From Azoarcus olearius (GTDB lineage: Bacteria > Pseudomonadota > Gammaproteobacteria > Burkholderiales > Rhodocyclaceae): a stretch of DNA of 64,000 nucleotides. The notes under the pieces were generated by a model that did not search any database, had not been told where the DNA came from, and saw nothing but the letters and a program-made list of their open reading frames with translations. The position numbers and the translations under genes are program-made. The stretch lies in the NCBI RefSeq assembly GCF_001682385.1, contig NZ_CP016210.1:1550001-1614000 (forward strand), written 5' to 3'. Below are positions 1-64,000 of this stretch, one piece after another (the stretch's first letter is position 1; the number at the start of each line of letters is the position of its first letter).

Positions 1-797
1 TCGCGGGCGTAATGAGGGAGCAGGTATGCAAGTACATGTGCCCTTACGCCCGTTTTCAGAGCGTCATGTTCGACGCCGACACGCTCGTCATCACATACGA
101 CGAAGAGCGTGGCGAGCCGCGCGGAACCCGCAAGAAGGGCGTGGATCCTAAGTCGGTCGGGAAAGGTGACTGTATCGATTGCGGAATCTGTGTACAGGTG
201 TGCCCCACCGGGATCGACATCCGGAAGGGGCTCCAGTATGAGTGCATAGGGTGTGCCGCCTGTATCGACGCCTGCGATCAGGTGATGGAGAAGATGAGCT
301 ATCCCAAGGGGCTCATCCGATATTCGACCGAGAATGCGGTCAAGAAACACTGGGGAAGCAAGGAGATCATTGGCCACGTGCTGCGGCCGCGTACGCTGAT
401 ATACGGCGGCGTGCTGGCCTTGGTCAGTTTGGCGTTTCTGTGGGGGTTGGCGACGCGCGAACCGCTGCGTGTCGATGTGCTGCGTGATCGGACGTCTCTA
501 GCTCGTGAGGTTGAAGACGGAATGATCGAAAACGTTTATCGCCTGCAGGTGATGAACATGACAGAATCGGCGAGAAGCTTCCACTTCGGTGTCGAAGGTT
601 TGGACCAGGCCCGGATCGGCTCCGCGGAGACTTCCATCTCCGTTCCGCCGGCGTCGACCCAATCCGTGACGCTTCGGGTATTGGTGCCGGGTGGGGTAGG
701 CAAGTCTGGCGCAAACGAGCTGTTCATCGTGGTGGCGCCTGATGATGCGCCGCAGGAACGATTGCGGGAAAAGACCACTTTCCTTATGCCGAATTGA
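1..797 (+). CDS. ccoG: Cytochrome c oxidase accessory protein CcoG (3' part)
   Basis: This is the C-terminal part of CcoG (FixG/RdxA), a membrane iron-sulfur protein involved in assembly of cbb3-type cytochrome oxidase. The reading frame is open from the first complete codon (position 3), so the N-terminal membrane domain lies outside the window. Visible are two ferredoxin-like [4Fe-4S] clusters of cysteines (CIDCGICVQVCP and CIGCAACIDACD), then a transmembrane helix (LIYGGVLALVSLAFLWGL) and a C-terminal Ig-like periplasmic domain. The stop lies 4 bases before the next gene, ccoH, so the two are surely co-transcribed. The ccoNOQP structural genes are expected upstream, but this cannot be seen. 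Confidence 0.95.
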   Translation, partial: AGVMREQVCKYMCPYARFQSVMFDADTLVITYDEERGEPRGTRKKGVDPKSVGKGDCIDCGICVQVCPTGIDIRKGLQYECIGCAACIDACDQVMEKMSYPKGLIRYSTENAVKKHWGSKEIIGHVLRPRTLIYGGVLALVSLAFLWGLATREPLRVDVLRDRTSLAREVEDGMIENVYRLQVMNMTESARSFHFGVEGLDQARIGSAETSISVPPASTQSVTLRVLVPGGVGKSGANELFIVVAPDDAPQERLREKTTFLMPN

Positions 798-801
798 TTC
801 G

Positions 802-1317
802 ATGAGCTTTAGTGTGACCCAGAAGAAAGCTGCACCCTGGTACCGACAAGGTTGGCCGTGGTTCCTGATTGCGATTCCGGCGACTGCTATTGTCGCTGGC
901 GTGATTACGCTGATCCTCGCGATCAGGAGTTGGGACGGCCTGGTCGTGGATGACTATTACCGAGAAGGGAAGGCGTTCGTCCAGACTATCGAACGGACCG
1001 AGCGGGCCAAACAACTCGGGTTGTCCGCGCAACTGAACATCAGTACGGACCGGGTGTTGATCGTGTTGTCGTCGTCGGTGCCCAGTGTCACGCTTCCCGG
1101 TACTGTTCGCTTGACGGTATCGCATCCGACCAAGGGTGGCCTGGATCAGGAGATGGTGGTGACGGGGCGAGACGGGGTGTTTGAAGTCAAGATCAGCCCG
1201 CTCGCAACCGGTCGCTGGTTGTTCCAAATAGAAGACGAGCCCCGCGCCTGGCGAATGAACGGGGCCGCTTACCTCCCGACAGAGACGGAGATCCGGATCA
1301 ATCCGACCGGATCATGA
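802..1317 (+). CDS. ccoH: FixH/CcoH family cbb3 oxidase assembly protein
   Basis: The 171-residue protein has one N-terminal transmembrane helix (about residues 16-38) followed by a periplasmic beta-rich domain. The sequence after the helix, VVDDYYREGKAF, is the signature of the FixH family. CcoH is needed for stable assembly of the cbb3 oxidase. The ATG at 802 was chosen because it gives the normal FixH N terminus and begins 4 bases after the ccoG stop; the upstream in-frame ATGs at 742 and 745 lie inside ccoG. The usual partners ccoI and ccoS do not follow. Confidence 0.9.
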   Translation: MSFSVTQKKAAPWYRQGWPWFLIAIPATAIVAGVITLILAIRSWDGLVVDDYYREGKAFVQTIERTERAKQLGLSAQLNISTDRVLIVLSSSVPSVTLPGTVRLTVSHPTKGGLDQEMVVTGRDGVFEVKISPLATGRWLFQIEDEPRAWRMNGAAYLPTETEIRINPTGS

Positions 1318-1342
1318 ACTGCGTCTTGAAAGGAGAGTCGTC

Positions 1343-1492
1343 ATGGCTTGGAGAGAGTTATTCGGTAGCGACATCGGTTTGCTCAGCCTCTTCACGATCG
1401 GTTTCGTCCTGGTGATGGGCGTCTACATCTACCGGTTTGCTGTTCGCCACATGGCGGAGGATGAGCAAAAAGCCAAGTTGCGGCATCAGTGA
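1343..1492 (+). CDS. Small DUF3149-type membrane protein
   Basis: This 49-residue reading frame starts MAWRELFGSD and has one hydrophobic helix (about residues 12-31) followed by a charged tail rich in Lys, Glu and Asp. It resembles the DUF3149 family of single-helix proteins found beside cbb3 oxidase genes in betaproteobacteria. A strong Shine-Dalgarno (AAAGGAGAG) lies just upstream. It sits 25 bases after ccoH and 30 before the next small gene, so it probably belongs to the oxidase operon. Its role is unknown; an assembly or stability factor is a guess from context. Confidence 0.75.
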   Translation: MAWRELFGSDIGLLSLFTIGFVLVMGVYIYRFAVRHMAEDEQKAKLRHQ

Positions 1493-1522
1493 TTATTCGA
1501 TGGCGGTAATAAGGAGGTTGAG

Positions 1523-1759
1523 ATGCTCAAGTGGATTCAAGTGCTGTGGCCCTCGTTCCTCGTCGCGGCTCTCGCCGAGGCCGCCTTTTTTACCGTCATC
1601 GACCCTCAGGAACTCTACTTCCAAGGGGAGGCGGTGCATTTTTCGCCGATCTCGACATATTCGATAGGGTTCATCGGATTCTGGTTGATATGCGCCGCTT
1701 CAAGTCTGACAACCCTGTTCTTTCAGCGAACCTCGGACGAGGTTAATCAACGAGACTGA
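1523..1759 (+). CDS. Small two-helix membrane protein, conserved-looking
   Basis: The 78-residue protein has two hydrophobic segments (about residues 5-25 and 45-66) separated by a short polar loop, which suggests two membrane helices. A near-perfect Shine-Dalgarno (AAGGAGGT) lies about 6 bases before the ATG. It is the last gene of the ccoG-ccoH unit and is followed directly by a strong terminator. I do not recognise a named family. Context suggests a link with the respiratory oxidase, but no residue shows this directly. Confidence 0.7.
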   Translation: MLKWIQVLWPSFLVAALAEAAFFTVIDPQELYFQGEAVHFSPISTYSIGFIGFWLICAASSLTTLFFQRTSDEVNQRD

Positions 1760-1772
1760 AAGCGTAGAAAAC

Positions 1773-1801
1773 AAAAAAGCCACTCTGAGAGTGGCTTTTT
1801 T
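1773..1801. terminator. Bidirectional rho-independent terminator
   Basis: A 7-bp stem (GCCACTC/GAGTGGC) with a 3-base loop is flanked by an A run on one side and a T run on the other. It can therefore end the ccoG-ccoH unit on the plus strand and the tRNA-Arg transcript on the minus strand, whose gene ends 8 bases away. Confidence 0.9.
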
Positions 1802-1808
1802 GTTTATT

Positions 1809-1885
1809 TGGCGCGCCCGGAAGGATTCGAACCTCCTACCCCCTGGTTCGTAGCCAGGTACTCTATCCAGATGAGCTACGGGCGC
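1809..1885 (-). tRNA. tRNA-Arg (anticodon ACG)
   Basis: The minus strand folds into a 77-base cloverleaf. The acceptor stem is GCGCCCG/CGGGCGC, the anticodon stem is CCTGG/CCAGG with loop CTACGAA, and the T arm carries GGTTCGAATCC. The encoded 3' CCA is present. Anticodon ACG (read as ICG) gives arginine for CGU/CGC/CGA codons. No integrase or attachment-site duplication is visible next to it. Confidence 0.95.
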
Positions 1886-1897
1886 TGAAAGATTTGA

Positions 1898-1926
1898 ACT
1901 ATAGCACTAACTGTTTAACTTGGGAA
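1898..1926 (-). promoter_or_regulatory. Probable promoter of tRNA-Arg
   Basis: On the minus strand a -10 TATAGT ends 12 bases upstream of the tRNA 5' end, with a weak -35 TTCCCA at 17-bp spacing. The -10 and its position are convincing; the -35 matches only 4 of 6 consensus bases. Confidence 0.45.
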
Positions 1927-2020
1927 GGTTTTTCTTCCGTCGTTTTTTGCTGCGCTTGTGTTCGAACAACGGAGCGCATAATAGACAATATCCTGATGGA
2001 TGGCAAGAAAAATTTTGCCG

Positions 2021-2464
2021 TTAGCGATAGACGAGGACTGGAATCGTACTGTGGGTGAGGACCTTCTGGGTTTCGCTACCCAGAAGCAGGCTGGCAAGGC
2101 CCCGTCGTCCGTGGGACGCCATGAATATGAGGTCGCATCCGTGCCGGTCCGCCGCATTGATAATCGCCTCGTACGGCACCTCGTTTACCAATGTGTCAGT
2201 GTCTGCCAGTACGCCGGAAGCGTCGGCAACGGCTTTGGCGGCGTTCAGGATGCGTTCGGCTTCTTGAGCTGCCGCTTTGGCAAACTGTTCGGGGGTCGTC
2301 GGGTCGATCAGGGCGCCTTCGCCGTAGATCGGCATCGGGAAGTCCGGTTGAGCGTAGAAGAACGTGATGCGGGCCGAGGCGTCGCGTGCGAAGGATACCG
2401 CCCGAGCCACCGTACTCTCCGACAAGGCTGACCCGTCCGTCGGTACCAGAATGTGCTTGAACAT
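2021..2464 (-). CDS. Universal stress protein (UspA family)
   Basis: This is a single-domain, 147-residue universal stress protein of the cytoplasm. The N terminus MFKHILVPTDGS and the C-terminal stretch MASHGRRGLASLLLGS followed by HSTIPVLVYR are the family's nucleotide-binding elements (compare the G-2X-G-9X-G-S ATP motif, in which the first Gly is Ala here). A good Shine-Dalgarno (GGGAGGTG) precedes the ATG. It is transcribed divergently from phaC. Such proteins are often induced under oxygen limitation or stationary phase, which would suit the neighbouring cco, fnr and phaC genes, but I found no FNR box upstream. Confidence 0.92.
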   Translation of the reverse strand: MFKHILVPTDGSALSESTVARAVSFARDASARITFFYAQPDFPMPIYGEGALIDPTTPEQFAKAAAQEAERILNAAKAVADASGVLADTDTLVNEVPYEAIINAADRHGCDLIFMASHGRRGLASLLLGSETQKVLTHSTIPVLVYR

Positions 2465-2686
2465 TGCGCACCTCCCTTGGTTGATGCGTTTATTTTCAAT
2501 ACCCGACCCGATTATAGCTCCCGGCGGGAGTGGGTCTGGATGATGAAGGTCAACGTGGAGGCCGGGAAGGGAGGGGATGATCTGCGTGGGAACCTCCGCG
2601 TACCGTGGGAGTCATCACCGACGATGTTGGTTGGGCTGCCGTGGCAAAATGGAAAAGCCCCTGTCATTTCGAAGCTTGGAGACGTG

Positions 2687-4420
2687 ATGAACAAGAGCGA
2701 GCGACTCGACCCAGGTCAAACCGTAAAGCGTTCGATCAAGCAACTGCACGAAGCGGTCGAGGGGTCCTTCGATCCGCTCGGGATGGCGGCGCCTATCATT
2801 CACGCCCAGCTGGCTTGGGCTGCGCATCCGCAGGAGCTGGCAGATCGTCTTCTGCGTCTTTCCTCCGACCTGTGGCGTCTGCAATGGCATTCCTGGAACC
2901 GGGTTCTCGGCCTCGACAGCGAAGATCCGGTGCGGCCGAATCCGGACGATGCGCGTTTTGCCGATCCGGTCTGGACTGAGTCGCCGACCTGGGATCTCAC
3001 CAAAGAGTGGTATCTGGCGCTGACTCACCACGTCCAGGACATGCTCTATGACACGCCGGGTCTGACGGGGAAGGAGCGGCGGCGGGCGGCGTTCTGGTGG
3101 CGGAAATGGCTGAATGCGGTCGCGCCGACCAATTTCTTCTGGACGAATCCGGTCGCAGTGCGAAAGGCGTGGGAAACGAAGGGTGAGAGCCTGGTCCGCG
3201 GGTTCGGCAATTTCCTCGACGACGTTCGCGCGGGTGAAGTGCGGATGACTCGTCCCGATGACTTCGAGGTGGGCAAGAACCTGGCGACGACGCCCGGCGC
3301 GGTCGTGTTCAGGAACGACCTCTTGGAGGTGATTCATTACCAACCCACTCGTCCGCAAGTGCACCGCGATCCGGTCGTCATCGTCACTCCGTGGATCAAC
3401 AAGTTCTACATCCTCGATCTCGTTCCGAAGAAGAGCCTGATTCGTTACCTGCTCGAACAGGGACTGGACGTATTCATTACAAGCTGGAAGAACCCTGACG
3501 CCTCGATGCGGGATGTGACGTTCGACGACTACGTCACACGCGGGGTGCACGCCGCGGTAGAGACGGCGCGAGGGCTCGCAGGCGCCGAGAAGGTGCATGC
3601 GGTGGGGTACTGCATCGGTGGCACTGCCCTCAGCATGTACATGGCGTGGGCCAATCGCCACTTTCCGGCCGAAGCGGTTCCGGTGGCAGACTGGACCGTC
3701 TTTACCACGCTCGTCGATTTTCAGAAGCCGGGCGACATCGAGGTGTTCATCGACGAGTCGAGCATCCGCTACCTGACCGGAAACATGGCCCGAACCGGTT
3801 ATCTGGAAGGCAAGGAGATGGCATCCGCTTTCCGCCTGCTGCGTTCGAACAGTCTCATATGGCACTACGTAGTCCACGGCTGGCTGTATGGCGAAACACC
3901 GGCCTCGTTCGACGTGCTGTACTGGAACATGGACGCGACGCGGATGCCCTATGCGATGCACTCCTGGTATCTCAGGGAGCTGTATCTGCACAACAGGTTG
4001 ATTCAGAAGGACGCGCTGGTGGTGGCAGGCGAACCGCTCGACCTCGCTGCGATCTCGCAACCGCTGTACGCCGTCGCGGCGGAGGATGATCACATCGCTC
4101 CGTGGGGGCAGACCTTCCGCATCAATAATTTTGTAACCGGCCCAAAGCGCTACGTGCTATCGAGTTCGGGGCACATCCTCGGCATCGTCAACCCGGTCGT
4201 TCAGCCGCCCAAGCGAAACTATCGCGCAGCCGAAGCGCATCGCTCGGAATCGGCTGAGGCATGGTTGGACCGGGCCGAACGCCACGAGGGGAGTTGGTGG
4301 GAGGACTGGATGCAGTGGTTGAAGCCGCGGGCGGGCGAACTGGTCGACGCGCGACCGGTCGCCAATGCTGCCTTTCCGGCTTTGGCGCCGGCGCCAGGAA
4401 CCTACGTGCTGGAAAAATAG
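2687..4420 (+). CDS. phaC: Class I poly(3-hydroxyalkanoate) synthase PhaC
   Basis: PhaC polymerises (R)-3-hydroxyacyl-CoA into polyhydroxyalkanoate at the granule surface. The alpha/beta-hydrolase core has the lipase-like box GYCIGG with nucleophile Cys309, Asp468 in the DDHIAPW motif and His496 in SSGHILG. The spacing matches the Ralstonia eutropha triad. The ATG at 2687 was chosen because a GGAG lies about 6 bases upstream and the resulting 577 residues fit class I synthases; the frame is open back to 2453, but that would overlap the divergent stress gene. No phaA, phaB or phasin gene is next to it, so it stands alone here. It converges with fnr. Confidence 0.93.
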   Translation: MNKSERLDPGQTVKRSIKQLHEAVEGSFDPLGMAAPIIHAQLAWAAHPQELADRLLRLSSDLWRLQWHSWNRVLGLDSEDPVRPNPDDARFADPVWTESPTWDLTKEWYLALTHHVQDMLYDTPGLTGKERRRAAFWWRKWLNAVAPTNFFWTNPVAVRKAWETKGESLVRGFGNFLDDVRAGEVRMTRPDDFEVGKNLATTPGAVVFRNDLLEVIHYQPTRPQVHRDPVVIVTPWINKFYILDLVPKKSLIRYLLEQGLDVFITSWKNPDASMRDVTFDDYVTRGVHAAVETARGLAGAEKVHAVGYCIGGTALSMYMAWANRHFPAEAVPVADWTVFTTLVDFQKPGDIEVFIDESSIRYLTGNMARTGYLEGKEMASAFRLLRSNSLIWHYVVHGWLYGETPASFDVLYWNMDATRMPYAMHSWYLRELYLHNRLIQKDALVVAGEPLDLAAISQPLYAVAAEDDHIAPWGQTFRINNFVTGPKRYVLSSSGHILGIVNPVVQPPKRNYRAAEAHRSESAEAWLDRAERHEGSWWEDWMQWLKPRAGELVDARPVANAAFPALAPAPGTYVLEK

Positions 4421-4442
4421 CGGTGAAGTGGGGCGGGAGGAA

Positions 4443-5180
4443 CTAGCGACACGCAGGTTGGTGTTGTATCAGCTTCTTCAGGCCCCCGCTGTCGAGAATC
4501 CGGATGTGCTTCTGCTGCACCGTGACTAGGCCTTCCTCCTGGAAGCGGGAGAACGCGCGGGAGACGGTTTCGAGCTTCAGCCCCAGGTAGGAGCCGATCT
4601 CCTCCCGCGTCATGCGCAGGTGAAACTCCGCCGCAGAAAAACCGCGTGCGGTGAAGCGCTGGGACATGTTCAGCAAGAATGCAGCCAGCCTTTCCTCGGC
4701 GCGCATGGAGCCGAGAAGCATCATCACGCCGTGGTCGCGAACGATCTCACGACTCATCACCTTGTGAAACTGATGCTGCAGGCCTTCGACCTCGCGCGAC
4801 AGTTCTTCCAGCTTGCCGTAGGCAATGACGCAGACTTCGCTGTCCTCCAGCGCAATCGCGTTGCAGGAATGAACCTCGCTGCTGATGCCGTCCAGGCCGA
4901 GGATCTCGCCGGTCATCTGGAAGCCGGTGACCTGGTCCCGCCCATCCTCGAGGAGGACGTCGGTCTTGAATGAGCCCGTGCGGATCGCGTAGATTGCTTC
5001 GAAAGGGTCGCCGGCCCGGTACAGGTGCTGCTGACGCTTGATCTTGCGGCGCGCACCTACCAGCTCGTCGAGACGGTCGATTTCATTTTCGCTCATCCCG
5101 AAGGGAAGGCAGAGTTCGACGAGATTGCACTGCGAACACGCCGTCTTCAGTCCGGCAACCGTAATCGGCACCGCCTTCAT
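4443..5180 (-). CDS. fnr: FNR-type oxygen-sensing transcription regulator
   Basis: A 245-residue Crp/FNR family regulator. The four cysteines that hold the oxygen-labile [4Fe-4S] cluster in E. coli FNR are all present with matching spacing: Cys15, Cys18 and Cys24 (CSQCNLVELC) and Cys117 (SEVCVI). A cyclic-nucleotide-binding fold follows, then a C-terminal helix-turn-helix whose recognition helix contains ETVSRAFSRF, the FNR E-SR pattern that reads TTGAT half-sites. The ATG at 5180 was chosen because it gives the usual short N terminus; the frame is open further upstream into hemN leader DNA. It is divergent from hemN, and a shared FNR box suggests autoregulation. Confidence 0.95.
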   Translation of the reverse strand: MKAVPITVAGLKTACSQCNLVELCLPFGMSENEIDRLDELVGARRKIKRQQHLYRAGDPFEAIYAIRTGSFKTDVLLEDGRDQVTGFQMTGEILGLDGISSEVHSCNAIALEDSEVCVIAYGKLEELSREVEGLQHQFHKVMSREIVRDHGVMMLLGSMRAEERLAAFLLNMSQRFTARGFSAAEFHLRMTREEIGSYLGLKLETVSRAFSRFQEEGLVTVQQKHIRILDSGGLKKLIQHQPACR

Positions 5181-5223
5181 TTGCACGATAAACTTGCTCC
5201 GAATCCGCAGGAGATTGGCCGCG

Positions 5224-5237
5224 TTGATCCATGTCAA
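5224..5237. promoter_or_regulatory. FNR box between fnr and hemN
   Basis: TTGATCCATGTCAA matches the FNR consensus TTGAT-N4-ATCAA at 9 of 10 positions. Its centre lies about 50 bases from the fnr ATG and 61 from the hemN ATG, so it could act on either gene or both. HemN is FNR/ANR-controlled in several proteobacteria, and fnr is often autoregulated. Confidence 0.8.
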
Positions 5238-5291
5238 CCACATCGAGCCGGCTTTCTGCGATCGTTTGGTACGCCCAGCAACAGCACACCC

Positions 5292-6683
5292 ATGAACGCC
5301 CAGCCAGATCTCATCTTCGATCCGCAACTCATCCGTCGCTTCGATGTGAACGGTCCCCGTTACACATCGTACCCCACGGCAGACCGATTCGTTGAGGCAT
5401 TCGACGCCAACGCATTGCAGGATTGGCTTGCCAAGCGCGCCGTCGGCGGGGTGAGTCGGCCGCTGTCATTATACTTCCACATCCCGTTCTGCAATACGAT
5501 CTGCTACTACTGCGCCTGCAACAAGATCATCACCAAGGATCATGGGCGCTCTGCCAAGTATCTGAAATACCTTGAGAAAGAGATCGAGATGCAGGTTGCT
5601 GCGCTCGGAGGAAGCCGGCAGGTCACGCAGCTTCACCTTGGCGGCGGAACGCCCACCTTCCTGTCGCACGAGGAAATGCATCAGCTGATGGACGCGGTGC
5701 GGCGCTTCTTCAACCTGGCCCCGAACGGCGAGTATTCGATCGAGGTCGATCCGCGCAAGGTCGATTTCGATACGGTGGAAATGCTCGCCAATCTCGGTTT
5801 CAACCGGATGAGCGTCGGAGTGCAGGATTTCTCCGATGATGTGCAGCGCGCGGTGAACCGCGTGCAGAGCGTCGAAGAGACCCGGTTGGTGATCGACGCG
5901 GCGCGCGCCACCGGCTTCAAGTCGGTCAGCCTCGATCTGATCTACGGCCTGCCCAAGCAAAACGTCATCAGCTTCAATCGCACGCTGGAGCAGGTCCTCG
6001 ACATTTCGCCGGACCGCATCTCCCTCTACAGCTACGCGCACTTGCCCGGATTGTTCAAACCGCAGCGCCGCATCCTGCAAAGCGACATGCCGACGCCGGA
6101 AGCCAAGCTGCAGATTCTGCAACTGGCGATTCGCCGCCTCACCGAAGCCGGTTACGTGTACATCGGCATGGATCATTTCGCCAAGCCGGACGACGAACTG
6201 ACGGTGGCCCAGCGGCAAGGGCGTCTGCACCGCAACTTCCAGGGCTACTCCACGCAGGCCGAATGCGATCTGCTGGCGTTCGGTGTCTCGGCGATCGGCA
6301 AGGTTGGCGCGGCTTACGCGCAGAACGTGAAGACGCTCGACGAATACTACGACGCGCTCGATCGCGACCAGTTGCCGGTGCTGCGCGGCGTGGAGCTGAC
6401 CGCCGACGATCTGTTGCGGCGTTCGGTAATCCAGGCCCTGATGTGCCACTTCGAGTTGTCGATGCAGTCGATCGAGATCGCCCACCTCATCGACTTCCGC
6501 GACTACTTTGCGGCTGAACTCGCCGACCTTGCGGAAATGCAGGCTGCGGGCCTTCTGGAGATCGACGGTGACTGGATTACCGTGCTCCCCGCCGGCCGGA
6601 TGCTGGTCCGCGGTATCGCAATGGTGTTCGACCGCTATCTACGCGCCGACCGTGAGCGGGCACGCTACTCGAAGGTGATCTGA
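5292..6683 (+). CDS. hemN: Oxygen-independent coproporphyrinogen III oxidase HemN
   Basis: HemN is a radical-SAM enzyme that converts coproporphyrinogen III to protoporphyrinogen IX in haem synthesis without oxygen. The 463-residue protein has the extended motif FCNTICYYCAC, with Cys67, Cys71 and Cys74 for the [4Fe-4S] cluster and the extra Cys76 seen in true HemN, plus LHLGGGTPTFL for SAM binding. The length is close to E. coli HemN (457), which supports a real enzyme rather than the shorter HemW. The ATG at 5292 gives the standard N terminus (NGPRYTSYPTADRF). An FNR box lies about 55 bases upstream, consistent with induction under low oxygen. Confidence 0.95.
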   Translation: MNAQPDLIFDPQLIRRFDVNGPRYTSYPTADRFVEAFDANALQDWLAKRAVGGVSRPLSLYFHIPFCNTICYYCACNKIITKDHGRSAKYLKYLEKEIEMQVAALGGSRQVTQLHLGGGTPTFLSHEEMHQLMDAVRRFFNLAPNGEYSIEVDPRKVDFDTVEMLANLGFNRMSVGVQDFSDDVQRAVNRVQSVEETRLVIDAARATGFKSVSLDLIYGLPKQNVISFNRTLEQVLDISPDRISLYSYAHLPGLFKPQRRILQSDMPTPEAKLQILQLAIRRLTEAGYVYIGMDHFAKPDDELTVAQRQGRLHRNFQGYSTQAECDLLAFGVSAIGKVGAAYAQNVKTLDEYYDALDRDQLPVLRGVELTADDLLRRSVIQALMCHFELSMQSIEIAHLIDFRDYFAAELADLAEMQAAGLLEIDGDWITVLPAGRMLVRGIAMVFDRYLRADRERARYSKVI

Positions 6684-6770
6684 GCTTCTGGTGGGTGAAG
6701 CGGGGGCGTAAGATGCAGGGTTTCCATCTTCGGCAGTGCCGTCCCGGCAACGCGGCGGTCCGTGTCCAGC

Positions 6771-7487
6771 ATGCCTGAGTCCGGCTATCTCGCCGTCTTC
6801 CTGATCGGCCTTCTCGGCGGTACCCACTGCGTCAGCATGTGTGGCGGAATCGTCGGCGCGCTCAGCGTCCAGAAGATGCAGGGTCCGCACGACGCCGCCC
6901 GGCAGTGGCCCCTGCATCTCGCCTACAACCTCGGCCGTATCGGCACCTATACCGGGATGGGGGCGCTGCTCGGCGCACTCGGTTCGGTCGGAATGATCTA
7001 CAGCGGCGTGCTGCCGGCACAGATGGCGCTTTATGTGCTTGCGAACCTGATGCTCGTTGCACTGGGGCTCTATCTCACCGGATTCACTTCCGTACTCGCG
7101 CCGGTGGAGCGTGCGGGGCACGCCGTGTGGCGCAGGGTGCAGCCGCTTACCCGGCGCTTCCTCCCCGCACGCTCGGTGAGTCAGGCGCTTCCGCTGGGGG
7201 CCTTGTGGGGCTTTCTGCCTTGCGGTCTGGTGTACAGCGTCTTGACCACCGCTTTGGTGACGGGCTCCGCGGCGCGTGGCGCCGGCATCATGCTCGCGTT
7301 TGGCCTGGGAACGTTGCCCAACCTGTTGCTTGCAGGAATGCTGTTCAAGCGTTTTCGTGACATTACCCGCAACGGAAAGGTGCGCTTCGTGGCGGGTCTG
7401 GCCGTGTTGGGCTTCGGTGTGTTCGGCCTGTTCCACGCGCAGTCGCTGGGCGGCGCGCTCTGGAGCGGTGTGGTCTGCGCCGTGTAA
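6771..7487 (+). CDS. UreH/TauE-SafE-like membrane protein
   Basis: A polytopic inner-membrane protein of about 238 residues with roughly six hydrophobic segments. The N-terminal LIGLLGGTHCVSMCGGIVGAL, with its HC..MCGG motif, is characteristic of the UreH-like branch of the sulfite exporter TauE/SafE superfamily (COG2836). These genes commonly lie beside cbb3 oxidase, fnr/hemN and copper ATPase genes and are suspected of a metal or oxidase-assembly role; the substrate is not known. The start could also be the GTG at 6762, three codons earlier; neither has a clear ribosome binding site. It converges with the MerR-family gene. Confidence 0.8.
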   Translation: MPESGYLAVFLIGLLGGTHCVSMCGGIVGALSVQKMQGPHDAARQWPLHLAYNLGRIGTYTGMGALLGALGSVGMIYSGVLPAQMALYVLANLMLVALGLYLTGFTSVLAPVERAGHAVWRRVQPLTRRFLPARSVSQALPLGALWGFLPCGLVYSVLTTALVTGSAARGAGIMLAFGLGTLPNLLLAGMLFKRFRDITRNGKVRFVAGLAVLGFGVFGLFHAQSLGGALWSGVVCAV

Positions 7488-7501
7488 CGCGCGCATCGGG
7501 G

Positions 7502-7897
7502 CTACTTTCCCGCCAGCGACTTGAGAATGGGGCAGGGCGCCGGTGCCTCGGTGTCCCGGCAGCACTTCACCAAGGCACGTAGCGCGCCGCGCATCTCCTC
7601 CAGTTGGCGGATACGCACCTCGATATCGTCGATCTTCCCCTGCGCAATCCGGCGCGCCTTCTCGCGGTCGCGTTCTTCGTTCAATCCCAGTAACTCGTCG
7701 ATTTCCTCGAGCGAGAAGCCGAGCTGTTGCGCGCGGCGGATCGCCTTCAATCGTTCGAGGTCGTCCTCCTGATACGCCCGGTAGCTGCCCCGGCGTTCGG
7801 GTTCCGCCAGCAGTCCCCTGCGGTGGTAGTAGCGGATCGTCTCGACCCCGACCTCGGCCTGCGCGGCAAGCTGCCCTATCGTGTAAGTGTGGTCCAT
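7502..7897 (-). CDS. MerR-family metal-responsive regulator
   Basis: A 131-residue MerR-family activator with an N-terminal winged helix-turn-helix ([20 protein letters not shown]), a long dimerisation helix and a C-terminal metal loop [15 protein letters not shown]. Aligned by eye to Tn501 MerR, Cys117 and Cys126 are kept with the MerR spacing of eight residues, but Cys82 is replaced by arginine; CueR-type proteins have Ser at the comparable site. The ATG at 7897 was chosen over a frame extended by 14 residues because it begins the HTH in the usual place. It is divergent from copA, with a MerR-type operator between them. It probably senses copper or another soft metal; the specificity is uncertain. 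Confidence 0.85.
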
Positions 7898-7903
7898 GCG
7901 CTG

Positions 7904-7935
7904 TTGACTCCGTACCTTGGTACGGGCTTTACACT
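7904..7935 (+). promoter_or_regulatory. MerR-type promoter-operator of copA
   Basis: A -35 TTGACT and a -10 TACACT are separated by an over-long 20-bp spacer, the hallmark of MerR-controlled promoters. The spacer contains the perfect dyad CCGTACC-TT-GGTACGG (7910-7925). The half-site CCGTAC is that of mercury-resistance mer operators rather than the CCTTCC-like half-site of E. coli CueR. The copA ATG lies 40 bases downstream. Confidence 0.85.
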
Positions 7936-7974
7936 GCATTCCATCGACAGATTTGGCAAGGGCAGGGGCACGAA

Positions 7975-10410
7975 ATGGCGGATGCGGTGCTGGATCAGAG
8001 GCGGCCCGAGGACAGCGCGTTGCACGTTGTGGATCTGCCGGTGGCGGGCATGACCTGCGCCGCCTGCGCGACGCGCATCGAAAAGGTGCTGAACCGGATG
8101 GACGGCGTCAGCGCCAGCGTGAACCTGGCGGCGGAAAAGGCGCACGTGCGCCTGGACGGCGCGCGCATTGGCGCCGGCGAGGTGGTGGCTGCGATCCGCA
8201 AGGCCGGGTTCGAGGTGCCGGACGCCAGCCTCGAACTCGAAATCTCCGGCATGACTTGCGTTGCGTGCGCGCAGCGCCTGGAGAAGGTGCTCGGCCGCCT
8301 TCCCGGCGTTTCAGCGGCGGTCAATTTCGCCACCGAGCGCGCGACGGTGCGTTATACCCCGGGGCTGTCGAACGCCGATGCGATCAAGGCGGCAGTCGTT
8401 CGGGCAGGTTTCGAGGTCGCGGAGACCGGACCGGCGCAGCGCGAGCAGATACGTGCCCGCCAGCAGGCGCAGTGGCGCCACGAGCGCATCCGGTTCTGGA
8501 TCGCCGCCGCGCTGACCCTCCCGCTGGCGGCGCAAATGCCGGCGATGTTCGGCTGGATCGGCGAGGCCGGCATCCACGACGTGATTCCGCGCGGCTTTCA
8601 GTTGCTGCTCGCGACCCCGGTCCAGTTCTGGATCGGCGCGCGGTTCTACCGCGGGGCGTGGTCGGCGTTGCGCGGGCGAAGCGCAAACATGGACGTGCTG
8701 GTGGCGCTCGGTACCAGCATGGCCTACTTCTACAGCCTGGTGGTGACGGCGCTAGGGCGTCACGACCTCCACGTGTACTTCGAAGCCTCCACGATGATCA
8801 TCACCCTGGTGCTGCTCGGAAAGCTGCTGGAGGCGCGTGCGAAGGCCAGGACCACGGCGGCGCTGGACGCCTTGGTGCGGTTGCAGCCCCGTATGGCGAG
8901 GGTGGAGCGGGGCGGGATGATTGTTGAGGTGCCGGTCGAACGGCTGCAGCCGGGTGACACCTTCCTGGTCCGGCCGGGCGACGCGGTGCCGGTCGATGGC
9001 GTCGTCGAGAGCGGCGCCTCCGCGGTGAACGAATCCATGCTGACCGGCGAAAGCCTGCCGATCGACAAGGCGGGTGGCGACAAGGTCTATGCGGCCACGG
9101 TGAACGGCGAGGGCGTGCTCCGCTGCCGGGCAACCGGTGTGGGAGGCAGCACCTTGCTCGCGGGGATCATCCGGCTGGTCGAGCAGGCGCAGGGGTCGAA
9201 AGCGCCCGTGCAGCGCCGCGCGGACCAGGTTTCGGCGATCTTCGTCCCCGTGGTGGTCACGCTGGCGGTCGCCACCTTTGCCGGCTGGTGGCTGGTGGCC
9301 GGCGACTTCCAGCAGGCACTGGTCAACGCGGTGGCGGTGCTGGTCATCGCCTGTCCATGCGCGCTCGGGCTGGCTACGCCGACCGCCATCATGGTGGCGA
9401 CCGGACAGGGCGCGCGCGCCGGCATGCTGGTGAAGAATGCCGCGGCGCTCGAACTCGCCGAGCAGATCGCGGTGCTGGCGCTGGACAAGACGGGCACACT
9501 GACCGAGGGACGTCCGGCCGTCACCGAGGTCCGGCCCGGCGCGGGGGTAAGCCGCAGCGAACTGCTGCGGCTCGCCGCCGCCGTTGAGCAGGCGAGTGCC
9601 CACCCGGTGGCCTTGGCGGTGGTCGAGGCGGCGCGCGCCGAGGGCTGTGTGTTGCCCCCTGCGAGCGAACTGCAGGCGGTGAGCGGTAAGGGGATGGAGG
9701 GCGTGGTGGAGGGGCGCAAGCTGCGGGTCGGATCACCCGACTTCCTGGCTGAGGCGGGCGTCGCGGTGGCCGAAGCCGACGTTGCAGCCCTTGCTGCCGG
9801 CGCCAATACGCTGGTGGCGATTGCGGGGGATGGCCATTGGCTCGGCGTCATCGGCGTGGCAGATCCGCTGCGGGGCGATTCCGCCGATGCAGTGCGGCGT
9901 TTGCGCGCCAAGGGCGTACGTGTGCTGATGCTGACCGGCGATCATCCCGCCACGGCGGCGGCCATCGCGGGGCGGGTCGGCATCGACGAATGGCAGGCGG
10001 GGGTGCTGCCCGCGGGCAAGGCGGAAGCGGTGTCCTCGCTAGTCGCGGAGCGGAGCGGAAAGGCGCGGGTCGGCATGGCGGGCGATGGCATCAACGACGC
10101 GCCCGCCTTGGCGGCAGCGGATGTGTCGTTTGCGATCGGGGTGGGAGCGGACGTGGCCGTCGAGGCCGCCGACATCACGCTGGTGCGCAATTCCCTGCAC
10201 GGTGTTGCCGATGCGATCGACCTCTCTCGTGCAACCCTGTCCAAGATCAGGCAGAACCTGTTCTTTGCGTTCATCTACAACGTGCTCGGCATTCCGCTTG
10301 CGGCTGCCGGCATGCTCAACCCCGTGGTGGCGGGCGCCGCGATGGCAATGAGTTCGGTGTCGGTGGTGACCAACTCGCTGTTGCTGCGACGCTGGAAGCC
10401 CGGGCGCTGA
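7975..10410 (+). CDS. copA: Copper-translocating P1B-type ATPase CopA
   Basis: CopA pumps Cu(I), and often Ag(I), out of the cytoplasm using ATP. The 811-residue protein has two N-terminal heavy-metal-binding domains (GMTCAAC and GMTCVAC), eight predicted membrane helices, the transport-site Cys460-Pro-Cys462 (ACPCALG), the phosphorylation motif DKTGT with Asp504, and the hinge motif [10 protein letters not shown]. Two metal-binding domains favour the efflux type over the one-domain CcoI/FixI that loads cbb3 oxidase. The ATG at 7975 has AGGGG upstream. It is driven by the MerR-type promoter and followed 24 bases later by copZ. Confidence 0.95.
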
Positions 10411-10434
10411 TTTTTCTGCAAGGAGTGCGACGAA

Positions 10435-10644
10435 ATGGAAGAAGTGACGCTGAAAGTCGAAGGGATGAGCTGCGGTGGCTGTGTGCGCAACGTCACCGGT
10501 GTATTGAAGGCGCTGCCGGGGGTCAGTGAAGCGGATGTATCGCTTGACGCGGCGCAGGCGCGGGTCCGGTTCGATCCGGCGCGGGTGAGCGTGGCCGAAT
10601 TGCGTCAGGCCGTGGAGGGCGCGGGCTTCGATTCCCCCGCCTGA
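10435..10644 (+). CDS. copZ: CopZ-like copper chaperone (HMA domain)
   Basis: A 69-residue, single-domain HMA protein with the metal-binding loop GMSCGGC and the family's beta-alpha-beta-beta-alpha-beta pattern. It would carry Cu(I) to CopA in the cytoplasm. It has a good Shine-Dalgarno (AAGGAG) and lies 24 bases after copA, clearly in the same operon. The gene ends 14 bases before the stop of the convergent GGDEF-EAL gene. Confidence 0.92.
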   Translation: MEEVTLKVEGMSCGGCVRNVTGVLKALPGVSEADVSLDAAQARVRFDPARVSVAELRQAVEGAGFDSPA

Positions 10645-10658
10645 ACCGCGCGGGCGGT

Positions 10659-13517
10659 TCAGCGCTCGCGATCGGCGGGGCCGGTCGCGGCGTCGCGCGC
10701 GGTTGCCAGCAAAGCCGTCATCGACTCGACAGGTACCGGGGGCGAAAAGAGATAGCCCTGGCCTTCGGCGCAGCCCTGATCGACGAGGAAGCGCTCCTGC
10801 GCCGCGGTTTCGACGCCTTCGGCAATCACGCTCATGCCCAGGCTGCGGGCGATGCCGATGATGGCCACGGTGATGTTGGCGTCGTCCGGGTCGCCTGGCA
10901 GATCGCTGATGAAGGAGCGGTCGATCTTCAGCTTGTCCAACTGGAAGCGCTTGAGGTAGGCAAGGCTGGAATAGCCGGTGCCGAAGTCGTCGATTGCGAG
11001 GCGGACGCCCATGTCCTGCAGTGCGGCAAGCGTCGCCGCCACCGGCGCCGCGTCGGCCATCAGGGTCGACTCGGTGAGTTCAATCTCGAGCAGTCGCGCC
11101 GGCAGCCCGGTTTCAGCCAGCACCTCGGCCACCGTTTCAGCGAAGTTGCCGTGATGGATCTGGACCGGCGAGGCGTTGACTGCGACCGGGATATCGCCCA
11201 GCCCGGCTGCCCGCCAGCCTTGGGCAGTGTGGCACGCGGTTTCCAGTACCCGGCGTCCGATCGCGACGATGAGGCCGGTGTCTTCGGCCAGCGGAATGAA
11301 GCGCTCGGGCGCAATCAGTCCGCGTTCGGGATGGCGCCAGCGCACCAAGGCCTCGCAGCCGAGGATGCGATGGTCCGACAGGCCGAACTGCGGTTGGTAG
11401 AAAACCTCGAATTCGTCGCGGCTCATCGCCTGCCGCAGCAGATTCTCAAGTTCGAGCCGCTCGCGGACCCGCAGGCTCATTTCATCGGTGAAGAAGCGGT
11501 AGGTGTTCCGGCCCGATTCCTTGGCGTGATACATCGCCGCATCGGCATTGCGCAGCAGCGTGTCGGCGTCCACTCCATCATCGGGCGCGATCGCGATACC
11601 GATGCTCGGCGTGACTGACAATTCGTAGTGCTCGACGCGGAAGGGTGTCGAGAACGCGTCGATGATCTGGGCCGCACGGTTGGCTGCGACAGCGCGGTCG
11701 GTGATTTCGGTAAGCAGCATCACGAATTCATCGCCACCGGGGCGGGCGATGGTGTCGCCGCCATGGAGCAGGCTAGCGAGGCGTTTGGCGGCTTGGCGCA
11801 GCAATGCATCGCCGACGCTGTGGCCGAGCGAATCGTTGACGTTCTTGAACCTGTCCAGATCGATGAACAGCAGCGCCGCAAGACGGTCGGTGCGGGCGGC
11901 GCCCTGGATCGCAGCGCGGGCGCGGTCGTGCAGCAGGGACCGGTTCGGCAGGTCGGTCAAGGCGTCGTATTCGGCCATGTGGCGCAGCAAGGCCTCGGTC
12001 TGCTTGTGGGCGCTCATGTCGGTGAGGGCGCCAACGTAGTGGGTGGCCCTGCCGGCGCTGTTGAGCACGGCACTCACTGAAAGCTGCGCCGGCAGCGTCG
12101 GGCCGTCCTCACGCCGGACGGTGACCTCCCCGCTCCAGGCGCCTTGTTCAGCCAGTTCCCTGGCGATGCGTTCCCAGCCTGCGCCGTCGTGGTCGTTCAA
12201 CAGTTGCGCAGCAGGGCGACCGCGCAGCGCGGCGGCGTCCAGTCCGGCAAGTTGCGCGCAGGCGGAATTCACCGTGATGAAGCGGTGGTCGGCATCGAGC
12301 ACCATCATCGCCTCGTTGCCGCATTCGAAGACCCGCGCGGCGAGCTGAAGCTCGCGGTTCTTGGCTTCGAGAGCCGCATTGCGCTGGGCGATCTCGCCCC
12401 TGTAGCTGGCAAAGCGGCGCCCGATCCAGCTCGAGAATGCCAGGCTGACGATCACCGCGACGGTGGACGCCACGGCAAGCAGCAGCAGGGTGAACTCCAG
12501 GCGATGTCGGGCGGTGTTGCGGACTTCGTCGCGTTCGTGCTCCAGCGCCGCGTCCAGCCCGTCAAGACCGACGCTGGCAACGAGATACCACTGCCAGCCC
12601 GCATGTTCGACGGCGTACCCCAATCGCCGCTGTGCGCGGCCGTCCGGCCCGGGCAGCGAGAACTGCAAGCGCCCGCCGCCGTTGCGCTGGATCACCTCCC
12701 GTGCGGCGGCGGTCCAGGGCACCGCGGGTTGCTCGGGGAGGCCGGCGTGGCGCGCGCTGGGCTGGGCAAGCAGGTTGGGTTCTACCAGGATGCGGCCGTC
12801 CGCCGTCGTCACTCCGATCACGCCGTCCGGGTGAAAGCTGATCGCCCCGATCCGCTTGAGCGCCTCGGCCTGCAGGTCGGCTTCGATCTGGTAGAGATAC
12901 TCGCCGGCGCCGATGATCCAGTCGAAGGGTTCGAAGCGGCGCACGTAGGCGATCTTCTCCTGCATCTGGCGGGGATTGTCCGGGCTGTACCAGCGGTAGC
13001 GGGAGAAACCGGCGCCGGCCGGATTGTTCGCCGCCTCGGCCAGTCCGCGCATCACGTAATGCCCGGTATCGTCGCGGTTGTCCCACAGCGAGCTGCCTTC
13101 AAGCTGCGGCGCGATCGGCAGCAGGACGCAGTGGCCGTCGGTGGTATCGATGAAGTAGTAGCCGCGGCCGTCGAGAAAGCGCAGCGGACGGATGGCCTCG
13201 ATGATGAGCTGGCGGATGTGCGCGTCGGACAGCCGGCCGTGCTCGCGTTCGTAGATCGCTTCGGCCATCCGGAAGACGATGTCGACCTGTTCGCGCACGA
13301 TCTGGCGCGCGCGTTCCTCGCTGCGCGCCCGCTGAAACTCCAGGTAATCCGCCAGCCCCGCCAGCTGGTTGCGCAGATGGGCCTCGTGGCTGGCGAGGGT
13401 TTCGGCCTCGCGCGTTACCAGGCGCTTTTCCAGATCGCGCCTGTCCTGCAGCGTGGACAGCAGGCCCACCGTGGCCGTCATCAGCAGGATGAGAAGCAGC
13501 ATGCCGGCGGTGAGCAT
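10659..13517 (-). CDS. Membrane cache-PAS-GGDEF-EAL protein (c-di-GMP turnover)
   Basis: A 952-residue membrane protein with an N-terminal helix, a periplasmic cache-type sensing domain (HGRLSDAHIRQLIIEAIRPL region), a second helix near residues 345-370, a PAS domain (MMVLDADHRFITVNSACAQ), then GGDEF and EAL domains. GGDEF is intact (Gly594 to Phe598, RPGGDEF), and EAL has Glu722 (CEALVRW), ELTES, DDFGTGYSS and EGVET. Both diguanylate cyclase and c-di-GMP phosphodiesterase activities are therefore possible; which dominates cannot be told from sequence. It is a single-gene unit divergent from ppa. Confidence 0.9.
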   Translation of the reverse strand: MLTAGMLLLILLMTATVGLLSTLQDRRDLEKRLVTREAETLASHEAHLRNQLAGLADYLEFQRARSEERARQIVREQVDIVFRMAEAIYEREHGRLSDAHIRQLIIEAIRPLRFLDGRGYYFIDTTDGHCVLLPIAPQLEGSSLWDNRDDTGHYVMRGLAEAANNPAGAGFSRYRWYSPDNPRQMQEKIAYVRRFEPFDWIIGAGEYLYQIEADLQAEALKRIGAISFHPDGVIGVTTADGRILVEPNLLAQPSARHAGLPEQPAVPWTAAAREVIQRNGGGRLQFSLPGPDGRAQRRLGYAVEHAGWQWYLVASVGLDGLDAALEHERDEVRNTARHRLEFTLLLLAVASTVAVIVSLAFSSWIGRRFASYRGEIAQRNAALEAKNRELQLAARVFECGNEAMMVLDADHRFITVNSACAQLAGLDAAALRGRPAAQLLNDHDGAGWERIARELAEQGAWSGEVTVRREDGPTLPAQLSVSAVLNSAGRATHYVGALTDMSAHKQTEALLRHMAEYDALTDLPNRSLLHDRARAAIQGAARTDRLAALLFIDLDRFKNVNDSLGHSVGDALLRQAAKRLASLLHGGDTIARPGGDEFVMLLTEITDRAVAANRAAQIIDAFSTPFRVEHYELSVTPSIGIAIAPDDGVDADTLLRNADAAMYHAKESGRNTYRFFTDEMSLRVRERLELENLLRQAMSRDEFEVFYQPQFGLSDHRILGCEALVRWRHPERGLIAPERFIPLAEDTGLIVAIGRRVLETACHTAQGWRAAGLGDIPVAVNASPVQIHHGNFAETVAEVLAETGLPARLLEIELTESTLMADAAPVAATLAALQDMGVRLAIDDFGTGYSSLAYLKRFQLDKLKIDRSFISDLPGDPDDANITVAIIGIARSLGMSVIAEGVETAAQERFLVDQGCAEGQGYLFSPPVPVESMTALLATARDAATGPADRER

Positions 13518-13599
13518 CCGCGGCAGGTTGTTCTCATTGAGCTGAAAGGGGCGTGGGTGGTTCAGGGTGCTAGCCTCGCGGCGCGGCGCGCCGGATTGT

Positions 13600-13625
13600 C
13601 AAAGGTCGCAAGAATACGACCTTTG
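13600..13625. repeat. Perfect 9-bp inverted repeat
   Basis: CAAAGGTCG and CGACCTTTG flank an 8-base spacer in the 256-base gap between the divergent GGDEF-EAL gene and ppa. There is no T run, so it is not a typical terminator. It may be an operator for either gene. Confidence 0.6.
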
Positions 13626-13739
13626 TAATATGCAGGCCAGTGTCGTCGCCCCAAGGGAAGTGCGCCTGCGACTCTGGCACGTGCGAGCGCACCGTTTCCG
13701 GCGCCGGGCCGCGGTCGCGATCGGATCACGATTTCCTTT

Positions 13740-13745
13740 TATAAT
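13740..13745 (+). promoter_or_regulatory. Probable -10 element of ppa
   Basis: A consensus TATAAT lies 28 bases before the ppa ATG. The expected -35 position (GCGATC) matches poorly, so only the -10 is reported. Confidence 0.45.
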
Positions 13746-13773
13746 CCGCCGACTTTTTCCATGGGAGGGGCAA

Positions 13774-14301
13774 ATGGGTTTCGATCTCGTCAAAGCCGGC
13801 AAGGATGTGCCGAACGATATCAATGTCATCATCGAGATCTCCGCACAGGGCGATCCGATCAAGTTCGAGGTGGACAAGGATAGCGGCGCGGTTTTCGTCG
13901 ACCGCTTCATGGGCACCTCGATGCGCTATCCGCTCAACTACGGCTATGTGCCGCACACCATCGCTGGCGACGGCGATCCGGTGGACGTGCTGGTCGTCAC
14001 CCCCTTCCCGCTGCAGCCGGGCGTGGTGATCCGCTGCCGTCCGGTCGGCGTGCTGAAGATGGAAGACGACGGCGGCGTCGATGCCAAGGTGGTGGCCGTG
14101 CCGGTGTCCAAGCTGACCCCGCTGTACGACAAGGTGCAGACCACCGAAGACCTGCCGGAACTGCTGATGAAGCAGACGGTGCACTTCTTCGAGCACTACA
14201 AGGACCTGGAGCCGGGCAAGTGGGTCAAGGTGCTGGGCTGGGGCACGGTTGACGAGGCCAAGCAGGAAATCCTCGACGGTCTCGCCAAGGCCGCGAAGTA
14301 A
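13774..14301 (+). CDS. ppa: Inorganic pyrophosphatase
   Basis: A family I soluble inorganic pyrophosphatase of 175 residues that hydrolyses pyrophosphate to phosphate and pulls biosynthetic reactions forward. The signature DGDPVDVLV with its metal-binding aspartates is present, as are [11 protein letters not shown] and KWVKVLGWG. The ATG at 13774 follows a strong GGGAGGGG; the open frame extends upstream, but without support. A terminator follows, so it looks monocistronic. Confidence 0.96.
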
Positions 14302-14345
14302 TCCGCCGGCGCCGCACCGGCACCGGGTGCCGGTAGCGCAGGTCG

Positions 14346-14375
14346 AGGCCCGCCGCGTGCGGGCCTTTCTTTTTC
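14346..14375 (+). terminator. Rho-independent terminator after ppa
   Basis: The stem GGCCCGC/GCGGGCC with a short loop is followed by TTTCTTTTT. It ends ppa and overlaps the 3' end of the convergent acyltransferase gene by two bases. Confidence 0.85.
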
Positions 14376-15510
14376 AGCCCGCGGATTTCCGGAATGGCGA
14401 GCGTTCGGCGAGTTCATCGAGGTAGAAGCCGATGCCTTCGCGTTCGCGCTCCAGAAAGCGGTCCACGGCGTCGCGAAAGCGCGGATCGGCGATCCAGTGC
14501 GCCGAGCGCGTCGGCGTTGGCAGCAAGCCGCGCGACAGCTTGTGTTCTCCCTGCGCGCCGCCTTCGAAGCGCGCCAGTCCGTGCGCAATGCAGTACTCGA
14601 TGGCCTGGTAGTAGCACAACTCGAAGTGCAGGAAGGGGAGCGCGCTTGTTGCCCCCCAGTAGCGGCCGTACAGCGCATGGCGGTCGCACAGGAAGAAGGC
14701 GCCGGCCACCGGCCCTTCGTCGCGTTCAGCCAGCAGCAGGCGCACGCTGGCGGGGCTGCGGCGTGCCAGTTCCGTGAAGAACTCGTCGGTGAGATACGGC
14801 GTGGAGCGGTGCAACGCGTAAGTGGTGGTGTAGCAGCGGTAGAAGAATGCCCAGTCCCCGTCGCTCGCGGTGTATCCATCCAGCCAGCGCAAACGCAGTC
14901 CGTGCGTGGCCGCCTTGCGTCGTTCCTGGCGGATCTTCTTTCGTTTGTCGTGGTTCAGGGTGGCCAGAAAGGCCTCGAAATCCGGGTAGCCGGCGTTCTG
15001 CCAGTGGAACTGGACGCCCTGCCGCAGGGACAGCCCCGCCTCCTGCATCCAGCGCCCTTCGTCTTCATCAGGAAACAGGACGTGAAGCGAGGAAAGTCCG
15101 CTGCGCGCCGCGAGCGCGACGACGTCCGCCAGCAGCAGGCGCCGGTCGGCCGTGTTCCGGCCCAGCAGGCGAGCGCCGGGCACCGGCGTAAACGGCACCG
15201 CCGCCAGCCACTTGGGGTAGTAGTCGAGGCCGTGTTGCCGGTAGGCATTGGCCCAGGCCCAGTCGAATACGTATTCGCCGTAGGAGTGATGCTTGACGTA
15301 CATCGGCAGGGCCGCGACTAGGGTCTGGTTGCGCCGCAGCACCGCGTGCCGTGGAATCCAGCCGGTGCCATCGCCTACGCAACCGGTGCGCTCTAGCGTG
15401 TCGAGGTAGGCATAGGAGAGCGTGACCTGGCCGTCCGTCAGCGCGTCCCATTCCTGTTCATCGAGGTCGGCAAGGCGGTTCGTCAGGTGAAAGCCGTTCG
15501 AGGTCGTCAT
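14374..15510 (-). CDS. FemAB/GNAT-like acyltransferase (DUF482, COG3146)
   Basis: The 378-residue protein belongs to the family often annotated as peptidogalycan biosynthesis/recognition protein, a double GNAT-fold group related to FemAB and leucyl/phenylalanyl transferases. Recognisable stretches are LNHDKRKKIRQERRK, EGGAQGEHKLSRGLLP and LHFELCYYQAIEYCI. The activity is not established; transfer of an acyl or aminoacyl group is inferred from the fold. The start at 15510 (MTTSNGFHL) is preferred, but the frame is open to 15561 and no site has a strong Shine-Dalgarno. It is divergent from nadE. Confidence 0.8.
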   Translation of the reverse strand: MTTSNGFHLTNRLADLDEQEWDALTDGQVTLSYAYLDTLERTGCVGDGTGWIPRHAVLRRNQTLVAALPMYVKHHSYGEYVFDWAWANAYRQHGLDYYPKWLAAVPFTPVPGARLLGRNTADRRLLLADVVALAARSGLSSLHVLFPDEDEGRWMQEAGLSLRQGVQFHWQNAGYPDFEAFLATLNHDKRKKIRQERRKAATHGLRLRWLDGYTASDGDWAFFYRCYTTTYALHRSTPYLTDEFFTELARRSPASVRLLLAERDEGPVAGAFFLCDRHALYGRYWGATSALPFLHFELCYYQAIEYCIAHGLARFEGGAQGEHKLSRGLLPTPTRSAHWIADPRFRDAVDRFLEREREGIGFYLDELAERSPFRKSAG

Positions 15511-15671
15511 GGCGGGTCCGGGACGCATTGGAAAGTTGGGCGCGGCGGCACTATTGTGCAATGCAGGAGGGTCCGCTTGGGCGGCTCGTCGTGGAAATGC
15601 CGCCCGGCCGGCTGGCCGTGGTGCGACCGTGCCCCCTGACCGGGCGCTGCCGAAACGATATAGTTGAGGTC

Positions 15672-17676
<2,005 letters not shown>

Positions 17677-17705
17677 ACCAGGGGCCCGGCGCTGCGCCGG
17701 GCCGT

Positions 17706-18758
17706 TCAAGCGCGGCGCGTAGCGCCCGGTCCCCTCAGCAGGACCAGCAACGCGCCGCCCCCGCCGTCATACGGACCCGCCTGGCAGAACGCCAGGATTT
17801 CTTCCCGTTGCGCCAGCCATCCACGCGACAACTGCTTGAGGATGGACACCTTGCCGGGAGAGCCGAGGCCCTTGCCGTGGATGACCCGGACGCAGCGTTT
17901 GCCCTGCTGCAGTGCGCTGCCGAGAAAGCTGGCAAGGGTGTCGCGGGCCTGTTCGCGCGTGCAGCCGTGAAGGTCGATTTCTCCCTGCAGCACCCAGCGT
18001 CCGCGGCGCAGGTCGCTCAGCACGCGGCGGGGTAGTCCCGGCCGCAGGAAGGCCGCTTCATCCCCCATGTCCAGCCGGTCTTCGAAGGTCAGCGGCGCTT
18101 CCAGCGATTCATCCAGCGCGGAGCGTTCGTCCGCTTCGCGTTTCAACGGAGCCGGCGCAGGGCGCGGGCGTTCGAGTTCCACCCGGTTGCGCTGGTCGAG
18201 CGGCTGAGCCCCTGCAACGACATGGCGGAACACCGCGGCCGGATCGGCGTGCTCGTCGAGATCGGGCGGAAGCACGAACGTGGGAGTGCCGGTTGCAATG
18301 AACGCCGCGCCGGGGTCGGTTGTCGCGCGGCCGTGACGCGACGGCGCCGGACCGAGGGCTACCCGGTTAGCGTCCCGCAACGGGGTGACGTCCGCGTAGG
18401 CTTCGGCGAGCGGGTCGAGACCGCGGCGTGGACGCACTGCGTGGTCCGGCTCCGGTTCGACCTCGCGGGGGCGAACGACCGGCTCTGGCCGCGGCGCCTC
18501 GATCTCCTTGCGACCGCCGTCGCGGATCGGCGCTGCATCGCGTACCGCGGCACGAAACAGCGCGGTATCGTCCTCCGCGCCCGCGTCCTGCGCATTAGCC
18601 TCGGCGCGTTGCGCGCGCGCGGCGGGCGTACTTGCAGCGGGGCGGCCTGTGGGCCGCCCCTTGCCGCGCAGCGACGCAAGGGCCTGAAAGGGATGGTCGC
18701 GCCGCGCTCCGCCCTTTTCGGCAGCGGTGCTGGAAGCATCCTTGGGGCGGCGCGCCAT
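17706..18758 (-). CDS. Smr-domain protein with extended repetitive N terminus
   Basis: The C-terminal 95 residues form a Smr domain (GEIDLHGCTREQA, then VRVIHGKGLGSP), the MutS2-like nuclease/ribosome-linked fold; both DLHG and HGKG are present. The first 250 residues are low-complexity, rich in Arg, Pro, Ala and Glu. They hold three copies of one motif: LFRAAVRDAAPIRDGGRK (67-84), LAEAYADVTPLRDANRV (117-133) and VFRHVVAGAQPLDQRNRV (176-193). Related proteobacterial proteins are about 200-230 residues and usually have one such motif. It lies 15 bases downstream of trxB on the same strand, so they may be co-transcribed. Confidence 0.85.
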   Translation of the reverse strand: MARRPKDASSTAAEKGGARRDHPFQALASLRGKGRPTGRPAASTPAARAQRAEANAQDAGAEDDTALFRAAVRDAAPIRDGGRKEIEAPRPEPVVRPREVEPEPDHAVRPRRGLDPLAEAYADVTPLRDANRVALGPAPSRHGRATTDPGAAFIATGTPTFVLPPDLDEHADPAAVFRHVVAGAQPLDQRNRVELERPRPAPAPLKREADERSALDESLEAPLTFEDRLDMGDEAAFLRPGLPRRVLSDLRRGRWVLQGEIDLHGCTREQARDTLASFLGSALQQGKRCVRVIHGKGLGSPGKVSILKQLSRGWLAQREEILAFCQAGPYDGGGGALLVLLRGPGATRRA

Positions 18759-18773
18759 GGCGGCAGGACAGAC

Positions 18774-19817
<1,044 letters not shown>

Positions 19818-19955
19818 TTAATCCCCCTATAACCACCCGCCGGATTTGGGAAGGAAGGCCGTGTTTATTCGTTTATACTTTCGTCCAAATTGACCGCGAC
19901 GGCCGCGTCGCATTACGTTTCCACCTTCGTTTGCTTCGATTTGCCCGGAGAACCT

Positions 19956-20627
19956 ATGAGCCAGCCGACCGCTGTTTCGACGATCGCGCTCAAGACCTTT
20001 CCCTTGTTCCAGGGTTTGTCCGACGAGGTGCTCGGCAACGTGGCCCGTGTTTCGATGATGCGCCGGATCCCGCGCGGCCAGGCCGTCGTCCGGGCCGGCG
20101 ATCGCACCGACTACGTTTATTTCGTCCTTACCGGCAATCTCAAGGTCGTCGTCAGCGACGAGGACGGCCGCGAAGTGATCCTGTCCATCCTCGGCCAGGG
20201 CGAGCTTTTCGGCGAGATGGGCATGTTCGGCGAGCAGCCCCGCTCGGCTTCCGTGATCGCGGTGGTGCCGGCCGACCTGGTGATGATCGCGAAGCAGGAC
20301 TTCCGCCAGATCATGCAGGAGAACTTCGAGATCGCGTGGCGCATCATGTCCAACCTCGCCGAGCGCCTGCGCAACGCCGACCGCAAGATCGAGAGCCTCG
20401 CTCTGATGGACGTCTATGGCCGCGTCGCGCGGCTGTTGATCGACATGTCGGAAGACGTGAACGGCAAGACCATGGTGGTGCGCAAGATCTCCAAGCAGGA
20501 CATTGCCAAGATGATCGGCGCTTCCCGGGAGATGGTCAGCCGGGTGATGAAGGATCTCGGCCAGGAAGGCCTGATCGAGGAAACCCCTCAGGGCATCATC
20601 CTGCTCGACCGCCTCAACGAGGTCTGA
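19956..20627 (+). CDS. Crp-like transcription regulator (no FeS cysteines)
   Basis: A 223-residue Crp/FNR family regulator with an N-terminal cyclic-nucleotide-binding fold (GQAVVRAGDRTDYVYFVLTG, GELFGEMGMFGEQPRS) and a C-terminal winged helix with recognition helix ASREMVSRVMKDL. It has none of the FNR cysteines. The fold resembles Crp, Vfr and Clp types, so cAMP or c-di-GMP is a possible ligand, but I cannot tell which. The ATG at 19956 has CGGAG upstream; the frame is open from 19890. Confidence 0.88.
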   Translation: MSQPTAVSTIALKTFPLFQGLSDEVLGNVARVSMMRRIPRGQAVVRAGDRTDYVYFVLTGNLKVVVSDEDGREVILSILGQGELFGEMGMFGEQPRSASVIAVVPADLVMIAKQDFRQIMQENFEIAWRIMSNLAERLRNADRKIESLALMDVYGRVARLLIDMSEDVNGKTMVVRKISKQDIAKMIGASREMVSRVMKDLGQEGLIEETPQGIILLDRLNEV

Positions 20628-20722
20628 CCGGGCTGCGCGGGCAGGGGCGCGCATTCGCGCCGCCGCTGTCCCGCGGATTGTGAGCAAGGGCAAACCGCGG
20701 CCGGGCAGGTGGGGTGATCGCA

Positions 20723-20728
20723 TATAAT
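20723..20728 (+). promoter_or_regulatory. Possible -10 element of ftsK
   Basis: A consensus TATAAT lies 48 bases before the ftsK ATG. No matching -35 is visible at 16-18 bp spacing. Confidence 0.35.
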
Positions 20729-20775
20729 CCCACCTGTTGTTTTTTGCAGTTGTCCGCCTCAGGTTGCCCCCGCCG

Positions 20776-23064
20776 ATGTTGCCTCGTTCGTCCCGTTCCC
20801 AGCCCCTGCCGGAAAAGATTTCGCTGCTGTTGCAGGAGGCGCGCTGGCTCATTCTCGGCGTGATGTCGCTGTACGTCGGCTTGGTGCTCATCGGCTACAA
20901 CAAGGCCGACCCCGGTTGGTCGCACGCCGCCGAGGTGGCGCGCGTGGCCAATCCCGGCGGGCGCTTCGGTGCCTGGCTGGCCGACCTGCTGCTATACCTG
21001 TTCGGTATCTCGGCGTGGTGGTGGGTGGTGTTCCTCGGCTATAGCCTGATGTGGGGCTTTCGCCGGCTGAAGAACCAGCTGACGCTCGACCGCCGTTCGT
21101 TTTTCTTCGTGCTCGTCGGCTTTTTCAGCGTGCTCGTCACCAGCAGCGCGCTCGAGCACCTCCGCTTCCATTCGCACGGCGTCGCGGTGCCGCTCAGCCC
21201 GGGCGGGCTGCTCGGCATGGAGTTCGGTCAACTCGTGCAGCGCTATCTTGGCTACACCGGCGGCACACTGATGTTGCTCGCGCTGATGGCGTCCGGGCTG
21301 TCGCTGTTTACCGGTGTGTCCTGGCTCGCGGCGGTGGAGCGGGTGGGGCTGGCGATCGAGCAGGCGGTGGCTGGCGCCCAGCAGGCCTACTACCGCTGGC
21401 TGGACCGGAAGGCCGGGCGCCAGGTGGCCGAAAAGCGCGAGGCGGTGGTGGAGACGCGGCGCAAGAAGACCGAACAGGCGCCCGCCGCGCCGCTGCGCAT
21501 CGAACCCGCCGTCACCGTGGTGCAGAAGTCCGAGCGGGTGGAGAAGGAGCGCCAGCAGACGCTCTTCACCGACGCGGTCGAAGGTGCGATCCCCCCGCTC
21601 AGCCTGCTCGACCCTGCCTCGGGCGATATCGAGCCGCCGTCGGCCGAGTCGCTCGAATTCACCTCGCGGCTGATCGAAACCAAGCTCGGCGACTTCGGCG
21701 TCGAGGTCAAGGTGCTGGCCGCCTATCCGGGCCCGGTGATTACCCGCTACGAAATCGAACCGGCCACCGGCGTGAAGGGCAGCCAGGTGGTCAACCTCGC
21801 CAAGGATCTGGCCCGCGCGCTGTCGCTGGTGTCGGTGCGGGTGGTCGAAACGGTGCCGGGCAAATCGTGCATGGCGCTGGAACTGCCCAATCCCAAGCGC
21901 CAGACGGTGCGCCTGTCGGAAATCGTCGGCTCCAAGGCTTATCACGACATGGCGTCGCCGCTCACGGTCGTGCTCGGCAAGGACATCGGCGGCCAGCCGG
22001 TGGTGGCCGACCTCGCCAAGATGCCGCATCTGCTGGTGGCCGGTACCACCGGCTCCGGCAAATCGGTGGGCATCAACGCCATGATCCTGTCGCTGCTCTA
22101 CAAGAGCGAACCCGAGCGGGTGCGGATGATCATGGTCGACCCGAAGATGCTGGAACTGTCGATCTACGAAGGCATTCCGCACCTGCTGGCCCCGGTGGTC
22201 ACCGACATGAAGCACGCGGCCAACGCGCTCAACTGGTGCGTCGCAGAAATGGAAAAGCGCTACAAGCTGATGGCGGCCGTCGGCGTGCGCAACCTGGCCG
22301 GGTTCAACAAGGCCGTGCTGGAGGCGCGGAAGGCTGAGGCACCGCTGACCAATCCGTTTGCGATCAATCCGGACAATCCGGAGCCGCTGGAGACGCTGCC
22401 CTATATCGTGGTGGTGGTGGATGAACTCGCCGACATGATGATGGTGGTCGGCAAGAAGGTCGAAGAGCTCATCGCCCGTCTGGCGCAGAAGGCGCGCGCG
22501 GCCGGCATCCATCTCATCCTCGCCACCCAGCGGCCGTCGGTGGATGTCATCACCGGCCTGATCAAGGCCAACGTCCCCACCCGCATCGCCTTCCAGGTGT
22601 CGAGCAAGATCGACTCGCGCACCATCCTCGACCAGATGGGGGCGGAGACCCTGCTCGGCATGGGCGACATGCTCTATCTCGCGCCGGGCACGGGCCTGCC
22701 GGTGCGGGTGCATGGCGCCTTCGTGGCCGACGAGGAAGTGCACAAGGTGGTCGACCACCTCAAGCGCGTCGGCCCGCCGGACTACATCGACGGCATCCTT
22801 GCCGCGCCCGAGGACGACCTCGAGGCGCTCGCCGGGGCGGGCGGTGAGGATGGCGACGGCGAGGCCGATCCGCTCTACGACCAGGCAGTCGAGGTGGTGC
22901 TGAAAACGCGGCGGCCGTCGATCTCGCTGGTGCAACGCCACCTGCGTATCGGTTACAACCGCTCGGCACGCCTCATCGAACAGATGGAGCGCGCGGGGCT
23001 GGTGTCGCCCATGGGCAGTAACGGCAATCGTGAAGTCATCGTGCCGGCGAAGGAGGCCGAATGA
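20776..23064 (+). CDS. ftsK: DNA translocase FtsK
   Basis: FtsK anchors at the division septum and pumps DNA toward dif for chromosome-dimer resolution. The 762-residue protein has four N-terminal membrane helices (roughly residues 20-190), a short linker, and the motor domain with Walker A ([10 protein letters not shown]), Walker B ([11 protein letters not shown]) and the C-terminal gamma winged helix that reads KOPS sites ([20 protein letters not shown]). The linker is much shorter than in E. coli, as in many betaproteobacteria. The ATG at 20776 gives the usual start. The stop overlaps lolA by 4 bases. Confidence 0.95.
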
Positions 23065-23738
23065 AGCGCGTCCTGGGGATGAATGCCGGTCATTGGGGGG
23101 CGCTGGTCGTTTGCGCCGCCCTGGCCTTCGGCACGCGCTGCGCGGTCGCCGCGGACGGTGTGGATCAACTGCGCCAGTTCGTGACCGCCACGCGGAGTGC
23201 CGAAGGCAGTTTTGAACAGGTGGTCACCGCCAAGTCGGGGCGCAAGCCGCAGCAGTCTGAAGGCAGCTTTGCCTTCTCGCGGCCGGGCAAGTTCCGCTGG
23301 CAGTACGAACTGCCCTACCAGCAACTGCTCGTCGGCGACGGCGAAAAGCTGTGGTCGTGGGACAAGGACCTCAACCAGGTCACGGTGAAGCGGCTGGGCG
23401 ATGCGCTTGGCGCGACGCCGGCTGCAATCCTGTTCGGCGGCAGCGACCTCGAACAGAACTTCGAACTGTCGGACGGTGGCAGCGCGGAAGGGCTGGCCTG
23501 GGTGGAGGCGCGTCCGCGCAAGCCGGAAAGCGGCTTCGAAAATCTGCGCCTGGGCTTGTACGCCGGCCAGTTGCGACGCATGGAAATGCGCGACAGCTTC
23601 GGTCAGGCCACCGTGATCGTCTTTACCCGGCTGGTTGCCAATCCGGCGCTCGATCCGGCGCGCTTCCGCTTCGTGCCGCCCGCGGGTGCCGATGTCATCG
23701 GCGACGACGTCGCGCCGGCGCGCGCGCCGCGGCGCTGA
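23061..23738 (+). CDS. lolA: Outer-membrane lipoprotein carrier LolA
   Basis: LolA is the periplasmic chaperone that ferries lipoproteins from LolCDE to LolB. The 225-residue protein has a signal peptide (hydrophobic stretch [12 protein letters not shown], likely cut after CAVA), then [10 protein letters not shown] and the family's [12 protein letters not shown] motif. It overlaps ftsK by 4 bases (ATGA) and precedes rarA by 11 bases. The ftsK-lolA-rarA order is common in proteobacteria. Confidence 0.93.
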
Positions 23739-23749
23739 CCGGTTCAGCA

Positions 23750-25087
23750 ATGGCCGATCTGTTCGATTCGGTTGAGCCGCAACGGGTGCCGCTGGCGGAG
23801 CGGATGCGCCCGGGCACCCTCGACGAAGTCGCCGGGCAGGCGCACCTGCTCGGCCCGGGCAAGCCTTTGCGGCTCGCCTTTGCGTCGGGCAAACCGCACT
23901 CGATGATCCTGTGGGGGCCGCCCGGTGTGGGCAAGACCACGCTGGCGCGGTTGATGGCGAAAGGCTTTGATGCCGAGTTCGTTGCGCTGTCGGCGGTGTT
24001 TTCGGGCGTGAAGGACATCCGCGAGGCGATCGTGCAGGCGCAGGCCGCGAAGGCGCGGGGCCGCCACACCATCCTGTTCGTCGATGAAGTGCATCGGTTC
24101 AACAAGGCCCAGCAGGACGCCTTTCTGCCCTATGTCGAACAGGGCCTGGTCACCTTTATCGGCGCGACCACCGAGAACCCCTCGTTCGAGGTCAATTCGG
24201 CGCTGCTGTCCCGCGCTGCGGTGTATGTGCTGGAGCCGCTCGACACCGAGGCCATGCAAGGTCTGTTCGAGCGCGCACGCAGCCTCGCCTGTCCAGACCT
24301 CGTGTTCGAGGAGGCGGCGCGCGAACGGATGATCGGCTTCGCCGACGGCGACGCTCGCCGCCTGATGAACCTGATCGAGCAGATCCAGGTGGCGGCGGAA
24401 ACGGCCGGCGTGGCGCCGGTCACCGCGGACTTCGTCGACGAGGCGCTGTCACGCGACCTGCGCCGCTTCGACAAGGGCGGCGAGGCCTTCTACGACCAGA
24501 TCTCCGCCCTGCACAAGTCCGTGCGCGGCTCCAATCCGGATGCGGCGCTGTACTGGCTGTGCCGCATGCTCGACGGCGGCGCCGACGCCCACTACCTCGG
24601 GCGCCGGCTGGTGCGCATGGCGGTGGAAGACATCGGGCTGGCCGACCCGCGTGCGCTCGAAATCGCGCTCAACGCGTGCGAAACCTACGAACGCCTGGGC
24701 TCACCGGAAGGGGAACTGGCGCTGGCCGAAGCGACCGTGTTCCTGGCCTGCGCGGCGAAATCGAACGCGGTGTACAAGGCCTACAACGCCGCGCGCCAGT
24801 TCATCGCCAAGGATGGCTCCCGGCCGGTGCCGCTGCATCTGCGCAATGCCCCGACCCGGCTGATGAAGGAACTCGGCTACGGCCAGACCTACCGCTACGC
24901 GCACGACGAACCGGACGCCTATGCAGCGGGCGAAAGCTATCTGCCGGAAGGCATGTCGCCTCCCGGCTGGTACCAGCCCACGCCGCGCGGGCTTGAAGCC
25001 CGCATCGCGGACAAACTCGCGCATCTGCGCGAACTCGACCGCCAGGCGGGCGCCCGTGAGGGTACGGCGAAGGGGGAACGGGGGTGA
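23750..25087 (+). CDS. rarA: Replication-associated recombination protein RarA (MgsA)
   Basis: RarA is an AAA+ ATPase related to clamp loaders that acts at stalled replication forks. The 445-residue protein has Walker A (WGPPGVGKTTLARL), Walker B (ILFVDEVHRFNKAQQDAFLP), sensor I (FIGATTENPSFEVNSALLSR) and the C-terminal tetramerisation region (HKSVRGSNPDAALYW). The ATG at 23750 begins MADLFDS and lies 11 bases after lolA; upstream frame openings overlap lolA and are not used. Confidence 0.94.
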   Translation: MADLFDSVEPQRVPLAERMRPGTLDEVAGQAHLLGPGKPLRLAFASGKPHSMILWGPPGVGKTTLARLMAKGFDAEFVALSAVFSGVKDIREAIVQAQAAKARGRHTILFVDEVHRFNKAQQDAFLPYVEQGLVTFIGATTENPSFEVNSALLSRAAVYVLEPLDTEAMQGLFERARSLACPDLVFEEAARERMIGFADGDARRLMNLIEQIQVAAETAGVAPVTADFVDEALSRDLRRFDKGGEAFYDQISALHKSVRGSNPDAALYWLCRMLDGGADAHYLGRRLVRMAVEDIGLADPRALEIALNACETYERLGSPEGELALAEATVFLACAAKSNAVYKAYNAARQFIAKDGSRPVPLHLRNAPTRLMKELGYGQTYRYAHDEPDAYAAGESYLPEGMSPPGWYQPTPRGLEARIADKLAHLRELDRQAGAREGTAKGERG

Positions 25088-25125
25088 AGGACGGCCGGGC
25101 TGCGGGTCGCCCGGCCCCCCGCGGA

Positions 25126-25389
25126 TCAGTGCGGGAGTGGATGGTCTTCCATGAACCGCGCGCACAGCGACTTGGCGCGTTCGGCTTTCTCCGTATCGCC
25201 GCGTTCGGTGGCACGCTCGATCAGATCGCGCATGTAGTTGGTCAGTACCAGCACACCTTCCGGCGTCTGGACCAGGCCACACGCCACCTGGGCTGCGGCA
25301 ACATCGGGAATGCCTTCGTGTTCGGCGATCAGGGACACTTCATCTTCGGTCAAATCGCAGTAGTCGAGGCAATCGCGAATAGATAGCAT
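25126..25389 (-). CDS. Small conserved-looking protein of unknown function
   Basis: An 87-residue acidic protein (MLSIRDCLDYCDLTEDEVSL...). The AUG at 25389 is supported by a textbook Shine-Dalgarno (AAAGGAGGA) on the minus strand. It has no membrane segment; three cysteines lie in the first 45 residues and one near the end, and the rest looks helical. I do not recognise the family and no function can be given. It stands alone between rarA, with which it converges, and serS, from which it diverges. Confidence 0.7.
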   Translation of the reverse strand: MLSIRDCLDYCDLTEDEVSLIAEHEGIPDVAAAQVACGLVQTPEGVLVLTNYMRDLIERATERGDTEKAERAKSLCARFMEDHPLPH

Positions 25390-25576
25390 GCTGTATTCCT
25401 CCTTTGTCGCGTGCAGGGGCTGTCTGTCGCAGCGCTGGGCACTCTCCCAGCTTAAGTCACGCAGACTCGATAGCAAGAAGAAAATTCCCCCGACTTTGTG
25501 TTCAAGTGATTGTTTTTAAATATTAATTTGTGCACTGCGGAAGTGCTTCCGGCGAGTCGTTTGGACTGTCAAACCA

Positions 25577-26950
<1,374 letters not shown>

Positions 26951-26986
26951 CGCCTCCCCGGCCCTCATCGGGCCTCATTCGCAGAC

Positions 26987-27025
26987 AAGCCCCGTACCGC
27001 GCAGCGGTGCGGGGCTTCTTTTTTG
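26987..27025 (+). terminator. Rho-independent terminator after serS
   Basis: The long stem GCCCCGTACCGC/CGGTGCGGGGC (one mismatch and small offset) with loop GCAG is followed by TTCTTTTTT. Confidence 0.9.
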
Positions 27026-27039
27026 CCCTTGACGCTTCA

Positions 27040-27056
27040 TGTCAAAGTGTTTGACA
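27040..27056. promoter_or_regulatory. Perfect inverted repeat upstream of chemoreceptor
   Basis: TGTCAAA-GTG-TTTGACA is a perfect 7-bp dyad with a 3-base centre, 78 bases before the chemoreceptor ATG. It lies just after the serS terminator and before an AT-rich stretch, the right place for an operator. It is not an FNR box, because the half-sites face the other way. Confidence 0.5.
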
Positions 27057-27134
27057 CGTAAACGATTAATAAATAAAAAGACGAGGTCGTTAATAAGAAA
27101 ACTCCCCCAACGGCATCACCGACGAGAGAACAGC

Positions 27135-28751
27135 ATGATCGACAACAAGTCAGCCACTACGCGGGAACATGCTTTCCCCCGCGGGAAGCTGGTCGTGCTC
27201 AAGTACGACATGGACTTCAAGATCACCTACGCGAACGAGGCCTGCGCCGAGATGGTCGGCAGCACGCGCGAGGCGTTGATCGGCAGCAGCATCAAGGAGA
27301 TCGCCCATCCCGACGTGCCGCAGGAACTGCTCGCCGACGTGCGCGGTACAACCTCGTCGGGGCGGCCCTGGCTGGGCCTCTCCAAGCTCAAGCATCGCGA
27401 TGGCGGCGTCGCATGGTCGACCGCGCTGACGATTCCGGTCCGTCAGAACGGCCGCAACGTCGGTTTCATGAGCCTGCGCAGCGAGGCCCCGCGGGAGCGG
27501 GTGCAGGCGGAGGAGGCGCTTTACGAGGCGATGCGGCGCAAGCAGGCGCGCTACCGTAACCTCGACATGCCGGTGCGCCGCGCGCTGTCGAGCGCGGCGA
27601 TGCTGTGCGCGCTCGGCGGTCTCGGCAGCAGCCTCGCGCTGTTGCTGGTGTTCGCGGGACTGACGCTGGACGCGGGGGCGTGGGCTTATGCCCTGATCGC
27701 TGCGGGTGGCCTCGGCCTGGCCGGGATGCTGGCATTGGTGGCCACGCTGTGGCGGCGTTCGATCACCGAGTCGGCGACCATGCTGAAGGCTTTCGAGCGC
27801 ATCGCCGAGGGCGACCTGACCAGCACGCTGCCGGTCGGCCGGTCCGATGAAATGGGGCGGCTGATGGAATCGCTGATGTACATGCAGGGCCGGCTGAAGG
27901 TGATGCTGGACGAAATCCGCCTCGCCGCGGCGTTGACCGACAAGGAGAACGCCGCGTTGCGCGCCGAGGTGCAGTCGCTCAAGGATGCCGCCGACGCCCA
28001 GCGCGACCGCATCCTGTCGGTGTCGGCGGCGTCCGAGCAGAATAGCGCTGCGGTTGTCGAGGTGGCCGGTGGCGCCAAGGCTTCGGCGCAGGCCGCGAAC
28101 GAGGCGCTGGCGCTGGTGGCCGAAGGGCGGGCCCATCTCAACCAGACGGTGGGCGCCGCCCGCCGTACCGTGGACGCGGTGGAGGGCGCGAACCGCGCGA
28201 TGCGCGCGCTGGGGGATTCGATCCAGAGCGTGGCGACGATCTCGGCCGAGATCCGCGAAATTTCCGACCAGACCAACCTGCTCGCGCTCAATGCGGCGAT
28301 CGAGGCGGCGCGCGCGGGCGAAGTCGGCCGCGGCTTCGCGGTGGTGGCTGACGAGGTGCGCAAACTCGCCGAGCGCACGGCCCACTGCACCGGCAACATC
28401 GCCAGCATGGTCGGCGAAATCCGGCGGGTATCCGACGAAGTGGCGGGCGACATGGACAAGGCCGCGGGGCTGGTCGGCGAGGCGAGCGGCAGCGCCGGCG
28501 ACAGCCTCGGCATCATGGGCCGCATCGAGCAGGGCAGCGGCCGTGTCGCCGGCCTGGCCGGACACATTGCGGATGCTTCGGCCGAGCACTCCACGGCCTC
28601 GGAGCAGATCGCGCAGGACATGGAGCTGATCTCCGGCCTGGTGGAGCGCAGCGCCGCCGGCATCGACGCGGTGGACCGCGCCGCCGACGGCGTGCAGTCC
28701 AACGTCGGCAATCTCAAGCAGCTGGTCGGCTTCTTCCGCGTGGTGGCCTGA
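27135..28751 (+). CDS. PAS-domain chemoreceptor (Aer-like)
   Basis: A 538-residue methyl-accepting chemotaxis protein with an N-terminal cytoplasmic PAS domain ([20 protein letters not shown]), two membrane helices (about residues 155-210), a HAMP-like segment and the conserved signalling tip [20 protein letters not shown]. The layout PAS-TM-TM-signalling is that of Aer, the aerotaxis/redox receptor, and there is no periplasmic sensing domain. Whether FAD is bound cannot be judged. The ATG at 27135 was chosen (GAGAGAA upstream); the frame is open from 27039, but that stretch is AT-rich leader. It forms a single-gene unit. Confidence 0.88.
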
Positions 28752-28778
28752 CGCAGCGCGTGGAGGAGGCAGCCCAAC

Positions 28779-28810
28779 AAAAAAGAACCGCCCGAGGGCG
28801 GTTCTTTTTT
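28779..28810. terminator. Bidirectional terminator between chemoreceptor and lpdA
   Basis: The stem GAACCGCCC/GGGCGGTTC is flanked by an A run and a T run. It can stop both the plus-strand chemoreceptor transcript and the minus-strand pyruvate dehydrogenase operon, whose last gene ends at 28834. Confidence 0.92.
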
Positions 28811-28833
28811 GCTGCGCGGGCGTACTTGCCGCC

Positions 28834-30660
28834 TTACTTCTTGCGCATCGGCGGCAGGTCGGTGCAGCTGCCGTGTGCGACTTCGGCGGCCATGCCCACC
28901 GTTTCGCCCAGCGTCGGGTGGGGGTGGATGGTCTTGCCGATGTCGACCGCGTCGGCGCCCATCTCGATCGCCAGACAAACCTCGCCGATCATGTCGCCGG
29001 CCGAGGGGCCGACGATGGTGCCGCCGATCACGCGGTGCGTTTCGGCGTCGAAGATCAGCTTGGTGAAGCCGTAGTCGGCGCCGTTGGCGATCGCGCGGCC
29101 GGAAGCCGCCCACGGGAACTTGGCGACCTCGACCTTCTTGCCCTCGGACTTGGCCTGCGCCTCGGTGTAGCCCACCCAGGCCACTTCCGGATGGGTGTAG
29201 GCCACGCCCGGGATCACGGTGGCGTCGAAGGCGGCCTTGTGACCGGCCGCGACTTCCGCCGCGACATGAGCTTCATGCACCGCCTTGTGGGCGAGCATGG
29301 GCTGGCCGACGATGTCACCGATGGCGAAGATGTGCGGCACGTTGGTGCGCATCTGCACATCGACCGGGATGAAGCCGCGCTCGCCGACGATCACGCCTGC
29401 CTTGTCCGCGCCGATCTTCTTGCCGTTCGGCGAACGGCCGGCCGACTGCAGGATCATGTCGTAGCGGACCGGCTCCGCGGGCGCGCCTTCGCCTTCGAAC
29501 TTGACCCACAGGCCATCGTCCTTGGCCTCGACGGCGACGGTCTTGGTCTTCAGCATGACCTTGTCGAAGCGGGCGGCGTTCTGCTTTTCCCACACCTTGA
29601 CCGCATCGCGGTCCGGGCCCTGCATCAGGCCGTCGAGCATTTCGACGACGTCGATGCGCGCACCCAGCGTGGAATACACCGTGGCCATTTCGAGGCCGAT
29701 GATGCCGCCGCCGATGACCAGCATCTTGCCCGGCACCTGGCGCAGTTCGAGTGCGCCGGTGGAGTCGACGATGCGCGGATCCTTCGGGATGAAGGGCAGG
29801 TGCACCGCGGCACTGCCTGCGGCGATGATGCAGTTCTTGAACTTCACCACCTTCTTCGCGCCGGTCTTGTCCTGGCCGTTGCCGGTGGTTTCCTCGACCT
29901 CGAGGTGATGCGGGTCGAGGAAGCTGCCGTAACCGCGGATCACGTCCACCTTGCGCGCCTTGGCCATGCCCGCCAGACCGCCGGTGAGCTTGCCGATCAC
30001 GCCGTCCTTGTGGCGGCGCAGGGCATCCACATCGACCGTGGGCTTGGCGAACTTGATGCCGGCGGTTTCGACATGCTCGGCTTCCTCGATCACCGCGGCG
30101 ACGTGCAGCAGCGCCTTGGACGGGATGCAACCGACGTTGAGGCATACCCCGCCCAGCGTCGCGTAACGCTCGATGATCGCGGTCTTGAGACCGAGGTCGG
30201 CGGCGCGGAAGGCGGCGGAATAGCCGCCCGGGCCGGCGCCGAGCACCACCATGTCGTACTCCGCGTCGGCGCCACCGGTGTGCGATGCGGCTGCGGGCGC
30301 GGCCTTTGCTCCTCCGCCTTCAAGGGGGAGGCTGGGAGGGGGATGGGGTACGTCCGAGGCGGGCTTGACCCCATCCCCGCCCCGACCCTCCCCTTGAAGG
30401 GGAGCGGGAGAGGCGGCGGCGCCGGCCGCCTCGACCTTCAGCAGCACCGCGCCTTCGCCGACCTTGTCGCCGACCTTGACCAGCACTTCCTTGACCACGC
30501 CGGCGGCCGACGAGGGCACGTCCATCGTGGCCTTGTCGGATTCGAGCGTGCAGATCGCGTCGTCCACCTTGATGGTGTCGCCGACCTTCACGAACAGCTC
30601 GATCACAGGCACCGAGTCGAAATCGCCGATGTCCGGAACCTTCACTTCAACGAGGCTCAT
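28834..30660 (-). CDS. lpdA: Dihydrolipoyl dehydrogenase with N-terminal lipoyl domain (E3)
   Basis: E3 reoxidises dihydrolipoyl groups of the pyruvate dehydrogenase complex using FAD and NAD+. The 608-residue protein carries an extra N-terminal lipoyl domain (residues 2-77, lipoyl-lysine Lys43 in ESDKATM), as in the Neisseria/Ralstonia type. A linker follows, then the reductase with FAD motif LGAGPGGYSAA, redox disulfide Cys173/Cys178 (GGVCLNVGCIPSKAL) and C-terminal HPHPTLGE. The linker (about residues 84-121) is odd: it is encoded by a palindromic repeat also present in aceF. The gene begins 10 bases after the aceF stop. Confidence 0.94.
   Translation of the reverse strand: MSLVEVKVPDIGDFDSVPVIELFVKVGDTIKVDDAICTLESDKATMDVPSSAAGVVKEVLVKVGDKVGEGAVLLKVEAAGAAASPAPLQGEGRGGDGVKPASDVPHPPPSLPLEGGGAKAAPAAASHTGGADAEYDMVVLGAGPGGYSAAFRAADLGLKTAIIERYATLGGVCLNVGCIPSKALLHVAAVIEEAEHVETAGIKFAKPTVDVDALRRHKDGVIGKLTGGLAGMAKARKVDVIRGYGSFLDPHHLEVEETTGNGQDKTGAKKVVKFKNCIIAAGSAAVHLPFIPKDPRIVDSTGALELRQVPGKMLVIGGGIIGLEMATVYSTLGARIDVVEMLDGLMQGPDRDAVKVWEKQNAARFDKVMLKTKTVAVEAKDDGLWVKFEGEGAPAEPVRYDMILQSAGRSPNGKKIGADKAGVIVGERGFIPVDVQMRTNVPHIFAIGDIVGQPMLAHKAVHEAHVAAEVAAGHKAAFDATVIPGVAYTHPEVAWVGYTEAQAKSEGKKVEVAKFPWAASGRAIANGADYGFTKLIFDAETHRVIGGTIVGPSAGDMIGEVCLAIEMGADAVDIGKTIHPHPTLGETVGMAAEVAHGSCTDLPPMRKK
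30306..30415. repeat. Palindromic repeat inside lpdA (copy 1)
   Basis: About 105 bases that match copy 2 in aceF with about seven substitutions and no gaps. The left part holds a small hairpin around CCTTCAAGGGGGAGG, the right part one around CCTCCCCTTGAAGGGGAG, and the G-rich left half pairs with the C-rich right half to give a long stem. It is a multiple of three in effect, because both host genes stay open through it. It encodes the linker around PLQGEGRGGDGVKPAS. Confidence 0.85.
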
Positions 30661-30670
30661 GGCGATCTCC

Positions 30671-32359
30671 TTACAGCATGACCCGACGGAAGTCGGCCAG
30701 CAGTTGGGCGAGGTAAACGTTGAAGCGGGTGGCGAGCGCGCCGTCGATCACGCGGTGGTCGGCGGTCAGCGACATCGGCAGGGTGAGGCGCGGCACGAAC
30801 TGTTTGCCGTCCCACACCGGCTTCATCACCGACTTGTTCACACCGAGGATGGCCACTTCGGGCGCATTGACGATGGGCGCGAAGTAGGTGCCACCGATGC
30901 CGCCCAGCGACGAGATGGTGAAGCACGCGCCGGACATGTCGGCCGGACCGAGCTTGCCGTCGCGCGCCTTCTTGGCGAGCGCGCCGGTTTCCTCGGCGAT
31001 CTGGAACACGCTCTTCTTGTCCGCGTCTTTCACCACCGGCACGACCAGGCCGTTGGGGGTGTCGGCCGCGAAGGCGATGTTGAAGTACTTCTTGTAGACG
31101 AGGTTGTCACCGTCGAGCGAGGTGTTGAACTCCGGGAATTCCTGCAGCGCGCGCACCGAGGCCTTGATGATGAAGGCGAGCATGGTGAGCTTCTTGCCGG
31201 ACTTCTCGTATTCCTTGTTCATCTGGACGCGGAAGGCTTCCAGATCGGTGATGTCGGCATCCTCGTGATAGGTCACCGCCGGGATCATCACCCAGTTGCG
31301 GGCGAGGTTCTGGCCGGAGATCTTCTTGATGCGGGACAGCGGCTTCACCTCGACCTCGCCGAACTTGGCGAAATCGACCTTGGGCCACGGCAGCAGATCC
31401 AGACCGCCACCCAGGCTGGCGCCGGCAGCAGCGGCCGGGGTCTTGCCCGGGACGACGCCGGTGCTCATCGCGCCCTTGATGAAGGCGGCGACGTCTTCCT
31501 TGAGGACGCGGTTCTTCGGGCCGGTGGCCTTGACCTGGGCGAGATCGACGCCGAGTTCGCGGGCGAAGGCGCGCACCGACGGGCTGGCGTGTACCTTGCC
31601 GCCGAGGGTGACGGCGGAGGGCGCGGCTGGCGCGGCGGCAGTTTTTGCGCCTCCCCCTTCAAGGGGGAGGCTGGGAGGGGGGTGGGGTACGTTCGAGGCC
31701 GGCTTGACCCCATCCCCACCCCGACCCTCCCCTTGAAGGGGAGGGGGAGAGGCCGGCGCCGCAGCGGCAGCGCCGCTTTCCAGCTTCAGCAGCACGCTGC
31801 CCTGCGACACCTTGTCGCCGACCTTGACCAGCACTTCCTTGACCACGCCGGCGGCCGACGAAGGCACGTCCATGGTGGCCTTGTCCGATTCCAGCGTGGC
31901 GATGGCGTCATCGACCTTGATGGTGTCGCCCACCTTCACGAACAGCTCGATCACCGGCACGTCGGAGAAGTCGCCGATGTCGGGCACCACCACGTCGACC
32001 ACGCCGCCAGCCGCGGCCGGCGCTGCACCAGCCGGGGCCGGAGCAGGAGCGGGAGCAGCGGGTGCCGGAGCGGGCGCAGGGGCGGCTGCCGCGGCAGCAG
32101 GCGCAGCGGCAGCGGCGCCAGCGGCTTCGACCTTGATCAGCAGCGCACCTTCCGACACCTTGTCGCCGACCTTGACCAGCACTTCCTTGACCACGCCGGC
32201 GGCCGACGAGGGCACGTCCATGGTGGCCTTGTCGGACTCCAGGGTGGCGATCGCGTCATCGACGGCGATGGTGTCGCCGACCTTCACGAACAGTTCGATC
32301 ACCGGCACCGAATCGAAATCGCCGATGTCCGGAACCTTCACTTCAATGAGTTGGCTCAT
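30671..32359 (-). CDS. aceF: Dihydrolipoyllysine acetyltransferase (E2 of PDH)
   Basis: E2 is the core of the pyruvate dehydrogenase complex and transfers acetyl groups to CoA. The 562-residue protein has two lipoyl domains (Lys44 and Lys160, both in ESDKATMDVPS), an Ala/Pro-rich hinge (about 80-117), a second linker (about 197-252), a peripheral subunit-binding domain (about 256-296) and the catalytic domain ending with ADHRVIDG. The second linker includes residues about 204-240 encoded by the same palindromic repeat as in lpdA. The ATG at 32359 has GGGAGA upstream and lies 20 bases after aceE; longer open frames upstream overlap aceE and are not real. Confidence 0.95.
   Translation of the reverse strand: MSQLIEVKVPDIGDFDSVPVIELFVKVGDTIAVDDAIATLESDKATMDVPSSAAGVVKEVLVKVGDKVSEGALLIKVEAAGAAAAAPAAAAAAPAPAPAPAAPAPAPAPAGAAPAAAGGVVDVVVPDIGDFSDVPVIELFVKVGDTIKVDDAIATLESDKATMDVPSSAAGVVKEVLVKVGDKVSQGSVLLKLESGAAAAAPASPPPLQGEGRGGDGVKPASNVPHPPPSLPLEGGGAKTAAAPAAPSAVTLGGKVHASPSVRAFARELGVDLAQVKATGPKNRVLKEDVAAFIKGAMSTGVVPGKTPAAAAGASLGGGLDLLPWPKVDFAKFGEVEVKPLSRIKKISGQNLARNWVMIPAVTYHEDADITDLEAFRVQMNKEYEKSGKKLTMLAFIIKASVRALQEFPEFNTSLDGDNLVYKKYFNIAFAADTPNGLVVPVVKDADKKSVFQIAEETGALAKKARDGKLGPADMSGACFTISSLGGIGGTYFAPIVNAPEVAILGVNKSVMKPVWDGKQFVPRLTLPMSLTADHRVIDGALATRFNVYLAQLLADFRRVML
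31645..31754. repeat. Palindromic repeat inside aceF (copy 2)
   Basis: The second copy of the element found in lpdA, in the same orientation and the same reading frame, and also placed directly after a lipoyl domain. The perfect core palindrome CCCCCTTCAAGGGGG sits at the left side and CCCCTTGAAGGGG at the right. No third copy was noticed elsewhere in the window. Confidence 0.85.
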
Positions 32360-32379
32360 GTTCTTGTCTCCCTCGGCAC

Positions 32380-35061
32380 TCAGACGGACAGCGGGTTCGG
32401 CTTGTTCGGGTCGAGCTGGTACTTGACCAGCGCGGCCGCGACCTTGTCGCGTTCGATGGTGCCTTCGTCGGCGAGCGCCTTGAGCGCGGCCAGCGTCACC
32501 CAGTGGCGATCCACCTCGAAGAAGTGGCGCAGCTGCTCGCGGGTATCGGAGCGGCCGAAGCCGTCGGTGCCCAGCGTGACGTAGCGGCCCGGCACGAAGG
32601 GGCGGATCTGCTCGGCGAACAGGCGGATGTAGTCGGTGGCGGCGATCACCGGGCCCTGGGCGCCGGCGAGCTTCTGCGCCACGTGCGACTGCTTGGGCGC
32701 TTCCAGCGGATGCAGCATGTTCCAGCGCTCGGCGTCCTGGCCGTCGCGGGCCAGTTCGTTGAAGCTCGGGCAGCCCCAGATGTCGGCTTCCACGCCCCAG
32801 TCGTTCTTCAGCAGGTCGGCGGCGGCGATCACCTCGCGGAAGATCGTGCCGGAGCCCATCAGCTGCACGCGCGGGCCGGTCTTCTCGGCGCCCTTGCGGA
32901 AGGCGTACATGCCCTTGAGGATGTCCTGCTCGGCACCGGCCGGCATCTCGGGATGTTCGTAGTTCTCGTTCATCACCGTGATGTAGTAGTAGACGTCCTC
33001 CTGCTCGGCGAACATCCGGCGCATGCCGTCCTGCACCACCACCGCCACTTCGTACTGGAAGGTGGGGTCGTAGCTGACGCAGTTGGGGATCATGTTGGCC
33101 AGAAGCAGGCTGTGGCCGTCTTCGTGCTGCAGGCCTTCGCCGTTCAGCGTGGTGCGGCCGGCGGTGCCGCCGATCATGAAGCCGCGGGTGCGCTGGTCGG
33201 CCGCCGCCCAGCACAGGTCCATGGTGCGCTGCAGGCCGAACATCGAATAGAAGATGTAGAACGGCACCATCTGCACGTTGTGCACGCTGTAGGCCGTACC
33301 GGCAGCGATCCAGTCGGCCATCGCGCCGGCTTCGTTGATGCCTTCCTGCAGCACCTGGCCGGTCTTCGACTCCTTGTAGAACATCAGCTGGTCATGGTCT
33401 TCCGGCACGTAGTTCTGGCCTTGCTGGTTCCAGATGCCGTACTGGCGGAACATGCCTTCCATGCCGAAGGTGCGCGACTCGTCCGGCACGATCGGGACGA
33501 TGTGGCGGCCGATGCCCTTGTCCTTCAACAGGGTGTTCATGATGCGCACGATGGCCATCGTGGTGGACAGCTCGCGGCCTTCGCCGGAGGCCTTCAGCAG
33601 GGCCTCGAAGGCGGACAGCGGCGGCACCGGCAGCGGGTCCGCCGTGCGGCGGCGCTGCGGCAGGAAGCCGCCCAGCGCCATGCGGCGCTCCATCATGTAC
33701 TTGTATTCCGCGGAGTCTTCCGGGAACTTGAGGTAGGGCAGCTTCTCGAGCTGGTCGTCCGGCACCGGCAGGCCGAAGCGGTCGCGGAAGCGGCGGATGG
33801 CGTCGAGGTCGAGCTTTTTCTGCTGGTGCGAGATGTTCATCGCCTCACCGGCGCCGCCCATGCCGAAGCCCTTGATGGTCTTGGCGAGGATCAGCGTGGG
33901 CTGGCCCTTGTGCTCGCTGGCGGCCTTGTAGGCGGCGAAGATCTTGAACAGGTCGTGGCCGCCGCGGTTCAGTTGCCAGATCTCGTCGTCGGTCCAGTCG
34001 GCGACCAGTTCCTTGAGTTCCGGGGTGTTGAAGAAGTGCTCGCGGACGTAGGCGCCGTTCTTGGCCTTGAAGGTCTGATACTCGCCGTCCACGCATTCCA
34101 TCATGCGCTTCTTGAGGATGCCCTTCTTGTCGCGCTGGAGCAGGGCGTCCCAGTGGGTGCCCCAGATGACCTTGATGACGTTCCAGCCGGCGCCGCGGAA
34201 TTCGGCTTCCAGCTCCTGGATGATCTTGCCGTTGCCGCGCACCGGGCCGTCCAGACGCTGCAGGTTGCAGTTGATGACGAAGACCAGGTTGTCGAGCTTT
34301 TCACGCGCGGCCATGCCGATCGCGCCCAGCGATTCGACCTCGTCGGTCTCGCCGTCGCCGAGGAAGGCCCAGACCTTGCGCTGGTCGGCCTTGGCGGCGT
34401 CGATCAGGCCGCGGCTGGCGAGGTACTTGGTGAAGCGGGCGGTGTAGATCGCCTGCAGCGGGCCGAGGCCCATCGACACCGTGGGGAACTGCCAGAAGTC
34501 CGGCATCAGCCAGGGATGCGGGTAGGACGAGATGCCCTTGCCGCCGACTTCCTGGCGGAAGTTGTCCATCTGCTCTTCGGACAGGCGGCCGAGCATGAAG
34601 GCGCGCGCATAGACGCCCGGGACCGAGTGGCCCTGGAAGTAGATCATGTCGCCGTCGTGGTCGGCGGAGGGCGCGTGCCAGAAGTGGGAGAAGCCGACGT
34701 CGTAGAGCGCGGCGGCGGACGCGAACGAGGCGATGTGGCCGCCGACGTTGGTGTGCTTGTTGGCGCGCACCACCATCGCCATGGCGTTCCAGCGGATGTA
34801 GGAGTGCAGCTTGATTTCCATGTCCGGGTCGCCGGGGTAGCGCGGCTGGGCGTCGGCCGGAATGGTGTTGATGTACTGGGTGGTGGCGGAGTAGGGGATA
34901 TCGACGCCGTCCTCACGGGCCGATTCGATCAGCTTCTCGATGAGGAAGTGGGCCCGTTCGGAGCCTTCGTTTTCGATGACGCCGGCGAGTGCCTGCAGCC
35001 ATTCCTGCGTTTCCTGCGCATCCGGGTCGGTTTGCAGGAAGGCGTTGGGTGTTCCGGTCAT
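32380..35061 (-). CDS. aceE: Pyruvate dehydrogenase E1 component (homodimeric)
   Basis: AceE is the thiamine-diphosphate enzyme that decarboxylates pyruvate and acetylates the lipoyl arm of E2. The 893-residue length and the sequence (YINTIPADAQPRYPGDPDME, GDGETDEVESLGAIGMA for ThDP/Mg binding, FYIFYSMFGLQRTMDL) fit the single-chain E1 of gammaproteobacteria and betaproteobacteria. The ATG at 35061 has GAGGAGAC about 6 bases upstream; the frame stays open to 35160. It heads the aceE-aceF-lpdA operon, with spacings of 20 and 10 bases. Confidence 0.96.
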   Translation of the reverse strand: MTGTPNAFLQTDPDAQETQEWLQALAGVIENEGSERAHFLIEKLIESAREDGVDIPYSATTQYINTIPADAQPRYPGDPDMEIKLHSYIRWNAMAMVVRANKHTNVGGHIASFASAAALYDVGFSHFWHAPSADHDGDMIYFQGHSVPGVYARAFMLGRLSEEQMDNFRQEVGGKGISSYPHPWLMPDFWQFPTVSMGLGPLQAIYTARFTKYLASRGLIDAAKADQRKVWAFLGDGETDEVESLGAIGMAAREKLDNLVFVINCNLQRLDGPVRGNGKIIQELEAEFRGAGWNVIKVIWGTHWDALLQRDKKGILKKRMMECVDGEYQTFKAKNGAYVREHFFNTPELKELVADWTDDEIWQLNRGGHDLFKIFAAYKAASEHKGQPTLILAKTIKGFGMGGAGEAMNISHQQKKLDLDAIRRFRDRFGLPVPDDQLEKLPYLKFPEDSAEYKYMMERRMALGGFLPQRRRTADPLPVPPLSAFEALLKASGEGRELSTTMAIVRIMNTLLKDKGIGRHIVPIVPDESRTFGMEGMFRQYGIWNQQGQNYVPEDHDQLMFYKESKTGQVLQEGINEAGAMADWIAAGTAYSVHNVQMVPFYIFYSMFGLQRTMDLCWAAADQRTRGFMIGGTAGRTTLNGEGLQHEDGHSLLLANMIPNCVSYDPTFQYEVAVVVQDGMRRMFAEQEDVYYYITVMNENYEHPEMPAGAEQDILKGMYAFRKGAEKTGPRVQLMGSGTIFREVIAAADLLKNDWGVEADIWGCPSFNELARDGQDAERWNMLHPLEAPKQSHVAQKLAGAQGPVIAATDYIRLFAEQIRPFVPGRYVTLGTDGFGRSDTREQLRHFFEVDRHWVTLAALKALADEGTIERDKVAAALVKYQLDPNKPNPLSV

Positions 35062-35168
35062 GGTTTGTCTCCTCATGACGTGCGGTTGGTGGATCCCGCC
35101 CGGTATGGCGGGAGGTTTCTCGGGAACGCGCGTGACCGATCCGCGGTATCGGCCGGTCATCTTTTCAA

Positions 35169-35197
35169 ACTATAAAACGAAGTTTTGCGATGTGCAA
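35169..35197 (-). promoter_or_regulatory. Sigma-70 promoter of the aceE operon
   Basis: On the minus strand a -35 TTGCAC and a -10 TATAGT are separated by exactly 17 bp, about 108 bases before the aceE ATG. The spacer contains the short dyad AAAAC-GAA-GTTTT (35174-35186), which could be a repressor site; it is not a recognisable PdhR box. Confidence 0.75.
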
Positions 35198-35332
35198 CGA
35201 ACGGAGGCGCTCTTTCCGCAGCACGAAAGTCGGCCGAAGGCGGGTAGCGCGCAGGTGAGTGAATGACGTAGGCATGGTGCAGGGCACAACGCCGCGGTTG
35301 CCGCGAAGCCGCAGCAAGGGGGAAAGGCAAGG

Positions 35333-35383
35333 GAAAAAAATCGGCCGGGGGTGAGGGAGGGAGGGAGAGGTCCCCCGGCCGAT
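35333..35383 (-). terminator. Rho-independent terminator after the binding-protein gene
   Basis: A perfect long stem (ATCGGCCGGGGG with CCCCCGGCCGAT, 35340-35383) and a loop of about 20 purine-rich bases are followed on the minus strand by a run of seven T. It lies 85 bases past the stop of the binding-protein gene. Confidence 0.88.
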
Positions 35384-35467
35384 CAGGAAAAAGCGGGCTG
35401 TCCGGGCGTTGCGGAAACAGGAGCCGACCCGGTCCCCACGAGCAGGTGGGGCGCGGGCCGGGCGCGG

Positions 35468-36673
35468 TCATGGCCGCGCCGCCCTGCGGCGGTCCTCGTC
35501 GTAGGCGAATACCACCTGACCGTTGCGCACCTCGCCCATGAACAGCTGTTGCGGTGCGGTAAACGTTTCGTGGGAGTCGCGCGAGAAAGGACGATCATAG
35601 GTCATGATCACGCCCTCGACCGGGTTGCGCAGATTCTCCAGCGCGTCCCGGATTCTGTCTCCGTCTGTCGTTCCTGCCTGGCGGATCGCTGCCGCCAGCA
35701 ACAGCATCGCATCATACCCCTGAGCGGCCGCCGGCGGCACCGGAATTCGCTCGGTGCCGGTCATGCGTCGCCAGTTGTCGAGGAAGGCCCGCTGGCGTGG
35801 ACTGGTGGCCTCCTGGATGAAGGTCTGCGGCATCCGCGCGCCTTCGGCGTTGGGGCCGGCGTTGTCGATGAAGTTCGACATCGCCAGCGTCCAGCTGCCG
35901 ATGATCGGCACCGACCACCCCATCCGCGCCATGCCATTGGCGATCTGGGCGAGTTCCGGGCCGATGCCATAGGTGAGGATGGCCTGCGCGCCGGCATTGC
36001 GCGCGCGCGCGAGCTGCTCGGTCATGTCGATCTGGCGGAGCTGGAAGCGTTCGACCGCCACCGGGCGCAGGCCGCGGCGTTCCAGCGCGTTCTGCAGGTC
36101 GAGCCGGCCGAGCAGGCCATAGTTGGTCGCGTCGTGGAAGATTGCCAGGCGGTTGAAGCGGCGGCGCACGACAGCGTCCTCGACGATCATCGCCGCCTGG
36201 AGGCTGTCGCTGGCCGAAACGCGGAAGATGAAGTTGTCCGAGTGTTCAGGCGGCAGGAACTGGCGCGTAACGATGGAGCCGGTGGCCACCGCCGTGATCA
36301 TCGGCACCCGCGCTTCCTGGTAGTGGTGCTGGCTGGCGAGCGCGACGCCGGTGTTGACGATGCCGAGTACGGCGACCACGTGTTCGCGCTGGAGCAGTTC
36401 CACCGCGATCAGGGTGCCGCGCTCGTTGCGCGCCTCGTCGTCGCGCTCGACGAGTTCGAGCGGCCGTCCCAGTACGCCGCCATGGGCGTTGATTTCGGCC
36501 GCGGCGATACGCGCGCCCTCCCGCATCGAAATGCCCATCGGGCTCGATCCGCCGGTAAACGGCCCCGAGAGGCCGATCCGGATCGAGTCGGGGCGGGTGG
36601 CGCCGGCGGCATGGGCGAACAGGGCAAGAGCGAGCGCGGCGAGGACGTGGCGCAGGACGCGGGCGGGGAACAT
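35468..36673 (-). CDS. Periplasmic branched-chain-amino-acid-type binding protein
   Basis: The 401-residue protein has a signal peptide (HVLAALALALFAHAAGA) and the two-lobed fold of LivK-like ABC-transporter binding proteins (IRIGLSGPFTGGSSPMGISM, AAAEINAHGGVLGRPLELV, GYDAMLLLAAAIRQAG). No permease or ATPase gene is near, so it is an orphan. It is transcribed divergently from a histidine kinase with a large periplasmic domain, which raises the possibility that it feeds a ligand signal to the kinase. The ATG at 36673 gives the natural signal peptide. The ligand cannot be predicted; relatives bind amino acids, amides or aromatic acids. Confidence 0.88.
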   Translation of the reverse strand: MFPARVLRHVLAALALALFAHAAGATRPDSIRIGLSGPFTGGSSPMGISMREGARIAAAEINAHGGVLGRPLELVERDDEARNERGTLIAVELLQREHVVAVLGIVNTGVALASQHHYQEARVPMITAVATGSIVTRQFLPPEHSDNFIFRVSASDSLQAAMIVEDAVVRRRFNRLAIFHDATNYGLLGRLDLQNALERRGLRPVAVERFQLRQIDMTEQLARARNAGAQAILTYGIGPELAQIANGMARMGWSVPIIGSWTLAMSNFIDNAGPNAEGARMPQTFIQEATSPRQRAFLDNWRRMTGTERIPVPPAAAQGYDAMLLLAAAIRQAGTTDGDRIRDALENLRNPVEGVIMTYDRPFSRDSHETFTAPQQLFMGEVRNGQVVFAYDEDRRRAARP

Positions 36674-36838
36674 GGCGTAATACTCTAGGGGGTGGTCCGG
36701 GCTGGCCTGAATTGGCGAAAACCCCAAGCATGACAGGGCTGCTAGGGTTATACCGAATGTCTGGGCCGGCCGCGCGCCGCAACAATGACACAATGCGGTT
36801 TTCCTCCTTCGCCGCCGCCGCCGCCCTATCCCTCGTCC

Positions 36839-39553
36839 ATGCCCCATTCCGAGAAATCCACTGCGCTGCAGGCGCCCCTTCGCTGGTACTGGACGGCGCC
36901 GTATGCGGCGGTGGTGGTGTTCGCATTGTCGATGCTCGCGCTGGTGTGGCTGCTGCAGACCCGCGAAGAAGAGAGCCAGCGCAGCGCTGTTGCGCGCGAC
37001 GTGCAGTGGGCGGAGCAGACGATGCGGCTGCACATGCAGGGCACGGAGGAGTTCCTTGCCCAGCTCGCGCGCGATCTGGCCAACGAGACGCTGGACCCCG
37101 ATGCCTTTCAGGTTCGCGCCAACCAGCACATCGCCAACAGTGGCGAACTGGTCAATATCACCTGGGTGGGCGCGGACGAGATCGTGCGCTGGTCCGCTCC
37201 GTTCGATACCACCGACTGGCTGGCCGGGGATGCGTTGACGCCGCCCCAGGCACTTGCCTTCAACCGTGCGCGCGACTTCGGGCGCGCGGTCTATGGCGAG
37301 GCTTATCGCAATCCGCGCGGCGGGATGGTGCTGGAGGTGTATGTGCCGGTGCGTCACGGTCGCGGCTTCCGTGGTGCCGTGGTGGGCGTCTATTCCATCG
37401 AAGGCATGGTGCGTTATCTGGTGCCCGGCTGGTTCGCCGAGAAGTACCGGCTTGCGCTGGAGAACGGCCGCGGCGACACGCTGGCGGTGAATTCCGCGGT
37501 GCGCGACACCGACGAGACGCTGTCTTTCCAGATTCCGCTCGACCCGCCCGGCAACGGCCTCACGCTGCGGGCGACGGCCTTCAAGGCCCACGGCGCGGTG
37601 CCCCAGGCCTTGCCCGCGGTGCTGATCGTGGGCTTGTCGGTCATCGTGCTCTGGAGCCTGTGGATGCTGCGCGGCCATGTGCTGCGGCGCGTGCAGGTGG
37701 AAAAGGAGCGCGACCGGCTGTTCAATCTGTCGCTCGACATGCTGTGCGTGGTGGGTTTCGACGGCGCGTTCCGCCGCTGCAACCCGGCCTTCGAGCACAT
37801 CCTCGGCTATGCCCCGGAGACCTTGCCCGGCCTGCCTCTGCTGGAGATAGTGCACCGTGACGACATCGCCTCGACGCTGGAGCAGATGCGCCGGCTGGCG
37901 GGCGGCGAGCCGGTCAAGTTCGAAAACCGCTGCCGCTGCGCCGATGGTAACTACAAGTGGTTGATGTGGAGCATCAACCCGGTGCGCGAGGAAAAGCTGG
38001 TGTACGCGGTGGCGCACGACATCACCGGGCGCAAGGCCGCGGAAGAAGCGCTGCGGGCCGAATCCGCCTTCCGCAAGGCGATGGAGGAGTCGGTGCTCAC
38101 CGGCCTGCGCGCCATCGACCTCAGCGGCCGCATCATCTATGTGAACTCCGCGTTCTGCCGCATGGTGGGTTTCAGCGAGAAGGAACTGGTGGGCGCCAGC
38201 GAGCCTTTCCCGTACTGGCCGTCGGAGGACCTGGAGTTCTGCCGGCGCAACCTGGAGCTGACGCTGGCCGGGCGGGCGCCGCCCAGCGGCTTCGAGATGC
38301 GCATCCGGCGCAAGAATGGCGAACGCCTGGACGCGCGCTTCTACCTTTCTCCGCTGATCGATCTCGAAGGTCGCCAGACCGGCTGGATGGCTTCAGTCAC
38401 CGACATCACCGAGCCGAAGCGGGTGCGCGCCGCCCTGGAGGCGACGCACGAGCGCTTCGAAGCCGTTCTGGACGGGCTGGACGCGGCGGTCTTCGTCGCC
38501 GACGCACGCACCGACGAAATCCTCTTCGCCAACCGCGCATTCAAGACCATCCACGGTTTCGACACCGTCGGCCGCACCGTGCGCGGCGTTGCCGTGCCGC
38601 AGCCCGAGCGCGGCGACTACCGGGTCGATCCGCGCGGGCTGACGGTGGGCGATCTTCCGCGCGAACTCTTCGATGGCGAACTCCAGCACCCCTTGTCAGG
38701 ACGCTGGTACCACGTCCGCGAACACGCCACGCGCTGGGTGGATGGCCGCGTCGTGCGGATGGGCATCGCCACCGACATCACCGACCGCAAGCAGACCGCC
38801 GAGGTTTCGCGCCAGCAGGAAGAACGGCTGCAGCGCACCGCGCGCCTGATCACCATGGGCGAGATGGCCTCGACGCTCGCCCACGAACTCAATCAGCCGC
38901 TGTCGGCCATCGCCAACTACTGCGCCGGCTGCGTCACCCGCATGCAGGGTGACAACTGGAAGCAGGAGGACATTCTGGGTGCGATGCAGAAGGCGAGCTT
39001 TCAGGCCGAGCGCGCCGGCAAGATCATTCGCCGCATCCGCGAGTTCGTGAAGAAGAGCGAACCCCGCCGCAGCGCGGTGCAGATCGGCGAGGTGCTGGAC
39101 GACGCCCTGGGTTTTGCGGACATCGATGCACGTCGGGTCGGTATCCGCATTGTCGCTGCGGTGGATCCCGATCTGCCCGCGGTGTATGCCGACCGGATCA
39201 TGATCGAGCAGGTGGTGCTCAATCTGGTCCGCAACGGCCTCGATGCGATGGCCGACACCTTGCCGGAGGAGCGCGAACTGGTCGTGCGTGCGCGCGCCTT
39301 CGGTCCGCACGCGGTAGAGGTGGCGGTGATCGACCGCGGCCATGGCATCGGCGAAGAAGACCGGCAGCGGCTGTTCACTCCGTTCTACACGACCAAGGCG
39401 GAGGGCATGGGCATGGGGCTCAACATCTGCCGGTCGATCATCGAGTTCCACGATGGTCGTCTGGTTGTCGACGGCAACCCCGAAGGCGGTACCATATTTT
39501 CCTTCACCCTGCCCACGGAGGCCGCCAGTGAGCGTATTGCCCGTCGCGCCTGA
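36839..39553 (+). CDS. Membrane sensor histidine kinase with PAS repeats
   Basis: The 904-residue kinase has an N-terminal helix (about residues 20-40), a periplasmic domain of about 230 residues, a second helix (about 260-280), three PAS domains (first near DMLCVVGFDGAFRRCNPAF) and a HisKA/HATPase core. The phospho-acceptor is His682 (LAHELNQPLSAIAN), with the N box NLVRNGLDAM and G boxes DRGHGIG and GMGMGLNICRS, all intact. It resembles FixL/DctB-type kinases. The ATG at 36839 lacks a good Shine-Dalgarno; an ATG at 36785 is possible. The response-regulator gene overlaps its 3' end by 26 bases. Confidence 0.9.
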   Translation: MPHSEKSTALQAPLRWYWTAPYAAVVVFALSMLALVWLLQTREEESQRSAVARDVQWAEQTMRLHMQGTEEFLAQLARDLANETLDPDAFQVRANQHIANSGELVNITWVGADEIVRWSAPFDTTDWLAGDALTPPQALAFNRARDFGRAVYGEAYRNPRGGMVLEVYVPVRHGRGFRGAVVGVYSIEGMVRYLVPGWFAEKYRLALENGRGDTLAVNSAVRDTDETLSFQIPLDPPGNGLTLRATAFKAHGAVPQALPAVLIVGLSVIVLWSLWMLRGHVLRRVQVEKERDRLFNLSLDMLCVVGFDGAFRRCNPAFEHILGYAPETLPGLPLLEIVHRDDIASTLEQMRRLAGGEPVKFENRCRCADGNYKWLMWSINPVREEKLVYAVAHDITGRKAAEEALRAESAFRKAMEESVLTGLRAIDLSGRIIYVNSAFCRMVGFSEKELVGASEPFPYWPSEDLEFCRRNLELTLAGRAPPSGFEMRIRRKNGERLDARFYLSPLIDLEGRQTGWMASVTDITEPKRVRAALEATHERFEAVLDGLDAAVFVADARTDEILFANRAFKTIHGFDTVGRTVRGVAVPQPERGDYRVDPRGLTVGDLPRELFDGELQHPLSGRWYHVREHATRWVDGRVVRMGIATDITDRKQTAEVSRQQEERLQRTARLITMGEMASTLAHELNQPLSAIANYCAGCVTRMQGDNWKQEDILGAMQKASFQAERAGKIIRRIREFVKKSEPRRSAVQIGEVLDDALGFADIDARRVGIRIVAAVDPDLPAVYADRIMIEQVVLNLVRNGLDAMADTLPEERELVVRARAFGPHAVEVAVIDRGHGIGEEDRQRLFTPFYTTKAEGMGMGLNICRSIIEFHDGRLVVDGNPEGGTIFSFTLPTEAASERIARRA

Positions 39554-40166
39554 TCAGGAAATCTTCATCGTCGATGACGACGATGCCTTGCGCGATTCCC
39601 TGGTGTGGATGCTGGAATCCAGCGGCTACAAGGTTGTCGCTTTCGACTCCGCCGAAGCCTTCCTGCACGCTTGGCACGAGGGCCTGGCCGGCTGCCTGGT
39701 GCTCGACGTGCGCATGCCGGGCATGAGCGGACTGGAACTGTTCGAGGAGCTGGGGCGGCGGCGCTGCACGCTCCCGGTGATCTTCATCACCGGCCATGGC
39801 GATGTTCCGATGGCGGTGGCGGCGCTGAAGAAGGGCGCCGCCGACTTCATCGAAAAGCCCTTTGCCGACCGCGAGATGCTCGCCCTCATCGAGCACTGCC
39901 TGCAGCAGGAGCGGGCCAGCCGCGACAAACGCCGTCAGGAGGCCGATACCGCACGCCGGCTGGAGCATCTGACCCAGCGCGAGCGCGAGGTGCTCGATCT
40001 CATCATCGCCGGCAAGCTCAACAAGCAGATCGCCGATGTGCTGGGCATCAGCATCAAGACCGTCGAGGTCCATCGCGCGCGGGTGATGGAAAAGATGGGG
40101 GCTCATTCGCTGGCCGAGCTTGTCCAGCACGTGGTGACCGTCGAGCCCGCGGCCTCGGTCCGCTGA
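39528..40166 (+). CDS. FixJ/NarL-type response regulator
   Basis: The 212-residue regulator has a receiver domain with phospho-acceptor Asp60 (LVLDVRMPGMSG), acidic pocket VDDDDA and conserved Lys in FIEKPF, followed by a LuxR-type helix-turn-helix (LTQREREVLDLIIAGKLNKQIADVLG). It belongs to the FixJ/TodT/StyR group and is surely the partner of the kinase it overlaps. The start is a GTG at 39528 with CGGAGG 6 bases upstream. Translation is probably coupled to the kinase gene. Target genes are unknown. Confidence 0.93.
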   Translation: MSVLPVAPDQEIFIVDDDDALRDSLVWMLESSGYKVVAFDSAEAFLHAWHEGLAGCLVLDVRMPGMSGLELFEELGRRRCTLPVIFITGHGDVPMAVAALKKGAADFIEKPFADREMLALIEHCLQQERASRDKRRQEADTARRLEHLTQREREVLDLIIAGKLNKQIADVLGISIKTVEVHRARVMEKMGAHSLAELVQHVVTVEPAASVR

Positions 40167-40250
40167 GGCCCCCGCTGAGGCACGGCGAGACAACGCACGC
40201 AACGCCCTGATAGTGCGATAAAATTGCGAGCTTTTTTCGAGGCACTCCCT

Positions 40251-41126
<876 letters not shown>

Positions 41127-41133
41127 GGTGGCC

Positions 41134-41646
41134 ATGAGCGAACAGCAGACGTCCGCCGCGCCCGTCGTCGGAATCATCATGGGCTCGAACTCCGACTGGC
41201 CCACCATGCAGGCGGCCGCCAAGATCCTCGCCGACTTCGGCGTGCCTTACGAGGCGCGGGTCGTGTCGGCGCACCGTACCCCGGACCTGATGTTCGAGTA
41301 CGCAGCCGGCGCGCGTGGCCGCGGCCTCAAGGCCATCATCGCGGGTGCTGGCGGTGCGGCACATCTGCCCGGCATGGTGGCGGCGAAGACCACGCTGCCG
41401 GTGCTGGGCGTTCCGGTCCAGTCGCGCGCGCTGTCCGGGCAGGATTCGCTGCTCTCCATCGTGCAGATGCCGAAGGGCGTGCCGGTTGCCACCTTTGCCA
41501 TCGGTGAAGCGGGGGCGGCAAACGCCGGCCTCTTCGCGGTGGCACTGCTCGCAACCGGAAATCCGGAACTGGCAGAGCGGCTTGACCGCTTCCGCCAGGT
41601 GCAGACCGACACCGTGCTGGCGATGGAGTTGCCGCCGCCCGTCTGA
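41134..41646 (+). CDS. purE: N5-carboxyaminoimidazole ribonucleotide mutase PurE
   Basis: PurE converts N5-CAIR to CAIR in purine synthesis (class I, working with PurK). The 170-residue protein has [14 protein letters not shown], the SAHRTPD loop and [13 protein letters not shown], all signatures of the active enzyme. The ATG at 41134 has GAGGTG upstream. It lies in a folD-purE-purK unit. Confidence 0.96.
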
Positions 41647-41773
41647 GGGTCGCGTAGTTGCTCCTCGCCGCAGCCGGGGAAGGGCATGCCGGATGTCATC
41701 GCCCCGCCGTGCTTCCGGCGCCGTCCATCTTCCGTCCATCTCCTTTTCGCCGACCGATTGTTCCGAGGCTCGC

Positions 41774-42955
41774 ATGTCCGAATCCGCCCTGTCCGCGCCC
41801 ATCCTGCCGCCCGCCACGCTGGGCATGTTGGGGGGAGGCCAGCTCGGCCGCTTCTTCGTCTCCGCGGCACACGAGATGGGGTACAAGGTCTGGGTGCTCG
41901 ACCCTGACCCCCACAGTCCCGCCGGGCGTATCGCCGATTTCCATCTCGTCGCCGCCTATGACGACTATGCCGCGCTCGACCGCGTGGCGGCGGAGTGCGC
42001 CGCGGTGACCACCGAGTTCGAGAACGTGCCCGCCGCGACGCTGGACTATCTGGCGAAGTTCGTCCCGGTGCGACCCGGGGCAGCTGCCGTCGCGGTGTGT
42101 CAGAACCGCATCGAGGAAAAGGGTTTTCTGGCCGGCAACGGATTGCCGCACGGCCCATATGCCGCCATCCGCAGCGATGAGGATTTGCGCGCGGCCGACG
42201 CTGCGCTCTTTCCTGCAGTGCTTAAAGTGGCGCGCTTCGGCTACGACGGCAAGGGGCAGGCGCGGGTCGCCGACGTGGATGAGGCCCTGGCGGCCTTTCA
42301 TCAGTTCAAGGGCGAGCCCTGCGTGCTGGAAAAGCTGCTCCGGCTCGACTTCGAGCTTTCGGTCGTGCTGGCGCGCGACGAGGCGGGCGCGGTGCGGTGT
42401 TTCCCGGCCGCCGAGAATCGTCACCGCCGCGGCATCCTGGATGTGACGATTGCGCCCGCGCAATCGGCCCCGGCCGGCCTGCGCGACGAAGCGCAGGTGG
42501 TCGCGGCGCGAATCGCGGAGCACCTCGACTATGTCGGAACGCTGGGGGTGGAGTTCTTTGTCTGCGAGGGCGTCCTCTACGTCAATGAGATGGCGCCGCG
42601 GCCGCACAACAGCGGCCATCACACCATCGACGCCTGCGACGTCAGCCAGTACGACCAACAGGTGCGCGCGCTGTGCGGGCTTCCGCTTGGCGTGCCGCGT
42701 CAGCACTCCGCCGCGGCGATGGTGAATCTGCTGGGCGAGCTGTGGTACGCCGACGGGCACGCCACAGGTGCCTACCGTGAACCGGACTGGCGAGTGCTCG
42801 CCGACGTGCCGGGCCTGAGGCTCCATCTGTACGGCAAGCACCACGCCCGCCCGGGGCGCAAGATGGGGCATTTCACGGTGGTGGGCGAGGATCAGGCGGC
42901 CGTGCTGGCGCAGGCCTTGCGTGCTCGCGGCGCGATCGGGGTGACTGACGAATGA
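41774..42955 (+). CDS. purK: 5-(carboxyamino)imidazole ribonucleotide synthase PurK
   Basis: PurK uses ATP and bicarbonate to make N5-CAIR, the substrate of PurE. The 393-residue ATP-grasp protein starts with LGMLGGGQLGRFF and has FPAVLKVARFGYDGKGQARV and EMAPRPHNSGHHTI. The ATG at 41774 is preceded by CGAGG. There are 127 bases between purE and purK, with no feature noted. Its stop overlaps the next gene by 4 bases (ATGA). Confidence 0.95.
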   Translation: MSESALSAPILPPATLGMLGGGQLGRFFVSAAHEMGYKVWVLDPDPHSPAGRIADFHLVAAYDDYAALDRVAAECAAVTTEFENVPAATLDYLAKFVPVRPGAAAVAVCQNRIEEKGFLAGNGLPHGPYAAIRSDEDLRAADAALFPAVLKVARFGYDGKGQARVADVDEALAAFHQFKGEPCVLEKLLRLDFELSVVLARDEAGAVRCFPAAENRHRRGILDVTIAPAQSAPAGLRDEAQVVAARIAEHLDYVGTLGVEFFVCEGVLYVNEMAPRPHNSGHHTIDACDVSQYDQQVRALCGLPLGVPRQHSAAAMVNLLGELWYADGHATGAYREPDWRVLADVPGLRLHLYGKHHARPGRKMGHFTVVGEDQAAVLAQALRARGAIGVTDE

Positions 42956-43983
42956 GTCCGCTCGGCGTCGTGCCGGCGCAGGAAGACAACATCCAGAGTG
43001 CTGCGGAGGCGCTGCGCGCAGGCGAACTTGTCGGCCTGCCGACCGAAACCGTGTATGGGCTGGCGGCTGACGCGCGCAATCCTGTCGCGGTGCGCAGGAT
43101 TTTTGCGGCGAAGGGACGGCCAGCAGATCATCCACTGATCGTGCACCTGCCCGCGCTCGATCAGCTGTCGCAGTGGGCGGCCGACGTTCCGGTTGAAGCC
43201 GTTGCGCTCGGCCGCGCCTTCTGGCCTGGCCCGCTGACGCTCATCCTCAAGCGCCAGCCGCTCGTTCCCGACGAAGTCACTGGTGGTCAGGATACGGTGG
43301 GCGTGCGGGTGCCCGCCCATCCGGCCGCGCTGGCGTTGCTTGCAGCCTTCGGGTCCGGGCTCGCGGCACCCAGTGCCAATCGCTTCGGGCGCATCAGCCC
43401 CACGACCGCGGCTCATGTGGCCGAAGAGTTGGGTGATGCGGTTGCGATGGTGATCGACGGCGGCGCGTGCGAGGTCGGCATCGAATCCACCATTCTCGAT
43501 CTTTCCCGACTCGACACCTGCGGGCCGGTGATCCTGCGACCGGGTGCGATTTCCGCCGACGCGATTGCGGCGGTGATCGGCCAGCGTCCGCTGGGACGCG
43601 CCGAAAGCGAGGGGGCGGGCGGAGCGCAGGCGCCGCGGGTGGCGGGTGCGCTTGCCGCACACTACGCACCGCGTACGCCGATGCGCCTGGTCGAGCCCGC
43701 TGCCCTTGCCGACGAGGCGGGCCGGCAACTGGCCGCCGGTGTCCGCACCGGTGTGCTTGTGCGCGCGGGGGCATCGTTTCCGCGCGGCGTCACCGTGCGG
43801 ATGGCGCCCACAGACGTCGAAGGTTACGCGCACGCGCTCTACGCAAACCTGCGTGATCTCGACGCGGCGGCGCTGGATCTCATCCTGGTTGAGGCAGTGC
43901 CGCTGGAGACGGCATGGGACGCGGTGCGCGACAGGTTGGGCCGTGCGGCGGTGGGGGCGGGTCTGGAACAGGACGAGACCTGA
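42952..43983 (+). CDS. tsaC: L-threonylcarbamoyladenylate synthase, Sua5 type
   Basis: This enzyme makes threonylcarbamoyl-AMP for the t6A37 modification of tRNAs that read ANN codons. The 343-residue protein has the YrdC domain (GLPTETVYGLAADA, KGRPADHPLIVH, SANRFGRISPTTA) plus a C-terminal Sua5 domain, so it is the long Sua5 form rather than short TsaC. It overlaps purK by 4 bases and probably ends the folD-purE-purK unit; tRNA-Ala follows 62 bases later. Confidence 0.92.
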   Translation: MSPLGVVPAQEDNIQSAAEALRAGELVGLPTETVYGLAADARNPVAVRRIFAAKGRPADHPLIVHLPALDQLSQWAADVPVEAVALGRAFWPGPLTLILKRQPLVPDEVTGGQDTVGVRVPAHPAALALLAAFGSGLAAPSANRFGRISPTTAAHVAEELGDAVAMVIDGGACEVGIESTILDLSRLDTCGPVILRPGAISADAIAAVIGQRPLGRAESEGAGGAQAPRVAGALAAHYAPRTPMRLVEPAALADEAGRQLAAGVRTGVLVRAGASFPRGVTVRMAPTDVEGYAHALYANLRDLDAAALDLILVEAVPLETAWDAVRDRLGRAAVGAGLEQDET

Positions 43984-44045
43984 GAAAAAATGCGCGGCGG
44001 GCACTTCCCAATCGTCGGACTCTTGCCTATAATGCTCGCTCTTTC

Positions 44046-44121
44046 GGGCCGATAGCTCAGCTGGGAGAGCGCTGCGTTCGCAATGCAGAGGTCGGGAGTT
44101 CGATCCTCCTTCGGTCCACCA
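44046..44121 (+). tRNA. tRNA-Ala (anticodon CGC)
   Basis: A 76-base cloverleaf with acceptor stem GGGCCGA/TCGGTCC, which includes the G3-U70 pair that identifies alanine tRNAs. The anticodon stem is CTGCG/TGCAG with loop TTCGCAA, so the anticodon CGC reads GCG codons, which are frequent in this GC-rich genome. CCA is encoded. Confidence 0.96.
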
Positions 44122-44130
44122 GAATTCCTC

Positions 44131-44166
44131 AAGCCCCGAGGCCAGTACGGCCGCCGGGGCTTTTTT
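44131..44166 (+). terminator. Rho-independent terminator after tRNA-Ala
   Basis: The stem AGCCCCG...CGGGGCT with an inner GGCC/GGCC stem is followed by six T. Confidence 0.88.
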
Positions 44167-44209
44167 GCGCCTGTCGCCCGCTGTGGGTGCCGCGCCGTCT
44201 GTCCGCGCA

Positions 44210-44238
44210 TTGCCGCCGAGGCCGAAATTCGTTATAAT
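44210..44238 (+). promoter_or_regulatory. Promoter of the carA leader
   Basis: A -35 TTGCCG and a consensus -10 TATAAT are separated by 17 bp. Transcription would start near 44245, giving a leader of about 100 bases before the carA GTG at 44346. Confidence 0.75.
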
Positions 44239-44254
44239 CTCAAGCATTTGATAG

Positions 44255-44287
44255 CGGGATTGGCCCTTCGGGCTCGTCCCGTTTTTT
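44255..44287 (+). terminator. Candidate attenuator hairpin 1 in the carA leader
   Basis: The outer stem CGGGA/TCCCG and inner stem GCCC/GGGC (loop TTC, with a 3x3 internal loop) are followed directly by six T. It begins only about 10 bases after the predicted transcription start, so a terminator here would stop most transcripts before carA unless it is relieved. Confidence 0.6.
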
Positions 44288-44292
44288 CACAT

Positions 44293-44349
44293 ATGGGGGC
44301 GGCGGCTTGTGCCCCTGTTTTTTCGGCTGAACTCAGGAGTTTGTCGTGA
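44293..44349 (+). CDS. Possible 18-residue leader peptide overlapping carA
   Basis: ATG at 44293 opens [18 protein letters not shown] and its TGA stop (44347-44349) overlaps the carA GTG start (44346-44348). The overlap would allow translational coupling, or competition for the AGGAG that serves carA. There is no Shine-Dalgarno upstream of this ATG, so expression is doubtful. Confidence 0.3.
44295..44323 (+). terminator. Candidate attenuator hairpin 2 in the carA leader
   Basis: The stem GGGGGC/GCCCCT (one G-U pair) with a 10-base loop is followed by TGTTTTTT. It lies between hairpin 1 and the carA ribosome binding site and inside the possible leader peptide. Confidence 0.5.
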
Positions 44350-45488
44350 CTGCTTTCCCGCCCGCCCTTCTTGCGCTTGCCGACGGGACCGTCTTCTACG
44401 GCAAGGGTATCGGAGCGGTAGGCAGCACGGTTGGCGAAGTTGTTTTCAATACCTCCATGTCGGGCTACCAGGAAATCCTGACCGACCCGAGCTATTGCCG
44501 CCAGATCGTGACGCTTACCTATCCGCACATCGGCAACACCGGCGTCAATCGCGAGGACGTCGAGGCTGACCGTGTGCACGCGGCCGGGCTGGTCATTCGC
44601 GACCTTCCCATCCTGCCGTCCAACTTCCGCATGGATCAGCGCCTCGACGCCTACCTCAAGGCCGAGAACGTCGTAGCGATTGCCGGTCTCGATACCCGCA
44701 AGCTCACGCGCATCCTGCGCGAGAAGGGTGCGCAGGCCGGTTGCATCGTCACGGCGGCCGACGGCGCGCAGCTCAATGCCGAAGCGGCGGTGGCCGAGGC
44801 GCGCGCCTTCCCCGGGCTGGCCGGCATGGACCTCGCAAAGGTCGTCAGTGCCAAGGAGGCTTATCCCTGGCAGGAAGGCGAGTGGGTGCTTGGTGAAGGC
44901 TATGTGGCCCAAACCGAGCCGCGTTTCCATGTCGTGGCCTACGATTTCGGCGTCAAGCGCAACATCCTGCGCATGCTGGCGCAGCGCGGTTGCCGTCTGA
45001 CGGTGGTGCCCGCCCAGACGCCGGCCAGCGTCGTGCTCGGGCTGAAGCCGGACGGCGTCTTCCTGTCCAACGGTCCTGGCGATCCGGAGCCCTGCGATTA
45101 CGCGATCGAGGCGATCCGCGAAATCCTCGCCGCACGCGTGCCCACCTTCGGCATCTGTCTCGGCCACCAGTTGCTGGCGCTTGCCTCGGGCGGACGTACC
45201 GTCAAGATGAAGGCGGGGCACCACGGTGCCAACCATCCGGTGAAGGACGTCGATAGCGGTCAGGTCCTGATCACCAGTCAGAACCACGGTTTCGCGGTCG
45301 ATGTCGCCAACCTGCCGTCCAATCTGCGCGTCACCCACGTGTCGCTGTTCGACGGCTCCAACCAGGGTATCGCCCGTACCGACGTGCCGGCCTTCTCCTT
45401 CCAGGGGCACCCGGAGGCGAGCCCCGGCCCGCACGACGTCGCCTACCTGTTCGACCGCTTCATCGGCTTGATGGAAGCGGCCAAGTAA
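44346..45488 (+). CDS. carA: Carbamoyl-phosphate synthase small subunit
   Basis: CarA hydrolyses glutamine and passes ammonia to CarB for carbamoyl phosphate, the precursor of arginine and pyrimidines. The 380-residue protein has an N-terminal domain ([20 protein letters not shown]) and a class I glutaminase with the nucleophile Cys in FGICLGHQL and His/Glu in [11 protein letters not shown]. The start is GTG at 44346, supported by AGGAG 6 bases upstream. It begins the carA-carB-greA unit; the leader carries two terminator-like hairpins. Confidence 0.96.
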
Positions 45489-45543
45489 CACTGCATCCCC
45501 CGGCGGGCGCGGCCCGCCGTCCCAGATTTACAGAGGCAAGGCA

Positions 45544-48767
<3,224 letters not shown>

Positions 48768-48771
<4 letters not shown>

Positions 48772-49244
48772 ACAAGACCCCACTGACCATTGCCGGCGCC
48801 GAGAAGTTGCGTCTGGAACTGCATCGACTGAAGACCGTCGATCGTCCTAACGTGATCGCCGCGATCGCGGAAGCCCGTTCGCACGGCGACCTCTCTGAGA
48901 ACGCCGAATACGACGCCGCGAAGGAGCGCCAGGGCTTCATCGAGGGCCGGATCGCGGAGGTGGAGGGCAAGCTCGCGAACGCGCAGATCATCGACCCGAC
49001 CTTGCTCGATGCCGACGGTCGGTGCGTTTTCGGTGCCACCGTCGAACTGGAGGACATGGACTCGGGCCAGGTCGTGACCTACCAGATCGTCGGCGAGGAC
49101 GAGGCGGACATCAAGGAGTTCAAGATCTCCGTCAGCTCGCCGATTGCCCGCGCGTTGATCGGCAAGTACGCGGGTGATATTGCCGAGGTGCAGGCGCCGG
49201 GCGGCATCCGCGAGTACGAGATCATCGACGTCCGCTACATCTGA
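48768..49244 (+). CDS. greA: Transcription elongation factor GreA
   Basis: GreA rescues backtracked RNA polymerase by stimulating transcript cleavage. The 158-residue protein has an N-terminal coiled coil with the acidic tip ([17 protein letters not shown]) and a C-terminal FKBP-like domain ([14 protein letters not shown]). It overlaps carB by 4 bases (ATGA), the carB-greA arrangement known from Pseudomonas, so it probably shares regulation with carAB. Confidence 0.96.
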
Positions 49245-49255
49245 GGCAGCAGGTG

Positions 49256-49726
49256 ATGAGGACGGTCGCGGCCGATGTTGCTACTGTCCTGATCGTCCTG
49301 TGGGTCGGCGCGATGTGGGCGATCGGCTACCTGGTCGCGCCGGTATTGTTTGCATCCTTGCCAGACCGGATGCTGGCGGGTGAAGTGGCGGGGCGCCTGT
49401 TTCACCTGTTGGGGTGGGGCGGGCTGGCCATCGGCGGCTATCTGCTGATCTTTCTGGGTGTTGCGCACCGCTGTCGGGGCGCGGCCAGGCGGGTTGCCGT
49501 GCTTGTATCGCTGCTGCTGTTGATGGCGGCCGCGCAGCACTTTGCTCTGCAACCGCGGATGGCGGCGCTCAAGCTTGAAGCCGGTGGGGACGTTCTTTCG
49601 GGCGTGCAGCGCGATTCGTTTGCCCGGCTCCATGCGGTGTCGGGCGTGCTGTACCTGATGCAGAGCCTCGGTGGCGTGGTGCTGGTGCTGCTGTGGCGCC
49701 GGCTGCCGGCCTCGCAGCTCCGGTGA
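49256..49726 (+). CDS. DUF4149-type membrane protein
   Basis: A protein of about 156 residues with four hydrophobic segments (near residues 7-30, 45-68, 75-95 and 128-148). The pattern LWVGAMWAIGYLVAPVLFASL, with Trp-Val-Gly and Pro in the first helix, is typical of DUF4149. The function is unknown. It lies 11 bases after greA and is probably the last gene of the car unit. The ATG at 49256 is preferred to the GTG one codon earlier. It converges with yhbY. Confidence 0.8.
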   Translation: MRTVAADVATVLIVLWVGAMWAIGYLVAPVLFASLPDRMLAGEVAGRLFHLLGWGGLAIGGYLLIFLGVAHRCRGAARRVAVLVSLLLLMAAAQHFALQPRMAALKLEAGGDVLSGVQRDSFARLHAVSGVLYLMQSLGGVVLVLLWRRLPASQLR

Positions 49727-49756
49727 GGCCGGCGCGTCGGAAGACGCCGTCTACCG

Positions 49757-50218
49757 TCAGCGATTTCGACCCAAGCCGCCCAGCGTTCTTCCGCCGGGTG
49801 TGCGACTTGGGGCGCGGCGTTTTTCCGCGGCGGCTTTCGAAAGGGCGGCGCGCCGGGCAGACGCCGCGAAGGCAGCCGCAGACTTGGCCGTCGCGGCTCG
49901 GGGTGCCCGCTTGGTGGCCTCGCCTGCCGTCCTGGAACGCTCCTCCTCGCGGCGTTCGCGCCAGACGACGAGGATGTTTCCGATATGCTGGACGGCGGCC
50001 GCACCGAGCTTGTCGCACAATTCCACCATCAAGGCTTCGCGTTGGTCGCGTTCGGTGCCCTGGACGCGGACCTTGATCAGTTCGTGCGCTTGAAGTGCGC
50101 GCTCGAGTTCTGCAACGACGGCGGGCGCAAGGCCATTGCCGGCTACCGTGACAACCGGATTGAGGTGGTGGGCGCTGGCGCGCAGTTCGCGGCGCCGGGC
50201 GGGCGTGAGCTGGATCAT
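49757..50218 (-). CDS. yhbY: CRS1-YhbY RNA-binding protein with basic tail
   Basis: The 153-residue protein begins with a complete CRM (YhbY) domain of about 95 residues, including [16 protein letters not shown] and the GxxG-like region. These proteins bind pre-50S ribosomal particles. The last 60 residues are an added Arg/Ala/Lys-rich tail that E. coli YhbY (97 residues) lacks; it is probably disordered and RNA-binding. It is divergent from rlmE, as in E. coli. Confidence 0.92.
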
Positions 50219-50261
50219 CGATTTTTTCTCCGTGGGGCGGGGATTCTACTCTCTTAGGCAA

Positions 50262-50879
50262 ATGAAGCGGAACAAGACCAGCAAGGCGTGGATGCACGAG
50301 CATCTGAACGACACCTACGTGCAACGCGCGAATGCCGAGGGATACCGTGCGCGCGCCGCGTACAAGTTGATGGAGATCGACGAGCGGGACCGGCTGTTGA
50401 GACCAGGGCGCGTCGTTGTCGACCTTGGCGCTGCGCCGGGGTCGTGGTGTCAGGTGGCGCGCCAGCGTGTCGGTTCCGATGGGCGAGTGCTTGCGCTGGA
50501 CATTCTCCCGATGGACCCGGTCCCCGGCGTGGATTTCCTCCAGGGCGATTTCACCGAGGACGCGGTTCTGGCGGAACTCGAATCTCGCCTCGCCGGTGCG
50601 GCGGTAGACCTTGTGCTTTCAGACATGGCCCCCAACTTGTCCGGTGTGGCAACGGTCGATCAGGCGCGCTCCATTTACTTGTGCGAACTCGCGCTGGATT
50701 TCGCCCGGCGACATCTCAAGCCCGGCGGTCAGTTCCTGGTGAAGGTGTTTCAGGGGGAAGGCTTCATGGGATTCCGCAAGGCCATGGACGAAGTGTTCCT
50801 TTCGGTTCAGGTTCGCAAGCCGAAGGCGTCGCGGGACCGCAGTGCGGAGGTCTATCTGCTAGGCGTCGGTTTGCGCTGA
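50262..50879 (+). CDS. rlmE: 23S rRNA (uridine-2'-O) methyltransferase RlmE
   Basis: RlmE (FtsJ/RrmJ) methylates U2552 in the ribosomal A loop. The 205-residue protein has the SAM motif [15 protein letters not shown] and the catalytic K-D-K-E residues in [27 protein letters not shown] and the final beta hairpin. The ATG at 50262 is preferred; the frame is open upstream through the yhbY start region. FtsH follows after 116 bases, the classic heat-shock pair. Confidence 0.95.
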
Positions 50880-50906
50880 TTTCCGCGTGCTTAATAGGGT
50901 TTGACA

Positions 50907-50938
50907 ATCGTTCCCATTGGTTTGCGGGTGGGAACGAT
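50907..50938. repeat. 10-bp inverted repeat upstream of ftsH
   Basis: ATCGTTCCCA and TGGGAACGAT are perfect arms separated by 12 bases. The right arm lies inside the spacer of the predicted ftsH promoter. There is no T run. It is not CIRCE, so a regulator site or an mRNA 3' hairpin for rlmE are both possible. Confidence 0.7.
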
Positions 50939-50950
50939 CCCCTCTAGAAT
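50922..50950 (+). promoter_or_regulatory. Probable promoter of ftsH
   Basis: A -35 TTGCGG and a -10 TAGAAT are separated by 17 bp; the ftsH TTG start lies 45 bases downstream. A sigma-32 promoter was looked for because of the gene pair, but no good match was found. Confidence 0.5.
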
Positions 50951-50995
50951 GGGTCCATCGAACGCACGCCCTATTGGGGCTTTCGGGGTAAGACG

Positions 50996-52888
50996 TTGAA
51001 CAATCTCTTCAAGAATCTCGCGATCTGGATGGTCATCGGCGTGGTGCTGATGACCGTATTCAACCAGTTCAATGCGCGCCAGGCTGCGCCCAATACCATG
51101 GAATATTCCCAATTCATGGAAGAGGCCAAGGCCGGGCGTATTTCGAAGGTGGTCGTCGATGGCCGCGTGGTCAAGGCGACCACGCAGGAAGGGCGGTCGC
51201 TCACGATCTATACCCCGGGTAACCAGGATTTGTGGATGGTGTCCGACCTGATGCGCTTCGGGGTGGCGGTGAGTGCGGCAAAGCCGGAAGAAGAGCAGTC
51301 TTTCCTCACCAGCATCTTTGTTTCCTGGTTCCCGATGCTGCTGCTGATCGGCGTGTGGATTTTCTTCATGCGCCAGATGCAGGGCGGTGGTAAGGGTGGG
51401 GCGTTTTCCTTCGGCAAGAGCAAGGCCCGCATGCTTGACGAATCGGCGAACTCCGTGACGTTTGCCGACGTTGCCGGCTGCGATGAGGCCAAGGAGGAAG
51501 TCGCCGAACTGGTCGAATTCCTGCGCGACCCGTCCAAGTTCCAGAAGCTGGGCGGCCGCATTCCCAAGGGCGTGTTGATGGTGGGCTCCCCCGGCACCGG
51601 CAAGACCTTGCTCGCCAAGGCGATCGCGGGTGAGGCCAAGGTGCCGTTCTTCTCGATTTCCGGTTCCGACTTCGTCGAAATGTTCGTTGGCGTGGGCGCC
51701 GCCCGCGTTCGCGACATGTTCGAACAGGCCAAGAAGCACGCACCGTGCATCATCTTCATCGACGAAATCGATGCCGTGGGTCGCCAACGTGGGGCCGGCA
51801 TGGGTGGCGGCAACGATGAGCGCGAACAGACGCTGAACCAGTTGCTGGTCGAGATGGATGGTTTCGAAGGTCAGACCGGCGTGATCGTGATTGCCGCGAC
51901 CAACCGTCCGGACGTTCTCGACCCGGCCTTGCTGCGTCCGGGCCGGTTTGACCGCCAGGTGGTTGTTTCCCTGCCGGACATCCGCGGCCGCGAGCAGATC
52001 CTCAAGGTGCATATGCGCAAGGTGCCGATCGCGCCGGACGTCGATCCGCAGGTGCTGGCGCGGGGCACGCCGGGTTTTGCGGGTGCGGACCTTGCCAACC
52101 TTGTTAACGAAGCTGCCCTGTTTGCCGCGCGCAGTAACAAGCGCCTGGTGGACATGGAGGACTTCGAGCGCGCCAAGGACAAGATCATGATGGGCGCCGA
52201 ACGGCGTTCGGTGGTCATGCCCGAAGAGGAGCGCCGCAATACTGCCTACCATGAGTCCGGCCACGCCGTGGTCGCGAAGCTGCTCGACCGTACCGACCCG
52301 GTGCACAAGGTAACGATCATCCCGCGCGGCCGGGCGCTGGGCGTAACGATGCAGTTGCCGACGGAAGACCGCTATAGCCAGGATCGCGAGCGTCTGCTGC
52401 AGACGATTACCGTCCTGTTCGGCGGGCGTATCGCCGAAGAGATCTTCATGAAACAGATGACCACTGGAGCGTCGAACGACTTCCAGCGGGCCACCGACCT
52501 TGCGCGCCGGATGGTGACGCAATGGGGTATGTCGGACACTTTGGGGCCCATGGTGTACGGCGAGGAAGAGGGCGAGATTTTTCTGGGTCGTCAGGTGACG
52601 ACGCACCGGAACGTGTCCGAAGCCACAATGCAGAAGGTGGATGCTGAAATCCGGCGTATCGTCGATCAGCAGTATGCGCTGGCGCGCCGGCTGATCGAGG
52701 AGAACAGCGACAAGGTCGAAGCGATGACGCGGGCGCTGCTGGAGTGGGAAACCATTGATGCCGAGCAGGTCAGCGACATCATGGCTGGGCGCCCGCCGCG
52801 GGCACCGAAGCCGGCCAGCCCGCCACTACCCCGCTCGCGTGACGACTCTCCCGGGGCCGCGCCGACGGCGGCTGCTCCTGCAGCCTGA
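50996..52888 (+). CDS. ftsH: ATP-dependent zinc metalloprotease FtsH
   Basis: FtsH is the membrane-bound AAA+ protease that degrades misassembled membrane proteins and regulators such as RpoH and LpxC. The 630-residue protein has two N-terminal helices around a small periplasmic domain, the AAA+ module ([19 protein letters not shown], arginine finger region RPGRFDRQ) and the zinc-protease motif HESGH (His419-His423). The start is a TTG at 50996, chosen because [11 protein letters not shown] is the normal N terminus and no ATG or GTG fits. The last 40 residues are Pro/Ala-rich. Confidence 0.95.
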
Positions 52889-52910
52889 CAGCGGGAGCAC
52901 AGTCTTCTTC

Positions 52911-52939
52911 CGGGCCGGTGAAAACCGGCCTTTTCTTTT
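52911..52939 (+). terminator. Terminator between ftsH and folP
   Basis: The stem GGCCGG/CCGGCC with loop TGAAAA is followed by TTTTCTTTT. folP starts only 11 bases later, so some read-through is likely. Confidence 0.85.
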
Positions 52940-52949
52940 GCAGGGAAAA

Positions 52950-53771
52950 ATGCCGAATTTCGTATGCGGTCGGTTTGAACTCGATCTGACGCAGCCACGC
53001 ATCATGGCCATCATCAACGTGACCGATGATTCATTCTCGGGTGATGGCTTGAGAGGAAATCTGGACGGGGCCTTGAATAAGGCGGAGCGCGCCCTGGCCG
53101 AAGGGGCGGATATCCTCGACCTCGGCGCGGAGTCCACCCGTCCGGGCAGTGATCCGGTACCCGAGCAGCAGGAGATCGACCGGCTGGTACCGCTTATCGA
53201 GGCCTTGCAGGGCTGCGGTGTGCCGCTATCGGTGGACACGCTGAAGCCTTCGGTGATGCGCGCCGCGCTTGCTGCAGGTGCGGACCTGATCAACGACGTC
53301 AACGGATTCCGGGCGGAAGGCGCGGTCGAGGCTGTGGCGGCCGGCACAGCGGGGCTCTGCGTGATGCACATGCAGGGCGAACCGCGGACGATGCAGCAGG
53401 CGCCCCAGTACGCCAATGTCGTCGATGAGGTCGGCGCCTTTCTGGTTCAGCGAACGGAAGTGCTCCTGCGGGCAGGAGTCCGTCGCGAGCGGGTGTTGCT
53501 GGATCCCGGATTCGGTTTCGGCAAGAGCACCGAGCACAACCTGGCCCTGGTTCGCGGACTCGGGGTGCTTCGTGATCTCGGCTACCCGTTGTTGGTGGGT
53601 TTGTCGCGCAAGAGTCTGTTGGGCGCGATCACCGGCAAGCCGGTGGAGGCGCGTGGTCCGGCCAGTGTGGCTGCGGCGCTGATGGCGGTTCAGCACGGCG
53701 CCGCGATCGTTCGTGTGCACGATGTGGCGCCGACCCGCGATGCACTCGCGGTGTGGCAAGCAATGTCATAA
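52950..53771 (+). CDS. folP: Dihydropteroate synthase
   Basis: FolP condenses p-aminobenzoate with dihydropterin pyrophosphate in folate synthesis and is the sulfonamide target. The 273-residue protein has both signatures: IMAIINVTDDSFSGDG and ADILDLGAESTRPGSDPV, plus DVNGF and LLDPGFGFGKS. The ATG at 52950 has AGGGAA upstream; the open frame reaching back into ftsH is not used. It precedes glmM by 33 bases, the usual ftsH-folP-glmM order. Confidence 0.96.
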   Translation: MPNFVCGRFELDLTQPRIMAIINVTDDSFSGDGLRGNLDGALNKAERALAEGADILDLGAESTRPGSDPVPEQQEIDRLVPLIEALQGCGVPLSVDTLKPSVMRAALAAGADLINDVNGFRAEGAVEAVAAGTAGLCVMHMQGEPRTMQQAPQYANVVDEVGAFLVQRTEVLLRAGVRRERVLLDPGFGFGKSTEHNLALVRGLGVLRDLGYPLLVGLSRKSLLGAITGKPVEARGPASVAAALMAVQHGAAIVRVHDVAPTRDALAVWQAMS

Positions 53772-53804
53772 TCCGCGCTTCTAAAAAAGCGGATTGGGGG
53801 CGGC

Positions 53805-55160
53805 ATGGCGCGGAAGTACTTCGGGACCGACGGGGTCCGTGGACGGGTTGGCGAGTTGCCCATCACGCCCGAGTTCGTGATGCGCCTCGGCTATGCTGCG
53901 GGTGTGACGCTGGTCGCGCGCGAACACCTGCCGGCAGGCGAACGGCCGGCAATCCTGATCGGCAAAGACACCCGCGTGTCAGGCTACATGCTGGAGGCGG
54001 CTTTGCAGGCGGGATTCGCTGCTGCCGGCGTGGATGTCCTGCTTGCCGGCCCGATTCCGACGCCGGCGGTGGCCTATCTCACACGTGCCCTTCGTCTTCA
54101 GGCGGGCGTGGTGATCTCCGCCTCGCACAACCCGTTCTACGATAACGGGATCAAGTTCTTTTCCGCGGGTGGGGCCAAGCTGCCCGACGCCGTGGAAGCC
54201 GAAATCGAAGAGCGCATCGGCGAGCCCATGGGATGTGCCGAATCGGCGCGGCTCGGGCGTGCGCGTCGGATTGGCGACGCCGCAGGTCGTTATATCGAAT
54301 TCTGCAAGAGCAGTTTTCCCAACGAACTCGATCTGCGCGGCCTGCGCATTGCGCTCGATTGCGCACACGGTGCGGCCTATCACATTGCCCCCAACGTCTT
54401 CCACGAACTGGGCGCGGAAGTCATATCGGTGGGGGTGGACCCGAACGGGCTCAACATCAACGACGGTGTGGGAGCAACACGTCCGGAGAATCTGCGCCAG
54501 GCGGTCCTGTCGCACGGCGCCGATCTCGGCATCGCGCTTGATGGGGACGGAGACCGCCTGATCATGGTGGACCGCCAGGGCGAAATCTACGATGGCGACA
54601 AGCTGTTGTACGTCATCGCAAGCGCGCGCGCTGCGGAAGGTCGGCTGGATGGCGTGGTTGGAACGCTGATGAGCAATCTCGGCTTCGAGCATGCGCTTGA
54701 ACGTCGCGGTGTTGCGTTCGCCCGTGCCAAAGTGGGGGACCGCTATGTGCTCGAGATGCTCCACGAGCGCGGGTGGAAGATCGGCGGGGAGAATTCGGGC
54801 CACATCATCTGTCTCGACTGCCACACGACGGGCGACGGGATCATATCCGCACTGCAGGTGCTCGCGGCGCTCAAGCACAGGGAGATGTCACTGTCCGAGG
54901 CGTGCAAGGATCTCGTGTTCTACCCGCAGCGGCTGATCAACGTGCGCTTGCCCGCCGGCTTCGACTGGAAGGCCGACGCACGAATCGCGCAGACCGCTGC
55001 CGACGCCGAGCGCACGCTGGGCGACACCGGCCGCGTGCTGTTGAGGCCATCGGGTACGGAACCGTTGTTGCGGGTGATGGTGGAAGGCCGGGATGAGCAA
55101 CTGGTGGAAAGCCTGGCACGGGGCATTGCGGGTGCGGTGGAGCTGGCTGTGGCGGGGTAG
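53805..55160 (+). CDS. glmM: Phosphoglucosamine mutase
   Basis: GlmM converts glucosamine-6-phosphate to glucosamine-1-phosphate for peptidoglycan and LPS precursors. The 451-residue protein has [13 protein letters not shown], the phospho-serine Ser107 in [12 protein letters not shown], the metal loop DGDGDR and the sugar loop GGENSGH. The phosphate-binding loop [13 protein letters not shown] is near the C terminus. The ATG at 53805 follows GGGGGCGG. Confidence 0.96.
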
Positions 55161-55210
55161 GCGGCCCATTGGGGGAATTGGCGGCGGACGTTTCTTAAGC
55201 TAAGAAGACA

Positions 55211-55240
55211 TGAAACGTGACCGTAACAAAGCCTTGCTAT
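55211..55240 (+). promoter_or_regulatory. Possible PHO box and -10 upstream of pstS
   Basis: Read on the minus strand, the region 55211-55230 has two degenerate TGTNA-like units spaced as in a PHO box, and a -10-like TGCTAT follows on the plus strand at 55235-55240. The match to the CTGTCAT repeat is weak; context (pst operon) is the main support. Confidence 0.35.
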
Positions 55241-55272
55241 CGTGCCCGCTCGCTTCCCTACAAGAGGTTGTC

Positions 55273-56313
55273 ATGATCCGTTTCTCGAAGAAGTTGGCCG
55301 TCCTCGCGTCGTCCGTGCTGTTGGCCGCGAGCGGCGTGCAGGCCGCTGAAATCACCGGTGCCGGCGCGTCCTTCCCCGCTCCGATCTACGCGAAGTGGGC
55401 GGATGCCTACCAGAAGGCCACCGGAAACAAGGTCAACTATCAGTCGATCGGCTCGGGCGGCGGTATTCGTCAGATCAATGCGAAGACCGTGGACTTCGGT
55501 GCTTCGGACATGCCGCTCAAGGGCGAAGAGCTGGCGAAGGGCGGTCTGCAGCAGTTTCCGACCGTGATCGGCGGCGTGGTGCCGGTGGTGAACCTGCCCG
55601 GCATCAAGGCCGGCGAGATGAAGCTCACGGGCCAGCTGCTGGCCGACATCTATCAAGGCAAGATCGTCAACTGGAACGACAAGGCGATCGCCGCGCTCAA
55701 TCCCGGCCTGACGCTGCCGGACCAGGCGATCGGCGTGGTTCGCCGCGCTGACGGCTCCGGCACCACTTTCGTCTTCACCAACTACCTCTCCAAGGTTTCG
55801 CCGGAGTGGAAGGAAAAGATCGGCGAAGGCTCCGCCGTGCAGTGGCCGGTTGGGCTGGGTGGCAAGGGTAACGAGGGCGTTTCCGCCTTCGTGCAGCGTC
55901 TCCCGGGTGCCATCGGCTACGTGGAGTACGCCTACGCCAAGCAGAACAAGCTGGCTTACACGCTGCTGCAGAACAAGGCCGGTGAGTTCGTTTCGCCCAC
56001 GGATGACTCGTTTGCCGCCGCCGCCGCGGGTGCGGACTGGACCAAGTCGAACTTCTACGAAATCCTGACCGAGCAGCCCGCCAAGGCGTCCTGGCCGATC
56101 ACTGCAGCAACTTTCATCCTGATGCATCAGCAGCAGGACAAGCCGCAGCAGGCCGCGGAAGTGCTGAAGTTCTTCGAATGGGCGTTCAAGAATGGTGGCA
56201 ATATGGCGGCCGAACTTGATTATGTTCCGCTGCCGGCGCCGACCGTGAAGCTGATCCGCACCTCGTGGGGTCAGATGAAGGACGCCTCGGGCAAACCGGT
56301 CTTCGCTGAGTAA
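55273..56313 (+). CDS. pstS: Phosphate-binding periplasmic protein PstS
   Basis: PstS captures phosphate for the high-affinity PstSCAB transporter. The 346-residue protein has a signal peptide ([17 protein letters not shown]) and the phosphate-binding signatures [34 protein letters not shown] and [10 protein letters not shown]. The ATG at 55273 has AAGAGG upstream; an ATG at 55210 would add 21 residues before the signal peptide and is unlikely. It heads pstSCAB. Confidence 0.95.
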
Positions 56314-56422
56314 GCGAGCGCGCGACGTGGTTCTCCCTGTCCAGAAGCCAGAGGCCGAAGAGGCCTTTGGCCTGAATATTTCGGCGGGCGGTGTTCCGGC
56401 GGCGGTGTCCAGCGGAGCGAGC

Positions 56423-57385
56423 ATGCGGCCCACCCAATTCAAGACCTCTTCGGCAACGAAGTTCGGCGATGGCGTATTTGCCCTGTCGGCACGCTTCTTC
56501 GCCGTTCTGACCCTCGCCCTGCTGGCGGGGATCATCGTCGCGCTGACCTATGCCTCGTGGCCCAGCCTCGAAGCATTCGGTATCGGCTTTCTGTTCTCCT
56601 CCGAATGGAATCCGCCGATGGAGCGCTTCGGCGCGCTGATCCCGATCTACGGCACGCTCGTGAGTTCCGGGATCGCGCTGCTGATCGCTGTGCCGGTCAG
56701 CTTCGGGATTGCGCTGTTCCTGACCGAGTTGTCGCCGCTGTGGTTGCGTCGTCCGCTGGGGACGGCCATCGAGCTGCTCGCCGCCATTCCCAGCATCGTC
56801 TACGGGATGTGGGGCCTGCTGGTTTTCGCGCCGATCTTCGCCAAGTACGTCCAACCCGCGCTGCAGTCGGTGCTCGGTCCCTTGCCGATCGTCGGGAAGC
56901 TCTTCATGGGGCCGCCGCTGGGCATCGGTCTGCTGTCGGCCGGGATCATCCTTGCCATCATGATCATTCCGTACATCGCTTCGGTGATGCGGGACGTCTT
57001 CGAAGTGACGCCGGCCATGCTCAAGGAATCCGCGTACGGGGTCGGTTGCACCACCTGGGAGGTGATGTGGCGGGTGGTTCTCCCCTACACGAAGACTGGC
57101 GTTATCGGCGGGGTGATGCTGGGTCTGGGGCGTGCGCTGGGTGAAACCATGGCGGTCACCTTCGTCATCGGCAACACGAACTTCCTCAATTCCGCTTCGC
57201 TGTTCGATCCCGGCAACAGCATCACATCTGCGCTCGCCAACGAGTTTGCGGAAGCAGATCCCGGTCTTCACACCGCTGCGCTGATGGAACTCGGCCTGAT
57301 CCTTTTCGCGATCACGCTCATCGTGCTGGTGGTGTCGAAACTTCTGCTGCTTCGGTTGGCGCAGGGCGAAGGTGCAAAGAGCTGA
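56423..57385 (+). CDS. pstC: Phosphate ABC transporter permease PstC
   Basis: An inner-membrane permease of 320 residues with six predicted helices and the binding-protein-dependent transport loop ([20 protein letters not shown] ... [12 protein letters not shown]). The ATG at 56423 gives a length close to E. coli PstC (319) and has GGAG upstream. The frame is open to 56327, which would add 32 residues and leave a shorter gap to pstS; that start cannot be excluded. The 109-base gap after pstS is otherwise featureless. Confidence 0.93.
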
Positions 57386-57394
57386 GTGATCACC

Positions 57395-58237
57395 ATGAAT
57401 CTCCTAACCAGAAGAAAGCTCGTCAACCGGATTGCGTTGACCCTGTCGATGTCCGCGATGGCCTTCGGGCTGTTCTGGCTCGCCTGGATTCTTGTCACGG
57501 TGTTCGATCTCGGCATCGCGGGCCTGTCTGCCAGCCTGTTTACCGAGATGACGCCGCCTCCCGGCGACCAGGCGGGCGGGCTTGCCAACGCAATCATGGG
57601 TAGCGTGGTGATGGTCGGGCTCGCGACGCTGCTGGGTACGCCGATCGGCATCCTCGCCGGCGTGTATCTGGCCGAGTACGGCCGCTACACCCCCTTGGGC
57701 AAGGCGACGCGTTTCATCAACGATCTGCTGCTGTCGGCACCGTCGATCGTCATCGGCCTGTTCGTCTACGCCGTGGTCGTCGCGAATACCGGCAAGTTCT
57801 CGGGGTGGTCGGGTGTCATTGCGCTCGCGCTGATCGTGCTGCCGGTAGTCGTCCGCACCACCGAGAACATGCTGCAGCTGATTCCGAACACGCTGCGCGA
57901 AGCGGCTTTCGCGCTTGGCGCACCGAAGAGCGTGGTGATCTCCAAGGTGACCTTGCGTGCAGCGCGCGCCGGGGTTGTCACCGGCGTATTGCTTGCGGTG
58001 GCCCGCATCGCCGGCGAAACCGCGCCCCTGTTGTTCACCGCGCTATCGAATCAGTTCTGGAGCCTGAACATGAACGAGCCGATGGCCAATCTGCCGGTCA
58101 CCATCTTCAAGTTCGCGATGAGTCCCTTCACCAATTGGCAGGAGCTCGCCTGGGCAGGCGTCTTCCTGATCACCATCGGTGTGCTCATCCTGAACATCGT
58201 CGCGCGGGTTTTCCTGCGGGCTGAAAAGATCAACTAA
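57395..58237 (+). CDS. pstA: Phosphate ABC transporter permease PstA
   Basis: The second permease, 280 residues with six predicted helices and the conserved loop [20 protein letters not shown] ... [17 protein letters not shown]. It pairs with PstC to form the membrane channel. The ATG at 57395 is preferred; a GTG at 57386 directly after the pstC stop is possible. pstB follows 32 bases later. Confidence 0.93.
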
Positions 58238-58269
58238 GGCTCTCGCCGAGCTGAGATTTCGGGACCACC

Positions 58270-59034
58270 ATGGAAATCACCGACGCCCAGATCGAATTCA
58301 AAGACTTCAACTTCTACTACGGCAAGTTCCACGCGCTTCGGAACGTCAACTTCAAGATGGCCCGGCACAAGGTTACGGCCTTCATCGGTCCGTCCGGTTG
58401 CGGTAAATCGACGTTGCTGCGGACGATCAACCGTATGTACGACCTCTATCCGGAGCAGCGCGCCGAGGGCCAATTGCTCTTCGACGGACGCAATCTGCTC
58501 GACCGCGATGTCGACGTCAGCGTGCTTCGTGCCAAGATCGGGATGGTTTTCCAGAAGCCCACGCCGTTCCCGATGTCCATCTACGACAACATTGCGTTCG
58601 GTGTGCGCCTCCATGAGAAGCTCAACGTCGCGCAGATGGACGAGCGCGTCGAATGGGCGCTCCGCAAGGCCGCGCTGTGGGACGAGGTGAAGGACAAGCT
58701 CAAACAAAGTGGCATGAGCCTCTCCGGCGGTCAGCAGCAGCGCCTGTGCATTGCGCGGGGAATCGCCGTCAAGCCCGAAGTCATCCTGCTCGATGAGCCG
58801 ACGTCGGCGCTCGATCCGATTTCAACCTCCCGGATCGAGGAACTGGTCGATGAACTCAAGAAAGAGTTCACCATCGTCATCGTGACTCACAACATGCAGC
58901 AGGCCGCGCGGATCTCCGACTACACCGCCTACATGTATCTGGGCGAGATGGTCGAGTTCGGCGTGACCGACGAAGTCTTCCTGAAGCCCAAGAAGAAGGA
59001 AACCGAGGACTACATCACGGGCCGCTTCGGCTGA
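58270..59034 (+). CDS. pstB: Phosphate ABC transporter ATP-binding protein PstB
   Basis: The 254-residue ATPase of the Pst system, with Walker A ([12 protein letters not shown]), the ABC signature [15 protein letters not shown], Walker B ([13 protein letters not shown]) and the H-loop His in VTHNMQQAA. It is the last pst gene; the usual phoU does not follow, and tpiA begins 113 bases later. Confidence 0.96.
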
Positions 59035-59049
59035 GCGATGTTCCCGCGG

Positions 59050-59085
59050 CAGCCCGGCAGGGTCGGTACGGCCTTGGCCGGGCTG
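59050..59085. repeat. 9-bp inverted repeat after pstB
   Basis: CAGCCCGGC and GCCGGGCTG are perfect arms around an 18-base loop just after the pstB stop. The T run after it is weak (GTTTG), so it may be a poor terminator or a 3'-end stabiliser of the pst mRNA. Confidence 0.55.
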
Positions 59086-59092
59086 TCGCCGT

Positions 59093-59121
59093 TTGCCTGC
59101 TCCCCAACGCAAGCCTATAAT
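59093..59121 (+). promoter_or_regulatory. Promoter of tpiA-secG
   Basis: A -35 TTGCCT and a consensus -10 TATAAT are separated by 17 bp. The tpiA GTG start is 27 bases downstream. Confidence 0.75.
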
Positions 59122-59147
59122 CTCGCGATTTACCGGGCAGCCAACGC

Positions 59148-59876
59148 GTGACCACGAAACTGATAGCAGGCAACTGGAAGCTCAACGGCAGCCTGGCGAA
59201 GAACGCAGCGCTGATCGACGAGTTGCGGCGCGCCGAGATGCACTGCGTCGTTTGTGTGCCGTATCCGTATCTGGCCCAGGCGCAGGCGCTTGTTGCCGGT
59301 TCGTTGATCGAACTGGGTGCCCAGGACGTCAGCGAGTATGAGCAGGGCGCCTATACCGGCGAAGTTTCCGCCGCGATGCTCGTCGAGTTCGGCTGCCGGT
59401 ATGTCATCGTCGGTCACTCCGAACGCCGCGCGTTGTTTGGAGATTCCGACCAGGTCGTCGGCCGCAAGGCGGCCTCTGCGCTTGCCGCCGGGCTCACGCC
59501 CATCGTCTGCGTGGGTGAAACGCTGGCGGAGCGCGAGCTTGGGGAAGTCGAAGCGGTCATCCGCCGTCAACTGCAAGCCGTTGCCGATTGCGTAGGGGAC
59601 GAGGCGCTGCCAACGTTGGTGGTCGCTTACGAGCCGGTGTGGGCCATTGGCACCGGGCGCTCGGCTACGCCGGAGCAGGTCGCGCAGACGCACGGTTTCA
59701 TCCGCGCATGGTTTTCGGCCCGCTGCGACGCTTCGGCTGTACGCATCCTTTATGGCGGCAGTGTCAAGCCCGAGAATGCGGCGGTGCTGTTCTCCACGGA
59801 CGACGTCGATGGCGGCCTGATCGGCGGGGCTTCGCTGGTCGGTAGCGACTTCGTTGCCATCTGCCGCGCCGCCTGA
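59148..59876 (+). CDS. tpiA: Triosephosphate isomerase
   Basis: TpiA interconverts dihydroxyacetone phosphate and glyceraldehyde-3-phosphate. The 242-residue barrel has the catalytic Lys in GNWKLNG, His in VGHSERR, Glu in AYEPVWAIGTG and the phosphate loop YGGSVKPEN. The start is a GTG at 59148 with a weak upstream GGGCAG; no ATG gives the family N terminus. It comes before secG, the usual order in betaproteobacteria. Confidence 0.96.
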   Translation: MTTKLIAGNWKLNGSLAKNAALIDELRRAEMHCVVCVPYPYLAQAQALVAGSLIELGAQDVSEYEQGAYTGEVSAAMLVEFGCRYVIVGHSERRALFGDSDQVVGRKAASALAAGLTPIVCVGETLAERELGEVEAVIRRQLQAVADCVGDEALPTLVVAYEPVWAIGTGRSATPEQVAQTHGFIRAWFSARCDASAVRILYGGSVKPENAAVLFSTDDVDGGLIGGASLVGSDFVAICRAA

Positions 59877-59888
59877 CGGGCGGTTTTT
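59868..59888 (+). terminator. Weak terminator at the end of tpiA
   Basis: The short stem CCGCC/GGCGG overlapping the tpiA stop is followed by five T. It may reduce read-through into secG. Confidence 0.5.
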
Positions 59889-59918
59889 CAAACCAAAACG
59901 CTACTTTCAAGGGTTGTG

Positions 59919-60281
59919 ATGAGCGACATTCTGTTTTCGGTGGTCCTGACGGTGCACGTCGTCGTAGGGCTCGGTGTCATCGGTCTCGTGCTGGTGCAGC
60001 ACGGCAAAGGTGCCGACATGGGGGCCGCTTTTGGGAGCGGCGCGTCCGGAAGTCTGTTCGGTTCCTCGGGTTCGGCCAATTTCCTCAGCAGGACCACCGC
60101 GGTGCTCGCCACGGTCTTTTTCGTCACCAGTCTCAGCCTTAGCTATCTCGCCAGCAACAAGACCAGCGCCCCCTCCAGTGTGATGGAGCGGGCGGTGCCG
60201 AGCGCGCCGGCGGAGGGGACTGGAACGGTTGCGCCGGCCACGCCTGGCGATGCTTCCAAGGCCCAGGAGATTCCGAAATAA
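59919..60281 (+). CDS. secG: Protein translocase subunit SecG
   Basis: SecG is the small auxiliary subunit of the SecYEG channel. The 120-residue protein has two membrane helices (about residues 3-23 and 55-76) joined by the family loop VQHGKGADMGAAFGSGASGSLFGS. The Pro/Ala-rich tail is common. The ATG at 59919 has AAGGG upstream; a GTG one codon earlier is possible. Confidence 0.95.
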   Translation: MSDILFSVVLTVHVVVGLGVIGLVLVQHGKGADMGAAFGSGASGSLFGSSGSANFLSRTTAVLATVFFVTSLSLSYLASNKTSAPSSVMERAVPSAPAEGTGTVAPATPGDASKAQEIPK

Positions 60282-60294
60282 TGCGGAAAATCGC

Positions 60295-60323
60295 TTTGCG
60301 CACTGCGGAAAGCATCGTATAAT
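60295..60323 (+). promoter_or_regulatory. Promoter of tRNA-Leu
   Basis: A consensus -10 TATAAT lies 23 bases before the tRNA, with TTTGCG at 17-bp spacing (or TTGCGC at 16). It may also drive the nuo operon by read-through. Confidence 0.65.
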
Positions 60324-60346
60324 TCTTTGGCTGTAACGAAATCCAA

Positions 60347-60431
60347 GCCGACGTGGTGAAATTGGTAGACACGCTATCTTGAGGGGGTAGTGGCGAAAGC
60401 CGTGTGAGTTCGAGTCTCACCGTCGGCACCA
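60347..60431 (+). tRNA. tRNA-Leu (anticodon GAG)
   Basis: An 85-base class II tRNA with the long variable arm of leucine tRNAs. The acceptor stem is GCCGACG/CGTCGGC, the anticodon stem is CTATC/GGTAG with loop TTGAGGG, and the T arm has GAGTTCGAGTCTC. CCA is encoded. The position between secG and nuoA is typical of betaproteobacteria and gammaproteobacteria. Confidence 0.96.
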
Positions 60432-60440
60432 GATTCGGAT

Positions 60441-60463
60441 GACGCCCGCTATTGCGGGCGTTT
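60441..60463 (+). terminator. Hairpin after tRNA-Leu
   Basis: The stem ACGCCCGC/GCGGGCGT with loop TATT is followed by only three T. It is a probable tRNA terminator that may let some transcription reach nuoA. Confidence 0.6.
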
Positions 60464-60533
60464 CCATGCAATAGCAGCCAAAACAATAATGGCGACGAAC
60501 AAGTCGCCCTTCTCGATTGGGGGTCGATGAGTC

Positions 60534-60908
60534 ATGCTGGAAAACTACTTTCCCGTCCTGATGTTCATTCTCGTTGGGCTCGGAATTGGTGTAGTTCCCG
60601 TGGTTCTGGGTCGAGTAATTGCTCCCCACCGCCCCGATAGTCAAAAGCTGTCTCCCTATGAGTGCGGATTCGAGGCATTTGAAGATGCCCGAATGAAATT
60701 CGACGTCCGCTACTATCTCATCGCAATTCTCTTCATCCTGTTCGACCTCGAAATCGCTTTTCTCTTTCCGTGGGCGACGGTCTTTCAGGACTTCATTGCC
60801 GCCGGCGAGCTTGCGTGGTTTGTTTTCGGTTCGGTGATGGTCTTCCTGGCTATTCTGGTCATCGGTTACATCGTCGAGTGGAAAAACGGCGCACTCGACT
60901 GGGAGTAA
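60534..60908 (+). CDS. nuoA: NADH-quinone oxidoreductase subunit A
   Basis: A membrane subunit of respiratory complex I. The 124-residue protein has three helices and the conserved loop [20 protein letters not shown], followed by [19 protein letters not shown], in which the Cys and acidic residues mark the quinone-gate region. It is the first gene of the nuo operon; no strong Shine-Dalgarno precedes the ATG. Confidence 0.96.
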
Positions 60909-60912
60909 TGCA

Positions 60913-61389
60913 ATGAGCATTGAGGGCGTCTTTCGCGAAGGGTTTGTCACTACTTCGCTCGATGCGGTCATCAATTGGACGCGAACCGGCTCGTTGTGGC
61001 CGATGACCTTCGGGTTGGCCTGTTGTGCGGTTGAAATGATTCACGCGGGTTGTTCCCGCTACGATCTGGACCGTTTCGGTGTGGTGTTCCGCCCCAGCCC
61101 GCGGCAATCCGATTTGATGATCGTCGCCGGCACGCTGTGCAACAAGATGGCTCCGGCGCTGCGCAAGGTGTACGACCAGATGGCCGAGCCGCGCTGGGTT
61201 ATCTCCATGGGGTCCTGTGCGAATGGTGGCGGCTATTACCACTATTCCTACTCGGTCGTGCGCGGCTGCGACCGGATTGTTCCCGTTGATGTCTATGTGC
61301 CTGGCTGTCCGCCGACGGCCGAGGCATTGTTGTACGGCATTATTCAGCTGCAGAACAAGATCAAGCGGACCAACACGATTGCCCGCTGA
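60913..61389 (+). CDS. nuoB: NADH-quinone oxidoreductase subunit B
   Basis: NuoB carries the terminal iron-sulfur cluster N2 next to the quinone site. The 158-residue protein has the tandem cysteines LACCAVEM, then [14 protein letters not shown] and [14 protein letters not shown], which together bind [4Fe-4S]. It starts 4 bases after nuoA with GGGAG upstream. Confidence 0.97.
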
Positions 61390-61406
61390 TTGACGGATGC
61401 CCAGAC

Positions 61407-62012
61407 ATGAGTGCCAAGCTTGAACGCCTGAGTCAAACGCTTCGCGATGTCCTCGGTGATGTTGTTGAGTCGCTGGTGGTGGATCGCGGTGAGGTGACGA
61501 TAGAAGTCGCCGCCGGAAATTTTCTTGATGTTGCCCGCAGGCTGCGAGACGAGGCTGCGCTCGGTTTCGAGCAGCTGATGGATATCTCCGGTATCGACTA
61601 TTCCGCCTTTGGCAATGGTGCCTGGCAAGGCAAGCGATTTGCCTCTGTTGCGCACCTGCTGTCCGTCAAGAATAACTGGCGCCTGCGGCTTCGCGTGTTT
61701 GCGGATGACGATGACTTTCCGGTCCTGGGTTCGCTCGTCGAAGTGTGGCCTAGCGCGAACTGGTTTGAACGCGAGGCGTTCGATCTTTACGGAATTCTCT
61801 ACGCAGGCCATCCGGATCTTCGTCGTATCCTGACCGACTACGGTTTCGTCGGTCATCCGTTCCGCAAGGATTTCCCCATCTCGGGCTACGTAGAAATGCG
61901 CTATGACCCGGAGCAGGGGCGCGTGGTGTATCAGCCGGTAACGATCGAGCCTCGCGAGAATACCCCGCGCATCGTGCGTGAAGAGAATTACGGGGATGTC
62001 GGTCATGGCTGA
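61407..62012 (+). CDS. nuoC: NADH-quinone oxidoreductase subunit C
   Basis: The 201-residue peripheral-arm subunit (30-kDa type) has the signature [22 protein letters not shown] followed by GHPFRKDFP. It is separate from nuoD, unlike the fused NuoCD of E. coli. The last 8 bases overlap nuoD. Confidence 0.96.
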
Positions 62013-63258
62013 AATTCGCAACTACACGATCAACTTCGGTCCGCAGCATCCGTCGGCGCACGGTGTGCTGCGCCTGGTTCTGGAACTGGACGGCGAAGTC
62101 GTCGAGCGCGCCGATCCGCATATCGGCCTGTTGCATCGCGGTACCGAGAAGCTTGCCGAGACGCGAACCTGGGTTCAGTCGGTGCCTTACATGGACCGTC
62201 TCGACTACGTCTCGATGATGTGCAACGAGCACGCCTACTGCATGGCCATCGAGCGCCTGCTTGGCGTCGAGGTGCCGTTGCGCGCCCAGTACATCCGGGT
62301 GATGTTCGATGAAATCACCCGCATTTTGAATCATCTGCTGAACATCGGCACCCACGCGCTGGATATCGGTGCGATGACGATGGTGTTGTACACGTTCCGT
62401 GAGCGGGAAGATCTCATGGATGCGTACGAGGCGGTGTCGGGTGCGCGCATGCACGCGGCCTATTACCGTCCGGGCGGGGTGTATCGCGACCTTCCGGACC
62501 GGATGCCGCAGTACCAGCCCAACAAGTTCAAGAACGCCAATGTCGTCAAGGATCTGAATGCGGCGCGGCAAGGTTCGCTGCTGGACTTCCTCGACGACTT
62601 CACGCAGCGCTTTCCCAGGTATTGCGACGAATACGAAACCCTGCTGACCGACAACCGTATCTGGAAGCAGCGCACGGTCGGTATCGGCGTTGTCACGCCG
62701 GAGCAGGCGCTCGCGTGGGGCTTTTCCGGTCCGATGATCCGCGGTTCCGGTATCGCCTGGGATCTGCGCAAGAAGCAGCCGTACGAAGTCTACGACAAGG
62801 TCGACTTCGACATTCCGGTGGGCAAGAACGGTGACTGTTATGACCGTTACCTCTGCCGGATGGAGGAAATGCGTCAGTCCAACCGCATCATCCGCCAGTG
62901 CATTGACTGGCTGCGCAAGAACCCGGGGCCGGTCATCACCGACAACCACAAGGTTGCGCCGCCGTCGCGCGAGCAGATGAAGTCCAACATGGAAGAGCTG
63001 ATCCACCACTTCAAGCTCTTCACCGAAGGCATGCACGTACCCAAGGGCGAAGCCTATGCTGCCGTGGAGCACCCGAAGGGCGAGTTTGGCGTGTATGCGG
63101 TGTCCGATGGTGCGAACAAGCCTTATCGCCTCAAGCTGCGGGCGCCGGGCTTCGCCCACCTCGCCGCCATGGATGAGATTTCCCGTGGCCACATGATTGC
63201 CGACGTGGTGGCGATCATCGGGACCATGGACGTGGTGTTCGGAGAGATCGACCGCTAG
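62005..63258 (+). CDS. nuoD: NADH-quinone oxidoreductase subunit D
   Basis: The 417-residue peripheral subunit (49-kDa type) forms the quinone-binding cavity with NuoB. Signatures are [30 protein letters not shown] and [11 protein letters not shown]. The ATG at 62005 overlaps nuoC; an in-frame ATG at 61996 is also possible. It is followed by an 80-base gap before nuoE that holds no reading frame. Confidence 0.96.
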
Positions 63259-63338
63259 GGCGACGACCCGCACCAACATACGGGCATGGCCCGACCCAGG
63301 ACGAACAGACGGCAGGCTATCCGGAAGACGAGCACGAC

Positions 63339-63818
63339 ATGCTGAGCCAGGAATCGCTGCAACAGATCGATCGCGAGATCGCGAAATATCCTCCCGACCA
63401 GAAGCAGTCGGCGGCCATGTCCGCGCTGCGTATCGCTCAAGTCGAGAAAGGCTGGCTTTCGAAGGAAACGATCGCCTTCGTCGCGGACTACCTCCAGATG
63501 CCGGCGATCGCCGTCTATGAGGTAGCGAGCTTCTACAACATGTACGACCTGCAGCCAGTGGGGCGCCACAAGATTACCGTGTGCACCAACCTCCCTTGTG
63601 CGCTGTCGGGCGGCGTTCATGCGGCCGAATACATCAAGCAGAAGCTCGGTATCGATTTCAACGAGACCACGCCCGATGGCAAGTTCACGCTGAAGGAAGG
63701 CGAGTGCATGGGCGCCTGTGGTGACGCCCCGGTTCTGCTGCACAACAACCACACGATGTGCAGCTGGATGACGACTGAGAAAATCGACCAACTCCTGGCC
63801 GACCTGGGAAGCAAATGA
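63339..63818 (+). CDS. nuoE: NADH-quinone oxidoreductase subunit E
   Basis: The 24-kDa-type subunit of the NADH-oxidising arm, 159 residues, binds the [2Fe-2S] cluster N1a through the cysteines in [12 protein letters not shown] and [11 protein letters not shown]. An N-terminal helical domain includes [18 protein letters not shown]. The ATG at 63339 has GGAAGACGAG upstream. It overlaps nuoF by 4 bases (ATGA). Confidence 0.96.
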
Positions 63819-64000
63819 GCGCGCACGGACTGATCCTCGCCGGGCTGGACGGCGACCGCACCTGGCGGCTCCAGGACTACATCGGCCGTGGCGGCTATTC
63901 GGCGCTGAAGAAGATCATCGCGGAGAAGATTCCGCCGGAAACGATCATCGCGGAACTCAAGGCTTCCGCCCTGCGCGGCCGCGGCGGTGCAGGCTTCCCG
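63815..64000 (+). CDS. nuoF: NADH-quinone oxidoreductase subunit F (5' part)
   Basis: The first 62 residues of NuoF, the flavin and NADH-binding subunit of complex I. The segment ends in [11 protein letters not shown], the start of the glycine-rich NADH/FMN site. The gene runs off the end of the window. It overlaps nuoE by 4 bases, so translation is coupled. Confidence 0.95.

Follow-up and report, generated by a model that had tools for sequence, protein, structure and literature searches.

Hg(II) is bound in Tn501 MerR via Cys82, Cys117, and Cys126 (PMC5027573, in excerpt). Proteobacterial MerR sites have the form TCCGTAC-4-GTACGGA and lie in 19-bp promoter spacers, whereas CueR/HmrR sites are of the ACCTTCC type, also with a 19-bp spacer; in addition, mercury loci of a mixed type exist, which carry a 7-4-7 dyad in a 20-bp spacer (PMC1526738, in excerpt). 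Selectivity between +1 and +2 ions is described as being set mainly by a residue from the other protomer, which is Ser in CueR and Cys in the divalent sensors (PMC9909328, in excerpt). The protein side of DNA recognition has also been examined in a protein–DNA correlation study, where, with the residue-number mapping made in our analysis, E goes with MerR-type bases and K with CueR-type bases; that study treated separate MerR branches with two site matrices (PMC5045206, in excerpt).

Here we analyzed a 64,000-nucleotide stretch of the Azoarcus olearius genome (the window, C1:1550001-1614000), in which a copA gene is transcribed divergently from a MerR-like regulator. The regulator shares with Tn501 MerR (TIGR02051) its lineage, an E-T recognition pair, CCGTAC half-sites with a 4-bp center, the divergent gene order, the Cys117/Cys126 pair with its X8 gap, and a 28-residue segment corresponding to residues 66 to 93. 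It differs from Tn501 MerR in having Arg (His in some relatives) in place of Cys82, in falling below the TIGR02051 cut-off, in a promoter spacer of 20 bp rather than 19 bp, and in its target, copA-copZ, with no mer motif flagged adjoining. With CueR/HmrR (TIGR02044), it has in common a Cu-type P1B ATPase target, two loop cysteines, and a third-ligand position that is not Cys. However, CueR/HmrR regulators have the different site type and spacer given above, Ser at the third position (25 of 25 rows), the recognition pair K-M, R-M, or K-A, a 30-residue segment, and, in this family, a gene placed co-directionally behind an ATPase gene (22 of 24 loci) instead of divergent from it. CadR, PbrR, and ZntR are likewise MerR-type metalloregulators of P-type ATPases but have Cys at the third position (10 of 12 rows), a segment of 30 to 31 residues, and a place on other branches of the tree. 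Finally, the mixed-type loci share the operator architecture (7-4-7 in a 20-bp spacer), but those loci are mercury operons.

The literature searched, which comprised titles, the beginnings of abstracts, and passages including PMC6769254 and PMC10028694 (many subscription papers being outside its reach), contains no description of such a clade and no characterized member with Arg or His at the Cys82 position. The survey of PMC1526738, as excerpted, names no copper branch with mer-type sites, and several of its tree branches are without known specificity. We thus regard the novelty of the Arg/His copA regulator clade as provisional.

The copA promoter and its divergent regulator

The features of the locus, in window coordinates, are as follows.

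5292..6683, plus strand: hemN, oxygen-independent coproporphyrinogen III oxidase (context).
6762..7487, plus strand: gene for a PF13386 (DsbD_2) membrane protein, convergent with the regulator gene (Pfam, run on the window).
7502..7897, minus strand: putative MerR-lineage metalloregulator, 131 aa, with R78 at the MerR Cys82 position and with C113, C122, and an additional C112.
7904..7909, plus strand: −35 element TTGACT of the copA promoter (from sequence; the 20-bp spacer form recurs in 24 of 24 loci).
7910..7925, plus strand: mer-type operator dyad CCGTAC-CTTG-GTACGG within the 20-bp spacer (pattern search and conservation).
7930..7935, plus strand: −10 element TACACT, 20 bp from the −35 element (from sequence).
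7975..10410, plus strand: copA, the divergent target, encoding an 811-aa P1B ATPase of the Cu type that contains two HMA domains.
10435..10644, plus strand: CopZ-like HMA protein, 69 aa, separated from copA by 24 bases (scores under the curated CopZ cut-offs).

The original prediction held that the copA promoter combines TTGACT, a 20-bp spacer, and the CCGTAC half-sites of mercury-resistance operators, in place of CueR half-sites. Indeed, the spacer (7910 to 7929, CCGTACCTTGGTACGGGCTT) opens with the dyad CCGTACCTTGGTACGG (7910 to 7925), an exact fit to CCGTAC-N4-GTACGG, and the best CueR-type match at the window locus has 4 mismatches. What did not stand is the view of 20 bp as a mer-like spacer, as the canonical length is 19 bp (PMC1526738, in excerpt). 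Six bases separate the start codon of the regulator, the ATG at 7897, from TTGACT of the divergent promoter. A promoter scan restricted to spacers of 16 to 18 nt found no promoter. The pattern CCGTACN{4,9}GTACGG occurs once in the window, compared with a mean of 0.01 in shuffled sequence (1 of 100 shuffles had one occurrence). A genome-wide search for further CCGTAC dyads, which had been proposed together with the prediction, located CCGTACN{3,5}GTACGG at a single place in the single-contig, 4.45-Mb genome, the copA promoter. Because a control pattern, the same pattern read backwards, gave 4 matches per strand in this genome, the genome-wide rarity of the dyad is in itself no proof, and the case for a real operator rests on its place and its conservation. 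A chance dyad is rejected by the window shuffles together with conservation across loci; the genome-wide count alone would not suffice.

Among NCBIfam models, the regulator is ranked first by TIGR02051 (proteobacterial MerR) with 123.8 bits, ahead of ZntR (105.4 bits) and TIGR02044 (CueR, 100.3 bits), and reaches no curated cut-off (150.85 bits for TIGR02051 and 147.4 bits for TIGR02044). The closest solved structure by sequence is Tn501 MerR (5crl). In the alignment to 5crl, C113 and C122 occupy the places of Cys117 and Cys126, with the X8 gap kept, and Cys82, the third Hg ligand, corresponds to R78, which leaves the three-Cys ligand set incomplete and bears out the predicted retention of two cysteines at their spacing with Arg in place of the third. 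The CueR-type Ser is absent as well, so that R78 is neither the Ser of CueR nor the Cys of the divalent sensors in the scheme of PMC9909328.

The copA product scores 580 bits against TIGR01511 (cut-off 397 bits), and the motifs CPC, N(x)6YN(x)4P, and M(x)2SS, which are marks of Cu-type P1B ATPases, were seen by eye. Thus, of the claim that the target has all CopA features and a CopZ partner, the first part is right (TIGR01511, two HMA domains, and motifs), while the small HMA protein is CopZ-like but lies under the curated cut-offs.

The region upstream of the copA cassette (L265, G000:C1:1536000-1551000, and window positions 1 to 7487) contains a cbb3 oxidase cluster with ccoN, ccoO, ccoP, ccoG, and a second Cu-type ATPase that is ccoI-like by its place. 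Between this cluster and the regulator gene lie a phaC-like gene (just below its cut-off), a gene for an Fnr-type regulator, hemN, and the PF13386 gene. Another Cu-type ATPase over the TIGR01511 cut-off is located elsewhere in the genome (G000:C1:3327361-3329172). HemN is a reported copper target in Rubrivivax, in which the copA regulator CopR has C112, C120, and S77 (PMC11591864, in excerpt).

Conservation and lineage of the regulator

We searched 150 genomes of the same family, including that of the window. The clade as defined here comprises the window locus and L010-L032, all of which were read; weaker matches were read in part, so the clade is present in at least 24 of the 150 genomes. 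Sequence identity for L010-L032 is 48 to 73%. At position 78, 18 of the 24 clade regulators have R, 6 have H, and none has C, and the equivalents of C113 and C122 are invariant in all 30 rows of a wider Arg/His clade. In each of the 24 loci the regulator gene diverges from an ATPase gene, 23 of them CopA-like with HMA motifs and one (L032) of a YHS/CPMHPEI type, across a promoter with a 20-bp spacer. Against TTGACTCCGTAC-N4-GTACGG, 13 loci show 0 mismatches, 7 show 1, 3 show 2, and L032 shows 4, so that 23 of 24 have a mer-type site within 2 mismatches. Moreover, in 22 of the 24 clade genomes no place besides the copA promoter matches with ≤1 mismatch. Next to the regulator gene, 20 of 24 loci also have a convergent ORF with an HCxxMCG motif. 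Completeness is ≥90% for 22 of the 24 genomes. The 23 CopA proteins from the clade loci group together in a single clade (support 100/99), indicating that regulator and copA look like one inherited cassette, and repeated in-place regulator swaps at one copA are rejected on the same grounds. The L032 regulator falls in a second tree branch.

Two trees, each from a short alignment (140 to 144 columns), were used to place the regulator relative to MerR, CueR, PbrR, CadR, and ZntR. Tree 1 has 113 rows picked by hand (109 of 182 extracted proteins plus four typed references) and includes 12 of the 24 CueR proteins; for tree 2 (119 rows), six long or duplicate rows were dropped and the other 12 CueR proteins were added. 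In tree 1, an 80-row set with support of 100/97 includes all clade members, the 21 rows labeled MerR, and Tn501 MerR and contains no CueR, CadR, PbrR, or ZntR; Bacillus MerR and a merR-annotated plasmid gene (L137) lie outside it. In tree 2, the wider Arg/His clade (30 rows, 99/96) and CueR (25 rows, 100/95) are separate clades. Neither tree places the regulator deep inside the CueR clade, the position named in advance as contrary to the prediction. Cys82 may have been lost once or twice, a single clade not being rejected (p 0.385).

Residue-level features divide the proteins in the same manner. Segment 66 to 93 has 28 residues in 24 of 24 clade members, 36 of 36 rows labeled MerR, and Tn501 MerR, compared with 30 residues in 24 of 24 CueR proteins, E. 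coli CueR, 9 of 9 rows from the CadR/ZntR searches, PbrR691, CadR, and Bacillus MerR, and 31 residues in E. coli ZntR and SoxR. At the recognition positions, 24 of 24 clade members have E-T (E19-T20 in the window regulator), as do 33 of 36 MerR rows, whereas CueR has K-M in 23 of 24, R-M in one, and K-A in the E. coli protein; these pairs fit the correlation reported in the excerpted PMC5045206. All 24 members score higher against the MerR model (118 to 134 bits) than against the CueR model (85 to 110 bits), and all are below the TIGR02051 cut-off. The third-ligand position is Ser in all 25 CueR rows. The loop gap is X8 in 23 of the 30 wider-clade rows (X7 in 5 and X5 in 2), compared with X7 in 25 of 25 CueR rows.

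These data bear on a first alternative, that the regulator is an ordinary copper regulator, namely a diverged CueR ortholog in which the DNA-binding domain came by drift to recognize a mer-like site. Its target class is that of CueR, position 82 is basic in both groups (R in 28 of 30 wider-clade rows; K in 22, R in 2, and H in 1 of 25 CueR rows), and Approximately Unbiased (AU) tests that forced the clade and CueR together did not reject the grouping (p 0.086 and p 0.118). The protein is short, so the tests leave room for a CueR grouping, though the trees never place the clade inside CueR. However, the model scores, the separate clades, the segment length, and the loop gap all run against such an ortholog, and we consider it unlikely; a simple CueR identity is rejected by the first three of these, although the AU tests do not reject the grouping. 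R82 was also considered as a special mark of the clade and rejected, as Arg is found in 16 of 37 MerR rows too. The favored placement from sequence is thus within the proteobacterial MerR lineage and outside the CueR clade, with the AU results as given. Together, the trees, the 28-residue segment, E19-T20, the Cu-type targets in 24 of 24 loci, and the site in 23 of 24 support the predicted MerR-lineage regulator that was retuned while its old DNA site was kept, and the targets and site residues suggest copper as the new specificity.

CueR over the TIGR02044 cut-off is encoded in 24 of the 150 genomes, and this set and the 24 clade genomes have no member in common (hypergeometric P 0.010, with no kinship correction). 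Two genera have both kinds in different species, g48 (G048 and G139 versus G103) and g57 (G057 and G143 versus G108). For 20 of the 24 CueR genomes, we examined the stretch upstream of copA, with one shuffle each as control (4 to 6 mismatches). A CCTTCC-N7-GGAAGG-type site was present with 0 to 3 mismatches in 20 of 20, and a mer-type dyad in 0 of 20, the mer-type matches having 6 to 7 mismatches. Conversely, the best CueR-type matches in the 24 clade loci have 3 to 6 mismatches. At L109, a CueR locus, a single CCGTAC or GTACGG lies close to cueR. In some members of this bacterial family, the clade regulator most likely serves as the alternative to CueR.

Relatives beyond the family and the predicted metal response

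Among six plasmid loci examined, L132-L134 and L136 have wider-clade regulators without Cys that diverge from a glutaredoxin-type gene. Pfam identified a glutaredoxin–MauE fusion in both loci tested, L133 and L136. Copper genes are annotated near the L133, L134, and L136 regulators; L132 came without annotation. L132, L133, L134, and L136 are alphaproteobacterial plasmid loci; these and L089 all pair a MerR-lineage regulator lacking Cys82 with a divergent glutaredoxin-type gene, the MauE fusion outside L133 and L136 being assigned by likeness. In a second group (L032, L041, L043, L047, and L065) the partner ATPases bear YHS and CPMHPEI motifs. L042 also encodes an Arg/Lys-type regulator divergent from a YHS/CPMHPEI ATPase, yet it lies outside the second branch formed by the other five. 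A related-locus search of genome contigs yielded one distant locus.

We then compared partners among 107 distinct proteins with a MerR-lineage segment length (27 to 28 residues). A Cu/Ag ATPase or glutaredoxin–MauE partner was flagged for 31 of 37 non-Cys regulators and for 0 of 70 Cys regulators, a count that is descriptive as the rows share ancestry. Of the 70 Cys regulators, 27 have mer motifs and 43 have nothing flagged. The non-Cys rows without a flagged partner are L018, L041, L043, L060, L006, and L155. On direct reading, ATPase genes are present at L018, L041, and L043 and none was seen at L060; L006, admitted by the selection on segment length, is probably no metalloregulator.

The regulator is most likely a MerR-derived activator of copA-copZ that responds to Cu(I)/Ag(I)-type ions, the metal being read from the target and the binding residues. 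It would act as a homodimeric MerR-type activator/repressor that occupies the mer-type dyad of the copA promoter, where the 20-bp spacer is overlong, and keeps this promoter off. Cytoplasmic Cu(I), and probably also Ag(I) or Au(I), would be bound in two-coordinate fashion by C113 and C122, and the metal-bound dimer would then distort the spacer, turning copA-copZ on. The change of Cys82 to Arg78 (His in one sub-branch) is predicted to abolish the trigonal Hg(II) site, and Arg78 or His, like Ser77 in CueR, may bias the site to monovalent ions. A basic residue at this position may help to neutralize the bis-thiolate charge, and His in the one branch could itself act as a ligand.

A broader sensor of soft metals (Ag, Au, and several ions) or thiol stress, for which CopA would export soft metals in general, would be in keeping with CueR, which itself answers Cu, Ag, and Au (PMC1526738, in excerpt), and with the YHS/CPMHPEI-type ATPases and glutaredoxin–MauE fusions that partner the relatives. 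However, 23 of the 24 targets are CopA proteins of one clade (100/99), and a CopZ-like gene follows copA at the window locus, which makes this broader role very unlikely.

The shared operator and mercury operons

MerR over the curated cut-off is encoded in 27 of the 150 genomes, the count being 10 for the 24 CueR genomes and 2 for the 24 clade genomes (Fisher p 0.017, with no kinship correction); set against all 150 genomes, the clade count is not unusual (P 0.14). Fewer mer regulators in clade genomes might possibly reflect the reading of one site by both regulators, which we note as a lead. MerA and MerT motifs were searched for within ∼1.5 kb on each side of the 24 clade regulators, and none was flagged. 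The least probable of the readings weighed here is that the protein is still a mercury or divalent-metal sensor and that Hg(II) induces copA via the two remaining cysteines: the operator and lineage are MerR-type, bis-thiolate sites bind Hg(II) with high affinity, and CueR binds it in vitro (PMC6899792, in excerpt), but Cys82 is missing in 24 of 24 members, a C82Y substitution in MerR was reported to affect dimerization and Hg affinity badly (PMC5027573, in excerpt), the clade regulators have no flagged mer neighbors, and MerR is encoded in few clade genomes, a count that is not unusual by itself.

A Cu(I)/Ag(I)-type activator of MerR descent would fit a wider reading, which we offer as possible rather than probable. 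This reading is that Cu(I) sensing evolved for a second time among MerR-family proteins, within the lineage of mercury sensors, when Arg or His took the place of Cys82 and the mer operator was retained; that the resulting regulator acts in place of CueR in some members of one family and is inherited with copA as a cassette; and that the shared operator brings it into conflict with mobile mer operons. If so, it would show how a switch from mercury to copper sensing can come about through substitution at a single known selectivity position, where Arg or His would serve as Ser does in CueR, with the DNA code unchanged. A mer-type operator or a MerR-like name is then no sure sign of mercury, a caution that bears on annotation and on metal biosensors.

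Two metal circuits that share one operator would be a testable case, and G044 carries both kinds. In addition to its copA operator, G044 has three more mer-type operators whose half-sites are identical or almost identical (the four at C1:1348383, 1872110, 1881550, and 3464721), two of which adjoin MerR genes over the cut-off, making it a natural case for crosstalk. In G064, the one listed site adjoins its MerR gene.

Among 399 genomes of the order, the 20-bp mer-type promoter was found at 19 sites in 18 genomes (≤2 mismatches). A MerR-like protein was obtained from 13 of the 19 loci, and at least 7 of the 19 sites, which come from other families, lie beside Cys82 regulators, some with merT-like genes; the targets at these sites, assigned from the middle of the locus and by eye, are rough. 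A copper-specific operator is rejected on the basis of these Cys82 neighbors. At L242 and L249, the MerR-like frames beside 20-bp mer-type promoters seem to be without large internal parts.
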